A DNA stretch of 64,000 nt from Micavibrio aeruginosavorus EPB (GTDB lineage: Bacteria > Pseudomonadota > Alphaproteobacteria > Micavibrionales > Micavibrionaceae), in assembly GCF_000348745.1 (NCBI RefSeq), contig NC_020812.1, positions 1,373,444-1,437,443 of the forward strand, written 5' to 3'. This document shows positions 1 to 64,000 of this stretch, one piece after another. Below the pieces are notes generated by a model. The model did not search any database. It saw only the letters and a list, made by a program, of their open reading frames with translations, and was not told the origin of the DNA. Made by a program: the position numbers and the translations under genes. Every line of letters starts with the position of its first letter. Positions within the stretch are counted from its first letter, which is position 1.

Positions 1-2
1 CG

Positions 3-994
<992 letters not shown>

Positions 995-1004
<10 letters not shown>

Positions 1005-2632
1005 TCCTGAAAAACTTCGCGTACTCTACGTTACAACATGTTGTCCCGCTGATCTTTTCGATCTTGCTGTTCTGCGGCGGAGCCATGTTGCTTGTATCCG
1101 CCGCCCTGCCCATCGTGCCGGAAAATTTGAAATGGATCAGCCAGGTTGAACCGCTGACCTTTATCGAACTCTCCCACATTGTCAGCGTGTTGTCGGGCCT
1201 GTTCCTGCTGTTCCTTGCACGCGGGGTGCGGTTGCGGTTGGACGCGGCCTATTACGCCTGTATCGCTGTTCTGGCGATCGCCATTCTGGCCTTGACCTTT
1301 AAGGGGCTTGAATGGAAACAGGCGATGATGCTGGGCGCGATGTTGTTGCTGTTTATTCCCACGCGGAAATACTTCAACCGCAAGGCCTCGCTGTTCACCA
1401 TGCAATTCCCGCCGGAATGGATCGCGTTGATTGCGCTGGTTCTGGCCTTGGCCACATGGCTGGGGTTCGAGGCGTATAAGCACGTCGAATACGCCCATGA
1501 TCTGTGGTGGCGGTTTTCGTACCGCGAAGACGCGCCGCGATTCCTGCGCATGGTTCTGGTCACGGGTGCCTTTATCTTTGCCTATGGCCTGTACAATATT
1601 TTCAAGGTCGCCCGGCCCGAACAATCGCCCGTTTTATCCGCCGATGACCGCGCCCGCCTCCACGCCATTGCCACCGCATCGAACGATTGCACCAGTTTCC
1701 TGTCGCTGATGGGCGATAAAGCCGTTTTGTGGAGCGACAGCGGCAAGGCCTTTATCATGTATGCCATGACACCGCGTTACTGGGTTGCCATGGGTGATCC
1801 TGTTGGCGATGCCGCTGAATTCCCGGCCCTGTTGTGGAAGTTCCGCGAAAACGCCGATCTGCACAACGCGCTGGCCGTTTATTATCAGGTTTCCGACCGG
1901 CATTTGCCGCTCTATCTCGATCGCGGCCTGATCCTGCTGAAAATCGGGGAAGAGGCCCGTATTTTCCTGCCAACCTTCCACACCGATGGCGGCAAGCGGG
2001 AAAACCAGCGCAAATTACGCAACCGCATGCACCGCGATGGGTACAGCCTGCATATCATTGAAGGGGCCGAGCTGGACGCCGCCATGCCCGCCTTGCGCGT
2101 CATTTCGGATTCATGGCTGGCCACGAAGAAGGTCAAGGAAAAAGGCTTTTCCCTTGGCTTCTTCGATGAATCTTATATCCGCTCCACCCGTGTCGCCGTG
2201 GTGAAAAAAGACGGGCGTATTTACGCCTTTGCCAATATCTGGGATCTGCAGAACCGCGAACAAATCTCGCTCGATTTGATGCGCTATGACCCGGAAGATT
2301 CACCACCGGGCATGATGGAATATCTGTTCCTCGACACCATCTTCTGGGCCAAGGATCAGGGGTACCAATGGTTCGGGTTGGGCATGTCGCCCCTGTCCGG
2401 GTTGGAAGAACACGCCCTCGCCCCGCTGTGGCATAAAATTGGCCGCACCATCTATAAACACGGTGAAGACCTTTATAATTTCGAAGGATTGCGGGCTTAT
2501 AAATCGAAATTTGATCCCGTCTGGCGTCCGCGTTATATCGCCGTGCCGCCAACACCGCGTATTCCCATGGTTTTACTGACCGTGGCCCGAATTATTTCCG
2601 GTGGATTCCGTGGGATGTTTCAAAAACGCTAA
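995..2632 (+). CDS. MprF-like DUF2156 aminoacyl-lipid synthase without the flippase half
   Basis: Matches the central and C-terminal parts of MprF (lysyl/alanyl-phosphatidylglycerol synthase): about six membrane segments in residues 10-260, then the cytosolic DUF2156 GNAT-fold catalytic domain. Family signatures include the [23 protein letters not shown] segment split across the last membrane helices, then [17 protein letters not shown] and [14 protein letters not shown]. Full MprF has about 850 residues; here only about 545, so the N-terminal flippase domain is missing. The start is uncertain: the open frame reaches back into tdh, and I chose TTG at 995, ten bases after GGGAAGG and overlapping the tdh stop. 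The ATG at 1085 is possible but would cut the first membrane helix. It probably modifies membrane phospholipid with an amino acid. Confidence 0.8.
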
Positions 2633-2660
2633 CGCCGCCAGACATTCACACTGGAGCATA

Positions 2661-2695
2661 AAACAAAACCCCCGAGAACAGGGGGTTTTGTTTTT
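2661..2695 (+). terminator. Rho-independent terminator after the MprF-like gene
   Basis: A C5/G5 stem flanked by complementary A-rich and T-rich arms closes over a short loop (GAGAACA) and runs into a T-tract. The A-rich left arm makes it bidirectional, so it can also end the minus-strand gene that stops at 2701. Confidence 0.85.
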
Positions 2696-2700
2696 ATTGA

Positions 2701-3270
2701 TCAGGCATGAAAACATCCATCGCCGGATGATGGCGGGCGCGGTGATACACCCCGTTCGGCCAAGGCCTTCACAACATCCTTCATCCCTGCCTGCGCCGCC
2801 ATTTCATGCAATGTCGGGCCATAGGTTTTCATGACACTGAACGCCGTGCAGATATCAAATTCAATACGCGCCGAAATATTGGTCCGCGTATTATTCACCA
2901 AAGCCAACGCAATTTGATCGGCACCATTTTGAATGGCATAGGCCACGATGGGCGTTCGCGCCGTGGTGCTGGTCCCGCCGCTATAGGGCGCATGCGGAAT
3001 TTGAACATCAGACAGGGAATAATTCACGTTATAGCCCAGCATTCTGCCCATCGCCACGTTGAATACGGCCAGATCGTTTCGGCGAATAATGGCCCGCACA
3101 AAATCATCTTTCTGAAATTCGTCCAGCTCGATCGTATCCAGAATTTTGGACAATCCCTGAGCATCAGCGTTTTCAATCGTCGTGCGCATCGCGCCCATCA
3201 TGGCACGATGGGTTTTCGCGTCCTTATAGGACTGAACCAGACTGTTAAACACCTCACGAAGAATATTCAT
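2701..3270 (-). CDS. Ankyrin-repeat-like protein of unknown function
   Basis: A 189-residue protein with no signal peptide. The C-terminal third resembles ankyrin repeats: TPIVAYAIQNGADQIALALV, and near the end LHEMAAQAGMKDVVKALAER, which has the helix-helix spacing and the typical end V(K)ALAERGVSP. The N-terminal half is alpha-helical and unrecognised. The ATG at 3270 is chosen because GAGGAG lies seven bases upstream; the longer frame to 3378 has no ribosome-binding site. It stands alone, convergent with the MprF-like gene and divergent from hmgA. Ankyrin repeats usually mediate protein-protein contacts, but no partner can be inferred. Confidence 0.7.
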   Translation of the reverse strand: MNILREVFNSLVQSYKDAKTHRAMMGAMRTTIENADAQGLSKILDTIELDEFQKDDFVRAIIRRNDLAVFNVAMGRMLGYNVNYSLSDVQIPHAPYSGGTSTTARTPIVAYAIQNGADQIALALVNNTRTNISARIEFDICTAFSVMKTYGPTLHEMAAQAGMKDVVKALAERGVSPRPPSSGDGCFHA

Positions 3271-3365
3271 GGAAACATCTCCTCTGCCTGTTATGACCTT
3301 CAAAGGCCTGAATTTATGGCTCAATATTCCATAAAGCACATAACACCCCCCGTCAAACAAGATGA

Positions 3366-3380
3366 ATATGTTAAACATAT
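3366..3380. promoter_or_regulatory. Operator-like perfect palindrome upstream of hmgA
   Basis: ATATGTT-A-AACATAT is a 7+1+7 perfect palindrome about 76 bases before the hmgA start, in the divergent region between hmgA and the ankyrin-like gene. A second smaller inverted repeat, ACGGAT-N9-ATCCGT, follows at 3383-3403. The size and symmetry suit a dimeric repressor. Binding by any particular regulator is not shown. Confidence 0.4.
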
Positions 3381-3455
3381 CAACGGATTAGAGCCATATC
3401 CGTTTTTGCTGTATCCTGTTCCCCGAACAAAAACGACCAACAGGAAGGCCCGCAA

Positions 3456-4769
3456 ATGACCGCACACGACCCGCAATACATGTCCGGTTTTGGCAATGAA
3501 TTCGCAACGGAATCCCTGCCCGGCGCGTTGCCCGTGGGCCAAAATTCGCCGCAGAAGCCACCCTATGGCCTGTATGCCGAACAATTGACGGGCGCGCCCT
3601 TTACCGCGCCGCGCGCGACGAACAAGCGCAGCTGGCTGTACCGCATCCTGCCCTCTGTCTGTCACAAACCGTATGAGGCATATAAACACCCGACTTTGTT
3701 CAGCACCCCGTTCAACGGCACCGACACACCGTCCAGCCAGCTGCGATGGGACCCGCACCCGATCCCGGCCAAGGGTGTGGATTGGGTCGACAGCCTGTTC
3801 ACCGTTGCGGGCAATGGTGATGCGGATGCGTGGGCGGGTTTGGCCGTTCATTTGTATGCGTGCAACGCGGCCATGCACAATCGCTTCTTCTATAACGCCG
3901 ATGGTGAAATGTTGATCGTGCCGCAACAGGGTACGCTGCGTCTGAAAACCGAAATGGGCATTATCGACTGCGCCCCCGGTGAAATTGCTGTGATCCCGCG
4001 CGGCATTAAATTCGCGGTCGACCTGCCCACCGGCGCGGCGCGCGGTTATGTGTGCGAAAACTATGGTCAACCGTTCCAATTGCCGGACCTCGGCCCGATT
4101 GGCGCCAATGGCCTGGCCAACCCGCGCGATTTCCTGACACCCACCGCGTGGTACGAGGATAAAGAAGGCGACTACGAAGTCATCGCCAAATTCTGCGGCA
4201 AGACATGGCGCGCCGATTACACTCACTCGGTCCTGAACGTCGTGGCATGGCATGGTAATTACGCCCCGTATAAATATGATTTGAAAAATTTCAACACCAT
4301 CAATTCGGTGTCGTTCGACCATCCGGACCCGTCCATCTTCACCGTATTGACGTCCCCATCCCATCCGGCAGGGACAGCAAATGTTGATTTCGTCATTTTC
4401 CCACCGCGCTGGATGGTGGCCGAAAACACGTTCCGCCCGCCGTATTTCCATCGCAATTTGATGAGCGAATTTATGGGCCTGATCTTCGGCGTTTATGACG
4501 GCAAAGAATCCGAAGAAGGCGGCGAATTCGCCCCCGGCGGTTGCTCCCTGCACAATTGCATGTGCGGCCATGGGCCGGATGCCGATGTGGTGGAAAAGGC
4601 CAGCAACGCCACCCTGAACCCCGTCAAGCTGGATGGCACATTGGCCTTTATGTTCGAAAGCAAATACACCATGCGCCCAACCGAACAGGCCCTGAAATCC
4701 AAAACCCTGCAAAAAGAATATTACAAAGCCTGGGCCACCATTCCGAAACTCTTCACCGGTTCGAAATAA
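3456..4769 (+). CDS. hmgA: Homogentisate 1,2-dioxygenase
   Basis: Fe(II) ring-cleaving dioxygenase that converts homogentisate to maleylacetoacetate, the key step of tyrosine/phenylalanine breakdown. At 437 residues it has full family length. The N-terminal signature [12 protein letters not shown] is intact, and the iron ligands are present: His332 and Glu338 in [11 protein letters not shown], and His372 in CGHGPDA, matching His335, Glu341 and His371 of the human enzyme. AGGAAGG sits about ten bases before the ATG. The other pathway genes (hpd, maiA, fahA) are not adjacent. The downstream DUF4139-like gene starts 11 bases after the stop, so the two may be co-transcribed although no functional link is evident. 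Confidence 0.96.
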
Positions 4770-4780
4770 GGATAATTGTC

Positions 4781-6886
4781 ATGACCAAATTGCGCTTCGC
4801 CCTGCTCGCTTCGGCCCTGTTTATGGCCACGCCTGCGTTTGCGGATGAATTGCCGCTGAAACGCGCTGTGATTTCGACCAGCGGCGTGGCCCTGTACGAA
4901 CATGCGGGCACGATTGAGGGCAATGCCGATATCGCCCTGCCCGTGCGGTTGGATCAGGTGGATGATGCGCTGAAAAGCCTGGTTGTCTTTGACACGCTGG
5001 GCACCATTGGCGGCGTGAATTTGCCGGGTCGACAGCCTTTGGCCGAAGCCTTCCGCGATTTGCCGTTTACACAGGCTGATTTGCAATCCCCCGTTACATT
5101 GCTGAACGCGCTGAAGGGCGCACAGGTCAGCATCGACGGCGGCATTACGGGCCGTTTGATTGGCGTCACCACAGAAGCCGAAAAGACGGATGCCGGAACC
5201 ATCACGCGCCACCGCGTCACGGTGATGGGTGACACGGGTATGAAATCCGCCATCATGGAAAATTTGAACGCCGTGCAATTCACGGAAAAAGCCGTACAGG
5301 ATCAAATCAATCGCGCCCTGGAAGCTGTCTACACCAACCGTGTGAAGGACCAACGCACACTGAACGTGACATTGAACGGCGAAGGCAAACGTGATGTGGC
5401 GTTGGCCTATCTGCAAGCTGCCCCCTTGTGGAAAAGCACCTATCGCCTGGTCCTGCCGAACGAAGGGGGCGAAGATCAAACGGCCCTGATCCAGGGATGG
5501 GCCGTGTTGGAAAACACCACCGGACAGGATTGGAATGACGTGGCCGTCACCATCACATCCGGGTCCCCCGTCACCTATACGCAGGCCTTGTACGAAAGCT
5601 ATTACATTCCGCGCACGGCCCTGCCCGTCAAGGTCATTGACCGCGTTATGCCGCGTGTGGATGACGGAACGGTCGGCACCGCGAACATTGCCGAAGGCAA
5701 AAGCGAACAATGGCAAAAGAAAGCCATGCGCGCAGGGTCTGACACTATGATGGAAAGCCACATGCTGGCCACCGCTGCCGCACCGGCCCCCGCCATGGCG
5801 GAAATGGCGATGGACAGTGCCGCGGGATATGGCGGTGCCGGTGAATCCTATGTTCCTGCCATCTCGACCCCAGACATGGCCGCCACGCAAACCGCGTTGG
5901 CGGCGGAAACGGCGACGCAAATGCTGTTTACCTTTCCCACGCCGGTCACCTTGCCCGCCGGGGACAGTTTGATGGTGCCGTTTATCAGCGAAAAAATGGA
6001 TGCCCAACGCCTCTACGTCTATCAACCCGAAACCAATGCCGCCCACCCGCTGGCCGCGGTGAAGGTGAAGAATGACGGCGATACGGGCCTTCCCCCCGGC
6101 ATCCTGACCTTGTTCGATGGTGGCGCGCCCAATCTGGTGCATGTTGGCGATGCGGAAATGCCGTTGATCCCGGCGGGTGAAGATCGTTTCATCTCCTTCG
6201 CGCTGGATACCAAAACCAATATTGAGCAGAAGACCGAAGATGACCGCCAACTAGGCCTGATTACCATTTCCAATGGCACGTTCACGCAAAAAGTATCATG
6301 GCGCAACACCACGACCTACACGGCGAAGGCCCCAGCGAACGAAGACCGCGAAATCGTGATTGAACACCCGCGCCGCGATGGTTGGGACTTGATCATGCCG
6401 GACGGGTATGACGGCAAGCCGGATGTGACATCCACCCATTACCGTCTGGTCCTGAACGTGAAAAAGGGCGAAAGCGAGTCATTGGAGGTTACGTTACGCC
6501 GCGATGACGCGGAAACCATGGCTCTGACCTATGTGAACGAAGCGGATCTGGATGCCCGCATGGCCGCCATGGGCAAGGATCTGCCCGACGATCTGCGCAA
6601 GGCCATGGATCAGGTGAAAACCCTGCGCGCCGCCGTGGCGGAACAGGAAACCGCCCTGCGCCAAATCGAAAACACGCGGAACCAGATTTACACGGACCAG
6701 GAACGCCTCCGCCAGAACCTGGAAACCGTGGCCCCGAACAACAAATTGGGCAAACGGTACCTGAAACAACTGGAAGAACAGGAAAACGCGCTGGATAAAC
6801 TGGCCAGCAGCGAGGCCGCGATCGAAATCAAGCTGAACGATGCACGCAAAGCGTTGAACGATTATATCGCGACATTAAAATTCTAA
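4781..6886 (+). CDS. Exported DUF4139-like protein
   Basis: A 701-residue protein with a clear Sec signal peptide (MTKLRFALLASALFMATPAFA), so likely periplasmic or surface-located. It opens with a beta-rich domain (ISTSGVALYEHAG), has an Ala/Met-rich linker near residues 325-370, continues with a beta-sandwich region (WRNTTTYTAKAPANEDREIVIEHPRRDGW) that resembles DUF4139, and ends in about 100 residues of predicted coiled coil rich in Gln, Glu and Leu. The start is set by the signal peptide and AAGGA upstream; the frame extends further 5' inside hmgA but that part is out-of-frame noise. DUF4139 proteins are poorly characterised. I assign the family with moderate confidence and no function. 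Confidence 0.7.
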   Translation: MTKLRFALLASALFMATPAFADELPLKRAVISTSGVALYEHAGTIEGNADIALPVRLDQVDDALKSLVVFDTLGTIGGVNLPGRQPLAEAFRDLPFTQADLQSPVTLLNALKGAQVSIDGGITGRLIGVTTEAEKTDAGTITRHRVTVMGDTGMKSAIMENLNAVQFTEKAVQDQINRALEAVYTNRVKDQRTLNVTLNGEGKRDVALAYLQAAPLWKSTYRLVLPNEGGEDQTALIQGWAVLENTTGQDWNDVAVTITSGSPVTYTQALYESYYIPRTALPVKVIDRVMPRVDDGTVGTANIAEGKSEQWQKKAMRAGSDTMMESHMLATAAAPAPAMAEMAMDSAAGYGGAGESYVPAISTPDMAATQTALAAETATQMLFTFPTPVTLPAGDSLMVPFISEKMDAQRLYVYQPETNAAHPLAAVKVKNDGDTGLPPGILTLFDGGAPNLVHVGDAEMPLIPAGEDRFISFALDTKTNIEQKTEDDRQLGLITISNGTFTQKVSWRNTTTYTAKAPANEDREIVIEHPRRDGWDLIMPDGYDGKPDVTSTHYRLVLNVKKGESESLEVTLRRDDAETMALTYVNEADLDARMAAMGKDLPDDLRKAMDQVKTLRAAVAEQETALRQIENTRNQIYTDQERLRQNLETVAPNNKLGKRYLKQLEEQENALDKLASSEAAIEIKLNDARKALNDYIATLKF

Positions 6887-6897
6887 ATGCATCCAAT

Positions 6898-6930
6898 AAA
6901 AAACCCCGGCACATCGCCGGGGTTTTTCTT
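6898..6930. terminator. Bidirectional intrinsic terminator between convergent genes
   Basis: The stem CCCCGGC/GCCGGGG with loop ACATC is flanked by six A on the left and five T on the right. It lies between the convergent stops at 6886 and 6941, so it serves both strands. Confidence 0.9.
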
Positions 6931-6940
6931 TTGTCTTTTC

Positions 6941-8371
6941 TTAAACCGCTTCGGCGGGACGGGCCGATTGTTTGGTGACCAGACTGCCGACAATCATACC
7001 GATTGAGGATGCCACGAAACCGGCCAATTGCGGCGGACAAACGCCCTCACCCTCGGGCGAAATGAACTCCATGATAATCCATGTGCCAATCCCCAGAATG
7101 ATGGCCGCCATGGCCCCCGGCGTATTCGCGCGTTTCCAGTAAATACCGGCAAACAAGGGCACAATGGCCCCGGCCAGCGTGACTTTGTACGCATTTTCAA
7201 CCATCTCGAAAATGGACAATTCGCTGTTTAACGCGATGACCAGAACGATCCCCGCAAACCCCACAACACTGCTCCGGATCAGGGTCAGGAAATGGCGGTC
7301 ATCCATGTTTTTCAGAAACCCCCGCGCAATGTTTTCCGCAAAGGTCACCGACGGGGCCAGCAATGTTCCCGACGCCGTCGACATAATCGCCGACAACACC
7401 GCGCCAAAGAACATGACCTGAACCCAGATCGGCGTATGTTCCAAAATCAGGGACGGCAGAATGATCTGGCTATCCTGTTCCAGTTGCAGGGCCACGATCT
7501 CAGGCTGGATCACAAAGGCGGAATAAGCCAGATAGATCGGAATAAACGCAAACAGCAGGTACAGCACACCACCGGTCACCGTACCGCCAATGGCCGCCTT
7601 CTCGCTTTTTGCCGACATCACGCGCTGGAACACGTCCTGTTGCGGGATGGACCCAAACCCCATGGTCATCCACGCGGCAAGGAACGCCAGAATGCCCGGC
7701 AATGTCATTTCCGGCCAGAAATTGTCAAATTTCCCGGCATCAACGGCCGCGGTGACAACCACATCAACCCCACCGGCCATATTGCTGATGAAGAAGGAAA
7801 TGATAAACAAGCCCACGACAATCATGATCATCTGCAGGAAGTCGGTCATGGCCACGGACCACATACCACCGAAAATCGTGTAGATCAGAACGATCCCCAG
7901 CCCCAGAACCATGCCCCATTCCTGGGTAATACCACCATGGGTCAACAGGTTGAACACCAGACCCAACGCCATAATCTGCGCCGCGACCCAGCCGAGATAG
8001 CTGATACAGATACAAATCGACACCAGCAATTCCACAGACCGGCCATAGGTCCGCTTATAAAAATCACCAATGGTCAGCAGTTTCATGCGGTACAGCGGCC
8101 CGGCGAAAATCAAACCGACCAAAATCAGGCACAACGCCGCCCCGAACGGGTCGGACACAACGCCGCCAATCCCTTCCTCAATAAACGTCGCAGGGATGCC
8201 CAGAACCGTTTCCGATCCGAACCACGTCGCAAACACGGTGGCAATGGTGATGTAAACAGGCAAAGACCGTCCGGCCAGAACATAGTCACTGGATGAATGC
8301 ACCCGGCGGGCCGCATACAAACCAATGCAAATGGACACCAGCATGTAAAAGAAAACAAATCCGATCAGCAC
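6941..8371 (-). CDS. Sodium:solute symporter family (SSS) transporter
   Basis: A 476-residue polytopic inner-membrane protein with about 13 membrane segments. SSS features include the N-terminal SSSDYVLAGRSLP stretch, ATWFGSETVLGIP in the second helix, and the sodium-binding region around SAIMSTASGTLLAPS. The substrate cannot be read from sequence; the family takes up sugars, proline, pantothenate, acetate and others. Translation probably starts at GTG 8371, because AGGGAGA lies about nine bases upstream; there is no ATG nearby that keeps helix 1. It is monocistronic, with a shared terminator downstream. Confidence 0.88.
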   Translation of the reverse strand: MLIGFVFFYMLVSICIGLYAARRVHSSSDYVLAGRSLPVYITIATVFATWFGSETVLGIPATFIEEGIGGVVSDPFGAALCLILVGLIFAGPLYRMKLLTIGDFYKRTYGRSVELLVSICICISYLGWVAAQIMALGLVFNLLTHGGITQEWGMVLGLGIVLIYTIFGGMWSVAMTDFLQMIMIVVGLFIISFFISNMAGGVDVVVTAAVDAGKFDNFWPEMTLPGILAFLAAWMTMGFGSIPQQDVFQRVMSAKSEKAAIGGTVTGGVLYLLFAFIPIYLAYSAFVIQPEIVALQLEQDSQIILPSLILEHTPIWVQVMFFGAVLSAIMSTASGTLLAPSVTFAENIARGFLKNMDDRHFLTLIRSSVVGFAGIVLVIALNSELSIFEMVENAYKVTLAGAIVPLFAGIYWKRANTPGAMAAIILGIGTWIIMEFISPEGEGVCPPQLAGFVASSIGMIVGSLVTKQSARPAEAV

Positions 8372-8449
8372 CCGCGTATCTCCCTGTCAGGCGTTGTTGT
8401 GCACGATTCTAAAAATCATAACGAAATTGGAAAATCTGTATAGATGGAA

Positions 8450-9445
8450 TTATGGCCGTTCCCACCGTTTAAAGAAGGTCCACATCATATCGTTTAACGG
8501 AATATCGTCATTATAGGGGCCTGTGGCCCGCATCCATTTCCGGCACAAAACCCCGTTCGGGCGGCTTTCGCACAGTTTCAGGCCCGTGGCCCCGCCCGGC
8601 CAGTTATGCCCGCCTCCGGCCACACTGCACAATGTCACCTCGCCTTCATACACCGTGCATCCAGCCCAGCGTTCACAGGTCATGTTCCGGCGCTTATCTG
8701 TAATCTCTGTTTTACGGGTACAGCCATAATCGCGCGCCCGCCGCCACATGGATTCACGAACACCCAGACATTCCCAACTTTCGCCCCCTTCATCCCCGCC
8801 GCCAAGGAAATCGGAAAAACATCCGCCGCATGTTCCGCCACCATACAACGCGCATTTATCCGCTGTGCCATGAATGTGCATCACCGGCATGGGCCGTGCA
8901 TCGGGGCAGGCATGGAATACATTCTGCCCCGCATTGGGCGCAACCGCCGCGACACGTTCGGACAGGGCACAGGCCAGACGATACACCATCATCGCCCCGT
9001 TGGAATGCCCGGTCAGGTAAATGCGTTTGGGGTCAGCGCGGAACTGATCACGCAATTCATCCATGATCGCGGATGAATAGGCCACATCGTCAACCTTTTT
9101 CTCCATTGCGGTTCCGCAACATGTGCCCGCATTCCACGTACGAAAACGGTTTTTACCCTCCGGCGCCGTGCCTTCCGGGTATACGGCAATAAAGCCATAT
9201 TTGTCAGCCGTATCGTTCAGGCGCGTCATATCCGCCATGCCCTCCGCCGTGCCGCCGCCACCATGATACGCCATCACGACCGGATAGGGCCCGGCCTTTG
9301 GCTTGAATCCAGCGGGCAGGTGGATGAGATAATCCCGTTCCACACCATTCACGGTCACGGATTGTTTGAGCAACCCATCAGCCGCTTGCGCGCTGAATGG
9401 CAACACAAAAAGAACACAGAAAATACCAAGTAAAACACGGATCAT
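8450..9445 (-). CDS. Secreted PHB-depolymerase/feruloyl-esterase-like hydrolase (LpqC/CE1 type)
   Basis: An alpha/beta-hydrolase with a signal peptide (MIRVLLGIFCVLFVLPFSAQA), so exported. The catalytic serine is in GHSNGAMM, the oxyanion region in YHGGGGTAEGM, and the C-terminal histidine in GGGHNWPGG, all as in the LpqC/esterase_PHB group. It is unusually rich in cysteine in the second half (about eight), suggesting disulphides in an extracytoplasmic enzyme. Two in-frame ATGs exist; I chose 9445 because GGAGA lies about eight bases upstream, whereas 9460 has no ribosome-binding site. Substrate is unknown: short polyester, feruloyl ester or another carbohydrate ester. Confidence 0.85.
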   Translation of the reverse strand: MIRVLLGIFCVLFVLPFSAQAADGLLKQSVTVNGVERDYLIHLPAGFKPKAGPYPVVMAYHGGGGTAEGMADMTRLNDTADKYGFIAVYPEGTAPEGKNRFRTWNAGTCCGTAMEKKVDDVAYSSAIMDELRDQFRADPKRIYLTGHSNGAMMVYRLACALSERVAAVAPNAGQNVFHACPDARPMPVMHIHGTADKCALYGGGTCGGCFSDFLGGGDEGGESWECLGVRESMWRRARDYGCTRKTEITDKRRNMTCERWAGCTVYEGEVTLCSVAGGGHNWPGGATGLKLCESRPNGVLCRKWMRATGPYNDDIPLNDMMWTFFKRWERP

Positions 9446-9472
9446 TTTCGATTTCTCCATGAATGAAAATGA

Positions 9473-9497
9473 TTATCCCGGGATCACCCCGGGATAA
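9473..9497 (-). terminator. Hairpin terminator-like element after gcvPB
   Basis: TTATCCCGGG/CCCGGGATAA form a perfect 10-bp stem with a 5-base loop between the gcvPB stop and the start of the esterase gene. On the minus strand it is followed by TCATTTTCATT, a weak U-rich tail, so termination may be partial. Confidence 0.65.
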
Positions 9498-9505
9498 TAA
9501 AAGAT

Positions 9506-11035
9506 TTATTCTTTGGTCCAGCGCAATTTCGGGAACCGGGCCGCTTTGACCTCGTCCAATCGACGACGCGGGGTGCTGCGCGGATATTCGTGCAATTCAT
9601 CGCCCTGCCCGGTTTCAACCATATCGGCGATATGGCGCATAACGCCGATAAAGCGATCCAGGCTGTCCTTGCTTTCCGTTTCGGTCGGTTCGATCAACAT
9701 CGCGCCCTGTACCACCAACGGGAAATACACGGTCATCGGGTGGAACCCGTATTCGACCAGAGCCTTGGCAATATCCAGCGTAGATACGCCTTTTTCCTTC
9801 TGGATTTTTTCGGTCAGCAGGCATTCATGCATGCAAGGCCCGTCGAACGGCACGTTATAAACGTCCTTCAACTGGCTGAGGATATAGTTTGCGTTCAAAA
9901 CAGCATCGTCCGACACCTGACGCAAACCATCACCGCCGTGCGACATCATATAGGCCAACGCCCGCACATGCATACCGAACTGCCCATGGAAGCCCTTCAA
10001 GCGGCCCAGCGTGGTCGGGCGCATGTCTTCAGTTTCCAGCACGTATGTTTCGCCCTGCTTCACCACGGTCGGCACGGGCATATACGGGGCTAATTCATCG
10101 GTCACGCAAATCGGACCCGACCCCGGCCCACCGCCGCCATGCGGGGTGGAGAAGGTTTTGTGCAAATTGATATGCATCACATCAACGCCGAAATCCGCCG
10201 GACGCACGCGCCCGACCAGCGCGTTAAAGTTCGCCCCATCGCAATAGAAATACCCGCCCGCCTTGTGCAGCAAATCGGCAATTTCAACAATTTCACGTTC
10301 AAACAGCCCGCACGTATTCGGGTTGGTCACCATCATCCCGGCCACATCATGGCCATCGCCAAGCGCTTCTTTAAACGCCTCGACGCTCATGCGGCCGGTG
10401 TCCTTCGTCGGAATAACGCGGATCGTATAGCCGCACATCGCCGCCGTCGCCGGGTTCGTGCCGTGCGCGGAATCCGGGATCAGCATGACGGTTTTATGGG
10501 CATTTCCCTTTTGTTCATGCGCGCGACGGATGGTCATGACCCCCGCCAGTTCGCCATGCGCACCCGCCGCCGGGGACAGGCATACGCCCGGCAATCCGGT
10601 CAGCGTCGCCAGCCAGTGCTGTAAATCATGCATCACACGCAACGCGCCCTGAATGGTTTGTTGCGGCTGTAACGGGTGGACATGCGCAAAACCGGGCAAA
10701 CGCGCCATGCGTTCATTCAAGCGCGGGTTATGCTTCATCGTGCAGGACCCCAACGGGAAGAACCCGCTGTCGATCGAGTAGTTCAGCGTGGACAGGCGCA
10801 CGAAATGGCGCACCGCCTGTGGCTCGGACACTTGCGGCAAACCAATATCACCGCGTTCCGCCTGACCGGTACGGTTTTTGAAGTTTTTTACGTCCGGGAA
10901 ATCAACACCGGAATGATCGCTCCGCTCTTTTTCCCAGAGCAGGCTCTCTTCGTAATGCAATCCGCGCGATCCGCCGTTCAATTCTTTTGTCATCATGGTG
11001 CTTACCTGACTTTCAATTTTCCGTTCGGCGCTCAT
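9506..11035 (-). CDS. gcvPB: Glycine dehydrogenase (decarboxylating) subunit 2, P2 protein
   Basis: The C-terminal half of the split P-protein of the glycine cleavage system. With GcvPA it decarboxylates glycine and passes the aminomethyl group to lipoyl-GcvH. It has 509 residues, and the PLP lysine is in NLHKTFSTPHGGGGPG. Other signatures are DSGFFPLGSCTMKHNPR and PDSAHGTNPATAAMCGY. Its ATG overlaps the gcvPA stop (ATGA), so the subunits are translationally coupled; the start is set by that overlap, although an inner Met pair at residues 14-15 could also serve. It is the last gene of gcvT-gcvH-gcvPA-gcvPB. Confidence 0.95.
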   Translation of the reverse strand: MSAERKIESQVSTMMTKELNGGSRGLHYEESLLWEKERSDHSGVDFPDVKNFKNRTGQAERGDIGLPQVSEPQAVRHFVRLSTLNYSIDSGFFPLGSCTMKHNPRLNERMARLPGFAHVHPLQPQQTIQGALRVMHDLQHWLATLTGLPGVCLSPAAGAHGELAGVMTIRRAHEQKGNAHKTVMLIPDSAHGTNPATAAMCGYTIRVIPTKDTGRMSVEAFKEALGDGHDVAGMMVTNPNTCGLFEREIVEIADLLHKAGGYFYCDGANFNALVGRVRPADFGVDVMHINLHKTFSTPHGGGGPGSGPICVTDELAPYMPVPTVVKQGETYVLETEDMRPTTLGRLKGFHGQFGMHVRALAYMMSHGGDGLRQVSDDAVLNANYILSQLKDVYNVPFDGPCMHECLLTEKIQKEKGVSTLDIAKALVEYGFHPMTVYFPLVVQGAMLIEPTETESKDSLDRFIGVMRHIADMVETGQGDELHEYPRSTPRRRLDEVKAARFPKLRWTKE

Positions 11036-12315
11036 TTCAACACCTCAGCCAAAGCGTTACAGAACGCATCAATGTCGGATGCTTCGGTCATTTCCGTTGC
11101 GGCGACCAGCAAACGGTTCCCATCCAGCGCCAGCCCCGCAATAATGCCCTTGGCCGCCAATTGGTCGACGACGCCCGCAGATGGCTTCGACAATTCAACA
11201 ACAAATTCGTTGAAGAACGTCTCATTCACCACTTTCACGCCCGGCACTTTCGCCAGCGCATCGGCCAGCATCCCGGCGCGTTCATGGTTGATGCGGGCCA
11301 GTTGCTTGAACCCGCCCTCGCCCAGCAACCCCATATGAACGGTGAACGCCAGCGCGCACAGCCCCTGGTTCGTGCAGATGTTCGACGTCGCCTTTTCCCG
11401 GCGGATATGTTGTTCCCGCGTGTTCAGGGTCAGGACGAAGGCGCGTTTTCCATCCGCGTCCACCGTTTCCCCGACCAAGCGGCCCGGCATTTGGCGGACA
11501 TATTCGGTGCGGCAAGCAAAGAAGCCCAAATGCGGTCCACCAAAGCCCATGGCCAGACCGATGGACTGCGCTTCGCCACAAACAATATCCGCCATGCTCG
11601 GCGCGGGCAGAAGGCCCAGCGATACGATTTCGTTAATCACAACAACCAGTTTCGCGCCTAGACGATCACACAGCGCGCGCCAATCCGCATATTGCACCGG
11701 CTGGCCCAGGAAATCCGGGCACTGCACGATGATACAGGCCACATCGGACTCATCATCCGTAATGGTCTTAAACGTTTTTTGTTCGCAACCCCGCACACCG
11801 GATTTCAGCACATCCCAATAATGCGGATGCAGGTCATTGCCCACGATCACGCGGCCCCGCCCGGTCAGGCGCATCGCCATCAATGCGGCCTCGGTACAGG
11901 ATGTCGCGCCGTCATACATGGATGCGTTGGCAATATCCTGTCCGGTCAATTGCGCGATAAAGGTTTGAAATTCAAAAATCGCGGTCAATGTGCCTTGCGC
12001 GATTTCCGGCTGGTACGGCGTATAGGCGGTCAGAAATTCCGAGCGTTGGATAATATAATCCACACTGGCCGGAACATGGTGGTAATAACACCCAGCCCCG
12101 AGGAAGAACGGCCCCGCACCCGCCGCACGGTTCTGGTTCGCGTAAGCGGACAAGGCACGCTCCACCGCCAACTCACCCATATGCGGGGGTAGATCAACCG
12201 CCCCCTTCATCCGCGCCTTCGCCGGAACGTCAACGAACAGATCATCCACGCTTGCGACGCCAATGGCATCCAGCATGGCTTTACGGGCATTTTGTGTCTG
12301 GGGCAGATAGCGCAT
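11032..12315 (-). CDS. gcvPA: Glycine dehydrogenase (decarboxylating) subunit 1, P1 protein
   Basis: The N-terminal half of the split P-protein (427 residues; homologues about 440-450). The family N-terminus MRYLPQT plus FLGAGCYYHHVPASVDYIIQ and QTFIAQLTGQDIANASMYDG identify it. It forms the heterotetramer with GcvPB. The gene is 26 bases downstream of gcvH, with AAGGAAGG before the ATG, and overlaps gcvPB by four bases. Split P-proteins occur in many bacteria; the one-piece GcvP is the alternative arrangement. Confidence 0.95.
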   Translation of the reverse strand: MRYLPQTQNARKAMLDAIGVASVDDLFVDVPAKARMKGAVDLPPHMGELAVERALSAYANQNRAAGAGPFFLGAGCYYHHVPASVDYIIQRSEFLTAYTPYQPEIAQGTLTAIFEFQTFIAQLTGQDIANASMYDGATSCTEAALMAMRLTGRGRVIVGNDLHPHYWDVLKSGVRGCEQKTFKTITDDESDVACIIVQCPDFLGQPVQYADWRALCDRLGAKLVVVINEIVSLGLLPAPSMADIVCGEAQSIGLAMGFGGPHLGFFACRTEYVRQMPGRLVGETVDADGKRAFVLTLNTREQHIRREKATSNICTNQGLCALAFTVHMGLLGEGGFKQLARINHERAGMLADALAKVPGVKVVNETFFNEFVVELSKPSAGVVDQLAAKGIIAGLALDGNRLLVAATEMTEASDIDAFCNALAEVLK

Positions 12316-12341
12316 GGGTGTAACCCCTTCCTTTTTGTCTC

Positions 12342-12716
12342 TTACAGAGTCTTCACAAACGCGTCATACGCCGCCTGATCCATCAGGCCGGCCATTTCAT
12401 CGGCATTGGTCATTTTGATTTTGGCGATCCAGCCTTCTTCCAAAGACTTTTTGATCAGTTCCGGATCGGTCGACAAATCATCATTCACCGCGACGATTTC
12501 CCCGGTCACCGGCGTGTACACTTCGGCGGCGGTTTTCACGGATTCAACAACGGCAAAATGCTCGCCCTTCTTCACGCCTTTACCAATCGACGGCAATTCA
12601 ACATAAACCAGATCGCCCAACGCGTTCTGCGCGTAATCGGTAATGCCCAGCACCGCCGTATCATCACCTTCGATTTTCAGCCATTCATGGTCTTTGGTAA
12701 ATTTCAGACTGCTCAT
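12342..12716 (-). CDS. gcvH: Glycine cleavage system H protein (lipoyl carrier)
   Basis: A 124-residue swinging-arm protein carrying aminomethyl groups between P, T and L proteins. The lipoylation lysine is in ESVKTAAEVYTPVTG, the family site; the N-terminus KFTKDHEWLK and the C-terminal DEAAYDAF-like end are typical. The start at 12716 overlaps the gcvT stop by one base (TGATG). The longer frame to 12776 simply runs inside gcvT. Confidence 0.96.
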   Translation of the reverse strand: MSSLKFTKDHEWLKIEGDDTAVLGITDYAQNALGDLVYVELPSIGKGVKKGEHFAVVESVKTAAEVYTPVTGEIVAVNDDLSTDPELIKKSLEEGWIAKIKMTNADEMAGLMDQAAYDAFVKTL

Positions 12717-13810
12717 CACGCTGCTTCCTTCTTTTTCATGGATTTTGTTTTTGCGGACACGAACGGCAGAGCGCAAACCTCTGCCGCAATATTGCGTCCA
12801 CGGACATTGACGAAAATTTTATGGCCAGTTTCGGCATATTCGGCCTGAATATACCCCATGCCGATGGAGGCCTGCGTGCTGGGGGAATATCCACCGCTGC
12901 TCAACATCCCAATCACCTCATCCGCCTCGTTACGGATTTCGGCCCCTTCGCGGGCCACGCCCTTGTCGGTCAGGCGTACGCCCACGCGCACATGCTCCGT
13001 GCCATTGGCCAGATGCGCGCGAATGACCTCCGCCCCGATATAATCGGTATGATCCTTGGCGATGATCCAGTTCAGGCCCGCTTCCACGGCGCTGATATCT
13101 TCGTCCAATTCATGCCCGTATAATGGGTAGCCCATTTCAAGGCGCAGGGAATCCCGCGCGGCCAATCCAACGGGCTTCACCGCTTCATGCGCCATAAACG
13201 CGTTCCACACCTTTTCGGCATTGCGTTCGGGGATGCTGATTTCAAAGCCATCTTCGCCCGTGTAGCCCAGACGGCTGATCAGCAGGTCATTATGCTCCGC
13301 CATCCACATATACGGCATCAATGACGCATCAAACCCCAGCACATCGCGGATCACGCGTTCGGAATCTGGCCCCTGCAGCGCAATCAAGGCGCGGTCCGTA
13401 ATAATGTCCATCTGCGCATTCGACGGCAGGTGCGATTGCAGCCACGGGAAATCCTTGTCCTTGCATCCGGCATTCACGACGGCGAAGAATTTGTCCGGTC
13501 CCATGCGGGTCACGATCAAATCATCGACCGTGCCGCCGCGTTCGTTGGTCAGGACGGAATATTTCGCGCGCCCGCCGGGAATATTGGCGAATGATGACGG
13601 CGTCACATGTTCCCAAAATGCGGTTGCGCCCGCACCGGTCACAAACATCTGGCCCATATGCGACACATCGAACAAACCCGCATGCGTGCGCGTCCATTCA
13701 TGTTCCTTGATCACCCCTTCACCGTAGTAAAGCGGCATATCATATCCGGCGAATTCGCCCATTTTCGCGCCCAGGGCAATATGGGCGGCGTGTAGCGGTG
13801 TGGTTTTCAT
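12716..13810 (-). CDS. gcvT: Glycine cleavage system T protein, aminomethyltransferase
   Basis: Transfers the methylene group from lipoyl-GcvH to tetrahydrofolate, releasing ammonia. It has 364 residues with family features HAALGAKMGEFAGYDMPL-like N-terminus, FDVSHMGQ, NAGCKDKD and GYTGEDGFEIS. It is the first gene of the gcv operon. AAAGGAAT lies ten bases before the ATG and is enclosed by the inverted repeat CATGGC/GCCATG. No glycine riboswitch signature was recognised in the 137 bases upstream. Confidence 0.95.
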   Translation of the reverse strand: MKTTPLHAAHIALGAKMGEFAGYDMPLYYGEGVIKEHEWTRTHAGLFDVSHMGQMFVTGAGATAFWEHVTPSSFANIPGGRAKYSVLTNERGGTVDDLIVTRMGPDKFFAVVNAGCKDKDFPWLQSHLPSNAQMDIITDRALIALQGPDSERVIRDVLGFDASLMPYMWMAEHNDLLISRLGYTGEDGFEISIPERNAEKVWNAFMAHEAVKPVGLAARDSLRLEMGYPLYGHELDEDISAVEAGLNWIIAKDHTDYIGAEVIRAHLANGTEHVRVGVRLTDKGVAREGAEIRNEADEVIGMLSSGGYSPSTQASIGMGYIQAEYAETGHKIFVNVRGRNIAAEVCALPFVSAKTKSMKKKEAA

Positions 13811-13830
13811 GGCTTTATTCCTTTGCCATG
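13808..13830 (-). promoter_or_regulatory. Inverted repeat enclosing the gcvT ribosome-binding site
   Basis: CATGGC and GCCATG (6-bp stem) flank an 11-base loop that contains the Shine-Dalgarno sequence, and the second arm includes the ATG start. In RNA the start codon would be paired and the ribosome-binding site exposed in the loop. It could modulate translation, but six base pairs is a modest stem. Confidence 0.35.
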
Positions 13831-13947
13831 AAATCTAAAGGACACACCCGCCCCACGCCACCCCATGCGCAGCGCAAAACCCAATAGATCACAGGCATTT
13901 TTATGATGCCCCGCGATATGAATATGTTTTGGAAAATGGCGAAAGTC

Positions 13948-14511
13948 TTACGCCGCCTTCGCCTTTGCGGTCCCGCCAACATGGCTCAGGAACCGGTCCA
14001 CGAACCCTGTCAGGAACTTGGCCGTATCCGGGTTGCTGACATTGCCATCACTGTCGATCAGCCCTTCTTTAAAGGTCAGGTACAGCTCCGGCTGCGCCAT
14101 CATCGCCATATCCAGGAAACCGGCGGTGACAGACCGCAAATGCGCCTGCGCCACCGCGGTACCAATTGCACCCGGCGACGTGCCGCAAATGGCCCCCGGC
14201 TTGCCCGCGAACGAGTTTTTGCCATAAGGACGAGATGCCCAATCAATCGCGTTTTTCAGAACACCGGGGATAGAGCGGTTATATTCCGGGGTGATAAACA
14301 AAACCCCATCCGCGCCCTCAATCTCACTTTTCAGGCGCGTGACCGATGCCGGCACGTTGCCCTCCAGATCCTGGTTAAACAGCGGCAAATCATCAATCCG
14401 CACGTGAATCGCGCTAAAACGGCCCGCGCCCAGCTTTTCCAGTGCTTTGGCCAGTTTCAGATTGGACGAATCTTTACGAATGCTGCCGACGATAATCGCG
14501 ATTTTGGTCAT
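13948..14511 (-). CDS. NAD(P)H-dependent FMN reductase, ChrR/YieF family
   Basis: A 187-residue flavodoxin-fold oxidoreductase that reduces quinones, chromate or FMN with NAD(P)H; cytoplasmic. The phosphate-binding loop GSIRKDSSNLKLA near residue 9 and the TPEYNRSIPGVLKNAIDW signature near residues 75-92 are those of the ChrR/YieF/AZR group. A C-terminal Ala/Lys tail (TAKAKAA) is unstructured. It lies upstream of gcvT on the same strand, 137 bases away, and may be a separate unit. Substrate in vivo is unknown. Confidence 0.9.
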   Translation of the reverse strand: MTKIAIIVGSIRKDSSNLKLAKALEKLGAGRFSAIHVRIDDLPLFNQDLEGNVPASVTRLKSEIEGADGVLFITPEYNRSIPGVLKNAIDWASRPYGKNSFAGKPGAICGTSPGAIGTAVAQAHLRSVTAGFLDMAMMAQPELYLTFKEGLIDSDGNVSNPDTAKFLTGFVDRFLSHVGGTAKAKAA

Positions 14512-14806
14512 GGATGGCCCCCAAAGAATGAAAGAAAGGAATATTGGCGTTTGAATCTAAACCTTTTTTCCCCGATTTCCAGTCTGTAAATAAATGCATG
14601 CCCCGCAACAATTTACTTGTTTTCTGTAAATATTTGTGGTTAATAGCGGGCATTGAGTTCTGTAATAACTCTTCGTCCTGTCAGCCTTGTGACCAAAATC
14701 ATCAAGCGTGAACCAAAGAGTTTTACCAGCCACCTACCGGAAACGGACGGCTGGATACGAAACTCTTTATTTTAAAAACGACTTCTTGATAAAGGAAACT
14801 ACGACT

Positions 14807-15013
14807 ATGGCTACAGGTACCGTTAAATGGTTCAACACCACCAAAGGCTTCGGCTTCATTCAACCTGACCAAGGCGGCGCGGACGTTTTCGTTCACATCT
14901 CCGCTGTTCAACAGGCTGGCTGGTCCACCCTGAACGAAGGTCAAAAAGTAAGCTATGAGCTGGTGACAAGCCGCGGTAAAACCGCAGCCGCTGACCTGCG
15001 CGACGCAGCCTAA
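14807..15013 (+). CDS. cspA: Cold-shock protein, CspA family
   Basis: A 68-residue single cold-shock domain that binds single-stranded RNA/DNA and melts mRNA structure. RNP1 (KGFGFI) and RNP2 (DVFVHIS) are intact, with [10 protein letters not shown] at the N-terminus. The start is 14807 with AAAGGAAA upstream; the frame extends 33 codons further but lacks similarity. The 295-base gap before it (14512-14806) has no gene; AT-rich promoter-like sequence lies near 14600-14650 and the leader appears long, as in cold-regulated csp genes whose 5' UTR acts as a thermosensor. A helicase gene follows 137 bases downstream. Confidence 0.95.
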
Positions 15014-15038
15014 TCTTAGGCTAATCGACGACGTCCCT

Positions 15039-15150
15039 CTCTTTTTGTGTAGGGACCAACACGGTTAAATCTTCGACTGAAGAATAACAGGACCTTCTCC
15101 GGCACATGTCGTGCCGGAGGTGTTGGTCCCGACATACACGACAAAAAGAG
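15039..15150 (+). promoter_or_regulatory. Structured leader that can sequester the helicase ribosome-binding site
   Basis: Bases 15039-15048 pair perfectly with 15141-15150 (10 bp), and 15052-15062 pair with 15120-15130 (11 bp). Between them are a perfect 9-bp hairpin (15097-15105 with 15111-15119, loop ATGTC) and a smaller TCTTC/GAAGA hairpin at 15070-15083. The outermost strand contains the helicase Shine-Dalgarno region (AAAAAGAG) immediately before its ATGs. If folded, translation would be blocked. A thermo- or autoregulatory element is plausible. Confidence 0.65.
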
Positions 15151-17139
15151 ATGATGATGCAGAATTTCCATGAAATGGGTCTGCCAGACGCGCTCGTGCG
15201 CGCTCTGGACTATATGAAGTTTGAAACGCCGACGCCGATTCAGGCCCAGGCTATCCCCCTCGCCCTTGCTGGCAACGACATTCTGGGTTCCGCCCAGACA
15301 GGCACAGGTAAAACCGGTGCTTTCGCAATCCCAATCATTGCCAAACTGATCGAGTTCCCGGAGTCGGGCGCGTTGATCATGACGCCGACTCGCGAACTGG
15401 CTGTTCAGGTTGCTGACATCGTCCGCAAAATGCTGGGCTCCCAACCGACGATGACGCTGGCCGTTCTGATCGGTGGCGAACCGATGGACAAACAAATGCG
15501 CCAATTGCGCACCCACCCGCGCATCATTATCGGCACACCGGGCCGTATCAATGACCACCTGCAACGCGGCACCGTGAATTTTGAAAAATCCAACTTCCTG
15601 GTTCTGGATGAAACCGACCGGATGCTGGACATGGGCTTTGGCATCCAGATCGAAAAGATCATCCGGACCATGCCGAAAGAACGCCAGACCATGATGTTCT
15701 CGGCCACCATTCCGCCGTACATCAGTAAGCTGTCGGCCCAATATCTGAAAAACCCGCAGCGTATTTCGATTGGCGAAGAGTCAACCGCAGCGCCGAAGAT
15801 TAAACAGGAACTGGTTCACACCAACCACTCCGAAAAATACAATGCGCTGGTTGGGCAACTGGATCAACGCGAAGGGTCCGTAATCATTTTCGTGAAAACG
15901 AAACATGGTGCCGACCGTTTGGCCCGTAAACTGACCCAGGATGATTTCCGGTCCGAAGCCCTGCACGGTGACTTGCGCCAGAACAAGCGTGACCGCGTGA
16001 TCCGCAGCTTCCGCGACAAGAAATACCGTATCCTGGTTGCCACCGACGTGGCCGCCCGCGGCCTGGATATTCCGCACATCGAACACGTCGTCAACTACGA
16101 CCTGCCCCAATGTGCAGAAGACTACATCCACCGTATCGGTCGTACGGGCCGCGCCGGTGCCGAAGGCAACGCCGTATGCCTGCTGACATCCGAAGATGGC
16201 GGCAAGTGGAAAGCTATTCACAAGCTGATGAACCCGCCTGCCAATGGCGACAAGCACGAAGCCCGCGATGAAAATGGCGGTCGCCCGTCATTCGGACGCA
16301 AATCCGGCGGCTTTAAGCAAGGCGGATTCAAGCGTGATGGTTTCAAACGTGATGGATTCAGAAAAGAAGAAGGTGGCCGCGATGGTTACAAAAAAGAAGG
16401 CTTCAAACCGCGCCGTGATTTTGACGACCGCCCACGGCAAGACCGTCCTCGGAGCGAACGGCCGTTCGGCGACCGTCCGTTCAACAACGACCGTCCCCGT
16501 GGTGATCGCCCGTTCAATGATCGTCCCCGCGAAGATCGTCCCCGTCAAGATCGTCAGGGCCGCGATTATAACGACCGCCCGTCTTTCCGCGATGGTCGCG
16601 GCGGCGATCGGCCGTTCCAAAAGCGTGACGACGACCGTGGGAACCGTTTCAATCGTGACGAGCGCCCGAACACATGGAAAAAAGACCGCCCGTACAGCAA
16701 CGACCGGTCCTTCGATGAACAGCGCCCCCGCCGTGATTTTGCGGACCGCCCGCAAAACAACGAACGCGGAACCCGCCCGTTCAATGACCGCCCCCGCGAC
16801 GATCGTCCGCGCGAAGACCGCCCACGTCGCGAATTCTCCGACCGCCCGCGTCAAGATGCCGCGCCGCGCCGGAACGACGATTCCTTCGGCAACCGCAAAC
16901 CAAAATTCCAAGGTGACCGTGACGGAAACCGTCCGGAGCGCGGAAACCGTGACGCGGACGGCAATCGCCGCGATTTTGCCAAGCGTGATGGTGACCGCCC
17001 GTTCGGTCGCCGCCCGGGCGGCAATGGCGGAAACGGCAGCGGAAAGCCTGCGGGCCGACCAATGGGCGGCCAACGCCCGGCTGAGGGCGGAAAAGTGCGC
17101 ACCGCATCCAGCAGCGGAAAACGCTATTACTCTGCATAA
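15151..17139 (+). CDS. DEAD-box RNA helicase with long Arg-rich tail
   Basis: ATP-dependent RNA helicase, probably for mRNA decay or ribosome assembly in the cold, given cspA upstream. All core motifs are seen: Q motif (PTPIQAQAIPLAL), I (AQTGTGKT), Ia (PTRELAVQ), TPGRI, III (SATIP), V (ATDVAARGLD) and VI (YIHRIGRTGRAG). Motif II is DETD (residues 153-156) instead of DEAD. The core ends near residue 375, and about 285 residues of low-complexity Arg/Asp/Gly/Phe sequence follow (DRPRxDRPF-type repeats, RGG-like pieces), predicted to be disordered and RNA-binding. Three ATGs in a row start at 15151; 15157 gives the best spacing to AAGAG. The product is 662 residues. Confidence 0.93.
   Translation: MMMQNFHEMGLPDALVRALDYMKFETPTPIQAQAIPLALAGNDILGSAQTGTGKTGAFAIPIIAKLIEFPESGALIMTPTRELAVQVADIVRKMLGSQPTMTLAVLIGGEPMDKQMRQLRTHPRIIIGTPGRINDHLQRGTVNFEKSNFLVLDETDRMLDMGFGIQIEKIIRTMPKERQTMMFSATIPPYISKLSAQYLKNPQRISIGEESTAAPKIKQELVHTNHSEKYNALVGQLDQREGSVIIFVKTKHGADRLARKLTQDDFRSEALHGDLRQNKRDRVIRSFRDKKYRILVATDVAARGLDIPHIEHVVNYDLPQCAEDYIHRIGRTGRAGAEGNAVCLLTSEDGGKWKAIHKLMNPPANGDKHEARDENGGRPSFGRKSGGFKQGGFKRDGFKRDGFRKEEGGRDGYKKEGFKPRRDFDDRPRQDRPRSERPFGDRPFNNDRPRGDRPFNDRPREDRPRQDRQGRDYNDRPSFRDGRGGDRPFQKRDDDRGNRFNRDERPNTWKKDRPYSNDRSFDEQRPRRDFADRPQNNERGTRPFNDRPRDDRPREDRPRREFSDRPRQDAAPRRNDDSFGNRKPKFQGDRDGNRPERGNRDADGNRRDFAKRDGDRPFGRRPGGNGGNGSGKPAGRPMGGQRPAEGGKVRTASSSGKRYYSA
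16405..16860 (+). repeat. Degenerate repeats encoding DRPR/DRPF units
   Basis: Many imperfect copies of a GACCGTCC-type unit encode Asp-Arg-Pro-Arg/Phe repeats in the helicase tail. The same repetitive, Arg-rich composition keeps other frames open on both strands, which explains several long shadow frames here. Confidence 0.7.
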
Positions 17140-17173
17140 TTCCTGAAGATTTCAGGACATTAAGGTTTGACGG

Positions 17174-17215
17174 GGTGCCCCATCTTTGCAAAGGTGGGGC
17201 ACCTTTGATTTTGAT
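17174..17215 (+). terminator. Intrinsic terminator after the helicase gene
   Basis: GGTGCCCCA/TGGGGCACC form a 9-bp stem topped by an inner CTTT-GC-AAAG stem, followed by TTTGATTTTGAT. It lies 35 bases after the helicase stop and just before the next gene. Confidence 0.85.
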
Positions 17216-17234
17216 ACATAAAGCCCGATTGCCC

Positions 17235-18050
17235 ATGACCGAAACCTACATTGTCAACACCCCAGCCACATGGATCCGCACCCGCCCCGCCCATGAACCG
17301 ATGATCGGGCGGCGGGACTCGCAGGTGTTGTTCGGCGAAACGGTACGCGGCGATAACAATCTGTATCAACACTGGATCGCGGCCACATCGGCGCAGGATG
17401 GATACGAAGGCTGGATGTCCACCAACGACGTTCGCACAAAATCTTTTCTGTCAGAACCGACCCATATCATCGCGACCCGGATGGCGAATTTATACCCCTC
17501 GCCCACGTTCAAAATTCGCCCCAGCCTAACCCTGACCTTTATGGCGCAGGTCAAACCGAAATCCGACAATCTGGTTGTCGATGGATTTGTCGCTGTCCGC
17601 TTTAATGATGGCCTGTTATGGGTGCCGCAAAATCACATCATGACCAAAGCGGATGCGCTGGCCAACCCGGTGGACATTGTTGAAACGGCCAAAATGTTCC
17701 TGGGTGATCCGTATTTGTATGGCGGGCGTGGCCATGGCGGGATTGATTGTTCCGGGCTGGTTCAAATCGCCCTGCAACGCAACGGCATTTCCTGTCCCCG
17801 TGACGCAGACATGCAGGAAAACGTGGTCGGCGAAGCCGTGCCTGTATCCTTAAAAAACCTGCGCCGTGGTGATTTGGTCTATTTCCCCGGCCATGTCGGC
17901 ATCATGATCAACCGCACACACATGATCAACGCCACCGCCCGCTTTATGCAGGTGGTGATTGAGCCCGTCCGCGATGTGAAAAAAGCGTGTAACGATACGA
18001 TTACGGCTGTACGCCGTTTGCCGCCTTTGGTGCCGGGCGTAGCGCTTTAA
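17235..18050 (+). CDS. NlpC/P60 peptidase with SH3b-like domains, probably cytoplasmic
   Basis: A 271-residue protein with two SH3-like regions (about residues 5-140) and a C-terminal NlpC/P60 cysteine peptidase. The catalytic Cys is in GGIDCSGLVQIAL, the His in FPGHVGIMI, and the third polar residue follows in HMINATA. No signal peptide is present, so it resembles YkfC/DppVI-like murein-peptide hydrolases that cut L-Ala-D-Glu-DAP peptides in the cytoplasm. The ATG at 17235 is chosen because the upstream part of the frame crosses the terminator; its ribosome-binding site is weak. Its 3' end overlaps the convergent Mur ligase by 50 bases. Confidence 0.85.
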   Translation: MTETYIVNTPATWIRTRPAHEPMIGRRDSQVLFGETVRGDNNLYQHWIAATSAQDGYEGWMSTNDVRTKSFLSEPTHIIATRMANLYPSPTFKIRPSLTLTFMAQVKPKSDNLVVDGFVAVRFNDGLLWVPQNHIMTKADALANPVDIVETAKMFLGDPYLYGGRGHGGIDCSGLVQIALQRNGISCPRDADMQENVVGEAVPVSLKNLRRGDLVYFPGHVGIMINRTHMINATARFMQVVIEPVRDVKKACNDTITAVRRLPPLVPGVAL

Positions 18051-19428
18051 GCAACCCACGGCCGAAATCTGTCAGTGTATCATCCCGCGCGCCCATAATG
18101 ACCAGACGGTCCCCCGGCTTCGCCAGCGACAGCATCAACGCCCCGGCATCGTCCCGATTGTTGCAGAACTGCGCATCAACGCCGCGTCCCACCATATCGC
18201 CGATCAGATCCGCGGATGAGATATTGCGGTTCACCGTCCCGCCAGCATAAAAAATCTCCGGCATGATCACGACATCGCCATCACGCGTTCCGGCGGCAAA
18301 GGCGCTGACGATCCCGTCGCGCATCATCTTCATCGGGCCGAACCCGTGCGGCTGGAACATCACAATGACGCGCCCCGGATGATCCGCCAACGTTGCCAGC
18401 GATGCCGCAATTTTATCCGGGTTGTGCCCGAAATCATCAATCACCGTCACACCGTTTTCGGTGCCCAGCACCTCCATACGGCGGCGAATGCCGGAAAATT
18501 TTGACAGGGCCGCAACAGCATTGGCAAAATCCAACCCCAACGCCCGCGCAACCCCAAGGGCCGCCAACGCGTTTGATACGTTATGCCGCCCCGGAACCTT
18601 CATATTGCAGTGATACGCTGTGCCATCCGCATGCACATCAAATGCAACCCCACCGGCGGTCGGCGTGACGTTGCGGGCCACGATCATCGCGGCGTCATTA
18701 TCAATGCCGACGGTCACCGTGTTCGGATTAACCCCGGCCATGGCCGCGGCATGCACATCGTCCAGATTGACCACGGCCCCATCCCGCGCACGGGTCAGAA
18801 AGTCATGAAACAACGGTTCCAATTCCGCAATCGGCTTGTGATCCAGTGTAATATTGTTCAACACGGCCACGGCCGGTTGGTACAGCACGATGGATCCGTC
18901 GCTTTCATCCATTTCGGCGGCGAACAGATCGCCCGAGCCAGACACGGCATTGCCCATCAAACTGTTTGGATGTCCGACAAAATCCGGCATGATCCCGCCG
19001 TTAAAAATCGTCGGCCCCTGCCCCATTTCATGCAGCATAAAACCGGTCATGCCTGTGGTGGTCGTTTTCCCACTGGTACCGGCCAGCCCGATACCGCGTG
19101 CGGCATTAAACAATTCGGCCAACACCTCGGCCCGCTTTTTAATCGCAACCCCATGGGCTTTCGCGGCCTGCACATCGGGGATTGTATCCTCCACCGCGCT
19201 GGACACGACCAAAACATCCACGTCGGATGTCACGCCCGATCCGTCCTGCGGACACAACGTAATGCCCGCATCGGTCAGTGTTTTGGCTTTATCCGGGCTT
19301 TTGCCCTGATCAAACCCGCGATCCGATCCGGATACACGGTGCCCATGGCCACGGACAAGATCAGCCAGCGGGGCCATGCCGCTGCCGCCAATACCAACAA
19401 AGAAATAATGCAGGGGTTTATGGGTCAC
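18001..19428 (-). CDS. Mur ligase, MurC/Mpl type
   Basis: ATP-dependent amino acid/peptide ligase of the Mur superfamily, 475 residues in three domains: UDP-binding N-terminus (GIGGSGMAPLA), central ATPase (P-loop GLAGTSGKTTTTG near residue 116; LNNITLDHKP), and C-terminal domain (RRMEVLG, DDFGHNPDKI). Either MurC (adds L-Ala to UDP-MurNAc) or Mpl (recycles murein tripeptide). Because it faces a murein-peptide hydrolase and lies outside a dcw cluster, I favour Mpl-like recycling, which is inference. Start is GTG 19428, needed to keep the glycine-rich N-terminus; it has no clear ribosome-binding site and follows the lipoprotein gene by 11 bases, suggesting coupling. Confidence 0.82.
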   Translation of the reverse strand: MTHKPLHYFFVGIGGSGMAPLADLVRGHGHRVSGSDRGFDQGKSPDKAKTLTDAGITLCPQDGSGVTSDVDVLVVSSAVEDTIPDVQAAKAHGVAIKKRAEVLAELFNAARGIGLAGTSGKTTTTGMTGFMLHEMGQGPTIFNGGIMPDFVGHPNSLMGNAVSGSGDLFAAEMDESDGSIVLYQPAVAVLNNITLDHKPIAELEPLFHDFLTRARDGAVVNLDDVHAAAMAGVNPNTVTVGIDNDAAMIVARNVTPTAGGVAFDVHADGTAYHCNMKVPGRHNVSNALAALGVARALGLDFANAVAALSKFSGIRRRMEVLGTENGVTVIDDFGHNPDKIAASLATLADHPGRVIVMFQPHGFGPMKMMRDGIVSAFAAGTRDGDVVIMPEIFYAGGTVNRNISSADLIGDMVGRGVDAQFCNNRDDAGALMLSLAKPGDRLVIMGARDDTLTDFGRGLLKALRPAPKAANGVQP

Positions 19429-19439
19429 GATGGTTTAAA

Positions 19440-20270
19440 TCAAAACGATCCCGGGTTGGCCTGACGCGTCAAGCTGTCCGCCGATGTCGTGCCACCTGTG
19501 CTTGGTGCACGGGCCGGTACGCTGGCAACCCCGCCGGATGTCGTCGGGTTGGTGGCGCTCGACCCGCCAACAAATTCCGCCGGCGGTGTGCCGTATTCCG
19601 GCGACGCCGTCATCACTTGCGAATGGCTGGGCACGCGGGCGGCCATAGAGCCCTCCGGCGCGACAACCTTGCCGCCAACGCTCTTCATGCCACTTTCGTC
19701 GGATGTCGTAAATTCACCCAGACTTTCTTCAGCCCCTTCACGACGATTCAATGTCGGAACCGGGGTCGTGTAATCGCTGATCAACACGGCCCGGCCCGGA
19801 CGGAATTCTTCCAACCCGATCAGACCCGGGTTCTGGTTCAGGACACGCTGATATTCCGGCAACGGCATGGGCTGGGCCGGGACGCCGGTGAAATCAACCG
19901 TAATCACATTCGGAAATGCGTGTGCCGCACCGGATGCAACATCCCACGCCACGCCGGGCACAAACCCGTTGCTGAAATTGGCCGCGATCATGTCGCTGAC
20001 TTCCGGTTCAATCGTCGCTATACGCTCACGATTGCCCGTTGCGACACAGCGCAGATTGATCGCCTTACGCGTTTTCTGAATCCGGATCGTGGATGGGGCA
20101 TAGATTTTGTAATTATAATCGTCGTTTTTGAAATGGCACAACGCCGTGTCCGCACCGACAACGCGGAACTCCACTTCCTGTGATGAATCCTCAATCGCGG
20201 TGGCACATCCGGCCAGCAGGACCGCAGAAACAGCGGCGATGGATACAGCATTAAGCAAGCGACGGGTCAT
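19440..20270 (-). CDS. Lipoprotein of unknown function
   Basis: A 276-residue protein with a lipoprotein signal peptide (MTRRLLNAVSIAAVSAVLLAGC, lipobox LAGC). The N-terminal 120 residues contain a beta-rich module (CHFKNDDYNYKIYAPSTIRI, then RKAINLRCVA) followed by a small hydrophobic GFVPGVAWDVASGAAHAFP stretch, resembling modules in proteobacterial lipoproteins with short Gly/Ala segments. The C-terminal half is Ser/Thr/Pro-rich and disordered. Start at 20270 is chosen for the signal peptide and CAGGAT upstream. It is co-directional with and 11 bases from the Mur ligase. Function unknown; cell-envelope location is supported. Confidence 0.75.
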   Translation of the reverse strand: MTRRLLNAVSIAAVSAVLLAGCATAIEDSSQEVEFRVVGADTALCHFKNDDYNYKIYAPSTIRIQKTRKAINLRCVATGNRERIATIEPEVSDMIAANFSNGFVPGVAWDVASGAAHAFPNVITVDFTGVPAQPMPLPEYQRVLNQNPGLIGLEEFRPGRAVLISDYTTPVPTLNRREGAEESLGEFTTSDESGMKSVGGKVVAPEGSMAARVPSHSQVMTASPEYGTPPAEFVGGSSATNPTTSGGVASVPARAPSTGGTTSADSLTRQANPGSF

Positions 20271-20411
20271 ACCGGCATCATCCTGAAAAAACATGGTCAA
20301 AACGGCAAAAACGCGGGAGAATCCCCGCACCAAGGACATAACCTCAACAGGTTAATGGAATTCCCCAGCCATGACAATCTCTTACGGCACCCCGGCCCTG
20401 GACCTTTTTCC

Positions 20412-20440
20412 TTGACCCCACGGTTTCCGTAACCTACGAT
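20412..20440 (+). promoter_or_regulatory. Sigma-70-type promoter for the 20479 gene
   Basis: TTGACC-N17-TACGAT, with start of transcription expected near 20447, about 30 bases before the ATG at 20479. TATAAAAT follows a little downstream as an alternative -10. Confidence 0.45.
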
Positions 20441-20478
20441 CTTGTTATAAAATATAAAAAAAGAACAGGGATGCCACC

Positions 20479-20826
20479 ATGAATACCACCACACAGGAAA
20501 CCGAAATCCTTCGCCTGTGCTGCCGCTTTACCGAAGCGGCCTGCAACAAGATTGACGCCATGGGCGTTCAGGTCGCGGACAAGGATTGGGTTGAATTTCA
20601 ACGCGCCGTGGCCCCGTTTATCGCCCAGCGCAAAATCCCGGTTGAACACCTGATGGGGGCGATCGATGCCCTCGTCCCGTTATGCCGCAAGATTTTTGGC
20701 CCCACGGAACTGGCCGCCATGGTCCCGGACGGGCTGAAAACCCCCACCGCCATCACTTACCTCACCACGCACAAGGCCCATAATCTGGCCCGGATGTGTG
20801 GCGTAAAACCCGCTTTACCGTTTTAG
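20479..20826 (+). CDS. Hypothetical 115-residue protein
   Basis: Mostly alpha-helical, with no signal peptide or membrane segment; three cysteines lie near the N-terminus (RLCCRF, AACNK). I do not recognise the family. The ATG has AGGGATG about ten bases upstream, and a credible promoter lies at 20412-20440. The next small gene follows on the same strand after 33 bases, so the two probably form an operon ending at the terminator at 21175. Confidence 0.65.
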   Translation: MNTTTQETEILRLCCRFTEAACNKIDAMGVQVADKDWVEFQRAVAPFIAQRKIPVEHLMGAIDALVPLCRKIFGPTELAAMVPDGLKTPTAITYLTTHKAHNLARMCGVKPALPF

Positions 20827-20859
20827 TTGAACCCCAGCGCCCTGACAGGACACCCCAGC

Positions 20860-21171
20860 ATGAAACAGAAAAAATCATCGACCGTCTCCGCCAAGCAAGC
20901 CATCGAAGCGCTGACCGCTGTGGGATACAGCACCCGCCCGCTGGATCAGGATCATCGCATCCGCCCGACCGAACGCGCCAATTACCAAAAAAACCCGGGC
21001 ATCGACCTGTCCAACTCGGGCAAATCCATCAACCTGTACTTCAACGGCAGCGCCGATGAAGGCCGCGCCCCGCAGGTCTTCGTCCCGGCCAAGGGCATGC
21101 TCTCCATCGGCCAGGCCGAAACGCTGGAAAAACAGGCCAAGATCAAATTTAACGATTTCAAACAGCGCTAA
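20860..21171 (+). CDS. Hypothetical 103-residue basic protein
   Basis: A Lys-rich N-terminus (MKQKKSSTVSAKQAIEALTA) leads into a mixed segment (SGKSINLYFNGSADEG, VFVPAKGMLSIGQAETLEKQ). There is no signal peptide and no recognised family. The ATG at 20860 follows CAGGA; a TTG at 20827 is possible but less likely. It is the second gene of a two-gene unit and is followed immediately by a strong terminator. Confidence 0.6.
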   Translation: MKQKKSSTVSAKQAIEALTAVGYSTRPLDQDHRIRPTERANYQKNPGIDLSNSGKSINLYFNGSADEGRAPQVFVPAKGMLSIGQAETLEKQAKIKFNDFKQR

Positions 21172-21174
21172 ATA

Positions 21175-21203
21175 AAAAACGGAGCCCTAAAGGCTCCGTT
21201 TTT
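21175..21203. terminator. Bidirectional intrinsic terminator
   Basis: AAAAACGGAGCC/GGCTCCGTTTTT form a 12-bp stem with loop CTAAA between the convergent stops at 21171 and 21221. The A- and T-tracts on both sides let it act on either strand. Confidence 0.9.
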
Positions 21204-21220
21204 GTTCTGGTATTCCGTTT

Positions 21221-21760
21221 TTATTGCGGCTGGCGGCGCGCTGCCTCTACCGCACGGGCGGCATTCAGACGATCGCGATAGGATTGAACCAACCCATCGC
21301 CCATCAAGGCCGGACCGTCTTCGTGGATGACGGCGTCAATAAACGTCCCCATCAGGCTTCTGTCCAGCGCCCGGCGCAAACGCACCAGATCACCAATACG
21401 GCGGTGTTGCATCACAGCCTGAACCACAGGTCCAATCACCTGTCCCGGTATGGCCAGTTGCAAAGATGCGCACCCATCGATCATGCGACAAACCTCAATA
21501 AACCGATCCAGGCTTTTTTGCGCCCCCAACGGCATTGTGGGTTGGGACAGGCTGGGCGCAATATCACGCACCAGACATTTTGACACCGTTTCGACCATCT
21601 GTGGGGTCACCACGTTTTTGACGCGGCCATGTTGATGGGCCAAATTCATCAGCCGCATAAATTCATCCGTATCCCCATTGGTCATGGCCGATTCCGCATA
21701 CATGCGGTTGATACCGGACAGGCAGTTAAACTGATGGATGGCGTTGCGCAAACGGTTCAT
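21221..21760 (-). CDS. FNCLSGINR-motif protein A, unknown family
   Basis: A 179-residue, mainly helical protein without signal peptide. Its first 60 residues match the neighbour ending at 21842: both contain FNCLSGINR near residue 11, an Asp-rich turn, and VVTPQMV or VLTPQMV near residue 55. The two are clearly paralogues. The C-terminal half (RRALDRSLMGTFIDAVIHED) has no counterpart in the shorter copy. Start at 21760 has AAGGAAA upstream. It carries its own promoter-like TTGACA element and a terminator hairpin between it and the upstream paralogue. Function unknown. Confidence 0.65.
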   Translation of the reverse strand: MNRLRNAIHQFNCLSGINRMYAESAMTNGDTDEFMRLMNLAHQHGRVKNVVTPQMVETVSKCLVRDIAPSLSQPTMPLGAQKSLDRFIEVCRMIDGCASLQLAIPGQVIGPVVQAVMQHRRIGDLVRLRRALDRSLMGTFIDAVIHEDGPALMGDGLVQSYRDRLNAARAVEAARRQPQ

Positions 21761-21780
21761 GGCGGTTTCCTTACACAGAT

Positions 21781-21810
21781 AAAAAAGATGGCGGACCATA
21801 CGCCCGCCAT
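21781..21810 (-). terminator. Terminator between the two paralogues
   Basis: On the minus strand ATGGCGG/CCGCCAT form a stem followed by CTTTTTT. It ends transcription of the upstream paralogue (stop at 21842) and overlaps the -10 region of the promoter proposed for the downstream paralogue. Confidence 0.7.
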
Positions 21811-21824
21811 TTGCGATATGTCAA
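21795..21824 (-). promoter_or_regulatory. Promoter of FNCLSGINR protein A
   Basis: TTGACA (21824-21819), 18-base spacer, TATGGT (21800-21795). The -35 is perfect and is embedded in TTTGACATAT, a string also found before the paralogue. Confidence 0.45.
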
Positions 21825-21841
21825 ATAAAAAGCGTGGAGTT

Positions 21842-22228
21842 TTATAACCCCGGGGCCGCTTTTATCCCCGCCGCAACCGCCTGCCCCACGCGCACCATCC
21901 CAGCAGACGATGATGACAAAGCCACCTCCAGATCACGCGCCCCGCTGACAACCTGACGCAGGGATGCAAATTGTTCAAATGCCCGCCCCACATCCGCCGG
22001 AGACCGGGTCCCGTACAGGGCATTCAGCCCATCACACCCCATTTTCAAGGCCACCGCACGCACCATCTGCGGGGTCAGGACAACATCCACCCACCCACAC
22101 CCGCGCGCCGTTTGCGCAACCCGCAAGAACCGATCCACATCGTTATCCGCCGCAGCCGACAGCGCCCGCAAACGGTTGATGCCGGACAGGCAGTTGAAAT
22201 GATCAATAGCTTTGGAAAAATAACCCAT
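21842..22228 (-). CDS. FNCLSGINR-motif protein B, unknown family
   Basis: A 128-residue helical protein starting MGYFSKAIDHFNCLSGINR, paralogous over its first 60-70 residues to the neighbouring 179-residue protein. The shared motif, the Asp-rich turn (ADNDVDRFL) and VVLTPQMVRAVALK are conserved between the copies; the C-terminal half is Ala/Gly-rich. Start is ATG 22228 (GTG at 22231 is possible). Its ribosome-binding region TGAGG lies in the arm of a perfect 12-bp hairpin. It follows clpB on the same strand by 76 bases. Function unknown. Confidence 0.65.
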   Translation of the reverse strand: MGYFSKAIDHFNCLSGINRLRALSAAADNDVDRFLRVAQTARGCGWVDVVLTPQMVRAVALKMGCDGLNALYGTRSPADVGRAFEQFASLRQVVSGARDLEVALSSSSAGMVRVGQAVAAGIKAAPGL

Positions 22229-22234
22229 CACGGC

Positions 22235-22266
22235 CTCACCCCATTCATTTGAAAGAATGGGGTGAG
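22235..22266 (-). promoter_or_regulatory. Perfect hairpin covering the ribosome-binding site after clpB
   Basis: CTCACCCCATTC and GAATGGGGTGAG form a perfect 12-bp stem with an 8-base loop. On the minus strand the second arm ends six bases before the ATG at 22228 and contains its Shine-Dalgarno-like GGTGAG. No T-tract follows, so it is not a normal terminator. Confidence 0.55.
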
Positions 22267-22294
22267 CTTAATGCCCATATCGGAAATATGTCAA
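22266..22294 (-). promoter_or_regulatory. Promoter of FNCLSGINR protein B
   Basis: TTGACA (22294-22289), 17-base spacer, TTAAGC (22271-22266). The -35 lies in TTTGACATAT as in the paralogue. Transcription would begin near 22259, inside the hairpin, so transcripts from here would lack most of its first arm. Confidence 0.4.
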
Positions 22295-22304
22295 ACTTAA
22301 AGCA

Positions 22305-24917
22305 CTACGCCGCGACCTTCGCCGGGCCGGATTTCGTGACCTTGAAATCCAGCTGGTCACCCTTGCCGACGCTCACCGCCACGGTGGACCCGTCGCGGAT
22401 ATCGCCCTGCAGGATCATCCCGGCCAGCGGGTTTTGCATGGTGTTCTGGATCACCCGTTTCAGCGGGCGGGCACCATAGGCCGGATCGTAACCCTTATCG
22501 GCCAGCCACTGGATCGCCTTGGCATCCATCTCCAGCGTGATGCGTTTATCAGCCAGAAGTTTACGCAGGTACCCCAGCTGGATCTCCACAATCCCGGCCA
22601 TCTGATCCCGGCCCAAACGGCGGAACAGCAGGATTTCGTCCAGACGGTTCAGGAATTCCGGGCGGAACGCCTTGCGAACGGCTTCCATCACCTTGTCGCG
22701 GACCTTCTCCACATCCTCGCCATCCTTCTGGTTCACTAGATGGTCAGCGCCGAGGTTCGAGGTCATGATCAAAACAGTGTTCGAGAAATCGACTGTCCGG
22801 CCCTGACCATCGGTCAGACGACCATCATCCAGAACCTGCAGCAGGACGTTGAAAACATCCGGGTGGGCTTTTTCAACTTCGTCAAATAAAACAACCTGAT
22901 ACGGGCGTCTCCTCACCGCTTCGGTCAGGGCTCCGCCCTCCTCATACCCGACATAGCCCGGGGGGGCACCGATCATGCGGGCGACCGAATGTTTTTCCAT
23001 GTATTCGGACATGTCCAACCGGACCAGGGCCGTATCATCATCAAACAGGAATTCGGCCAAGGCCTTGGTCAATTCCGTTTTCCCGACCCCTGTGGGGCCG
23101 AGGAACAGGAACGACCCAATGGGACGGCGTGGGTCCTGCAGACCCGCCCGTGCGCGGCGCACGGCGTTGGATACGGCGTGAACAGCGGCTTCTTGGCCGA
23201 CCACACGCTCCATCAGTTTTTCATCCATTTTCAGGAGCTTATCCCGTTCACCTTCAAGCATTTTATCAACGGGAATTCCGGTCCATTTGCTGACCACGGC
23301 GGCGATGTCATCAGCCTCAACCTGCTCCTTGATCATAGAGCCCGTTGCGCCGTTGGCTTGCCCGGCTTTTTCCAGCAACCGCTCCAATTCCGGGATGCGG
23401 CCATAGAGCAGCTCGGACGCTTTCTCCAGATTGCCCTCGCGCTGGGCCCGCTCCAATTCGGTCCGGGCCTTGTCCAGCTCTTCGGTCAGGCGCTGGGCCG
23501 CGCCCAACTTGTCCTTCTCCGCCTTCCACGCCCCCGTCAGATCGGCGGATTTTTTCTCCAGCTCGGTCAGCTCGGCTTCCAACTTTTCCAGCCGATCCAG
23601 AGAGGCAGAATCTTTTTCTTTTTGAAGGGCTTGGCGCTCGATCTTCAACTGAATTATCCGGCGATCCAGCTCATCCACCGCTTCGGGTTTGGAATCCACC
23701 TGCATCCGCAAACGGCTGGACGCTTCATCCACCAAGTCAATCGCCTTGTCCGGCAAGAACCGGTCGGTGATATAGCGATGCGACAAGGTCGCCGCCGCAA
23801 CAATCGCGGAATCCGTGATGCGCACCCCGTGGTGCATTTCGTATTTTTCCTTTAATCCCCGCAGGATAGAGATGGTATCTTCAACCGTTGGCTCTGACAC
23901 GAAAACGGGCTGGAAGCGCCGCGCCAGCGCCGCGTCTTTTTCGATATGCTTGCGGTATTCATCCAGCGTGGTGGCCCCGACCATATGCAGCTCACCCCGG
24001 GCAAGCGCAGGCTTCAGCATGTTGCCGGCATCCATGGACCCTTCGGCCTTTCCGGCCCCGACCACGGTGTGCAATTCGTCCAGAAACAGGACGATTTCCC
24101 CGGCATGGGATTTAATCTCATCCATCACGGCCTTCAGCCGCTCTTCAAACTCGCCCCGGAATTTGGCCCCGGCCAGAAGCGCACCCAGATCCAGCGCCAT
24201 CAGGCGCTTATCCTTCAAACTTTCCGGCACATCGCCATTCACGATCCGCAGGGCCAGCCCCTCGATAATCGCGGTTTTACCCACGCCCGGCTCCCCGATC
24301 AAAACCGGGTTGTTCTTGGTCCGGCGGGACAGAACCTGGATGGTGCGACGAATTTCCTCATCCCGGCCAATCACCGGGTCCAATTTGCCCTCACGGGCCA
24401 CTTCGGTCAGATCGCGAGCATAACGGCGCAGGGCATCGAAACCGCCCTCAGCGCTCGCCGTATCGGCCGTACGCCCCTTGCGCATATCGTTGATCGCCTG
24501 ATTGAGCTTGGCAGCATTGACACCGCACGCCTCGATCAGCCCCGCAACATCCGCGGATCGCGCCAGCAGGAAGGCCTGCAAAATCCGCTCTGCTGTGATA
24601 AACTTGTCACCTGATTTTTCAGCCAAATTCAAACTGTTATCAAGGATTTTTGCGAGATCGGTTGAAATACGCAAACCACCTGCGCCACCACCCGTAACGG
24701 ACGGAATTTTGGCCAGCGCACCCTCAACTTCGCGCATCAAACGGTTCACATCCCCGCCCGCCGAACCGATCAGGCGCTGGACCATGCCATCCTCATCCTG
24801 CAGCATCACTTTCAGCAGGTGCTCCGGCTCCAGCGACTGGTGATCCGATCGCATGGCCAGCGTCTGAGCCTTTTGCAGGAAAGAGCGGGTTTTCTCGGTA
24901 AATTTTTCAAAATCCAT
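22305..24917 (-). CDS. clpB: ATP-dependent disaggregase ClpB
   Basis: Hsp100 AAA+ disaggregase that, with DnaK/DnaJ/GrpE, resolubilises aggregated proteins; cytoplasmic hexamer. It has 870 residues: N-terminal Clp repeat domain ([17 protein letters not shown]), first AAA module with Walker [10 protein letters not shown] near residue 205, a long coiled-coil M domain (about residues 410-530), a second AAA module with GPTGVGKTE, and the C-terminal region. The [17 protein letters not shown] pore segment is intact. An RpoH-like promoter lies 80-105 bases upstream. It follows the prmC-DUF4167 block, a common alphaproteobacterial order. Confidence 0.97.
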
Positions 24918-24995
24918 GGGCGTAGAACCGATCCGAACAGGTTGATTTTAATGAAGAATACGCAGAGGGGAGGCCCCGCGGGGGCCATACAGTTT

Positions 24996-25024
24996 AGATG
25001 GTGGAAACACCCCCAAAAATCAAG
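24996..25024 (-). promoter_or_regulatory. RpoH (sigma-32)-like heat-shock promoter of clpB
   Basis: CTTGATT (25024-25018), 14-base spacer, CACCATCT (25003-24996). The E. coli sigma-32 consensus is CTTGAAA-N13/15-CCCCATNT, so the -10 matches at seven of eight positions. It sits upstream of clpB with a leader of about 70 bases, as expected for a heat-shock gene. Confidence 0.6.
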
Positions 25025-25070
25025 AGGTTCCCACAAGGACATTATACCTTACCCGCCCCAATAACCCCAC

Positions 25071-25168
25071 ATCCGTCATTCCGGCGCAGGCCGGAATCCA
25101 GTGGATAGACCGTACGGATTCCAGCCGGAGGTTATCCTCCGCGTAGGCGGGGGGCCGAAATGACGGAT
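25071..25168. repeat. Intergenic palindromic repeat element
   Basis: Ends ATCCGTCATTCCGGC and GCCGAAATGACGGAT are inverted repeats (14 of 15 match) around 68 bases that hold further self-complementary parts: GGAATCC/GGATTCC and a GGAGG-TTAT-CCTCC hairpin. The form is that of the short mobile-like intergenic repeats common in alphaproteobacterial genomes. It occupies most of the 335-base gap between clpB and the DUF4167 gene; the rest is the clpB promoter and a terminator. Confidence 0.65.
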
Positions 25169-25178
25169 GAAAGAAACG

Positions 25179-25208
25179 AAAAACGGACCGCGACGCGATC
25201 CGTTTTTT
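25179..25208 (-). terminator. Intrinsic terminator after the DUF4167 gene
   Basis: AAAAACGGA/TCCGTTTTT arms enclose a CG-rich loop region, and the minus strand continues with CGTTTCTTTC. An additional TTAACAAT/ATTGTTAA inverted repeat at 25216-25243 lies between it and the gene's stop. Confidence 0.75.
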
Positions 25209-25252
25209 CATTTTATTAACAATGCGATAAATCAAATTGTTAAGGTAAAATA

Positions 25253-25723
25253 TTAAGCATCAGCCATTTCTGAACCAACATCAACACGGGCCCCCACGAT
25301 GCTGCTCGGCAGGCCCAGATCGGCCTCCTGGGCTTTCTGCGGCTGGTGGCGCGGCTGCACGCTTGGCTGCGGCTGGGCGGACAGATCAACGGCGTCCATG
25401 CTTTGCGCTTCGTTCACAACCGGAGCGTAATCGTTCCAGCTGCTGATGATGCGCTGATAATGTTCGGCATGTTGCAGGTAGCTTTCGGCCAGAACCCGGT
25501 CACCCATCGCATTGGCATCCTTGGCCAGCGTCTGGTACTTCTCCACGATCTGGTGCGCGGTGCCACGGATGCGGACTTCTGGACCGTTGCTGTCAAAGAC
25601 CTGCATCCGGTTCGGGGCGCGGCCATGACCGCCACCATTGCCACGGTTGTTATGACCGCGATGACCGCCACCATTGCCGTTATTGTTATTGCGGGAGCGT
25701 CTGCCAGCGTTGCCGTGTCTCAT
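25253..25723 (-). CDS. DUF4167 domain protein
   Basis: A 156-residue protein with an Asn/Gly/His/Arg-rich N-terminus (MRHGNAGRRSRNNNNGNGGG) and the conserved DUF4167 core NRMQVFDSNGPEVRIRGTAH, then EKYQTLAKDANAMGDRVLAE and YLQHAEHYQRI. The tail is Gln/Pro-rich. The family is nearly confined to Alphaproteobacteria and sits between prmC and clpB, as here. The basic, low-complexity N-terminus hints at nucleic-acid binding, but function is unknown. AAGGACGC precedes the ATG. The 208-base leader region contains a long hairpin. Confidence 0.9.
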   Translation of the reverse strand: MRHGNAGRRSRNNNNGNGGGHRGHNNRGNGGGHGRAPNRMQVFDSNGPEVRIRGTAHQIVEKYQTLAKDANAMGDRVLAESYLQHAEHYQRIISSWNDYAPVVNEAQSMDAVDLSAQPQPSVQPRHQPQKAQEADLGLPSSIVGARVDVGSEMADA

Positions 25724-25810
25724 AAAGTACCTGCGTCCTTCTTAACCCGTTGATTCGGTTATACGTACATCGTATCTGATTCACATACACCTGACCAGAC
25801 CGGAGCGTTG

Positions 25811-25841
25811 CGAAACACCCCGTTTTGAAAACGATGTTTCG
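25811..25841 (-). promoter_or_regulatory. Hairpin in the DUF4167 gene leader
   Basis: CGAAACA/TGTTTCG (7 bp) enclose a second stem CGTTTT/AAAACG in the 208 bases between the prmC stop (25932) and the DUF4167 start. TTGACG lies just upstream on the minus strand. There is no T-tract, so it may be a leader structure and not a terminator. Confidence 0.35.
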
Positions 25842-25931
25842 ATTCCGTCAAACTGACCCGTGTTCTTGTGAACTGTTGTAAGTGTACAGGGGGCCTTGAA
25901 TCCGCCACAAGGCAGGCGCGCAAGCTTTTTT

Positions 25932-26798
25932 TTATTTATCCCCATACGAGATTTCCACAACCCGCGGAATTCCGCCCAAATCGGCCCATACCCGGCCCCG
26001 AGTCGCGCCAATAATTTCAACGAGTCGCGTGATGTCGTTGACCTGATTTATGCCAATTTCCCACAGCATCACCCCACCCGGCTTTAAACGCGATTTTCCC
26101 TGTTCAAGGATCGCCCGATAGGCATCCAGCCCGTCATTCCCCCCATCCAGAGCCAGAATCGGGTCGAATCTGCGGACATTTTCATCCAATGATTCGATAT
26201 CTTTGGACGGGATATAGGGTGGATTTGACACAATCAGGTCGAATTTTTCGTCGATTCCATCGGCCCAGCGCGTCTGCACCACCTGAATCCTGTCCGCCAC
26301 GCCGTTATTGTGAGCATTCAGCCGCGCCATCTCCACCGCCCCGGCGGCCAGATCGGTCGCCACGCCGGTGGCCCCCGGCCATTCAGCCAGCAATGTGATG
26401 ATAATGCACCCGGTTCCAGTACCAATATCCAGAATCCGCTGCGGGGCCGCCCGGCCCTTGAAACATTCCAACGCGACCTCGATCAAGGTTTCGGTATCGG
26501 CGCGGGGGTCCAGTGTATCGGGCGACAGGACAAAATCCCGCCCCCAGAATTCACGACTGCCCAAAATCCGCGATGGCGGTTCCCCGGCCAGCCGACGGGC
26601 CACCATCCCCTCCAACCGGTCCAGATCAGCCTGTGGATAAGTCTGTGCAGAACCTGTGATCAAATCGGCATCCGCCACCCCCAGCGCCGCCTTGACCAAA
26701 ATACGCGCCTCCAACCCCGGGTTTTCAATCCCGGCGGCGCGGAAGCGGGTCTGGATGGTTTTGTACAGGATGGTCAACAATGCCTTAAACCTTTTCAT
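25932..26798 (-). CDS. prmC: Release factor glutamine methyltransferase
   Basis: Methylates the Gln of the GGQ motif in RF1/RF2 using S-adenosylmethionine. It has 288 residues from the ATG at 26798: an N-terminal helical domain (TRFRAAGIENPGLEARILV), SAM-binding motif I (ILDIGTGTGCIIITLL) and the catalytic NPPY (VSNPPYIPS). I chose 26798 because homologues begin there; the frame extends to 26882 without similarity, and the ribosome-binding site is weak. Its normal upstream partner prfA is 1.6 kb away, separated by an oppositely oriented AT-rich lipoprotein gene. Confidence 0.94.
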   Translation of the reverse strand: MKRFKALLTILYKTIQTRFRAAGIENPGLEARILVKAALGVADADLITGSAQTYPQADLDRLEGMVARRLAGEPPSRILGSREFWGRDFVLSPDTLDPRADTETLIEVALECFKGRAAPQRILDIGTGTGCIIITLLAEWPGATGVATDLAAGAVEMARLNAHNNGVADRIQVVQTRWADGIDEKFDLIVSNPPYIPSKDIESLDENVRRFDPILALDGGNDGLDAYRAILEQGKSRLKPGGVMLWEIGINQVNDITRLVEIIGATRGRVWADLGGIPRVVEISYGDK

Positions 26799-27007
26799 GA
26801 TAACGCCCGTCCCCAGTGGCCACAGGGACGAAGCCGCCATCAACATACAACCTCCCCTCCCGAAAACCACAGGGAAAAACACACCCCTTAATGAGGACCC
26901 CGCCCCACACGAATAAGCTGTATCTTATTAAAAACATCGCGTTAAAATTACGCGTGGTTATTTCAATAAAAATCCAGTCCCTTTGGACCGTCATAAAGGC
27001 AAATGGC

Positions 27008-28348
27008 ATGAAGAAGTTTTTATTTATGATGTTTGTAGCTGTGGCCCCACTTTCACTGACTGTTCTTGCCGGGTGTAAATCAGATAAGGCCGACGGGTAC
27101 GATTTTGTTACGAAAGATTTCATGGCGGCGCTTCAGGCCATTAATGCCGATGATTTTTTGGAGGCAGGGGCGGCTATCCCGGGGGCTGAGAAAGATCATG
27201 AAATCATTCCTCCCCATTTGATTGATGTTAAGCGTGCGGAATATGAGGCGCTTTGGAGTCTATCCGAACGGAAATCTGAAGCGTATCGGAAGGTTGGGGA
27301 TGGTTTTTGCTCCTCCGTTTCTGATGCTTATGTGGCTATGGTGGGAGACGGGATATCTGGGCGTTCTGCTTATGCTTTTGATGAAGAGCTCTTGCGCGCA
27401 ATGCGCGCTATTGGAGCATTTCCGGTACCGCTGCGCTTTGTAAAAGGCAACGTATCAGCTCGCTATTTTAACCCAAATTCTGTTCAGGCCGTTCTTTCTC
27501 GGGCGGATTCTCGTCCTGCGCCAATTACGCATGGAGGCAATAAGGAGTTTGCAGAGTTTTACTCTAGTAAAACTCGTTTAAGTGGCCCCCCCCTGCAGTA
27601 TGAGGACAAGGGGTTCATCTCTTTTCAGTCAAAAATTGGTAGTATGTATGGATTTCTTAACGTCTCGCAAGCGCATGATTTAATGCTTGGCGATCCTTGG
27701 AAATTTTCACTCCAATCTTTTTCTTTTGATCGAGAATTTATCGTTCCGGTTTTTTATGATCTAAATAATTTAGGCGCTGAAAAAATTCTTATGTATGTGA
27801 ATTTTCCTTTCGTTGTTACTGGGGATGAGTTCGGAAAAATTTCGACGGTGGTTTTACCGCAAGCAGGGCAAGTGCAGATTCATGAACCACAACATAAGAT
27901 GAAATGTTCTATTATTTCAAAAACTGGCCTTTGGGATGCAGGGATGAGGAGTAGGAAAAAATTTATAGATAGGAGTGAGGGGTTGGCGATGGTTGGTTCT
28001 TATGAGCCGCTAACTTGGCCGCTCGATGATGAATATAGAAGTCGTGTAGATGGTCGTTTCCGTGCGAACGCTTATGAGATCAATCCTCAATCAATTGTTG
28101 ATCCCTCCCTTAAGTGCTGGATGAGTGTTTTTGGCTATGGAGACGCAGATCCTGCGATGTGTCTAAGTGAGAACTATGCCGTTGAGTTTTTAACTTTGCT
28201 AAAGAGCAATATTTGCGTGGGATATAATTATGTTGATCGGCGCCCTCGCTATAATACGGACATCTATGTCAATCCTAGATCTGCCATAGGCAATCCAGAG
28301 TCTTTTAATAACATTTGCCAATCGAACCCTGTTACAAAATCTAAATAG
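27008..28348 (+). CDS. AT-rich orphan lipoprotein, unknown family
   Basis: A 446-residue protein with a lipoprotein signal (MKKFLFMMFVAVAPLSLTVLAGC). Beyond the signal I recognise no domain; cysteines at the far C-terminus (LKCWMSV, AMCLSEN, NICVGYN, NNICQS) may form disulphides. Base and codon use differ sharply from neighbours: many T-ending codons, TTT, ATT, GAT, and AT-rich runs. It lies on the strand opposite to prmC and prfA and separates them. A 46-base palindromic element follows its stop. These are signs of lateral acquisition. The start is the signal-peptide Met with AAAGG upstream. Confidence 0.75.
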   Translation: MKKFLFMMFVAVAPLSLTVLAGCKSDKADGYDFVTKDFMAALQAINADDFLEAGAAIPGAEKDHEIIPPHLIDVKRAEYEALWSLSERKSEAYRKVGDGFCSSVSDAYVAMVGDGISGRSAYAFDEELLRAMRAIGAFPVPLRFVKGNVSARYFNPNSVQAVLSRADSRPAPITHGGNKEFAEFYSSKTRLSGPPLQYEDKGFISFQSKIGSMYGFLNVSQAHDLMLGDPWKFSLQSFSFDREFIVPVFYDLNNLGAEKILMYVNFPFVVTGDEFGKISTVVLPQAGQVQIHEPQHKMKCSIISKTGLWDAGMRSRKKFIDRSEGLAMVGSYEPLTWPLDDEYRSRVDGRFRANAYEINPQSIVDPSLKCWMSVFGYGDADPAMCLSENYAVEFLTLLKSNICVGYNYVDRRPRYNTDIYVNPRSAIGNPESFNNICQSNPVTKSK

Positions 28349-28367
28349 AAGTCAAAAAACGATCAAA

Positions 28368-28413
28368 GGGACAAATTAAATTAAAAAACATTTCCTTTAA
28401 TTCAATCTGTCCC
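28368..28413. repeat. Palindromic element with GGGACA/TGTCCC ends
   Basis: GGGACAAATTAAATTAAA and TTTAATTCAATCTGTCCC are inverted repeats (16 of 18 match) with a 10-base loop, 20 bases after the stop of the AT-rich lipoprotein gene. It could act as a terminator for both strands. It also looks like the AT-rich GGGACAGATT-type palindromes that accompany some transposase-linked repeats, which is recollection and not proof. Confidence 0.5.
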
Positions 28414-28431
28414 CCCTTCTTTTTCCACGGG

Positions 28432-29493
28432 TTATTCCAACTCCGCCAGTTTTTCCGCATTTTCCTCGGAAATCAGGGCGTCGATGAATTTGTCGAGGTC
28501 TTTGCCGCTTAAGACATCGTCCAGCGCATACAACGTCATATTGATGCGGTGGTCGGTCACGCGGCCTTGGGGGAAGTTATAGGTGCGGATGCGTTCGGAT
28601 CGGTCGCCGGACCCCACCTGGGATTTGCGGTTCGCGCTCCGTTCCTCGGCCTGTTTCCGCCATTGGGCTTCGTACAGTTTGGATCGCAGCATCTTCATCG
28701 CCGTATCGCGGTTTTTGTGCTGGGACTTGCCCTCTTGGCATGCGGCCACGGTTCCGGTGGGAATATGGGTAATCCGCACCGCGCTCTCGGTCTTGTTTAC
28801 GTGCTGGCCACCCGCGCCTTGCGCTCGGTATACGTCGATACGCAGGTCTTTCTCATCTATATGGATGTCGACATCTTCGGCTTCGGGCATCACGGCCACG
28901 GTGGCGGCGGATGTATGGATGCGCCCGCCCGCTTCCGTCACCGGAATACGTTGGACCCGGTGGCCGCCGGATTCATATTTCAGCCGGGAGAACACGTCGG
29001 CGCCCTGGACCTCGACGATAATTTCCTTATACCCGCCCAGATCGTTCTCGCTCATCTCGGCGACTTCAAAACGCCAGCCCCGCGTGGCGGCATAGCCCCG
29101 GTACATGGCAAACAGGTCGGCGGCGAACAAAGCGGCTTCGTCCCCCCCGGTCCCGGCACGGATTTCCAGAATGGCATTGCGGGAGTCGGCCTCGTCTTTC
29201 GGGATCAGGGCCAGCTTGACCTGCTCCTCCAGAAGCGGCAGACGGTCCTTCAGGGCATAGAGTTCTTCCTGGGCCATTTCGGCCATGTCCTTGTCGGACA
29301 GCATGGCTTCCAGATCGGCCATTTCCCGCACGGCGGCATCATACGCATCGATGGTTTCCACCACCGGGCCGAGTTCGGCATATTCGCGCGACAGCTTCAC
29401 ATACGCTTCGCCGCTCAAATTGCCTTCCCCCATCAGGGCGGCCAGTTCGCTGTGCCGGGCCTTAATGGGGCCCATTTTGTCCTTCAGTGCCAT
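28432..29493 (-). CDS. prfA: Peptide chain release factor 1
   Basis: Recognises UAA and UAG stop codons and triggers peptide release. It has 353 residues with the GGQ motif in [16 protein letters not shown] and the anticodon-like P-x-T motif in [15 protein letters not shown] (PVT in place of the usual PAT). It is the substrate of PrmC. In most relatives prmC follows directly; here they are separated by the AT-rich lipoprotein gene. Confidence 0.97.
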
Positions 29494-29628
29494 GGAATGC
29501 CTTATATATCCTTGTCTTCGGAGGGTCTTTTACCACCAAAGCCGGATTTTGCAAAAGCCCTTGCGTCTGGTTTGAGGCACGGCTAAGACTTTCCCATATT
29601 CAAAAAACATTGGGCCGGGGGCTTGGGC

Positions 29629-30894
29629 ATGTCATTTTCTTCCATCGAAGGTGTTCACTATATTCTTGATCGCTACACCATCCTGAACGCCATGATGGCC
29701 GATGGCGATTTCAAGGAGCGCATTACCCCGGATAGTTCCACGCAAGACATTGCCAAGGTCGTGAAACTGGCCCGGGCCCTGTACCACCCCGACCGTCAGG
29801 CCCGCAGCGGCAAGGCCATGCAGGAAAAGGCCGAACGCGCGACCCATTTGGTCGAAGAATGCGCCCGGTTCCTGTGCGTTGCGGATATCAAACCGCTTTA
29901 TGATGCCAAGCTGGCCCAGTTCCAGGCGGAAAAGCCCGATCTGGTCAGCACGGATGGCACACCGATCATTGATCTGTCCGCCCCGGTGCTGGATATGGAC
30001 GGCCTGCTCTCGGACGAAATCCGCGACACCTCCGCGTTCGAAGACTACGTCAAAACCATGTCCGGTTATGACGAAGGCAAAACGGCCCAGATGAAAAGCC
30101 TGTATGACAGCATGCCGGATAACGTCCAAATCAAAATTGTGTATCGCGATATGCTGGGGCAAAAGCTGGCGTACCTTGACCTGTTGGAAGATGCGGCGTG
30201 GACGAAGCTGGGCTACATCAACCGGAAAAACAAAACCGACGGGCACGTTACCAGCAGCGATCTGTACGCCGCGAAGGTGGAAGAAGCCCTGCAAAACGCC
30301 GCCGCGCGTGACATTGAACCGGGCATTGAACAACGCGGCGATGCCGCCCGCATCGGCCTGGCCACCCTGCCCTTGCTGCTGACCTTTAACCCGGCATCCG
30401 GTGCGGCCCCCGGCACGGCCCTGATGGACCCGGCGCAGATGCAGGCGATGATGCAGAATTTAAAAGACCGCGCCCGCAAGAATTTTGAAATCCGCGCCGA
30501 TTATGTGCGTGATGTTGCCCGCCAAAAACAGGCCATGATGGAAGAGCTGGTCACGCTCAGCACCGTTTACCCCATCAACACGCACAAGAAGACAAGCCCG
30601 TTCTACGATTTCTACCTTGTCAGCGCGCAAGATGAGAAAAATGTGATGTTCCGTCTGGAGTTAAACGCCAAGACGGGACAATCCACCGTGGCCGAAGGGT
30701 ATGATGAAACATTCACGCTGGATGATTTGAAAGCCCAAAAGAAAACCCGCAACAGTTTTGTTGTCGAACACAACGCGGATATTTCGGATATTCTGATTGA
30801 AACAACCGCCGCGGCAGAACGCGTGTTTCAGGCGGTCAAAGACACATTCAACAAACCGCGCAAACCCCGCGCCCCGAAAGCACCCCAGCCTTAG
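29629..30894 (+). CDS. J-domain-like protein with long unrecognised C-terminus
   Basis: A 421-residue cytoplasmic protein. Residues 10-90 resemble a J domain: DRYTILNAM at helix I, HPD at residues 53-55 (LYHPDRQ), and ECARFL followed by LYDAKLAQF at helices III-IV. The rest is helical, with an Ala/Pro stretch near 250 and a Lys/Arg/Pro tail (KPRKPRAPKAPQP). It may recruit DnaK to an unknown client, but the J domain is divergent. ATG 29629 is preferred over TTG 29623. It is transcribed against prfA and ispG and interrupts the conserved minus-strand order. Confidence 0.7.
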   Translation: MSFSSIEGVHYILDRYTILNAMMADGDFKERITPDSSTQDIAKVVKLARALYHPDRQARSGKAMQEKAERATHLVEECARFLCVADIKPLYDAKLAQFQAEKPDLVSTDGTPIIDLSAPVLDMDGLLSDEIRDTSAFEDYVKTMSGYDEGKTAQMKSLYDSMPDNVQIKIVYRDMLGQKLAYLDLLEDAAWTKLGYINRKNKTDGHVTSSDLYAAKVEEALQNAAARDIEPGIEQRGDAARIGLATLPLLLTFNPASGAAPGTALMDPAQMQAMMQNLKDRARKNFEIRADYVRDVARQKQAMMEELVTLSTVYPINTHKKTSPFYDFYLVSAQDEKNVMFRLELNAKTGQSTVAEGYDETFTLDDLKAQKKTRNSFVVEHNADISDILIETTAAAERVFQAVKDTFNKPRKPRAPKAPQP

Positions 30895-30902
30895 ACTCAG
30901 AC

Positions 30903-31325
30903 CTAGAATGTCAGTTTTTTCACGCCCAGCATCTCCGCACGCTCGCATCGGCGGCGGTGCAGGTTGGATTGGCAATCAAATTGATAGGTTTTTTGCAAGA
31001 CATCAATCCAGCCATTGATCGTCATGCGGGCCGCGCGGGCATTCATATTGGATGACGCCGAAAAGTCCATCGCGCCCGTGTGTGTGACCGCGTATTGACC
31101 CTGATCATCCATGGTCACGCGCAATTTATTGTATGCGCGGTCTTGTAAATCGCGGTCAGTGAATTGAATTTCAAAATCGCGCAGTGAATTATATTCAACG
31201 CGGAACGTATGGCGTGTCCCCACAACGCCATCCAGCAAGGTCACAAATTCAAGCAGCCGTTTATCAATGGATGGTTTCGGACGCCCATCGGCATCAAACG
31301 CGGATTTCGCGGACACATCACTCAT
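30903..31325 (-). CDS. Hypothetical 140-residue protein
   Basis: A small soluble protein with mixed alpha/beta character (HTFRVEYNSLRDFEIQF, then YNKLRVTMDDQGQYAVTHTG) and a Cys/Arg-rich tail (DCQSNLHRRRCERAEM). There is no signal peptide and no recognised family. AGAGGG lies eight bases before the ATG at 31325. It is convergent with the J-domain-like gene (8 bases between stops) and lies downstream of ispG on the same strand. Confidence 0.65.
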   Translation of the reverse strand: MSDVSAKSAFDADGRPKPSIDKRLLEFVTLLDGVVGTRHTFRVEYNSLRDFEIQFTDRDLQDRAYNKLRVTMDDQGQYAVTHTGAMDFSASSNMNARAARMTINGWIDVLQKTYQFDCQSNLHRRRCERAEMLGVKKLTF

Positions 31326-31435
31326 GGCTCAGACCCTCTACAGCCTTCATTCATTTTTGTTATTATGGGAATGAATATAGCTGTTTTCCGGACCTGCCCG
31401 CAAGGGTTTTGCGTGTTTTGGCGGTTTTACGAACC

Positions 31436-32578
31436 TTACGCCGCCTTATCCTTTGATTTGGCGTCGATTTCGGCGGCTTTTTCTTCGACCATTTTCACCA
31501 AATGATCGACGATTGTTTCATCGCCTTCGCGCAGGCGGTGGGCGGTCTGGCCGCCGATATAGATCTGGTGCGTGCCCTTGCCGCCACCGGTCAAACCAAT
31601 ATCGGTCATCAACGCTTCACCCGGGCCGTTCACGACACAGCCGATCACGGAAATGGTCATCGGCGTGGTGATGTGGGCCAAACGGTCTTCCAATGTGGAT
31701 ACGGTTTTAATCACATCAAATTGCTGACGCGCGCAGGACGGGCACGCAATCACGTTGACGCCACGGTGGCGCAGGCCGAGGGCTTTGAGCATTTCAAACC
31801 CAACCTTCACCTCCTCCACCGGATCGGCGGACAGGGACACGCGGATCGTATCGCCAATCCCGGCCCACAGCAGGGACCCAATACCGATGGATGATTTCAC
31901 CGTGCCGGTGCGCAGGCCGCCGGCCTCGGTAATGCCCAGATGGATCGGGCAATCGGTTTGTTCGGCCAGCATTTGATACGCGGCCACGGCCATGAACACG
32001 TCGGATGCCTTGCATGAAATTTTGAAATTGTGAAAATCCAGATCCTGCAAAATCTTGATATGGCGCAGGCCCGATTCAACCATCGCATCCGGGCATGGCT
32101 CGCCATATTTTTCCAGCAGGTCACGTTCCAGCGACCCGGCATTCACGCCAATGCGGATGGAGCAATTGTAATCGCGCGCGGCCTTAATCACTTCTTTCAC
32201 GCGCTCTTCCGACCCGATATTGCCCGGGTTGATGCGCAGACATGCCGCGCCGTTCTGGGCCGCTTCGACCCCGCGTTTATAGTGGAAGTGAATATCGGCC
32301 ACGATGGGCACATTCACCTGCTTCACAATGTCTTTCAGCGCGGCCGAGGATTCCGGGTCCGGACAGGACACGCGGACAATATCAACACCGGCGGCTTCGC
32401 ACGCCTTGATCTGCGCCACGGTCGCCGCCACATCGTGCGTCAGCGTGTTGGTCATCGTCTGCACCGTAATCGGCGCGTCCCCGCCCACGGGAACGTTGCC
32501 CACCATGATCTGGCGGGATTTACGGCGCGGAATATGCCGCCACGGGCGGACATGTGTGTGATCGTCGTGCGTGCTCAT
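31436..32578 (-). CDS. ispG: 4-hydroxy-3-methylbut-2-en-1-yl diphosphate synthase
   Basis: Iron-sulphur enzyme of the MEP isoprenoid pathway (GcpE) that converts MEcPP to HMBPP. It has 380 residues with the TIM-barrel N-terminus ([19 protein letters not shown]) and the 4Fe-4S ligands in [10 protein letters not shown] and [10 protein letters not shown] near the C-terminus. Lies between the RodZ-like gene and prfA, a frequent alphaproteobacterial order, although J-domain genes are now inserted on both sides. Confidence 0.97.
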
Positions 32579-32702
32579 ACGTCATTCAATGCCCGGTTTC
32601 CGGGATTTTTTCAACGATTTTACCAGTTTTGCTTGAAACCACCCCTTTGTATATGTTATGTAAATATACTACTGGTTACTGCGTATACGTAAGGGGGCCC
32701 CA

Positions 32703-33452
32703 ATGACCACATATCAACCCGATTATTATGCCGCTCTGGGCGTTCCGCGCCATGCGTCGGAGGCCGAGATCAAGCTGGGCTATCGCCGCGCGGCGTTTAA
32801 GACACACCCGGACCGCGATGGTGGAAGCGAACCCCGGTTCAAATTGGTTGGTGAGGCCTATGACACATTATCCGACACCACCAAACGGGCCGCCTATGAC
32901 CGGGACAACCCGCTGGCCGGTTTGAAGGGCGCGCAACAGAACGCAACGCCCCCGTCCGAACAATCAACGCCAGAACCGCAAAACGACAATCTGGTCGATC
33001 GCGTCAATGCGATTGTGGATCACTGGAATGATTATCTGGATACGCTGGAAAATCTGGGGTCATTGCGCAAAACCGCCAACCTGCATTTCCAACAGACGCA
33101 TTCCGATTTGTTTATGCAGGGCGCCGTGTGGGACAACGACCTGATCCGCCCGCAATTCAACGCCCATGCCGACGCCGCCCGCACAACATTGCGGACGCAA
33201 GCCAATTTTTTTTATATGGCAGTGAATAAATTTTCGTCCGAGGATCGTGGACTGGGACCCTATATCCTGGATGTGAAGCGCGTTGTGAAATCCCACGCCG
33301 AAACCGGGAACATGATCAACACGGCGGGCATTCGCGGCGCCTTTGCCGCGATTGAGGAAAAACTGGCCAAGCGTCAGGATGTGATTCAAAACACGCTGGA
33401 CGTGATCGGCGGAAAGACCACCGACCTGCGCTATAAACCGCAAACATTGTAA
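32703..33452 (+). CDS. DnaJ-domain protein, unknown client
   Basis: A 249-residue protein with a canonical N-terminal J domain ([24 protein letters not shown] at residues 35-37, [16 protein letters not shown]), which stimulates DnaK ATPase. There is no Gly/Phe or zinc-finger region, so it is a class C J protein. The remaining 165 residues are helical and unrecognised ([17 protein letters not shown]). It is a single plus-strand gene between minus-strand RodZ-like and ispG. The ATG at 32703 is preceded by GGGGGCCCCA with no strong Shine-Dalgarno. Confidence 0.85.
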
Positions 33453-33461
33453 GAAGATTAT

Positions 33462-34628
33462 TTATTCCCGCAGGCCGAGAGCGCGGATCGCTTCCTCATC
33501 CTCGCGCGAGGTGGCGCGTGATGGGGCCGTTCGGGCCGGAGCGGCGGCGCGCTCCTCAACAGCCGGACGGTTTTTCAACGATTCTTCATCCAGCGTAATG
33601 CCACGCAGAATATCACCCGGACGCCCAAGGGCCGGAATAACTTCACCGTTGATGCTCAGCTCCAGACCACCGGCATTGCCCGTATCCAGACGCAGGCCGT
33701 AATTTTCTTCCGGCACAACAATCGTCTCGCCCGGCTTCAGAATGCGGGACACCAGGGCCTTGCCCTTCTTGTCACGGATTTCAACCCATGAACGGTCCTT
33801 CACACTGATGACAATTTGACGCCCCGGCGGTGCGGGAGGAACGGCCAGAGATTCCGTCGGTGACGGTGCGGTGGCCGCACCCGTTGCCGGATCAACCGGT
33901 TGACCCGCAACAACCGAAGCCGTTGCAGCCGTCGCCGCAGCAGCAGGATCTGTAACCACAGCGCCAGTCGCTGCCGTCGCTGCATCGGCAGCATCAGCCG
34001 CCGCGCCATCAGCCGGAACCGTCGCAGTGGTCGTGGCATCTTGCGGTGTCGCAACCGCCAAAGCGCCCGGCACTGTCGCCCCAGGAAGAGACGCTGCCGT
34101 GCTGGCCGCAACGGTTTCTTGGACCGGCGGCGGAATATCGGTTGTCGCCGTGTCGGCGCGCATGTCGGCGGGAACATTCGGAATGGCGGCCATCGTCGCC
34201 TCCTTCGTCCCGGCATTCATAATGACCCAGCCACCACCGATCACGGTCATAACCAGCAAAGACGCAATCACCAGCATCGTGCCCGGCACTTTACTGTCGG
34301 AAGCCGGTGCGGGGAAATGCAGTTCGGGCAATTCTTCTTTGCTGCCCACGGATTGCATCTTGAACAGCTGGACCATCTTGTCGCCGTCCAGCCCGAGATA
34401 TTCGGAATAGGTCCGCACATAACCGATCGCGTACACGCGCCCCGGCAGTTGCGACACATCACCGCTTTCCAATGCTTCCAGTTGAGATGCGCGAATGCGC
34501 AGATAGCCCGCGACTTCGTCCAGCGACTGTTCAAAATGAACGCGCGTGCGACGCAGGATCTCACCCACAGGCAGATCCGTGTAAAATTCCCAGCCTTGCT
34601 CGCCCTCGCGGCGTTGCTGCTCAGTCAT
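33462..34628 (-). CDS. RodZ-like protein: HTH, membrane helix, DUF4115
   Basis: A 388-residue bitopic inner-membrane protein. The cytoplasmic helix-turn-helix domain (about residues 18-90: LPVGEILRRTRVHFEQSLDE, LRIRASQLEALESGD, GYVRTYSEYLGLD) is that of RodZ, which binds MreB. A single membrane helix follows (TMLVIASLLVMTVIGGGWVIM), then about 130 residues of Ala/Thr/Pro linker, and a periplasmic DUF4115 domain (SWVEIRDKKGKALVSRILKPGE). Cell-shape maintenance is the family role. The neighbour ispG supports the assignment. Confidence 0.88.
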   Translation of the reverse strand: MTEQQRREGEQGWEFYTDLPVGEILRRTRVHFEQSLDEVAGYLRIRASQLEALESGDVSQLPGRVYAIGYVRTYSEYLGLDGDKMVQLFKMQSVGSKEELPELHFPAPASDSKVPGTMLVIASLLVMTVIGGGWVIMNAGTKEATMAAIPNVPADMRADTATTDIPPPVQETVAASTAASLPGATVPGALAVATPQDATTTATVPADGAAADAADAATAATGAVVTDPAAAATAATASVVAGQPVDPATGAATAPSPTESLAVPPAPPGRQIVISVKDRSWVEIRDKKGKALVSRILKPGETIVVPEENYGLRLDTGNAGGLELSINGEVIPALGRPGDILRGITLDEESLKNRPAVEERAAAPARTAPSRATSREDEEAIRALGLRE

Positions 34629-34787
34629 GCGGGTGTATTAACCTTTGCTTCAGGATTGGCTTTAAAGCTCTATAATCATTACACGATATGACGGGCGGCG
34701 GAAAGGGCGAATGTATGGCAGTCCGACGTATGCGGATGCCATAGCAAAGCAAATCATTGCCTTGGTTTTCATAACAATATACAGTCC

Positions 34788-34814
34788 CCCGTCATTACCC
34801 AACCAAATGACGGG
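34788..34814. repeat. Small hairpin with CCCGTCATT/AATGACGGG arms
   Basis: A perfect 9-bp stem with a 9-base loop lies 12 bases before the start of the lipoprotein gene at 34827. Its arms share CCGTCATT/AATGACGG with the element at 25071-25168, so it may be a reduced copy of the same repeat. TGACGGGCG also occurs at about 34688. Confidence 0.4.
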
Positions 34815-34826
34815 CGAGGCTTTGCA

Positions 34827-35915
34827 ATGAACGCACTCTCTAAAAAATTTGCCGGACTGACTTTGGGCCCCCTGCTTTTAACTGGCTGCTTTCAAAGCCC
34901 TACGGATTATGTCCGGGAAGAATACGACCCGACAGCCAGTTGCGCCCAGACGGAAAGCGCCGCCCTCAACAAAATCCGCACCTTGTCCGGCCAGAGCGCC
35001 CTGCTGAACGATTTTCAAAAATCATTGCGCTCACAGGATTTGGTTTTATGTCAGGCCGATCTTAAAAGCGGAGCATCTCATGCCCTTCATTCATGGCGCG
35101 ACATTTTGGTTATTAACCGCAACAGCACCCCGGATAAAGTCATCGCGACCGAGCTTTACAAACAAATGTTCGACCATGACGTATCCACATCAAAACAAAG
35201 TGACCGGGAACGCCGGGCCGCAGAATCTGCGAAGAAAAACGAATTATCGTTGAGCCACCCGCAACGTCTGTGGAGTGCTTTCCTTGTCCCGGAAGACGCC
35301 CTCGCCTTTTCCCGGCTTTTGGATGCACACGCCCTGACCAGCTTTGTTTCTCACGTGCAAAAGCACTACGGCGAACATTCTGAAGTCTGGAGCACCCTGA
35401 GCCAGACAAAAAGGAACGCCCTCGACGAAACAATGATTGCGTTTAAAACCGCCCTGGACGATGGCAAAAGCTTTGAAGAAGCGCAAAAAATATCGTTTAA
35501 AACAGCCCTTACTGGTCGCATAAACGATACGCGTAAAGACGCAGAATTTTTAACCTGGTACGCCAATCAGCTAAAACCCCATGAAGAGTTGAGCATGAGC
35601 CTTTGCTATGATTTCCAGGATGGAAGCATGGACCCCTGCATAACCAGCAAAACAATCTATCCCAGTGTAAATTTAGGCAAACAAACATTGAGTGCTGAAT
35701 CCGTTATAGAGATCAGCAAATTGTTTTCCGCCAACGGCAATGGGTATTTAAACGACCAGGATGCGCGGGATATCCTCCAACACGCAAACGAAGGTCAGCC
35801 CACGCAAAACCTGACTACATTGAATAACACGCTGAAAGATTGCTGCGACGGATCAAAACGCGGCGGCACCTTTGGTTTTTCATCCAAAGGCCGGATTGGT
35901 TTTTCACTATTCTAA
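34827..35915 (+). CDS. Lipoprotein of unknown function
   Basis: A 362-residue protein with a lipoprotein signal (KKFAGLTLGPLLLTGC, lipobox LTGC). The rest is mostly helical and polar, with NKIRTLSGQSALLNDFQKSL and SRLLDAHALTSFVSHVQKHY; it has scattered cysteines and ends in a Gly/Phe-rich tail. I do not recognise a domain with confidence. It is a plus-strand insert between minus-strand lysC and the RodZ-like gene; only three bases separate its stop from the convergent lysC stop, with no terminator visible. Confidence 0.7.
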   Translation: MNALSKKFAGLTLGPLLLTGCFQSPTDYVREEYDPTASCAQTESAALNKIRTLSGQSALLNDFQKSLRSQDLVLCQADLKSGASHALHSWRDILVINRNSTPDKVIATELYKQMFDHDVSTSKQSDRERRAAESAKKNELSLSHPQRLWSAFLVPEDALAFSRLLDAHALTSFVSHVQKHYGEHSEVWSTLSQTKRNALDETMIAFKTALDDGKSFEEAQKISFKTALTGRINDTRKDAEFLTWYANQLKPHEELSMSLCYDFQDGSMDPCITSKTIYPSVNLGKQTLSAESVIEISKLFSANGNGYLNDQDARDILQHANEGQPTQNLTTLNNTLKDCCDGSKRGGTFGFSSKGRIGFSLF

Positions 35916-35918
35916 AAC

Positions 35919-37145
35919 TTAATCCAGCCCGTACGCCGTATGCAGGGCGCGGATGGCCAATTCGGTGTAATCTTCGGAAATCAGAACGCTGATTTTGATC
36001 TCCGACGTGGAAATGGCCTGAATATTGATGCCCTTCTCCGCCAGCGCCGCGAACATGGTCTGGGCCACGCCAGCGTGGCTTTTCATACCGATGCCGACAA
36101 CCGATACTTTTGCCACGCGGGCGTCGGTGTGGATTTTCAGATCTTTCAACGACGCCACGTTTTTCAACGTTTCCAGCGCACGATCCAGATCGGCGCGCGT
36201 CACGGTAAACGTCATGTCGGTCAGCTTGCCATCATGCGACACGTTCTGCACGATCATGTCGACATTGATGTTGGCGTTGCTCAACGGACCGAAGACCGAG
36301 GCCGCAATGCCCGGAATATCCGGCACGTTGATGAGGGTGATTTTCGCTTCATCGCGGCTGTAGGTAATGCCGTTGACGATATGCTGTTCCACGATGTCTT
36401 CCTCTCTGGTGACAAGGGTTCCGGGCAGATCACTGCCGATCGACGGTTCAAAGGTGGACAACACCTGAACCGGAACATTCTGTTTCATCGCCATTTCGAC
36501 GGAGCGTGTTTGCAACACCTTCGCCCCCAATGACGCCATTTCAACCATTTCTTCGTATGACACGCGCGCCAGTTTGCGGGCGTTGGGCACGATGCGCGGA
36601 TCGGTCGTGTACACGCCGTTCACATCGGTATAGATATCGCACCGATCCGCCTTCAACGCGGCGGCCAGCGCCACGGCGGTCGTATCGGACCCGCCACGGC
36701 CCAACGTGGAAATGCGGTTCATGGGCGTTACGCCCTGAAACCCGGCCAGTACGGCAACTTCGCCCGCGCTCAGGCGTTTATCAAATTCAGCGGTGCGGAT
36801 TTCTTCGATCCGGGCCTTGCCATGCATGTCGTTGGTGACCAGCGGCACCTGCCACCCTTGCCACGACCGCGCCATGACCCCGCGTTTTTGCAAAGCCAGC
36901 GCCATCAGCCCTGCGGTAATGTTTTCACCGCTGGACACGACCGCATCATATTCCCGCGCATCGTGCAGCGGGCTGATACCCCGACAATAATCAACCAGTT
37001 GATTTGTAACCCCGGCCATGGCGGACACAACCACCGCCACCTGATGCCCGCGCGCGACCTCGGCCACCACTTTTTCGGCGGCGTTTTCAATCTGGGGGAT
37101 ACCGGCAACGGACGTACCCCCGAATTTCAGGACAAGGCGGGCCAT
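35919..37145 (-). CDS. lysC: Aspartate kinase
   Basis: Phosphorylates aspartate, the first step to DAP, lysine, threonine and methionine. It has 408 residues: the N-terminal kinase signature KFGGTSVAG, the catalytic region LGRGGSDTTAVALAAAL, and two C-terminal ACT domains (from about residue 265) typical of feedback-regulated isoforms (VPDIPGIAASVFGPLSNANI; VGIGMKSHAGVAQTMFAAL). A promoter overlapping that of ubiG lies just upstream. It supplies the DAP branch, completed here by lysA. Confidence 0.96.
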   Translation of the reverse strand: MARLVLKFGGTSVAGIPQIENAAEKVVAEVARGHQVAVVVSAMAGVTNQLVDYCRGISPLHDAREYDAVVSSGENITAGLMALALQKRGVMARSWQGWQVPLVTNDMHGKARIEEIRTAEFDKRLSAGEVAVLAGFQGVTPMNRISTLGRGGSDTTAVALAAALKADRCDIYTDVNGVYTTDPRIVPNARKLARVSYEEMVEMASLGAKVLQTRSVEMAMKQNVPVQVLSTFEPSIGSDLPGTLVTREEDIVEQHIVNGITYSRDEAKITLINVPDIPGIAASVFGPLSNANINVDMIVQNVSHDGKLTDMTFTVTRADLDRALETLKNVASLKDLKIHTDARVAKVSVVGIGMKSHAGVAQTMFAALAEKGINIQAISTSEIKISVLISEDYTELAIRALHTAYGLD

Positions 37146-37169
37146 AAAGACACCAAAACCGGGTAAGAA

Positions 37170-37198
37170 TTGACTTTAACCGCTTTTACCCATACTTA
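37170..37198 (+). promoter_or_regulatory. Promoter of ubiG
   Basis: TTGACT-N17-TACTTA. Transcription would start near 37205, about 35 bases before the GTG at 37240. Confidence 0.45.
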
Positions 37199-37217
37199 GA
37201 AAACAGTCAGAAATCAA
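37189..37217 (-). promoter_or_regulatory. Promoter of lysC
   Basis: On the minus strand TTGATT (37217-37212), 17-base spacer, TATGGG (37194-37189). It overlaps the ubiG promoter face to face, so the two polymerases would compete. Confidence 0.35.
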
Positions 37218-37239
37218 AGGGAAAACAGGTTTTTCACCC

Positions 37240-37995
37240 GTGGCCGCACACAAATCCAGAACAACCGATCCGGACGAAATCCGCCATTTTGCCAAGGACT
37301 CCGCCCATTGGTGGGACGAAACCGGGCCGTTTGCGCCGCTGCACCGCCTCAACCCGGTGCGGATGGGCTTTATCCGCGATGTTCTGGCCCCGGATGCGGG
37401 CGGATCACTGCGCCCCCTCGCCGGCCTGAAAATTCTGGATATTGGCTGTGGCGGCGGGCTGGTGTCCGAACCGCTGGCCCGGATGGGCGCGGATGTTACG
37501 GGGCTGGATGCCGATGACGTCGCCATTGGCGTGGCCCGTGACCATGCGGACGCCAACGGGCTGGATATCCGCTACCTGAACGACAATGCCGAAGATCTGG
37601 CTGGACGCGAACCGGGCGCGTTTGATTGTGTCGTGGCCCTCGAAATCGTCGAGCATGTTGCCGACATTGATTTATTTATCGCCGCCATCGGCCGCCTGTG
37701 CCGCCCCGGTGGCAAGGTCATCATGTCCACGCTGAACCGCACGCCGAAATCCTTCGCCCTTGGGATTGTCGCGGCGGAATATATTCTGCGGTGGGTTCCA
37801 ACCGGAACGCATGATTGGAAAAAATTTGTGAAACCCGCCGAACTGGCCGCCGCCATGCGCCGCCATGGCCTGAGCCCAGAGCGCAGCAGCGGTTTGATTT
37901 TTAACCCGCTGACCAATTCATTCAGCCTGTCCAAGCGCGATCTGGACGTGAACTACCTGATGGTCGCCCACAAACCGGAGACGAAAAAGAAATGA
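37240..37995 (+). CDS. ubiG: Ubiquinone biosynthesis O-methyltransferase
   Basis: SAM-dependent O-methyltransferase of ubiquinone synthesis (both O-methylation steps). It has 251 residues, with HFAKDSAHWWDETGPFAPLH at the N-terminus, SAM motif I LDIGCGGGLVSEPLARMGA, and the UbiG signatures LEIVEHV and STLNRTPKSF. The start is GTG 37240, since homologues begin close to the FAKDSAHWWD region. It lies divergent from lysC with a short shared promoter region and overlaps the next gene by four bases. Confidence 0.94.
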   Translation: MAAHKSRTTDPDEIRHFAKDSAHWWDETGPFAPLHRLNPVRMGFIRDVLAPDAGGSLRPLAGLKILDIGCGGGLVSEPLARMGADVTGLDADDVAIGVARDHADANGLDIRYLNDNAEDLAGREPGAFDCVVALEIVEHVADIDLFIAAIGRLCRPGGKVIMSTLNRTPKSFALGIVAAEYILRWVPTGTHDWKKFVKPAELAAAMRRHGLSPERSSGLIFNPLTNSFSLSKRDLDVNYLMVAHKPETKKK

Positions 37996-38192
37996 ACGCG
38001 ATTGCCGTTGCCCTGATGTTGATTGCCATGGTTGCCGTTGCGGCATCATTGTTTATCGGCGTGTTCTACATGACCCGCGGCCGCGAAGCCGACCATGCCA
38101 AAAGCAACAAGATGATGCAGGTTCGCGTTTATTTGCAGGGCTTTGCGATTGCAATGTTCGCGCTGGCCATGTTGACCGGGATGAAGCATTAA
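37992..38192 (+). CDS. HIG1-like twin-transmembrane small protein
   Basis: A 66-residue inner-membrane protein with two helices joined by a basic loop (YMTRGREADHAKSNKMMQVR), a pattern matching the HIG1 (hypoxia-induced gene 1) family found in Alphaproteobacteria and mitochondria, where it associates with respiratory complexes. Its ATG overlaps the ubiG stop (ATGA), so it is co-translated with a ubiquinone gene, in keeping with a respiratory role. Confidence 0.8.
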   Translation: MNAIAVALMLIAMVAVAASLFIGVFYMTRGREADHAKSNKMMQVRVYLQGFAIAMFALAMLTGMKH

Positions 38193-38211
38193 GCCTTTTT
38201 CCCTTGGCCCG

Positions 38212-38745
38212 TCACGCCCCTGCCTCAGAATTTTTAAGGCAATATTTTTTCTTGACGCTCGAGCTATTTATAACCCCCGCGCCGCTAACCCTATCGACAT
38301 ACAAGTGAATTTTATCACCCACCCTATAAAGCGCCTTCGAGTATGCACGGCTATGATGTACGGCAATGGTATCATCAACACCATCCACAGCGCAGATGTA
38401 TCCAACACTGGATGGCCAATATATTGATCGTTCCAAAATTGTTCCGGAGAGTTTCTCTCCATACAAATAAATTGCAAATCTGGAACCAAACCCAGACAAA
38501 AAATCCCGCCTTACAACAAACAGGGACAGTCCCAAAGACAGAGGAAAGCCAATAACAAAGCCCAAAAATTCAGAGGAAATAAACATTGCAACAAAAAAAA
38601 TCAAAACTACCGCCAACAAATTTTGCACCCCCATATGCAAAAAGGCGCCTTCATTTAAGTCGCCGCTCGCTAGCAATAGGCGAATATTTTTTTGCACGGC
38701 ATTCGGAAAAACCTGTAATAAAACCCTTCTAATTAACGGCTTCAA
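38212..38745 (-). CDS. AT-rich membrane protein of unknown function
   Basis: A 177-residue protein with two membrane helices near residues 42-85 (VQNLLAVVLIFFVAMFISSE; FVIGFPLSLGLSLFVV) followed by about 90 cytosolic or periplasmic residues (YICAVDGVDDTIAVHHSRAY). No family recognised. Start codon is proposed as TTG 38745 because AAGGA lies eight bases upstream; TTG 38772 is possible. No ATG start keeps the helices. The gene is AT-rich relative to neighbours and stands alone, convergent with the HIG1-like gene, suggesting recent acquisition. Confidence 0.6.
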   Translation of the reverse strand: MKPLIRRVLLQVFPNAVQKNIRLLLASGDLNEGAFLHMGVQNLLAVVLIFFVAMFISSEFLGFVIGFPLSLGLSLFVVRRDFLSGFGSRFAIYLYGEKLSGTILERSIYWPSSVGYICAVDGVDDTIAVHHSRAYSKALYRVGDKIHLYVDRVSGAGVINSSSVKKKYCLKNSEAGA

Positions 38746-38856
38746 AAATCGAATCCTTTTTAAAAACTTCAATCAAAAGGGGCCGTTTTAATTTGGTTTT
38801 TCATTCGCAACTCCGGCACAGATCCGAGTCTTCGTCCGGCCTACAGGGCTTTAAAA

Positions 38857-40149
38857 CTACCCCATCAGCTTCTTCAGCGCATCCGGCAGATTGCCGTCAA
38901 AAATTGCGCCTTCGATCCGCACGCCTTCGACGATGGCATTGTCCAGCTTCGCGCCCGTAAAATCGGCACCGGCCAGATCACAGCCCGTCAAATCGGCATA
39001 GGACAAATCGGTGCCCTGGAACGACGATCCGGCGAAACGCGCGCCCGCGCAATTGGCGTAACGCATGTTGGCCCCATCCAGAATGCACGGGCTGGATTTT
39101 TTCGAGCCGTCCGGGTTGTCAAACACCAGCGCCCGGAAGTCGGAATTGCGCAGATCGGCATGGCCCAGTTTCACGTTTCGCAGGGACGACCCACGGAAGT
39201 CGCCGCCGCGCAGGAAACAACTGCGGAAATCGCAATCATCCAGCATAGCGCTTTGCAATTGAATATCGGTCAAATCCATACCGCAGAAGCGGGCCTTAAT
39301 CGCCTTCACCGCCGTCAGACGCTCACCCGCCAGCGAGAGCAGGATGCGCAAATCATAACCGGACAGGTCCAGCTGCCGCCCCTGACGCCCAACGGTGGCA
39401 ACCCAGTTGCGGTGTTCCTTGATCAGCTTGGCCAGCGGTTCATCCAGTGCGGAAATGGGTTTGCCCACGTTCTCATCCGTCACCGCGCCGGTTAAATCGG
39501 CACCGCTGTTGGAAATTTCCTTGATCTCCACCCCGGTCAGGATGGTGGATTTCAGGTTCGCGCCCATCAATTGCGCGCCTTTAATTTCGGCTTCGGTCAG
39601 GTCTGCGCCTTCGAACCGCGCACCACGCAGATCGGCGCCAGTCAAATCAACCTTGGCCATGATCGCGTCAGAGAAATCAGCATTCGACGCCAGCGTGCCG
39701 GAGAGTTTCGCCCCCGCAAGGTTAGCACCACGGAAGTTCACGTTCTGCCCCTGCCCGAAACTGCCGTCCACCGACATGCCACCCGCGCGCAGGTCGGCGT
39801 TATCGAGGTTGGCGCCCGCAAGGTTCGCGCTTTCAATCCGCGCGCCCCGCAAATCCGCGCGCACGAACGTTGTCTTGTTCAAATTCGCATTGGTCAGGTC
39901 ACAGGCATACAACGATGCTTCACGGAAATTCGCACCAGCCAGATCCATGCCGGTCATGATGCTGCCGCTGAAATCCGCCTGACGCAGGTCACGCTCGCGT
40001 AAGGACAGGCCGGACAAATCCATCCGCTTTAACACCGCACGCCGCCCGCCCAGCCGCCCGGCCATAAAACGGCCATGCAACTCAACCGCTTCATCCAGTT
40101 GGGTCTGAGTCATCTTTTGGAAGGCTGAGGCTGCGGTATCTGCTGTCAT
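38857..40149 (-). CDS. Pentapeptide-repeat protein with two repeat blocks
   Basis: A 430-residue protein made of A(D/N)LXX pentapeptide repeats, which fold into a right-handed quadrilateral beta-helix. Block one runs from about residue 55 to 220 (DLAGANFREASLYACDLTNA and onward), a helical linker of about 60 residues follows (DEPLAKLIKEHRNWVATVGR), and block two from about 275 to 425. There is no signal peptide, so it is probably cytoplasmic. Pentapeptide proteins include DNA-gyrase mimics and scaffolds; nothing here fixes the role. ATG 40149 is preferred over TTG 40152. Confidence 0.85.
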   Translation of the reverse strand: MTADTAASAFQKMTQTQLDEAVELHGRFMAGRLGGRRAVLKRMDLSGLSLRERDLRQADFSGSIMTGMDLAGANFREASLYACDLTNANLNKTTFVRADLRGARIESANLAGANLDNADLRAGGMSVDGSFGQGQNVNFRGANLAGAKLSGTLASNADFSDAIMAKVDLTGADLRGARFEGADLTEAEIKGAQLMGANLKSTILTGVEIKEISNSGADLTGAVTDENVGKPISALDEPLAKLIKEHRNWVATVGRQGRQLDLSGYDLRILLSLAGERLTAVKAIKARFCGMDLTDIQLQSAMLDDCDFRSCFLRGGDFRGSSLRNVKLGHADLRNSDFRALVFDNPDGSKKSSPCILDGANMRYANCAGARFAGSSFQGTDLSYADLTGCDLAGADFTGAKLDNAIVEGVRIEGAIFDGNLPDALKKLMG

Positions 40150-40341
40150 CAAAGAACGCTTGGTTAAATACGGTGGTGTGAATCGGGTCGTGGCCGGGAA
40201 TCCCCGTCTATCTTGTATAGATCATATTCCTTTATTTTTCATTGCCGATCAGCCTTTTGCACAAGGTTTTTATTTGCCAGAACAAGGACTTCACCTTTTC
40301 CCCGGCCAAAACCCTTAATTTCTTGCTCTTGCATTTTTATT

Positions 40342-41165
40342 ATGTTAAATAATCCCATGCTAAAAAACATGCTTACACAATCATTCAACCGGGCTAGTCG
40401 AGAAAGCGGAAAAGACTGCTTGATCAACTATATCTGGATCAATAAATCCCCTGACAGCCAGTTTCGCCATGTTGAATGCACGGTCTCATTCAAACACATT
40501 GATTGCGCCCACGACGTCGCGCGCGACTACCCCGACGCCCGGATCAAAATCTGGCTGGACTACAAATTTTTGGATAAACGCTCGGTCAATTGCCTGAATG
40601 AACACCACAAACGCTTCGCCCCGCCGAATGTTGAATTGTGTGACCTCAACACCATCCCCCAATATGGCCGCGACCCTGATTTATTTGGTCCGAATGCAAA
40701 CAAGAACATTTGGGCCCGCGTTGATGTGGCACGCCTGATCGTGTTGAAACACGTGTTAAAAAAGGAACCGGAGCCATACGCCATCTACGCCGACTTTGAT
40801 GTGCAGGACCCGAAACTTGCGAAAGCAAAAGCCTTGATGGACAAAAACGGTCTGGCCCTGGCCACAACCGGGGCGCATATCAATCTGGCCCATATGTTGG
40901 TGAATTTCCTGCCGGGAATTTTGGAGAATGGCTATTTTGCGTTCAAAAAAGATCCAAAGGGCCGCAAATTTTTGCACACACTGCTCAGCCGAACATTCAC
41001 GTGCGCCACACGGGATTCATCCGGCTATACCCCCTTTGTCACGTTGGCCAGCCAGTGGGCCGTAAAGCATGACACAACCCCGAAACAAATGGCCGTGAAA
41101 CGGGTTCTTTTTTCCATGGGGTATCACATTCCGCACCAGCAGAAATATTTCGACTGGAAATGGAA

Positions 41166-41169
<4 letters not shown>
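40342..41169 (+). CDS. Glycosyltransferase-like protein (GT-A, GT32/TcdB-like)
   Basis: A 275-residue protein with features of the DXD sugar-transferase fold of capsular/toxin type: INYIWINKSPDSQ near the N-terminus (compare YIWIG), RVDVARLIVLKHVL in the middle, and the metal-binding YADFDVQD (DXD). It lacks a signal peptide. Substrate unknown. The frame extends to 40213, but the first 43 residues look random; ATG 40342 is my choice, with no clear ribosome-binding site, and 40357 or 40369 remain possible. Its stop overlaps the convergent tlpA-like gene by four bases. Confidence 0.65.
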
Positions 41170-41798
<629 letters not shown>

Positions 41799-41829
41799 AA
41801 CCCTATTCAGCCTTGTGGGATGTTTGAAG

Positions 41830-42060
41830 ATGAACCGACTGTCTGCTTTTACCCTGTGTCTTCTGGCTCTGTCCATGCCCCTGGTGGCGTGCGGGGTGAA
41901 ACCCGGCCATGTGGACGCCCCCGCGACAGCGCAAAGCCCCGATACATTCCCGCAAACCTATCCGGCCCCGGCCACCGACCCGGAACCGACATACCGCAAA
42001 CGCGCCCCGGCCCCAAAACCGGCCAACGCGGATCAAGCCGGTAGCGGGTTGCAATTCTGA
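41830..42060 (+). CDS. lptM: LptM-like small lipoprotein
   Basis: A 76-residue lipoprotein: short signal MNRLSAFTLCLLALSMPLVAC with lipobox LVAC, then GVKPGH and a Pro-rich tail. LptM (formerly YifL) helps the LptD/E LPS translocon mature. The position directly before lysA, overlapping it by one base (TGATG), matches its usual neighbourhood. The ATG at 41830 is the one preceding the signal; longer frames lack support. Confidence 0.8.
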   Translation: MNRLSAFTLCLLALSMPLVACGVKPGHVDAPATAQSPDTFPQTYPAPATDPEPTYRKRAPAPKPANADQAGSGLQF

Positions 42061-43355
42061 TGTTCACCACCGGACCCGATGGCAGGTTGATGGCCGATCA
42101 TGTTGCCGTGACCGATTTGGTCCGGGATCATGGCACACCCCTTTATGTGTATAGCGCATCGCGCATGCGCGACAATGTAAACGCATTGAAAGATGCGTGC
42201 GCATCCGCCCTGCCCGCCGATCGTCAACCGTTGATCGCGTTCGCGACCAAGGCCAATTCCAATCTGGCCGTTCTCAACCTGTTTGCACAAATGGGATTGG
42301 GGGCCGATGTGGTCAGCGGTGGCGAATTGCACCGCGCCATTCGCGCCGGGATTGACCCAGCCAAGATTGTATTTTCCGGCGTGGGCAAAAACGACGATGA
42401 AATTGCCGCCGCATTAGACCACGGCATTTTTCAAATCAATGTGGAGTCCGAACCGGAACTCAACCGCATTGCGGACATCGCCCGCCACAAAAACAAACGT
42501 GCACGCGTGGCCTTCCGCCTGAACCCCGATGTGGATGCGGGCACACATGAAAAAATCACCACGGGACGCGACGATAATAAATTCGGACTGCCCGCCGCGC
42601 GTGTGGCCGCGTTGTACCAGCAGGCACAATCCGACATGTTCCTGGACCCCGTGGGGATCAGCCTGCATATCGGATCACAATTGACCTCGCTGGAACCCTA
42701 TGCCGAAGCGTTCCAGAAATTGTCCGACTTCGTTTACGACTTGCGCAACAATGGCATGGATGTCCGCCGCACCGATCTGGGTGGTGGATTGGGCATTGTG
42801 TATGAAGACGAGGATGCGCCCTGCCTGGATTCCTATGCCGCGCTGATCCGCGATATGATCCTGCCTCTGGGCACTGAGATTATTCTGGAACCGGGGCGCT
42901 TGCTGGTCGGCAAGGCGGGCCTTCTGGCCAGCCGTGTTTTGTATGTGAAGGAAACCGAAACACGCCGTTATCTGGTTTTGGACGCGGGGATGAATGATTT
43001 GATGCGCCCGGCCTTGTATGATGCATTCCACGCCATTCGCCCGGCTGGCAAGCACCGCGAAGGGGCCTATATGACTTACGACGTGGTTGGCCCCGTTTGT
43101 GAAACCAGCGACACGTTCGCCCGCGCCCGATCCCTGCCCCCGTTACAGCATGATGACGTGGTGGCCATCATGGATACAGGCGCGTATGGGGCATCAATGG
43201 GGTCCACTTATAATACGCGCCCACGCGCGGCGGAAATTCTGGTCGATGGGTCGAATGTCGCCGTTATCCGCACGCGTGAAACGCTGGAATCCATGTTGGA
43301 TGCCGAACAGATTCCGGCATGGACGGCGCATAAACCGGATAAAACAGGGACATGA
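42060..43355 (+). CDS. lysA: Diaminopimelate decarboxylase
   Basis: PLP enzyme that decarboxylates meso-DAP to L-lysine. It has 431 residues of the fold-III decarboxylase family. The PLP lysine lies in AFATKANSN, then GADVVSGGELHRA, HIGSQLTSLEPY, and GGGLGIVYED (phosphate loop), with the C-terminal PVCETSD and GAYGASMGSTYN segments. It starts one base inside the lptM stop and overlaps the DUF4175 gene by four bases, forming an operon. Confidence 0.96.
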   Translation: MFTTGPDGRLMADHVAVTDLVRDHGTPLYVYSASRMRDNVNALKDACASALPADRQPLIAFATKANSNLAVLNLFAQMGLGADVVSGGELHRAIRAGIDPAKIVFSGVGKNDDEIAAALDHGIFQINVESEPELNRIADIARHKNKRARVAFRLNPDVDAGTHEKITTGRDDNKFGLPAARVAALYQQAQSDMFLDPVGISLHIGSQLTSLEPYAEAFQKLSDFVYDLRNNGMDVRRTDLGGGLGIVYEDEDAPCLDSYAALIRDMILPLGTEIILEPGRLLVGKAGLLASRVLYVKETETRRYLVLDAGMNDLMRPALYDAFHAIRPAGKHREGAYMTYDVVGPVCETSDTFARARSLPPLQHDDVVAIMDTGAYGASMGSTYNTRPRAAEILVDGSNVAVIRTRETLESMLDAEQIPAWTAHKPDKTGT

Positions 43356-45838
43356 CCCACACGCCGCGCCATGACGAGCAACAGGACCCATCCCGCCGCC
43401 CGATGACATTATCGGCACGGCTGGGTTTTCTGCGCGCTCTGTCGGCGTGGATCATTACGGCGGAACGCGGCACGGCATCGATCTGGCGCATTATTGTCTG
43501 GATCATGGCCTTTGCCGGATTGTGGATGTTACAAATCCCGCAAATATTCGGCATGGCGGGATCGGTCATTGCGCTGATCATTTTCGTGGTCGGATTGATT
43601 TATATTCCGTGGCGCTACAGCCCCCGCTTCCAAATGCCACGCGCCAGTGACATTGACCGCCGACTGGAAATTGACAGCGACCTGTCCCATCGCCCGTTGA
43701 GCCAATCCCATGACCGTCTGGCCAACCCACAGAAGGATGATACGCGCCGCCTGTGGGATGTTGCACGCGGCCAACAGCAAAAATTATTGGCGCGCCTGCG
43801 TGTTCCCCGTCCACGCCCGGTTCTGGCCCCGGCGGACCCGATGGCGTTGCGTATTTTGGTCGCATTGGTTGTGATTTGCGGGCTGGCCATTGCCGGGCCA
43901 TCATGGCATGCGCGCGTGCATGACGGGCTGGTGCCATTTTCATGGCCAAAGGCCGTAGCGAAGGCAGACACCATCACCGTATGGATCACACCCCCGGCCT
44001 ATACCGGTGTGCCAGAAATGGTGTTCAGCGAAAAAACAAAATTCGATCCCGCAAAACCGATTGCCGTGCCGATGGGCAGTGACATCAAGGTCCGCGTCCG
44101 CAGCAACTGGCATAATCTGGGTGGTGATATTGCCGCCCCGGTTCTGGCCGCCGATGGGCAAAGCTTCGCCATGGATAATCTGGGCGATGGAAATTACGGG
44201 CTGGTCCGTCCATTCCCACAGGCCAATCATTTCCGCATCCGCCAATTGGTCTTCAACCGTATGGAATGGATGGCAACAATCATCCCGGATACGCCGCCAA
44301 CAATTACAATTGCCGGTGAATCGGATATTGGGCCGCATGCCGATGTCAAAATTCCCGTCAAACTGCACGATGATTATGGCGTTGAAACGCTGGATATGAC
44401 GGTCACGTTAGCCGCCGATGCGGAATCCGTACCACTGGGTGCCGACTACACGGCAACGCAAACCATCATGTCGCCCCCGGGTCAGGATTATGAAACGGCG
44501 CCATCTTTTGATCTGGCATGGCACCCATGGGCGGGATTGCCGGTGCAGATCACCATGACCGCCACCGACCATCGCGGCCAGACAGCCAGCCTGAGCGAAC
44601 CCGTCACCATCACATTGCCGGAACGCACATTCCGTCACCCGTTGGCGCGGCAATTGGTGACGATGCGCAAACGCCTGATCCGCACGCCGGATGAAGCGGC
44701 ATCGAACGTCGCCTATGACCTTGAAACCATCGTCATGTCACCATCCACATACCAAGGCGATCCGGTTATTTTTCTGGCGCTGCGCTCCGCCGCCGTGCGG
44801 TTGCTGACCTATCCGGGGAACCGGGATGAAATGGCCGCCGTCGTGGCCTTGCTGTGGGATGTAGCCCTGCGTGTTGAAGATGGCAACATGACCATGGCCT
44901 ACCGCGGCTTGAAAGATGCGCAACAGGCCCTGCAAAACGCCCTGCGCGACCCCACCACAACGCCGGAACAATTGGCCCAGCTTGTCGAAGAACTGCGCCA
45001 GGCGATGGCGGAATACATGCAGGAAATGGTCAGGGAGATGCAAAAGAATATGGACCAAAGCGGCGCGGAACAATTGATGACCGCCGAAGCATTGGAACAG
45101 GCCATGAATACCATGGATCTGTCCGCCTATATCGACCAAATGATGGCCCGTGCCATGTCCGGTGATCGGAACGCGGCCCAGCAAATGTTGAATGATTTGC
45201 AAAAAATGATGGAATCCATGGATCCGTCCGCCGACATGCAATTGCCGGAGGATGTGAAGAAGATGATGGAATCCCTGGGCGGATTGCAGGACATTATTGA
45301 ACAACAGGAAAAATTATTGGCCGCAACAAAAGAAGCCAAAACAGACGAAGCGGAAACCGCCGCTGAAAAAAGCACACAGGATTCTATTCGCAATGACATG
45401 GGCGAATTGATGATAAAAATGGACGAAGCGTTGGGCCAAATCCCCGAAAAGATCGGTGAAGCCGAACAATTCATGCGCAAATCCGCCGACGAATTGGCCA
45501 CCAATAACCCTGGCGGGTCCATCCCGCATCAGGAAGATGCGCTGGACCGGCTGCGGAACCAGCAAAAGCAAATGTCGGAAAAACTGCAGCAACGCTTGCA
45601 ACAAATGACCATGTTGTCCTTTGGCGGTGGCGGTATGCGCACCGACCCGCTGGGCCGCCCGATCGAAGATGGAGACGGCGGACAAAACCCGTGGAGCAAA
45701 TCAAAGGTCGAAGTGCCGGATGAGGCCGAACGCCGCCGCATCTATGACATCATGCAGGAACTGCGCAAAAAATCCGGCGAGCTGACGCGGCCGGATTATG
45801 AGCTGGATTATTTCCATCGCCTGATGCGGCAGTTTTAG
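43352..45838 (+). CDS. DUF4175/TIGR02302 family membrane protein
   Basis: An 828-residue protein with three membrane segments (about residues 45-90 and 170-185), a large extracytoplasmic beta-rich region (VWITPPAYTGVPEMVFSEKT; PPTITIAGESDIGPHADVK) and a long Met/Gln/Glu-rich helical C-terminus (MQEMVREMQKNMDQSGAEQL). The layout is that of TIGR02302/DUF4175, found almost only in Alphaproteobacteria and usually downstream of lysA. Function unknown. It overlaps lysA (ATGA). Confidence 0.88.
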   Translation: MTHTPRHDEQQDPSRRPMTLSARLGFLRALSAWIITAERGTASIWRIIVWIMAFAGLWMLQIPQIFGMAGSVIALIIFVVGLIYIPWRYSPRFQMPRASDIDRRLEIDSDLSHRPLSQSHDRLANPQKDDTRRLWDVARGQQQKLLARLRVPRPRPVLAPADPMALRILVALVVICGLAIAGPSWHARVHDGLVPFSWPKAVAKADTITVWITPPAYTGVPEMVFSEKTKFDPAKPIAVPMGSDIKVRVRSNWHNLGGDIAAPVLAADGQSFAMDNLGDGNYGLVRPFPQANHFRIRQLVFNRMEWMATIIPDTPPTITIAGESDIGPHADVKIPVKLHDDYGVETLDMTVTLAADAESVPLGADYTATQTIMSPPGQDYETAPSFDLAWHPWAGLPVQITMTATDHRGQTASLSEPVTITLPERTFRHPLARQLVTMRKRLIRTPDEAASNVAYDLETIVMSPSTYQGDPVIFLALRSAAVRLLTYPGNRDEMAAVVALLWDVALRVEDGNMTMAYRGLKDAQQALQNALRDPTTTPEQLAQLVEELRQAMAEYMQEMVREMQKNMDQSGAEQLMTAEALEQAMNTMDLSAYIDQMMARAMSGDRNAAQQMLNDLQKMMESMDPSADMQLPEDVKKMMESLGGLQDIIEQQEKLLAATKEAKTDEAETAAEKSTQDSIRNDMGELMIKMDEALGQIPEKIGEAEQFMRKSADELATNNPGGSIPHQEDALDRLRNQQKQMSEKLQQRLQQMTMLSFGGGGMRTDPLGRPIEDGDGGQNPWSKSKVEVPDEAERRRIYDIMQELRKKSGELTRPDYELDYFHRLMRQF

Positions 45839-45844
45839 AGACGT

Positions 45845-46603
45845 TTACTTCCCAGCCAGCGTGAACTGCACGTTCACTTCCTTGGCTTCCACCGGAATAT
45901 CCGGATAGGTCGTATCAAACGCCAGCGTTTCTTCCGGGCCGATAATATCGGATGGTGGATCGATGACCCAGTCACGCAATGTTTCCTCGCCCGACACCCG
46001 CAACGATACACGGATGGGAGCCAGATTTTGCTGTTGGGCGCGCAGATTGATGATCTGTCCCGTAACGCTCAGGACCTCAACGCCCTGATCGTTATATTGG
46101 GTTTTGGCCTCAACCTGATCAAAGATTACACCCGCCATCGGCGGAAGAATGGTCACGCCGGCCATTTCGTACACGACCTTGGACGGCGGGAATTGTTCCA
46201 TCACCGCATCACGGAATGTATAGATCCCCCCCATGATCAGAACGAATACAGCCGCCGCGGCGACGTATCCGCCAATCCGGCCACGCAATTCATAAACATC
46301 GCCGCCGACATGGGCCGGAACGGACGATCCCTCCGGAATCGGGCGCACACCTTCGGGGATGGGCTCACCCGCCGGGCCGTCATCAGGAATATCTGCCATA
46401 GGGGCAGTTGCAACATCATCCATCGCACCCGCAAAGGTGTCGATGGCGTCATCAGCATCATCCCCCCCGACCAATTCCGTTTCGGGGAAGTTTTCATGCC
46501 ATGTATGGCCGCAATTACCACACCGCACCGTCCGGCCGTTCGGGGCCAGAGAGTGGACAGGAACCAGATAGCGGGCGTGGCACTCTTCGCACGTCAAAAT
46601 CAT
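45845..46603 (-). CDS. Zinc-ribbon (MJ0042-type) and DUF3426 membrane protein
   Basis: A 252-residue protein with an N-terminal zinc ribbon, ILTCEECHARYLVPVHSL then VRCGNCGHTWHE, four cysteines in two CxxC pairs. A Pro/Asp/Ala linker leads to one membrane helix (YVAAAAVFVLIMGGIYTF, about residue 130) and a beta-rich DUF3426 domain (LSVTGQIINLRAQQQNLAPI). Proteins of this form sit near ftsE/ftsX in Alphaproteobacteria, as here. Function unknown, and no ribosome-binding site is evident before the ATG. Confidence 0.88.
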   Translation of the reverse strand: MILTCEECHARYLVPVHSLAPNGRTVRCGNCGHTWHENFPETELVGGDDADDAIDTFAGAMDDVATAPMADIPDDGPAGEPIPEGVRPIPEGSSVPAHVGGDVYELRGRIGGYVAAAAVFVLIMGGIYTFRDAVMEQFPPSKVVYEMAGVTILPPMAGVIFDQVEAKTQYNDQGVEVLSVTGQIINLRAQQQNLAPIRVSLRVSGEETLRDWVIDPPSDIIGPEETLAFDTTYPDIPVEAKEVNVQFTLAGK

Positions 46604-46713
46604 GGGAAGCAGTCCAAAAAGGAGGGATATTTCACTTCACAAACTTGATTCAGTATATAGAGTCTAGACGTGTTCCGTAAAGCACCGTTTCACGCCACCA
46701 AGGGATTTTCCAG

Positions 46714-47463
46714 ATGATCGCCCGTTTTGCCATTCTGCTCGCCACCCTCACCCTGCTCTCCAGCGGGCCTGCCCGCGCACAGGATGCGACCTGCGCCGGG
46801 GCGGACACGGCGTGCATTCTGGGCACACTGGACAAAACCGCCGACACGATCACGGACAAAAAATGGCGGGACCAAACATTGCGCGAAGTTGCCAAACTCT
46901 ACGCCGCCAAGGGCGATACGGATCAGGCCATCGCAGTGATTGGGAAAATTGAAAACCCGGACACGCGCGCCCTCACCATTCGCGGGATTGGCATGGCCTT
47001 AGCGCGGCTGAACTGGACCGCCGACAAATACGGCCCGGTTTTCACCGCCCTGCAAGCCGAGGCCGGTAAAATTGACCATGCCGCATCACACGCCATCGCA
47101 CTCACCTACATCGCCATGTCCCAGGCCTATGCCGGGGATGATGCGGGCGCAACCGCGACGGCACAATCCATGACCAATGTGGCCCTGCGCAACAAGGCCT
47201 TTGGTGAAAACGCGGAAATTCAGGCCGCACGGGGCGATGTAGACACCGCCCTGACCAGCCTGGCCGCGGTGGAGGATGCGCAATATCGCGATAAACAGGC
47301 CCAGATCGTTGCCAAAATTCTGACCGATTCCGGGGCCTATGATAAGGCCATTCGGATCGCCAACAGCATTGCGACCCCCTATGCCCAGGCGCAGGCGATG
47401 CTGTATATCGCCGCCAAACAAATCACGCCCCATGAATCCGATCTGGGGCAAAAGGACGAGTAA
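46714..47463 (+). CDS. Exported TPR-like protein before ftsE
   Basis: A 249-residue protein with a signal peptide (MIARFAILLATLTLLSSGPARAQ). The mature part consists of helical pairs of about 34 residues resembling tetratricopeptide repeats (EVAKLYAAKGDTDQAIAVIG; GENAEIQAARGDVDTALTSL), ending AQAMLYIAAKQI. It is likely a periplasmic scaffold. AAGGGA lies about eight bases before the ATG. It is 19 bases upstream of ftsE, so probably in the same operon. Confidence 0.75.
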   Translation: MIARFAILLATLTLLSSGPARAQDATCAGADTACILGTLDKTADTITDKKWRDQTLREVAKLYAAKGDTDQAIAVIGKIENPDTRALTIRGIGMALARLNWTADKYGPVFTALQAEAGKIDHAASHAIALTYIAMSQAYAGDDAGATATAQSMTNVALRNKAFGENAEIQAARGDVDTALTSLAAVEDAQYRDKQAQIVAKILTDSGAYDKAIRIANSIATPYAQAQAMLYIAAKQITPHESDLGQKDE

Positions 47464-47482
47464 AGAAGGACGTGCGTAAACT

Positions 47483-48196
47483 ATGATCCGTTTTGAACAT
47501 GTCGGGTTGCGATATGGCATAGGGCCGGAAGTGCTGAGCGATATTTCGTTCGCGCTTGAACCCGGCTCATTCCATTTTTTAAGTGGCCCCAGCGGTTCGG
47601 GTAAAACCTCGCTGATGAACCTGCTCTATCTTGGCCGTCGTCCGACACGTGGCCTGATCAACATGTTCGGCCAGAATATCGGCAGCCTGTCGCGCCAGCA
47701 GACCAGCCCCCTGCGTCAACGCATCGGCGTGGTGTTTCAGGATTTCCGTTTGCTGAACCATATGTCCGCGTTTGATAACGTGGCCCTGCCCCTGCGCATT
47801 ATGGGGCAGCCGGAAAAAGAAATCCGGAATAATCTTGAGGAATTATTGAACTGGGTCGGCCTGGGCGACCAGATGCGCACCCTGCCCAATACCATGTCGG
47901 GCGGACAGCAGCAGCGTGTGGCCATTGCACGCGCCGTCATTACCCGCCCGCGCCTGTTGCTGGCTGACGAACCGACCGGGAACCTGGACGATGAAATCGG
48001 CTATCGCTTGATGAACCTGTTCGAACAATTGAACCGCATGGGCACCACCATCGTGATCGCGACCCACAACCAGCAAATGATGGATCAATTCGGCCATAAC
48101 CGCATGATCCTTGAACGCGGATCATTGCGCATTGAACCGGGCACCCGCACACCGCAACACTGGCCCTCTGCCAGTGTCATGGAAGGGGCCGTATAA
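47483..48196 (+). CDS. ftsE: Cell-division ATP-binding protein FtsE
   Basis: ABC-type ATPase that, with FtsX, activates septal peptidoglycan hydrolases at division. It has 237 residues with Walker [18 protein letters not shown], the Q-loop [11 protein letters not shown], signature [15 protein letters not shown] and Walker [13 protein letters not shown]. Stop and next start overlap by one base (TAATG). The C-terminal 30 residues are Pro/Ser-rich and longer than in E. coli. Confidence 0.96.
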
Positions 48197-49167
48197 TGAC
48201 CGCTCCCGCAAAACCGAAAAAGAAACCGTTCAACCTGCGCCGCGAACGCATGCTGGGCCGCGCAACGGAAAAACGCCGCTATGATTTGCCGCTGAACAAG
48301 GGGGCAGGATCTGGATTCCTGATGGTCCTGATCGCGTTGATGACATTTCTGGCCATGATGGCCGTGGCGGCGTCCTTTACCCTGTCGGCCATGACGCATC
48401 GCTGGTCATCCGGGCTTGAAAACCGTGTGACGGTTGAAATTCCGGCAACGGACATGGATGGCAATTTGCGTGATGCCGACGCCATCAATGACATTGCAGC
48501 CAAAGCGCTCAGCATTCTCCACACCCACCCGGCCGTTATCGACAGCCAACGCATGGATGATGCGGAGATTCGCAAACTGGTCGAACCGTGGCTGGGCACA
48601 AACCTGTTGAACGATACCATTCCCCTGCCCGCGTTGATTACCGTGGCCCTGCGCCCGGATACGGATGCACCGACCATGGGCCAATTGACCATCAGCCTGC
48701 GCAGCGCCGCATCGAATATCCGCGTTGATACACATGAAGAATGGCTGACCGACCTGCTCCGTTTCACGGGTGCCATGCAATTGGGCGCATTGATGATCTC
48801 GCTGGTTATTGGCGTAACAACCGTGACCGCCGTGGCCGGGGCCGTGCGTGCGCGTATGGCGGTACACCGGGCCGATGTTGAATTGCTCCACATCATGGGG
48901 GCCAGCGATGGATACATCACCAAACAATTCCAGCGCCACGCGCTGATCCTCGCCCTAAAAGGCGGTTTGGCGGGCGCCTTGGCCGGCGCACTGGCAATGG
49001 CAATGACGGGATGGGTATCAGGTGAAATGGGTGCGGCCATCCTGCCCGATTTCACGCTAAGCGGTGGGCAGATTGCACTGCTGTGCCTGACCCCGTTGCT
49101 GGCCGCCGCCATTGCCACGACAACGGCGCGTTTTACGGTTTTGCGGGTGCTATCAACATTCCCATGA
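48196..49167 (+). CDS. ftsX: Cell-division protein FtsX
   Basis: Membrane partner of FtsE. It has 323 residues: a basic cytoplasmic N-terminus (KPKKKPFNLRRERMLGR), four membrane helices (first near residue 45, three in the C-terminal half), and a periplasmic loop between helices 1 and 2 (MTHRWSSGLENRVTVEIPA). The FtsX-type region VHRADVELLHIMGASDGYIT is present. It couples ATP use to murein-hydrolase activation. It overlaps ftsE by one base and the next gene by four. Confidence 0.92.
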   Translation: MTAPAKPKKKPFNLRRERMLGRATEKRRYDLPLNKGAGSGFLMVLIALMTFLAMMAVAASFTLSAMTHRWSSGLENRVTVEIPATDMDGNLRDADAINDIAAKALSILHTHPAVIDSQRMDDAEIRKLVEPWLGTNLLNDTIPLPALITVALRPDTDAPTMGQLTISLRSAASNIRVDTHEEWLTDLLRFTGAMQLGALMISLVIGVTTVTAVAGAVRARMAVHRADVELLHIMGASDGYITKQFQRHALILALKGGLAGALAGALAMAMTGWVSGEMGAAILPDFTLSGGQIALLCLTPLLAAAIATTTARFTVLRVLSTFP

Positions 49168-49811
49168 CCCACTATACCCCCAGCCCCGTTCCCGTACGCC
49201 TGATGAAACTGGCCGGATATAGTCTGGCCGCGGCGTTCTGGTTGTGGATCAGCGGGTATCTCCTGTTCCTTGCGTCTGTATCCCTCACCCGCCCGCATGA
49301 TCCGGACCGCGCAACCGATGCGATTATTGTCCTGACCGGGGGGCAGAACCGCATTCACACCGGGCTTGAATTGCTGGAACAGGGAAAAGCGGAATATCTG
49401 TTTATCTCTGGCGTGAACCCGGATGTATCCATCATGCAGATCGTGCGTCAATGGAAACCGGATATATCCCCCATTCCTTGCTGCATCGTTCTGGGGCACG
49501 CCGCCGCCAACACCGAAGAAAACGCGCATGAAAGCAGCCAATGGGTGCGCGGCATGGATATTCAGAGTGTCCGGCTGGTCACGTCGACCTATCATTTACC
49601 GCGGGCATGGCTGGAATTTAATCACGCTTTGCCGCGCCACGAAATTCTGGCCCACCCGATCAAATCCCCCGTACTGGAGGATGGCAGCCGCGATTTTCTG
49701 AAGCTGGGGTTCAGCGAATATAACAAAACCCTGATGACATGGGTGCGGCAGAATATTTTCGATATGGATCTCTGGCGCGCACAGAAAAACAAAAAAGAAC
49801 AACAGCAATGA
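49164..49811 (+). CDS. YdcF/DUF218 family protein
   Basis: A 215-residue protein anchored by one N-terminal membrane helix (LAAAFWLWISGYLLFLASVSL) with a DUF218 domain: DAIIVLTGGQNRIHTGLELL near residues 52-72, GHAAANTEENAHES, and VRLVTSTYHLPRAWLEF. E. coli SanA/ElyC and YdcF belong here and are linked to envelope barrier or lipid-carrier processes. The ATG overlaps the ftsX stop; the frame extends upstream only inside ftsX. Confidence 0.9.
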   Translation: MTHYTPSPVPVRLMKLAGYSLAAAFWLWISGYLLFLASVSLTRPHDPDRATDAIIVLTGGQNRIHTGLELLEQGKAEYLFISGVNPDVSIMQIVRQWKPDISPIPCCIVLGHAAANTEENAHESSQWVRGMDIQSVRLVTSTYHLPRAWLEFNHALPRHEILAHPIKSPVLEDGSRDFLKLGFSEYNKTLMTWVRQNIFDMDLWRAQKNKKEQQQ

Positions 49812-50569
49812 AAAATCTCGAAATTTTCCTGCGCTCCACGGTCTTTAATATTTTATTTTTTGGCGTCACCGCCGTGATGGCGCTGAGCCTTTTGCCAACC
49901 GCGCTCTTACCGCGCCGCGTGTTTATGGGCGTTGTCTGGTTGTGGGTTCGCGTTGTTCATGGCCTGGAACGCGTGATCCTGAATCTGGATTACGAAGTGC
50001 GCGGTCTGGAACATTTTCCCCGCGACCGTACAGTGATTATCGCCGCCAAACACCAATCGGCATATGAAACATTCAAACTGCACATCCTGTTCAATGACCC
50101 GGCGATTGTTCTGAAGCGTGAACTGCTCCGCATTCCGGTCTGGGGGCTGTATTTGTCTAAAATCGACCCGATTGCGATTAACCGGGCCGAACGCGGCGAT
50201 GCCCTGCGGTCATTGATCGCCGCGCTGGACCATGTGAAGGACCAGCACCGCCCGATCATCATTTTCCCGCAAGGCACACGCGTGAAATATAACGCGACAA
50301 CCACGGACAAGCCGTACAAAGCCGGCGTCGCCCGCATGGCGTTACAGGGAAACATTCCGATTGTTCCGCTGGCCATGAATACGGGTTTGTTCTGGCCAAA
50401 ACTCAGCTGGATCAAACGCCCGGGGCGGGTCATTTTTGAATTCCTGCCCCCGATCGCACCAGACGGCTCCGCCGCCGATATCATGCAAAAATTGCAACAT
50501 GACATTGAGGCCCGTTCAAACGCATTGATGGACGAAGCCCGCGAACAATCCCCATGGTTGCCGCGATGA
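49808..50569 (+). CDS. plsC: 1-acyl-sn-glycerol-3-phosphate acyltransferase
   Basis: Adds the second fatty acyl chain to make phosphatidic acid at the inner membrane. It has 253 residues: an N-terminal membrane helix (ILFFGVTAVMALSLLPTALL), the acyltransferase motif H-X4-E as KHQSAYE near residue 81, and motif III FPQGTR. It overlaps both neighbours by four bases, in the ftsE-ftsX-YdcF-plsC-DUF2125 operon. Confidence 0.93.
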   Translation: MKNLEIFLRSTVFNILFFGVTAVMALSLLPTALLPRRVFMGVVWLWVRVVHGLERVILNLDYEVRGLEHFPRDRTVIIAAKHQSAYETFKLHILFNDPAIVLKRELLRIPVWGLYLSKIDPIAINRAERGDALRSLIAALDHVKDQHRPIIIFPQGTRVKYNATTTDKPYKAGVARMALQGNIPIVPLAMNTGLFWPKLSWIKRPGRVIFEFLPPIAPDGSAADIMQKLQHDIEARSNALMDEAREQSPWLPR

Positions 50570-51324
50570 ACAGGCGCATCACACGCTGGACGACACGTAT
50601 CATCTACGCGCTGTCTGGCCTCATCGTACTTGGTTTTATTGCCTATTGGGCCGCCTTCTATATGATGGCCGGAAAAATCATTGCCCGTACCGTCGCTGAC
50701 TTAACATTACGCGGATATGATATCACCGCCCACGCCCAACCTGGCGGCTTTCCTGTTATTCCGACACTGACCGGATTCGTCAAACTGACCACGCCCGACG
50801 GCATGGTCAGCGTCAGCATTCCCAGCCTGCGCCTGCGCGGATTCTTTATGCCGTACACACGCCTGCGAATTGATGCGGAACTGGGCGTGTATTTAACCGG
50901 CCCTGGAACCGATGCCATGTGGCCAACGTGGCGACAAATGGAAAAAGTCCATCTGTCCCTCGACATTCCGCCATCGATTCACGCGGGAATGAATTCCGTT
51001 CCCATCCACAATCTTGATATATCGGTGGACCAGTCACGTTTTATTGGCAATGGATTGTTACAATTGGACAGCGCGGGCCAACCCGCCGGCATGATGAATA
51101 TGCGCATTGTCGGAATTGATCACGTCATTGAGCAGGTTCGCAAGGACGGCACCATAGACAAGCAAAAGGCAATGATGATCAGCACCCTGATGCGCGGATT
51201 TGAACAACCCGATCCGGAAACCGGCGCCATGGCGGTCTCTGTGCCGCTGACCCTGCGCGATCGCTGGCTTTATGCCGGGCCGATCATGCTGTGGCAAATC
51301 CCGCCCGTTGCACTCGGGCTTTGA
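50566..51324 (+). CDS. DUF2125 domain protein
   Basis: A 252-residue protein with an N-terminal membrane anchor (IIYALSGLIVLGFIAYWAAF) and an extracytoplasmic beta-rich domain (GYDITAHAQPGGFPVIPTLT; GVYLTGPGTDAMWPTWRQ), typical of DUF2125, a family concentrated in Alphaproteobacteria. Function unknown. Its ATG overlaps the plsC stop. Its stop abuts the end of the convergent chorismate mutase gene with no base between; no terminator is visible. Confidence 0.85.
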   Translation: MNRRITRWTTRIIYALSGLIVLGFIAYWAAFYMMAGKIIARTVADLTLRGYDITAHAQPGGFPVIPTLTGFVKLTTPDGMVSVSIPSLRLRGFFMPYTRLRIDAELGVYLTGPGTDAMWPTWRQMEKVHLSLDIPPSIHAGMNSVPIHNLDISVDQSRFIGNGLLQLDSAGQPAGMMNMRIVGIDHVIEQVRKDGTIDKQKAMMISTLMRGFEQPDPETGAMAVSVPLTLRDRWLYAGPIMLWQIPPVALGL

Positions 51325-52185
51325 TCAGGATTCCAACGCCGGTATAACCGGATATCCACCCAGACAGATGCAATTGCCGTCCGTGTTTTCCAGTTTGACC
51401 AGAATTTGATCCGTCATTTCGCCATTGGCGATATACCGATCAACCTCGACAAAATGCTGGGTTCGCTCCAGACCTGGATGCCCTTTGCGCGACAACAGGC
51501 TGAGCGGTGTAAGCCCCATCGCCTTCAGGCGATCGACAATTCGCGCCCGGCTTATACTGTCATCCAAATCGAGGAACAGGAAGGAATGGTCATTGCCACT
51601 GTCATTGAATTTCAGGCATCCGACCACCAGCGCCTTAAATCCCGGACGGGTGCGGCTGTCCACCCCGCTGCCATAGGGCAGGCTGGCCACAATATGGGCG
51701 ATTTTTTCGGGCGATTCCCCGCGCATATAGGCCCACCACGGCTTCGGATCCTGATCATCCGGCCAGGGCAGGACGGCGAATGTCACCTCCCCCTCCTTCA
51801 CCATCGACAGGGCGTTCATCGGGTTGGTCATTTTTTGCATTGGCACAACACTGCCAAAATAATTCTTGGCCATGTCCCAGGCTTCGGTCATCTGCTCATC
51901 CGGGGCGCAGACAATCACCTTCACATCGGTTTGCAAAAGCGACACAGCCCCGACCAATTCACGCCAGATCCGCACCACGGCATGGCGCGGTAATGCACCA
52001 TGATGGCGGTCCATCAAACGACGGATCATGACCGCCTCACGATCGGGTTGGATCACCTGAATCTTGTTTCGCCGTTTTTCCTCGCCGATTTTTTTCACCA
52101 AATCGGCCCGCTTCATCAGCAGGTCATGCAGATTATTATCGAGATCATCGATTTCACGCCGTAAATCATCAACGCTATCGACCAT
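51325..52185 (-). CDS. Chorismate mutase (AroQ) fused to a C-terminal regulatory-like domain
   Basis: Converts chorismate to prephenate. It has 286 residues: the AroQ helical domain in residues 1-90 (DLRREIDDLDNNLHDLLMKR; DREAVMIRRLMDRH; VRIWRELVGA), then about 190 residues resembling a prephenate-dehydratase/periplasmic-binding-like fold (EAWDMAKNYFGSVVPMQKM; GEVTFAVLPWPDD) and an end that may be ACT-like (FLDLDDSISRARIVDRLKAM). Whether dehydratase activity exists is unclear. ATG 52185 has GGAG upstream. The usual aromatic neighbours tyrA and hisC are absent. Confidence 0.85.
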   Translation of the reverse strand: MVDSVDDLRREIDDLDNNLHDLLMKRADLVKKIGEEKRRNKIQVIQPDREAVMIRRLMDRHHGALPRHAVVRIWRELVGAVSLLQTDVKVIVCAPDEQMTEAWDMAKNYFGSVVPMQKMTNPMNALSMVKEGEVTFAVLPWPDDQDPKPWWAYMRGESPEKIAHIVASLPYGSGVDSRTRPGFKALVVGCLKFNDSGNDHSFLFLDLDDSISRARIVDRLKAMGLTPLSLLSRKGHPGLERTQHFVEVDRYIANGEMTDQILVKLENTDGNCICLGGYPVIPALES

Positions 52186-52276
52186 GGGGAACTCCGGGAG
52201 AGAATAAAAACTGGAAGGGATTAACCATAGCAAGGCACATGACGCCCCGCAAGATAAACCGGATTACGGGACGGGC

Positions 52277-53029
52277 TTATCCCTGCTCTCGCCGCCCGCC
52301 GCTCAAGGCATTGGGCACAAGGATGCGCCGACCACGGATTTTAACCTTGGCCGTTTGGGAAACGGTCGTACCCGCATAAAGCTGTTTGCTGAATTCCGCA
52401 ATATGCAGGCCACATAACCCCGGCATGATCCGCGCCCCGATCCGTTCCATGAACCAGAAGGTCCGCAACATCAGGAATGTGCGCACCGGCGGCAGGAACA
52501 ATGCCCGCTCGGTCCGTTCATGCACAAAGGAATGATCGCGGAACAATTGCACGATTTGTGATGCCGAAAATGGTTGCCCCTGGCCAAAGGGGGACCAATC
52601 CGCCCGCGCCCAGAAGCCCAAACGATTGGGCACAACAACAATAATGCGCCCACTGCTTTTCAGCACGCGCCACAACTCCTGGAGGTTTGGGGACAGGATT
52701 TCGGCATGTTCAACGCTGTGCACCAACAAGATGCGATCCACTGATTCCGTTTCCAGTGGCAATTCGGATTCCTCGGCCAGGCACACCAGATTTTTTTCAT
52801 GGCGCGGCCAGACACGGGCCCCCAGCCGGGCGGGCATGACCGCGATGACACGTTCGGCATCCTTCATATACGGGCGCAGATAGGGTGTGGCATAGCCGCA
52901 CCCGACAACGCGCAAACCCTTTACATCCGGCCACATGGGAATCAAATGATCGAGCAAAATCCGCCGCACCAGCCGCCCGGATCGGCTGTCGTAAAACGCT
53001 TTTAGATCATAGATTGATCCCGTGCTCAT
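52277..53029 (-). CDS. Class I SAM-dependent methyltransferase
   Basis: A 250-residue protein of methyltransferase type 11: a weak SAM motif I (LRVVGCGYATPYLRPYM), SVDRILLVHSVEHAE as motif II, and LKSSGRIIVVVPNRLGFWAR as motif III. C-terminal residues are basic. Substrate unknown. Proteins of this kind lie near gloB and chorismate mutase in relatives. It overlaps the mutT gene by four bases (ATGA), so the two are co-translated. Confidence 0.82.
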   Translation of the reverse strand: MSTGSIYDLKAFYDSRSGRLVRRILLDHLIPMWPDVKGLRVVGCGYATPYLRPYMKDAERVIAVMPARLGARVWPRHEKNLVCLAEESELPLETESVDRILLVHSVEHAEILSPNLQELWRVLKSSGRIIVVVPNRLGFWARADWSPFGQGQPFSASQIVQLFRDHSFVHERTERALFLPPVRTFLMLRTFWFMERIGARIMPGLCGLHIAEFSKQLYAGTTVSQTAKVKIRGRRILVPNALSGGRREQG

Positions 53030-53505
53030 CCGCGCCCCAGATAGGTTTCAAGTTGCGGGATCAGTGGCAAGTCGGCCTCCGGCATTGGCAAGGCATACAT
53101 TTCATGCGGGAACACCCATTTCAAACCCGCATGTTCGTGCATTTGCGGTTCGCCCCGCCACACACGGCACGCATAAAGCGGCATGATCAAATGAAAATCA
53201 TCGTACCCATGCGACGCCATGCCAATCGGCGTGTAACAGCACGGGCGTGTTTCAACACCCAATTCTTCTTCAATTTCCCGCATCAGGGCGAATTCCGGGG
53301 TTTCCCCCTGCTCCATTTTGCCGCCGGGAAATTCCCACAGGCCCGCCATGGATTTGCCCTCGGGCCGTTGTGCCATCAACACGCGCCCATCCGCATCAAT
53401 CAACGCCGCCGCAACGACAAACACCGTGCGTTTGGGCGCACAGGTCGGGCGCGGTAAGTCCAGCGCCTCTTCACACGAAATCGATTTTTTAACAAAACGG
53501 ACCAT
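53026..53505 (-). CDS. mutT: 8-oxo-dGTP diphosphatase (MutT, Nudix)
   Basis: Removes oxidised nucleotides from the dNTP pool. It has 159 residues; the Nudix box GX5EX7REUXEEXGU is seen as GGKMEQGETPEFALMREIEEEL then G, with the substrate region RPEGKSMAGLWEFPGGK. A short N-terminal extension precedes the fold. It is upstream of the methyltransferase and separated from the parvulin gene by a terminator. The argJ gene usually next to it is missing. Confidence 0.92.
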   Translation of the reverse strand: MVRFVKKSISCEEALDLPRPTCAPKRTVFVVAAALIDADGRVLMAQRPEGKSMAGLWEFPGGKMEQGETPEFALMREIEEELGVETRPCCYTPIGMASHGYDDFHLIMPLYACRVWRGEPQMHEHAGLKWVFPHEMYALPMPEADLPLIPQLETYLGRG

Positions 53506-53520
53506 GAACTTCTCTTTCAG

Positions 53521-53558
53521 ACAAACCCCCTCACCATTTTTTGGTGAGGGGGTTTTGT
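53521..53558 (-). terminator. Strong terminator after the parvulin gene
   Basis: ACAAACCCCCTCACC and GGTGAGGGGGTTTTGT form a 15-bp stem with a 7-base loop. On the minus strand it lies 25 bases after the stop at 53584 and ends in TTTGT, so it ends parvulin transcription before mutT. Confidence 0.85.
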
Positions 53559-53583
53559 ATCGTTTAAACCATCACACCAGAGA

Positions 53584-54687
53584 TTACGGTGTTGCCGGAG
53601 CCGGAGTTTCAGCCGGAGTTTCAGCAGGCGCTTCAACCGGGGCCGCCTCAGCAGGTGCGGCTTCAGCAGGCGCGGTGTCCGTCGGTGCCGGGGCAGAATC
53701 TGCCTTCGGCGCATCGGCGACAATCGGCTTGCCGTTAATATCGAAGCGTTCAATTTTCGCTTCTTTCTGCCATTCCTGAACCATACGGCCCAGCTCTTCC
53801 TGACGCAGCTTGGCTTCGACCTGCGGCTTTACGTCTTCAAAGGCCGGAGCCGGACGGTTGCGTTTGTCCTCCAGCTTGATCACGTGCCAGCCGAATTGGG
53901 TTTTCACCGGTGCTTTGGTGTATTCGCCGACTTTCAGAGCGAAGGCCGCATCGGAAAATTCCGGGATCATGTCACCCTTGGTGAAATAACCCAGATCGCC
54001 GCCGTTTTCAGCCGTCGGACCCGTGGAGTTTTCGCGGGACAGGGTTTCGAAATCAGCACCGCCATCCAGCTTGGTGATCAGTTCCTTCGCCTTGTCTTCG
54101 CTGTCGACCAGGATGTGGCGGGCTTTTACTTCTTCCACTTTGCCCATCTGTTTGACCAGCGAGTCATATTCGGCTTTCAGCTTTGCTTCGCTGATGCCTT
54201 TATCCAGTTGGCGTTGGACGTAGATATTACGGACGATCTGCCCCTTGGCCATTTCCATCATTTTTACAACTTCGGGATCTTGCTCCAGCGAAGCGCCAGC
54301 GGCCTTCTGGTCAACGATCTTGTTGTTGATGACTTGTTCCTGTGCCATCGGGAATAATTGGTCCAGCGGCATGGCGCGCATGTTTTCCGGCAGAGCGGCA
54401 ATGAAGCCCAGCACGTCACTGCGGGTCACATCTTCGCCCGCAACTTTGGCAACAACCGGGTTGCCTTGAATGATTTCGCCCGCTGGGGTCTGGATCGTTT
54501 CGCCATCAGCCGGTGTCGCCGCGGCGGTATCAGCCGGGGTTTCAGCGGCAGCCGCTGCCGGCTTATCGGTTTCGTTCACACCTTTGCCGGACAGGAATAC
54601 AAACCCGCCCGCACCAATCGCCAGAACAGCCACAGCCGCCAGTGCGATCACGGTTTTAGATTGGCCTTGTTTGTTTTCAGCAGTCAT
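53584..54687 (-). CDS. Periplasmic peptidyl-prolyl isomerase, PpiC/parvulin
   Basis: A 367-residue envelope foldase: an N-terminal membrane anchor (VIALAAVAVLAIGAGGFVFL), an Ala/Pro linker, a SurA-like N-terminal region (VVAKVAGEDVTRSDVLGFIA), and the parvulin domain from about residue 185 (VKARHILVDSEDKAKELI; NGGDLGYFTKGDMIPEFSDA; TQFGWHVIKLED). The tail of about 50 residues is Ala/Pro/Glu/Thr-rich with internal short repeats. AGGAGAG precedes the ATG. It is divergent from secA, a common alphaproteobacterial pairing of export genes. Confidence 0.93.
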   Translation of the reverse strand: MTAENKQGQSKTVIALAAVAVLAIGAGGFVFLSGKGVNETDKPAAAAAETPADTAAATPADGETIQTPAGEIIQGNPVVAKVAGEDVTRSDVLGFIAALPENMRAMPLDQLFPMAQEQVINNKIVDQKAAGASLEQDPEVVKMMEMAKGQIVRNIYVQRQLDKGISEAKLKAEYDSLVKQMGKVEEVKARHILVDSEDKAKELITKLDGGADFETLSRENSTGPTAENGGDLGYFTKGDMIPEFSDAAFALKVGEYTKAPVKTQFGWHVIKLEDKRNRPAPAFEDVKPQVEAKLRQEELGRMVQEWQKEAKIERFDINGKPIVADAPKADSAPAPTDTAPAEAAPAEAAPVEAPAETPAETPAPATP

Positions 54688-54736
54688 AAAAGACTCTCCT
54701 TGATAGCATTTTTCGTATTACATGAACCATGTACCC

Positions 54737-54749
54737 GGTCAGACTGACC
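54737..54749. promoter_or_regulatory. 13-bp palindrome between parvulin and secA genes
   Basis: GGTCAG-A-CTGACC is a perfect 6+1+6 palindrome in the 309-base divergent gap (54688-54996). The gap also holds the secA promoter and no open reading frame of note. Confidence 0.3.
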
Positions 54750-54891
54750 ATGAAAAAGGGCGTAAATATGGTGTGGTGATTCTGGACTCTATAGGGGGTT
54801 CAACACAGAATAAAGCCGCCATGTCCGGGTTGTCCCCATCCTATGGGCTAGAAACGAGGTGAAGTTATCCACCGCCCCTCTAGCCTTTCCG

Positions 54892-54920
54892 TTGACGTGG
54901 ACGGGGCGGAGTTCTATATC
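54892..54920 (+). promoter_or_regulatory. Sigma-70-type promoter of secA
   Basis: TTGACG-N17-TATATC, five of six -35 bases and four of six -10 bases matching consensus. Transcription would begin near 54927, leaving a leader of about 70 bases. Confidence 0.65.
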
Positions 54921-54996
54921 TTCAGTCGTAAAAATGGCGAAAATCCCGTGTTATTGAGGGGTTTCCTCTTATTTTCCATACATCACAAAGGATACG

Positions 54997-57732
54997 ATGT
55001 TGCTCGCCCTCGCCCAGAAAATTTTTGGTTCCAGTAATGACCGTATGGTCCGCTCCGTCGCCCGCCATGTTGAGCCGATCAACGCGCTGGAAGCCAAGTA
55101 CCAAGCCATGTCCGATTCCGAATTGCGGAATCAAACCGCTTTGTTCCGCGACCGATTGGCCAGCGGTGAAAAGCTGGACAATCTTTTGCACGACGCCTTC
55201 GCCGTTGTGCGCGAAGCCGCGAAACGTACATTGGGTCAACGCCACTTCGATGTGCAGTTGATGGGTGGCGCGGTTTTGCATTCCGGTAAAATTGCCGAAA
55301 TGCGTACGGGTGAAGGGAAAACATTGGTGGCCACGCTGGCCGCGTATCTGAACGCCCTGCCCGGCAAAGGCGTGCATGTTGTTACGGTCAACGATTATCT
55401 GGCCAAACGTGACGCGGAATGGATGGGCCAGGTTTACCGCTTCCTCGGCCTGACCGTGGGCTGCATCGTGCATGACATGAAGGATCAGGAACGCAAGGCC
55501 GCCTACGCCGCCGACATTACCTACGGCACGAACAACGAATTCGGCTTTGACTATCTGCGCGACAACATGAAATACCGCCTGGACGCGATGGTCCAGCGCC
55601 CGTTCCATTTCGCCATCGTCGACGAAGTGGACTCCATTCTGGTGGACGAAGCGCGGACACCGTTGATCATCTCCGGCCCAGCCGAAGATTCATCGGAGAT
55701 GTATACGGCGATCAACAAAATCATTCCGAAACTGGTCGCCGAAGATTTCGACCTGGACGAAAAACAGCGCAGTGTCGCCCTGACCGACCAGGGGACCGAG
55801 CATGTTGAAGATTTGTTGCGTCAGGCCGGCATGCTGGAAGAAGGCAGCACAATGTACGACGCCGGGAACGTCACGCTGGTCCACCATGTGAACCAGGCCC
55901 TGCGCGCCCATAAACTGTTCGCCCGCGACCGCGATTACATCGTGAAGGATGACAAGGTCATCATCATCGACGAATTCACGGGCCGCATGATGGAAGGCCG
56001 CCGCTTCTCCGAAGGTCTGCACCAGGCGCTGGAAGCACGCGAAGGCGTGAAGATCCAGAACGAAAACCAGACGCTGGCCTCCATCACGTTCCAGAACTAT
56101 TTCCGCATGTATCCCAAACTGGCGGGCATGACCGGTACGGCCATGACCGAAGCGGCGGAATTTGAAGAGATTTACAAACTGGGCGTCGTGGATATTCCCA
56201 CCAACAATCCGGTGGCCCGTATCGACCACAACGATAAAATCTATAAATCCCTGCGGGAAAAAGAAGATGCCGTTGTGAAGCTGGTTCAGGAATGCCGCGA
56301 GCGCAACCAACCGGTTCTGGTCGGCACCGTGTCGATTGAAAAATCGGAACAGCTGTCCGAAAAACTGAAGAAAGCCGGCATCCCGCACAACGTGCTGAAC
56401 GCCCGCCACCACGAACAGGAAGCGTATATCATTTCCCAAGCCGGTCGCCCCGGCGCGGTGACGATTGCCACCAACATGGCCGGTCGAGGAACCGACATTC
56501 AGCTGGGCGGTAACCTGCAAATGCGCATCGCCGCCGAAATTGACGATACATTGCCAGATGATCAGAAACAGGCCCGCATTGCCACCCTCACCGCCGAAAT
56601 TGAACGCGACCGCGAGATCGTGCGAGCCGCAGGTGGTTTGTATGTGATCGGCACGGAACGTCACGAATCCCGCCGGATTGATAACCAGCTGCGCGGCCGT
56701 TCGGGCCGTCAGGGCGACCCCGGTGCCACCATGTTCTTCCTGTCGCTGGAAGATGACCTGATGCGCATTTTCGGCTCCGAAAAAATGGAAATGCTGCTGG
56801 GGAACAAGCAAATCGGCCTGCGCGAAGGCGAAGCGCTGGTTCACCCGTGGATTTCCAAGGCGCTGGAACGCGCCCAGGCCCGCGTGGAACAGCAGAACTT
56901 CGAAATTCGTAAAAACCTGCTGAAATTCGACAACGTCATGAATGACCAGCGGAAAGTGATTTACGAACAACGCCGCGAAATCATGGATGCCGATGATGTC
57001 GAAGACATTGTCGCCGGTATGCGCCATGAAGTGATCGAAGATATGGTTATGCGCCAGATCCCGGCGCAATCCTATGCCGAGCAATGGGACACGGCGACCT
57101 TGAAAGCCGAAGTCCTGCGCGTTCTCTCCCTCGACCTGCCGATTGCGGATTGGGCGAAGGAAGAAGGCATTGCCGACAATGAAATCATCGACCGCCTGAT
57201 CGACGCGTCGGACAAGAAAATGGCCGCCAAGGCCGCCAATGCCGGACCGAAAGTCTGGCGCCAGATGGAGAAAGCCTTCCTGCTCCAACTGCTGGACCAG
57301 AATTGGAAGGAGCACCTGCTCAACCTCGACCATTTGCGTCAGGGCATCAATCTGCGCGCCTTCGGCCAGCGTGACCCGCTGAACGAATACAAAACCGAAG
57401 CGTTCACGATGTTTGAAATGATGCTGGTGCAATTGCGTGAGAACGTCACCGCGACGCTCAGCCTGCTGGAAATCCGTTCACCGGACGACCTGCAACAAAT
57501 GGCCCGCGGCCCGCAGGAACCGGACCCGTCCAAATTGCACGAAACACGGGTTGATCCGGCCTCCGCCGAGACATCGGTACCGGATGACAGTGCGGACCAA
57601 GCCCAACAAAGACCGATCCGCAATGCCACGTTTAATGCACAGGACCCGTCCACGTGGGGCCAGACCCAACGCAACGCGCCCTGCCCCTGTGGGTCCGGCA
57701 AGAAATTCAAGCATTGCCACGGTCAACTCTAA
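54997..57732 (+). CDS. secA: Protein translocase ATPase SecA
   Basis: Motor that drives preproteins through SecYEG. It has 911 residues: the N-terminal nucleotide domain with [20 protein letters not shown] near residue 100, [20 protein letters not shown], the second nucleotide domain ([16 protein letters not shown]), the helical scaffold, and the C-terminal zinc motif [21 protein letters not shown] precedes the ATG. The zinc-binding tail binds SecB. An FkbM methyltransferase gene follows after 9 bases. Confidence 0.98.
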
Positions 57733-57741
57733 AAACTGACC

Positions 57742-58551
57742 ATGCTGCAACAGGTACCGCGCCCCCTCGACCTCACTTACCGTATGGTGATTGCGGTGGC
57801 GCGGCGTACGCCTTTGTCCCGTGGCGGGTTTCGCCGCGCGATCCTCAACTTCATAAAGAGCCGTGTGGACCATCCGATTATCACGGACTTTCGCGGCGTG
57901 CCCTTCATCCTGAATCTGGACAACACGACCGAAGCCAAGGCCCTGTTCGGGTATTACAATCTCGATGAACTGAACTTCCTGAATGCCGGGCTGCCGGATA
58001 CGGGGGCCGTGTTCGTTGATATGGGGGCCAATTCCGGGTTCTTTACCCAGAATTTCCTGGCCCGGACCGAGGGAACGGGCCATGCGCTGGCCATCGAACC
58101 CAACCCGAAAATGTGCGCCCGCATCCGTGCCAACTACGACATTCTAAAAGCCCAGAGCAAGACAGGCATGTCCAAACTCAGCCTCGAGCAATGCGCCGTT
58201 GGCGATGTCAGCGCTGTGATGGAGCTGGATCTGTCCACCGGTTATGGCGGCGCGCATGTCACGAACGAAAAATCCGCCCATTCCATTACGGTTCAGATTG
58301 AACCCTTTGAAACGCTTCTCCGCCGCAATGGAATTGAAAAAATTGACGTGATGAAGGTGGATGTCGAGGGATTTGAAGACCGCGCCCTGATCCCGTTTTT
58401 CAAAACGGCACCGCAAAGCCTGTTCCCGAAACATATCATTATCGAACACACATGCCAGGACCGGTGGGTCGGTGATTTGTTTGGCGTAATGACGGATGCC
58501 GGGTATCGCACAGTGAAAACAACACGCGGCAATATGTTTTTATCGCGATAA
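57742..58551 (+). CDS. FkbM family methyltransferase
   Basis: A 269-residue SAM-dependent O-methyltransferase. FkbM features are VFVDMGANSGFFTQNFLART (SAM motif I) near residue 91, HALAIEPNPKMCARIRANYD, and the diagnostic IDVMKVDVEGFEDRALIP. Such enzymes modify sugars or secondary metabolites; substrate unknown. It follows secA by nine bases and may be read through from it. Its stop is three bases from the convergent CorC gene. Confidence 0.9.
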   Translation: MLQQVPRPLDLTYRMVIAVARRTPLSRGGFRRAILNFIKSRVDHPIITDFRGVPFILNLDNTTEAKALFGYYNLDELNFLNAGLPDTGAVFVDMGANSGFFTQNFLARTEGTGHALAIEPNPKMCARIRANYDILKAQSKTGMSKLSLEQCAVGDVSAVMELDLSTGYGGAHVTNEKSAHSITVQIEPFETLLRRNGIEKIDVMKVDVEGFEDRALIPFFKTAPQSLFPKHIIIEHTCQDRWVGDLFGVMTDAGYRTVKTTRGNMFLSR

Positions 58552-58553
58552 TA

Positions 58554-59828
58554 TTACGCGACCTCACCCTTTTTCTTCGGCGGCGTCACACGCACCAGCG
58601 TGATCTGGTTCCGGTGTCGGCGAACGATATCAAAGCGGAATCCGTAAAAATTGAACACCTGGCCGATTTCAGGAATTTTCTGCGCCTCGTGCAGGACAAG
58701 CCCCGCCAGCGTTGAATAATCTTCGTCTGGCAAATTCCAGTCAAATTCCCGGTTCAGGTCACGAATTGTCACCGTCCCATCAATCAGCAGCGTGCCATTG
58801 GGTTGTTTACGCACACCGGCAACACTGATGTCATGTTCATCATCAATATCGCCCACGATTTCTTCCAGAATGTCTTCCAGCGTGATAATCCCCATCAACG
58901 ACCCATATTCGTCGACAACCAATGCAAAATGCTCCCGGCGTTTGCGGAACTCCTGCAACTGATCAAACAGGGTCGTACTGTTTGGGATAAACCACGGATC
59001 GGCGGCCAGCCGCTCGACATCAATGCGGTCAATATTACCGCCTTCGCTTTGCATTTCACGCAACAAAGCCTTGGCATGGATCACACCGACAATATTATCC
59101 GCACTGTCCCGCCAGACAGGAATACGGGTATAGGGGCTTTCCAATACCTGCTGGACAATGGCGGCGGATGGCTGGTCCAGGTCAATCGTCATCACATTGC
59201 GGCGGTGAATCATAATTTCTTCCACCTCGACATCAGCCAGATCGAGAATAGACCGCAACATGGCGCGTTGTTCCTGCACCTCTTTGTCTTCGCCACTGTG
59301 CATTTCAATTGCACCGCGTAGTTCTTCGATATTATTCCCGACATTCACCTGCGTGATATCATGGCCGAACAGACGCAATAATCCACGCACAATCCACGCC
59401 ACCGCTTCGGTAATCGGTGCCAGAATTTTAATCAATACGTTGATGATTGGGGCAATCGTCATGGCCATGCCGTCGGCATGATAAAACGCATAGGTTTTCG
59501 GCAACACTTCAGAGCAGATCAAAACGATCAGCGTCATGGCAATGGTGGCATAGAAAACCCCGGCATCACCGAACAGAACGATTAAAACGCTGGTCGCCAG
59601 CGCCGAGGCCATAATGTTGACCAGGTTGTTCCCCAGCAACAGCGCTCCAATCATCCGGTCTTTTTTATCGCGCACATTATTCACCATAATGGCGCGCTTA
59701 TTGCCTTCCTTGGCCAACGCCGCCATACGCGCCTTGGATGCCGCAGTCAGCGCCGTTTCCGAACCGGAAAAGAACGCCGACAGGCACAACAGGATAAAAA
59801 TCGCGAAACAGGACAAACCCACAGACAT
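58554..59828 (-). CDS. HlyC/CorC (CNNM) family membrane protein
   Basis: A 424-residue protein: an N-terminal DUF21 domain with about four membrane helices (FAIFILLCLSAFFSGSETAL), a pair of CBS domains (VMTIDLDQPSAAIVQQVLES; FRKRREHFALVVDEYGSLMG) and a C-terminal CorC/HlyC domain (DEDYSTLAGLVLHEAQKIP). Homologues handle Mg2+ or Co2+ efflux. In alphaproteobacteria it often follows aroK-aroB, as here. Confidence 0.93.
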   Translation of the reverse strand: MSVGLSCFAIFILLCLSAFFSGSETALTAASKARMAALAKEGNKRAIMVNNVRDKKDRMIGALLLGNNLVNIMASALATSVLIVLFGDAGVFYATIAMTLIVLICSEVLPKTYAFYHADGMAMTIAPIINVLIKILAPITEAVAWIVRGLLRLFGHDITQVNVGNNIEELRGAIEMHSGEDKEVQEQRAMLRSILDLADVEVEEIMIHRRNVMTIDLDQPSAAIVQQVLESPYTRIPVWRDSADNIVGVIHAKALLREMQSEGGNIDRIDVERLAADPWFIPNSTTLFDQLQEFRKRREHFALVVDEYGSLMGIITLEDILEEIVGDIDDEHDISVAGVRKQPNGTLLIDGTVTIRDLNREFDWNLPDEDYSTLAGLVLHEAQKIPEIGQVFNFYGFRFDIVRRHRNQITLVRVTPPKKKGEVA

Positions 59829-59838
59829 TGTATTTTTC

Positions 59839-60939
59839 CTACAAAGATTGATTTAAAACAGACAATACATCGTGATCGTCAACGCCACCCCGGACAAAGG
59901 CCTGCCCAATCCCGTGCGTCAGTATAAACTGAATCCCCTGATCATTGGCTTTTTTATCGCCGCGCATCCGCTCAAGCAAACTTTTTTCATCCAAGGATAA
60001 AGGCAAATCCATATCACGCAGGGTCACAGGCAATTCTACGGTCTGTAAATGCGCGCGCGTACGCGTCACCGTATCATGCGAACAGAGCGACAAGCGCGCC
60101 GATAATTCCGTGGCCAGCATCATTCCCACGGCCACCGCCTCGCCATGCAAAACCCGGCCATCATACCCACAGGCGGATTCAATCGCATGGGCGAACGTAT
60201 GACCAAAATTCAACAAGGCCCGGCGGCCGCCCGCGCGTTCATGCTCATCCTCGGCGACAATCGCGGCCTTGTGCGCGCAGGATGTTTCAACGGCATGGGT
60301 AATCGCTTCGGGATCGCGGGTTAAAACCCGTACGCCGTTTTGTTCCAGCCACGCAAAAAATTCCGCATCGCCCAGAAGGCCGTATTTGACAATTTCCGCA
60401 TACCCCGCGCGCAATTCACGGGCCGGTAACGTATCCAAAACATTAGTGTCACAAAACACCGCCGCAGGTTGATGAAACGCCCCAACCAGATTTTTACCCG
60501 CATGCATATTAATTCCGGTTTTCCCACCAACAGAGCTGTCAACCTGCGCCAGCAAGGTCGTCGGCACCTGAACAAAGGGAATGCCGCGCATGATCGTGGC
60601 CGCACAGAACCCGGCCAGATCGCCGACAACACCACCACCGACCGCAATCAATACGGACCCGCGATTGACACCGTTTTCCAGCAACCAATCCTGCACCCGT
60701 TCAAACCATGCGATCGATTTTGTTGCCTCCCCCGGCGGAAGAGTCATGATGACACCGCCACAAGAACCCGCAACCTGCACCCCGTAGGCTTCGGCATTTT
60801 CATCGGTAATGATAAAAAATCGTTTTGCCGCACCGATGGCAGGGGGCAATGAATCCATGATGCTGTTCAGCGCGCCCTGCCCGACATGAATATCGTAGGC
60901 GCGATCCCCCAACGGGACATGAACCACACGGTTATTCAT
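59839..60939 (-). CDS. aroB: 3-dehydroquinate synthase
   Basis: Second shikimate-pathway enzyme; NAD+-dependent, needs Zn2+/Co2+. It has 366 residues with the NAD region AVGGGVVGDLAGFCAATIMRG, PTTLLAQVDSSVGGKTGINM, and metal ligands in GYAEIVKYGLLGD and NFGHTFAHAIES. Its ATG overlaps the aroK stop by four bases, so the two are coupled. Confidence 0.96.
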   Translation of the reverse strand: MNNRVVHVPLGDRAYDIHVGQGALNSIMDSLPPAIGAAKRFFIITDENAEAYGVQVAGSCGGVIMTLPPGEATKSIAWFERVQDWLLENGVNRGSVLIAVGGGVVGDLAGFCAATIMRGIPFVQVPTTLLAQVDSSVGGKTGINMHAGKNLVGAFHQPAAVFCDTNVLDTLPARELRAGYAEIVKYGLLGDAEFFAWLEQNGVRVLTRDPEAITHAVETSCAHKAAIVAEDEHERAGGRRALLNFGHTFAHAIESACGYDGRVLHGEAVAVGMMLATELSARLSLCSHDTVTRTRAHLQTVELPVTLRDMDLPLSLDEKSLLERMRGDKKANDQGIQFILTHGIGQAFVRGGVDDHDVLSVLNQSL

Positions 60940-61445
60940 TGCACATCCTCCAAAACAGTCTGCAACCCGCGCAAGGTCTGCATCATAATGGCATCATCAT
61001 CGCCGGACCCGGTATCCACCTGCATCATTGCGCGCGCATAGATGGGATCGCGGATCAGGGATAAGTCCTGTAGAACCTGCTCCGGGTCCCTGCCCGCCAA
61101 TAACGGGCGTGGACGGCCATTCCGTGTGCGCGCGGCCAGAATGGTTAAATCGGCCCGGACCCAGATGGATATCGACCGGGCCCAGATCATATCCGCCGTT
61201 TCGGTTCGCATAATGGCACCGCCCCCGGTGGAAATCACCTGCGCCCCTTGATCCAGCAAACGACGGATCACCCGGGCCTCGCCATCGCGGAAGGCCGGCT
61301 CGCCCAACGTTTCAAATATTTCCGGAATGCGCATACCCGCCGCCCGCTCGACCTCGTCATCAGAATCGACGAATGGCAGGCCCAAAACATGGCCCAGACG
61401 GCGGCCCAGACGTGATTTTCCGGCCCCCATGGGCCCCACCAGCAC
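60936..61445 (-). CDS. aroK: Shikimate kinase, N-terminus apparently frameshifted
   Basis: Phosphorylates shikimate. The 169-residue open frame starts at GTG 61445 with LVGPMGAGKSRLGRRL (P-loop), DSDDEVERAAGM, FRDGEARVIRRL, STGGGAIMR and RPRPLLAG, all of the family. But it begins at the P-loop, without the first beta-strand, and has no ribosome-binding site. In another frame a short coding stretch begins at ATG 61522 (MDTIPQDRTGPEALIAAVQ) and reaches an A9 run; loss of one A joins it in frame to NNRPIVLVGPMGAGKS, restoring a normal N-terminus. Either slippage or a sequencing error is implied. It overlaps aroB by four bases. Confidence 0.88.
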   Translation of the reverse strand: MLVGPMGAGKSRLGRRLGHVLGLPFVDSDDEVERAAGMRIPEIFETLGEPAFRDGEARVIRRLLDQGAQVISTGGGAIMRTETADMIWARSISIWVRADLTILAARTRNGRPRPLLAGRDPEQVLQDLSLIRDPIYARAMMQVDTGSGDDDAIMMQTLRGLQTVLEDVQ

Positions 61446-61458
61446 GATGGGGCGGTTA

Positions 61459-61467
61459 TTTTTTTTT
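61459..61467 (-). other. A9 homopolymer at the aroK frame junction (possible slippage site)
   Basis: Nine T on the plus strand (nine A in the transcript). The frame from ATG 61522 enters the run as GTA CAA AAA AAA ATA; with eight A it would read into NNRPIVLVG in the aroK frame. Runs of this length are well-known sites of polymerase slippage and of sequencing errors. Confidence 0.6.
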
Positions 61468-61652
61468 GTACCGCCGCGATCAGGGCCTCAGGCCCCGTCC
61501 TGTCCTGTGGGATAGTATCCATCCCACTCTTATGCCATGGCAGGAATAAAATGAAAATATGGCCCCCACCCTGTTGAATTCAGGCCCCCCTTTGCTACAT
61601 TGCCCGTATTATGTCGATTCGGGGCTCATCCCCTCAGGTAAGGAGTTTGACC

Positions 61653-61784
61653 ATGCTGAAATGGATTTCACTGGCCGTGTTGCTGATGATCATTGGCGGT
61701 TTCGGGTTTGTTGCGTTTACGGATGTCAACGTGCCGCAAACGGAAATCAGCAAGACCGTTCCAAACGACCGTTTTTATAACTGA
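61653..61784 (+). CDS. Small single-span membrane protein (43 residues)
   Basis: ATG 61653 follows GTAAGGAG by seven bases, a strong ribosome-binding site. The product is a hydrophobic N-terminal helix (LAVLLMIIGGFGFVAF) followed by a short polar tail ending KTVPNDRFYN. It lies between divergent aroK and the exported-protein gene, in the region leading to xerD. No named family recognised. Confidence 0.65.
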   Translation: MLKWISLAVLLMIIGGFGFVAFTDVNVPQTEISKTVPNDRFYN

Positions 61785-61808
61785 TCCGGTATCGGGGACT
61801 GGCGTATC

Positions 61809-63629
61809 ATGATCATCTCGCGAACATTGAAAATTTTCATGCTGGGCGTTGCGGCAATGACCGTCATGGCGGTGCCCGCTTTCGCGAATGACCGCATGGC
61901 CGGAACGCAGGGCGGTACCAACCGCCCCGCGCCGGTCAAAACAGAAAAGCCAGAGACCGAAACCGCGAAAAAGCAGGATCAGGCCCAGACCGTCAAATTC
62001 ACGCCACCGGCAACGTCGTTGCCAAAGTTCAGCTATAAGGTGCTGGAAAGTTACGGCACGCTCAGCGACCCGCTGGGCCCCACGCTGGGCGTTGATATGT
62101 GGGCGGGATCGTCACGATCCACCATCGTCAAGGAAATCCCCAACCTGCCCAATGGCCACACCGTGGCCACGATGCAGGATATGACGTTACGCCTGTTACT
62201 GACACAGGCCGACAGCACGTTTATTCGCGCCGATGTTGCCCCGGAAAAGGGCAACGACCTGATGACGTTGCGCCTGCAAAAGCTGCTGGATATTGGCGCG
62301 TATAAATCGGCGATGGATTTATATACACAGATTGCGGGCGAGCCTTATCACGAAAAACTGGCCCGCGCGGGCATTACCGCCATGCTGTATAATGGCGAGA
62401 CGGGCTTGGCCTGCCTTGAATTTCGCGCCGTCCAAAAACGCATGATGGACAACCCCGACGACATGTCCGCCGATGACATGACGTGGTGGACCGCCATGGC
62501 CCCGATTTGTGACGCCATTCAGGCCCGCATGATCAACCCAAAGGCCGATGATTTCAAAATTGATGAAGCCGCATTGGGTGAGAGCAAAATTCTCAATCAA
62601 TTGCTCTCCCGCAAAGATTTCAAACTGGGCATCAGCGACGTTGAAGATTTCGCCGCACTGAATGGCCTTGAGCGTTCCGTTCTGGCAGGCCTGCGCCGTT
62701 ATGATTTCAACCGCCTGAAACTGCGCGATGTGGGTGCGGTGGATGGTTCCGTTTTGATGATTATGGTCGAAGACCCGACAATGCCGGCCCGCCTGCGCGC
62801 ACCGCTGATGGTTGAGACCCTGCACCGCGGGTTGGTCCACACGGACCGCCTGATCGCATTGTACGAGGACACAGCCGTCGACAGCGGATCGCTGGGCGAT
62901 GTCGCCCAATCGTGGCGGTCATTAAAAGACGCATCCAAAGCCACGCTGGATTCAAGCCTGCCTGGCCTGATGAATTTTGACACCCGCACACCCATGGCCG
63001 CCTACTATCCGTTTGCCGAGGCGTTAAGCAAGGCCAGCCCGGAGGGCTTCTCTGGCCGGGCGCTGGATAACGGCCTGCGAGTCATGATGTTGGCCGGAGT
63101 AACCCCGCCGGAACGCTGGGTTAAGGCCTGGAATGCCCGCGAATCAGTGTCCGAATCACCCTCCACCGAATCATATGAATTGGGGGCCGGAATTGCCGTT
63201 TTGGGAAATAATTCACGCCTTTTGGATATTTTTAATAGTGACGCCGCCAAGGCCCATTTCGCCACCCCGGAAAGCCAAAAAGACAAGGAAATCCTTGCTG
63301 TTTTTAGTGGACTTGGGCTGGAAAATGTATTACATAACACGGACAACTCCGATGCTTATGAAAAATTGTTTGACTTGACAGCCCCTAACGATTATGTAAT
63401 GCCGTTAGGTGGCTTGTTAGAACAGCTCGGCAGAGCCGCCGAAGATCAGCGGCTTGGTGAGACAGTACTGCTAGCCTCTGTGATCCTGAACGATATGGCC
63501 CGGGCCCCGGACAAGGTCCACCCCGGCGTTATCCGCGAGGTTCTCAGAAGTTTAGTAACAGTGGGGTTCAAAAAAGAAGCACATGATCTGGCTCTTGCAG
63601 TCATTCTGGGCTTAGACGAATTAAAATAG
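61809..63629 (+). CDS. Large exported protein of unknown function, before xerD
   Basis: A 606-residue protein with a signal peptide (FMLGVAAMTVMAVPAFA) and a Lys/Gln/Pro-rich linker (residues 40-65). The rest is alpha-helical with helical-repeat character (LQKLLDIGAYKSAMDLYTQI; LARAGITAMLYNGETGLACL). No family recognised. It follows the 43-residue peptide by 24 bases and precedes xerD by 13. From about 63190 the base and codon style becomes more AT-rich than the first two-thirds. Confidence 0.75.
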   Translation: MIISRTLKIFMLGVAAMTVMAVPAFANDRMAGTQGGTNRPAPVKTEKPETETAKKQDQAQTVKFTPPATSLPKFSYKVLESYGTLSDPLGPTLGVDMWAGSSRSTIVKEIPNLPNGHTVATMQDMTLRLLLTQADSTFIRADVAPEKGNDLMTLRLQKLLDIGAYKSAMDLYTQIAGEPYHEKLARAGITAMLYNGETGLACLEFRAVQKRMMDNPDDMSADDMTWWTAMAPICDAIQARMINPKADDFKIDEAALGESKILNQLLSRKDFKLGISDVEDFAALNGLERSVLAGLRRYDFNRLKLRDVGAVDGSVLMIMVEDPTMPARLRAPLMVETLHRGLVHTDRLIALYEDTAVDSGSLGDVAQSWRSLKDASKATLDSSLPGLMNFDTRTPMAAYYPFAEALSKASPEGFSGRALDNGLRVMMLAGVTPPERWVKAWNARESVSESPSTESYELGAGIAVLGNNSRLLDIFNSDAAKAHFATPESQKDKEILAVFSGLGLENVLHNTDNSDAYEKLFDLTAPNDYVMPLGGLLEQLGRAAEDQRLGETVLLASVILNDMARAPDKVHPGVIREVLRSLVTVGFKKEAHDLALAVILGLDELK

Positions 63630-63642
63630 GAGATATATTAAA

Positions 63643-64000
63643 ATGGCTCGTCCTGGTCGTCCGGCAATGCCGAAACCGAAACTTCACCCGCTCGTGGACT
63701 CGTTCCTCGACATGCTCACGACTGAGCGCGGGGCCGCAATGAACACACGCCAGGCCTACTGGCGCGATCTGGCTGACTTCAGCCTGTATCTGCGCGACAA
63801 AGCCAGCAAAGAGATCGTCGATGCCAGCAACGACGAAATCAAATCCTATTTGAGAGACCTCGGTGACAAGATGCACGTGAAGGGCCAGAACACGGCTCAG
63901 ATCGCAACCCGTACGGTTGCCCGTCGCCTGTCCGCCCTGCGCCAGTTCTACCGCTATCTGGTATCGGAAAACATCCGCAAGGATGACCCGACCTCCGCGA
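63643..64000 (+). CDS. xerD: Tyrosine recombinase XerD, 3'-truncated by window edge
   Basis: The first 119 codons are present and open to the window end. The N-terminal SAM-like DNA-binding domain is seen: VDSFLDMLTTERGAAMNTRQ, AYWRDLADFSLYL, and TRTVARRLSALRQFYRYLVS, then KDDPTSA, as in XerC/XerD. The catalytic Arg/His/Tyr part lies outside. AGGAG stands about ten bases before the ATG. XerD with XerC resolves chromosome dimers at dif. The neighbouring aroK/aroB supports XerD rather than XerC. Confidence 0.85.
   Translation, partial: MARPGRPAMPKPKLHPLVDSFLDMLTTERGAAMNTRQAYWRDLADFSLYLRDKASKEIVDASNDEIKSYLRDLGDKMHVKGQNTAQIATRTVARRLSALRQFYRYLVSENIRKDDPTSA

Follow-up and report, generated by a model that had tools for sequence, protein, structure and literature searches.

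A nested RNA structure predicted to bury the ribosome-binding site of a DEAD-box helicase behind cspA in Micavibrio, and a leader RNA before the same operon in its relatives

The gap between a cspA-like gene and a DEAD-box RNA helicase gene of Micavibrio aeruginosavorus EPB contains two nested long-range helices, which are predicted to close the Shine-Dalgarno (SD) region of the helicase. The gap structure is real and unusually strong; it is confined to two genomes, and we infer its function. The gap RNA may act as an intercistronic translational brake on the helicase, which is the favored reading and is given about an even chance here. A leader RNA (R1), located before the first gene of the operon in relatives, is a better supported new element than the lock in the gap. 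The window, i.e., the whole stretch of DNA under analysis, comprises 64,000 nt within a single-contig genome of 2,458,610 bases.

The gene pair and the fold of the gap

The two genes and the elements of the gap between them are as follows.

14807–15013, + strand: cspA-like cold-shock domain protein, first gene of the pair (ORF; Pfam CSD, E 2.4e-25)
15151–17139, + strand: DEAD-box RNA helicase (Pfam DEAD 1.4e-47, Helicase_C 5e-33; ORF 15106–17139)
15038–15048, + strand: left arm of the outer helix, TCTCTTTTTGT, 100% complementary to 15141–15151 over 11 nt
15141–15151, + strand: right arm of the outer helix, ACAAAAAGAGA, containing the SD region of the helicase (complementarity, fold)
15052–15062, + strand: left arm of the inner helix, GGGACCAACAC (complementarity, fold)
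15120–15130, + strand: right arm of the inner helix, GTGTTGGTCCC (complementarity, fold)
15070–15083, + strand: inner hairpin 1, 5-bp stem 15070–15074/15079–15083 (fold)
15097–15119, + strand: inner hairpin 2, 9-bp stem 15097–15105/15111–15119, with the in-frame ATG 15106 in its loop (complementarity, ORF)
15033–15057, + strand: early hairpin GTCCCT/AGGGAC in shorter transcripts (folds of transcript prefixes)

The choice among the three adjacent ATGs from which the helicase could start (15151, 15154, or 15157) is uncertain, and its reading frame is open back to the in-frame ATG at 15106. The homologues of the helicase often have the N-terminus MxNF, which favors the start at 15157; with this start, the GAG at 15148–15150 is the SD, located 6 nt upstream. 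Beyond the Pfam domains, the helicase carries a long C-terminal tail (16271–17139) that is rich in Arg, Asp, Gly, and Pro and contains DRPR-like repeats. CSD matches fall at three sites in the genome: 306528, 1388250 (the cspA of the window), and 2245000 (two matches). As these matches stand in the same order, we infer that the cspA of the window probably corresponds to GMV1414.

The original prediction described two perfect long-range helices of 10 and 11 bp, which join the 3′ region of cspA to the bases before the helicase start and enclose two hairpins. The complementarity listing and the fold recover two perfect nested helices, each of them 11 bp long, and the length of 10 bp does not hold. 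Both arms are located within the gap, past the cspA stop at 15013, instead of in the cspA 3′ region, and the left arm begins 24 nt past that stop. The two inner hairpins are present in the fold. In full, the inner complementarity extends over 15048–15062/15120–15134 (15 nt, 93%), with the perfect 11-bp core at 15052–15062/15120–15130. Both arms together form a near-perfect inverted repeat of 25 nt, the right side of which contains two small insertions. A mobile or repeated element has a similar look; the gap element is no dispersed repeat, since its own genome contains a single copy at E 0.001, and this candidate was rejected.

The fold of 15014–15200 has an energy of −73.7 kcal/mol (z −5.3), and none of 200 shuffles is as low. 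A nested pair of perfect 10-bp helices occurs in none of 5,000 dinucleotide shuffles and a single such helix in 54; the formation of the gap helices by chance is unlikely. From 30 °C upward, the minimum-energy structure retains 7 of the 11 outer pairs (15038–15044/15145–15151), and the next bases of the left arm re-pair with 15135–15141; at 25 °C and lower, the outer helix remains longer. The early hairpin at 15033–15057 is predicted to have to open before the inner helix can form. The folds of transcript prefixes suggest that it would arise first and give way once the right arm of the inner helix is transcribed.

Accessibility of the helicase ribosome-binding site

The pairing of the helicase SD region by the outer helix, which had been anticipated, is recovered in both the predicted fold and the unpaired probabilities. 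At none of the six temperatures modeled between 10 and 50 °C does the predicted unpaired probability of 15145–15151 exceed 0.11. The predicted cost of opening 15143–15159 falls from 16.1 kcal/mol at 10 °C to 13.3 at 25 °C and 11.2 at 37 °C. Such closure is rare within the window, not unique: among 52 ORFs, with starts chosen by script and the helicase ORF itself possibly included, two have the SD region as closed and three have a fold as stable.

Intercistronic SD-sequestering structures are a known feature of operon mRNAs, in which the SD of the downstream gene is paired in the gap and its translation is lowered. The gap of the window is alike in this pairing, as the SD is predicted to pair with a segment further upstream in its own mRNA; its helices differ in being nested and long-range and in lying 24 nt past the cspA stop. 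If the gap RNA acts as a brake, it would fold into one nested structure burying the helicase ribosome-binding site. A ribosome finishing cspA would halt about 24 nt short of the left arm and leave the helix unopened, and with the left arm still paired, helicase output would be low relative to cspA. The brake would be released by removal of the left arm through a cut within the gap, or alternatively by CspA, the helicase, or another RNA chaperone holding the left arm away, not by warming. The formation of the fold in the cell, the lowering of translation, and every releasing factor belong to this model. If it is true, the lock sets the ratio of RNA chaperone to RNA helicase within a single transcript, and CspA as well as the helicase could open it.

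The loss of the left arm through an internal transcription start had been named as a challenge to the structure, and the folds of shortened RNAs agree that it matters. In RNAs starting at 15050, 15064, 15090, or 15106, the predicted openness of 15143–15153 is 0.65–0.73, compared with 0.19 in the RNA from 15014; most of the SD region is thus predicted to be free once the RNA starts at 15050 or beyond. This release, together with the helices and the predicted SD closure, is a computed result. The GAG at 15148–15150 is open at 0.33–0.44 in the same four RNAs versus 0.00 from 15014, and this incomplete opening even without the left arm counts against the brake.

The same RNAs are relevant to another reading, in which the helicase is translated from the in-frame ATG at 15106 or from gap-internal RNAs and the long-range helices exert no control. 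The ORF is indeed open from 15106, and a start there would place the helix within the coding region, a further point against the brake; RNAs from 15050 or later also leave most of the SD region open. This reading is nevertheless unlikely, as ATG 15106 sits in the loop of a 9-bp hairpin and the MxNF with which homologues often begin matches 15157. A promoter scan of 14500–15300, covering the sigma-70 consensus, found no site either; with shuffles averaging merely 0.7, i.e., fewer than one site expected by chance, the lack of a match says little.

A temperature-responsive switch had also been suggested, in which the fold opens with warmth or rearranges in the cold and thereby controls helicase translation. 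Both genes belong to families that include cold-shock members, which fits such control. One passage on Caulobacter rhlE likewise describes a translational fusion carrying the 5′ UTR that rises at 10 °C (PMC5472812). The predicted folds at six temperatures do not support the suggestion: the SD is predicted to be paired from 10 to 50 °C, and the gap fold is therefore no simple thermometer. No melting in the growth range, as in ROSE- or fourU-like RNA thermometers with a heat-opened SD, is predicted. The opening cost is higher at 10 °C than at 37 °C, and the cold would thus tighten the fold. At gathering scores, the window contains no match to the RNA thermometer families of Rfam or to any other Rfam family, in line with the view that no known named riboregulator is present. 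In addition, a passage of the ARL-13 paper describes cold-shock genes that switch with growth phase without exposure to cold, and growth-phase control of cspA and the helicase fits at least as well as cold control. A temperature switch is, on these grounds, very improbable.

Conservation of the gap and the gaps of relatives

A search of 58 genomes with a 157-nt gap query matched two of them, one being the own genome. The sister genome (G002; 2,481,983 bases) is the sole other genome with an alignable gap, which differs by two 1-nt indels that lie outside the helices and is free of substitutions. The identity between the window and the sister genome is 89.4% over 58,760 aligned bases; in the helicase core it is 92.5%, and 80% at third codon positions. 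A gap free of substitutions beside third positions of such identity speaks for the brake, as do the helices and a fold strength beyond chance. The gap is part of a longer conserved stretch.

14584–15203, + strand: near-identical block of about 620 nt, with one substitution (14875) and two 1-nt indels relative to the sister genome (alignment)

Since the near-identity includes cspA and its leader, and ordinary coding genes show the same, recombination is possible for this block, which may be a recombination tract rather than the result of selection on the fold. Recombination between lineages explains the near-identity as well as selection does, and the use of conservation as proof of selection is weakened by the near-identical stretches in ordinary genes. 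Two of the other long identical runs were inspected, and these almost identical stretches may be recombination tracts. One (36301–36557) lies within an aspartokinase-like ORF, a label taken from reading the translation; the other (63354–63698) covers the end of the unannotated ORF 61809–63629 and the next 69 bases.

For comparison with relatives, 92 helicase loci were kept at a helicase identity of at least 54%, and lower ones were dropped (among others L127, L129, L131, L137, and all of L069–L106). A cspA gene lies less than 900 nt upstream in 29 of the 92. Eighteen loci with a cspA–helicase gap of at most 160 nt were folded, among which L002 and L003 are near-identical and L050 and L053 are the same gap. 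The SD region is unpaired at 37 °C with a probability of 0.16 in the two Micavibrio genomes versus 0.31–0.95 in the other 16 gaps. The SD lock is seen in two close relatives only, and the open SD region of the same gene pair elsewhere argues against the brake. Twelve of the 18 gaps, mostly of different sequence, are more stable than shuffles (z −2.5 or lower); the remaining six are not distinct from shuffles, four of those being merely 27–31 nt long. Because 12 gaps are stable while the SD region is mostly open, a gap hairpin is commoner than SD burial: the hairpin is common, the burial is not, and neither is essential.

Stable gaps with a mostly open SD region favor the main rival to the brake. 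According to it, the gap is mainly a processing or stabilizing element that guards the 3′ end of the abundant cspA mRNA, and the burial of the SD is a by-product; a cut, e.g., by RNase III or RNase E, would further part cspA from the helicase. The predicted freeing of most of the SD region upon removal of the left arm would suit such a cut. The six gaps that resemble shuffles, in contrast, mean that a processing function is not required, and this explanation is regarded as possible, if doubtful.

A T-rich tail behind a stem was flagged in five of the 18 gaps, all of them in relatives (L005, L015, L042, L068, and L124), and L042 and L068 look classical by eye. The CspA protein of E. coli is capable of antitermination. 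These points would suit a partial intrinsic terminator between cspA and the helicase, with readthrough possibly aided by CspA. Such a terminator is highly improbable in the window, where 14500–15300 contains no terminator-like site, i.e., no G+C-rich hairpin followed by a T run (shuffles average 1.1), and no T run stands behind the gap stems; it was rejected as a candidate for the gap. It is more likely that operon-wide regulation sits in the leader of the first gene, the place of the covariation-supported RNA of the relatives.

The R1 leader RNA and the leader of the window

In relatives, a shared leader precedes whichever gene opens the operon, i.e., cspA where present and otherwise the helicase. 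Ninety leaders were extracted; a loose motif retained 59 of them and a stricter motif 46. From these 46, 32 were picked by eye for a visible P1–P2–P3 layout, and 30 of them form alignment A1 (L110 and L117 were left out for their long insertions). In A1, P1 (GAGCTT/AAGTTC) encloses the hairpins P2 and P3. Examples found with the R1 model are:

L047, 1042–1111: R1
L015, 1043–1111: R1
L018, 1315–1389: R1

In A1, 30 cells are changed on both sides of a pair compared with 9.9 in shuffles (0 of 500 reach 30), and 85.9% of cells pair versus at most 53.9% in slid controls, figures that are biased upward for P1, P2, and P3 because the rows were picked by eye. Of 500 shuffles, 43 reached the number of pairs changed on both sides and 455 the number of further pair types; RNAalifold alone on A1 gives P2 only. 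Alignment A2, a realignment of 51 hits among 85 sources (49 distinct rows) that is fitted to the model and hence leans towards it, has 65 cells changed on both sides versus 18.4 in shuffles, 10 such pairs versus 7.3 (6/500), and 28 further pair types versus 21.3 (0/500). Twelve hits outside A1, unused in model building, form A3, which is fitted to the model with the same leaning. It contains 12 such cells versus 5.2 in shuffles (0/500) and 6 pairs versus 3.6 (19/500), with 86.7% of cells paired versus at most 57.2% in slid controls; its further pair types equal the shuffles (13 versus 12.9; 318/500). In A3, compensatory changes occur at five of the six pairs of P2 and at one of the four pairs of P3. 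Thus, the P2 hairpin is well supported and the P3 hairpin, with 63–69% of cells paired, weakly supported, while conservation, and only conservation, argues for the hardly variable P1.

For the 78-nt cores of all 46 leaders, the gain in stability over shuffles is only slight: the mean z is −1.18, and 10 of the 46 cores reach −2 or lower, with averages of −1.42 for the 32 picked and −0.61 for the 14 unpicked. The duplex energy of R1 segment C with segment D near the SD gave a weak result, with p 0.05 or lower in 5 of 43 leaders (median p 0.35). In a narrower test, a C:D complement of at least 6 nt is present in 21 of 43 versus 7.3 expected, and A:B complements occur in 29 of 43 versus 19.1; these C:D and A:B counts are suggestive only, as the test was devised afterwards and the sequences are related.

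The R1 model yields 53 hits in 49 of 104 genomes of the family (E 0.01; filters may lose weak matches), and all of them precede csp, the helicase or, once, another gene ahead of the helicase. Forty-four hits, many of them training loci, share the strand of the helicase and lie 27–1,108 nt ahead of it. The other nine, none of which was used in training, comprise six before csp (L165, L167–L171), two before the helicase (L166, L172), and L173, where R1 precedes another gene and the helicase follows about 850 nt further on. Within the order, R1 occurs in 50 of 142 genomes, the sole addition being G054, where it precedes the helicase. An evenly drawn class sample gives 4 of 385 genomes, two within the family and two sharing the class only (G173, G375), with R1 directly before the helicase. 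R1 thus occurs in the bacterial family of the window and in a few other Alphaproteobacteria. An ORF of about 147–185 aa with a DLVILKPEM-like motif was observed downstream of csp or the leader in L165, L169, L171, and L173, being located between leader and helicase in L173; the csp–helicase gaps of 596–790 nt in L036, L037, and L045 could fit an ORF of this type.

In the Alphaproteobacteria, long cold-shock leaders are known and, in our judgment, seldom defined by covariation. In 12 relatives scanned at gathering scores, no Rfam release 15 family matches R1, and two tRNAs are the only matches. The E. coli cspA thermosensor (RF01766; gathering score 78 bits) is alike in being a structured leader with alternative folds before a cold-shock gene, and it has no gathering-score match in the window or the 12 relatives. 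The CspA of E. coli promotes the translation of the less accessible conformer of its own mRNA (PMC9947658). With a lax threshold applied to four loci, the only relevant matches were sub-threshold ones to RF01766 that take in the cspA coding region, in L141, the window's locus (35 bits, E 5e-6), and in L047 (24.1 bits). The L141 match at 1455–1755 corresponds to 14761–15061 of the window, essentially the cspA coding region with short flanks. Unlike this leader, the gap structure lies behind cspA. A passage on Caulobacter crescentus, likewise an alphaproteobacterium, gives the cold-shock DEAD-box helicase gene rhlE a 5′ UTR of 186 nt with predicted structure (PMC5472812). Its leader lies before the helicase rather than in a cspA–helicase gap, and that passage mentions no nested helix burying the SD (PMC5472812). 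The Caulobacter cspA and cspB leaders ("upstream box", attenuation) are likewise cold-shock leaders that are controlled after transcription has started (as described in PMC5472812); the four class-sample matches of R1 (n = 385) all precede the helicase. A literature search, covering open-licence papers, returned two Caulobacter papers and none that combined all the terms. As a cis-regulatory RNA located before csp and DEAD-box helicase genes, R1 is a candidate open to testing, with no Rfam match at gathering scores in the loci scanned.

The leader of the window's own cspA contains four segments.

14655–14659, + strand: segment A, GAGTT, pairs with B or, in the alternative fold, D
14667–14673, + strand: segment B, AACTCTT, pairs with A or C
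14715–14723, + strand: segment C, AAAGAGTTT, pairs with D or B
14760–14768, + strand: segment D, AAACTCTTT, pairs with C or A

This leader (14650–14806) can adopt either of two folds, which lie no more than 2.5 kcal/mol apart at 37 °C. The minimum consists of A:B and C:D (−37.0 kcal/mol), and with B:C forced the energy is −34.5, A then pairing with D; at 10 °C the values are −63.7 and −57.6, respectively. Seven Watson-Crick pairs are possible between B (14667–14673) and C (14716–14722), which are absent from the minimum-energy fold. The four-segment chain occurs in 3 of 5,000 shuffles, by a definition written after the chain had been seen. The R1 model has no match in the own genome, the best score in 14500–15200 with filters off being 4.7 bits (E 0.88), and the model gives no support for homology of the window's leader to R1. 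In blastn, the leader of the csp paralogue in the same genome has no match to the window's cspA leader. The design is similar, as the leader precedes the first gene of the operon and B can pair with C, with different letters, and it is possibly the same device as R1, similar in design only. The B:C design CTCTT..AAGAGT is found in 7 of 41 R1-negative leaders versus 0.22 expected, a pattern written post hoc after most hits had been seen, with the near-identical L002 and L003 counted separately.

A wider reading would combine two RNA switches. The first would be a bistable leader (A:B/C:D or B:C/A:D), a diverged relative of R1, which would here stand for a class of three-way-junction cold-shock leaders without an Rfam match; the second would be the lock that buries the helicase SD. 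CspA produced under the leader switch would assist in opening this lock, tying the dosage of chaperone and helicase to the growth phase in a predatory bacterium. This combined reading is speculative and rather improbable.

A possible cspA promoter was seen by eye at 14617–14645 (TTGTTT, 17 nt, TTAATA), below the scan thresholds; transcription would then start near 14652, with a leader of about 155 nt. Roughly 70 nt ahead of R1, the leaders of L018, L047, and L048 contain a promoter-like TTGACA ... CTGTCAT, the ends of which approximate an inverted repeat. This element is, by eye, common to many leaders and could be a promoter with an operator.
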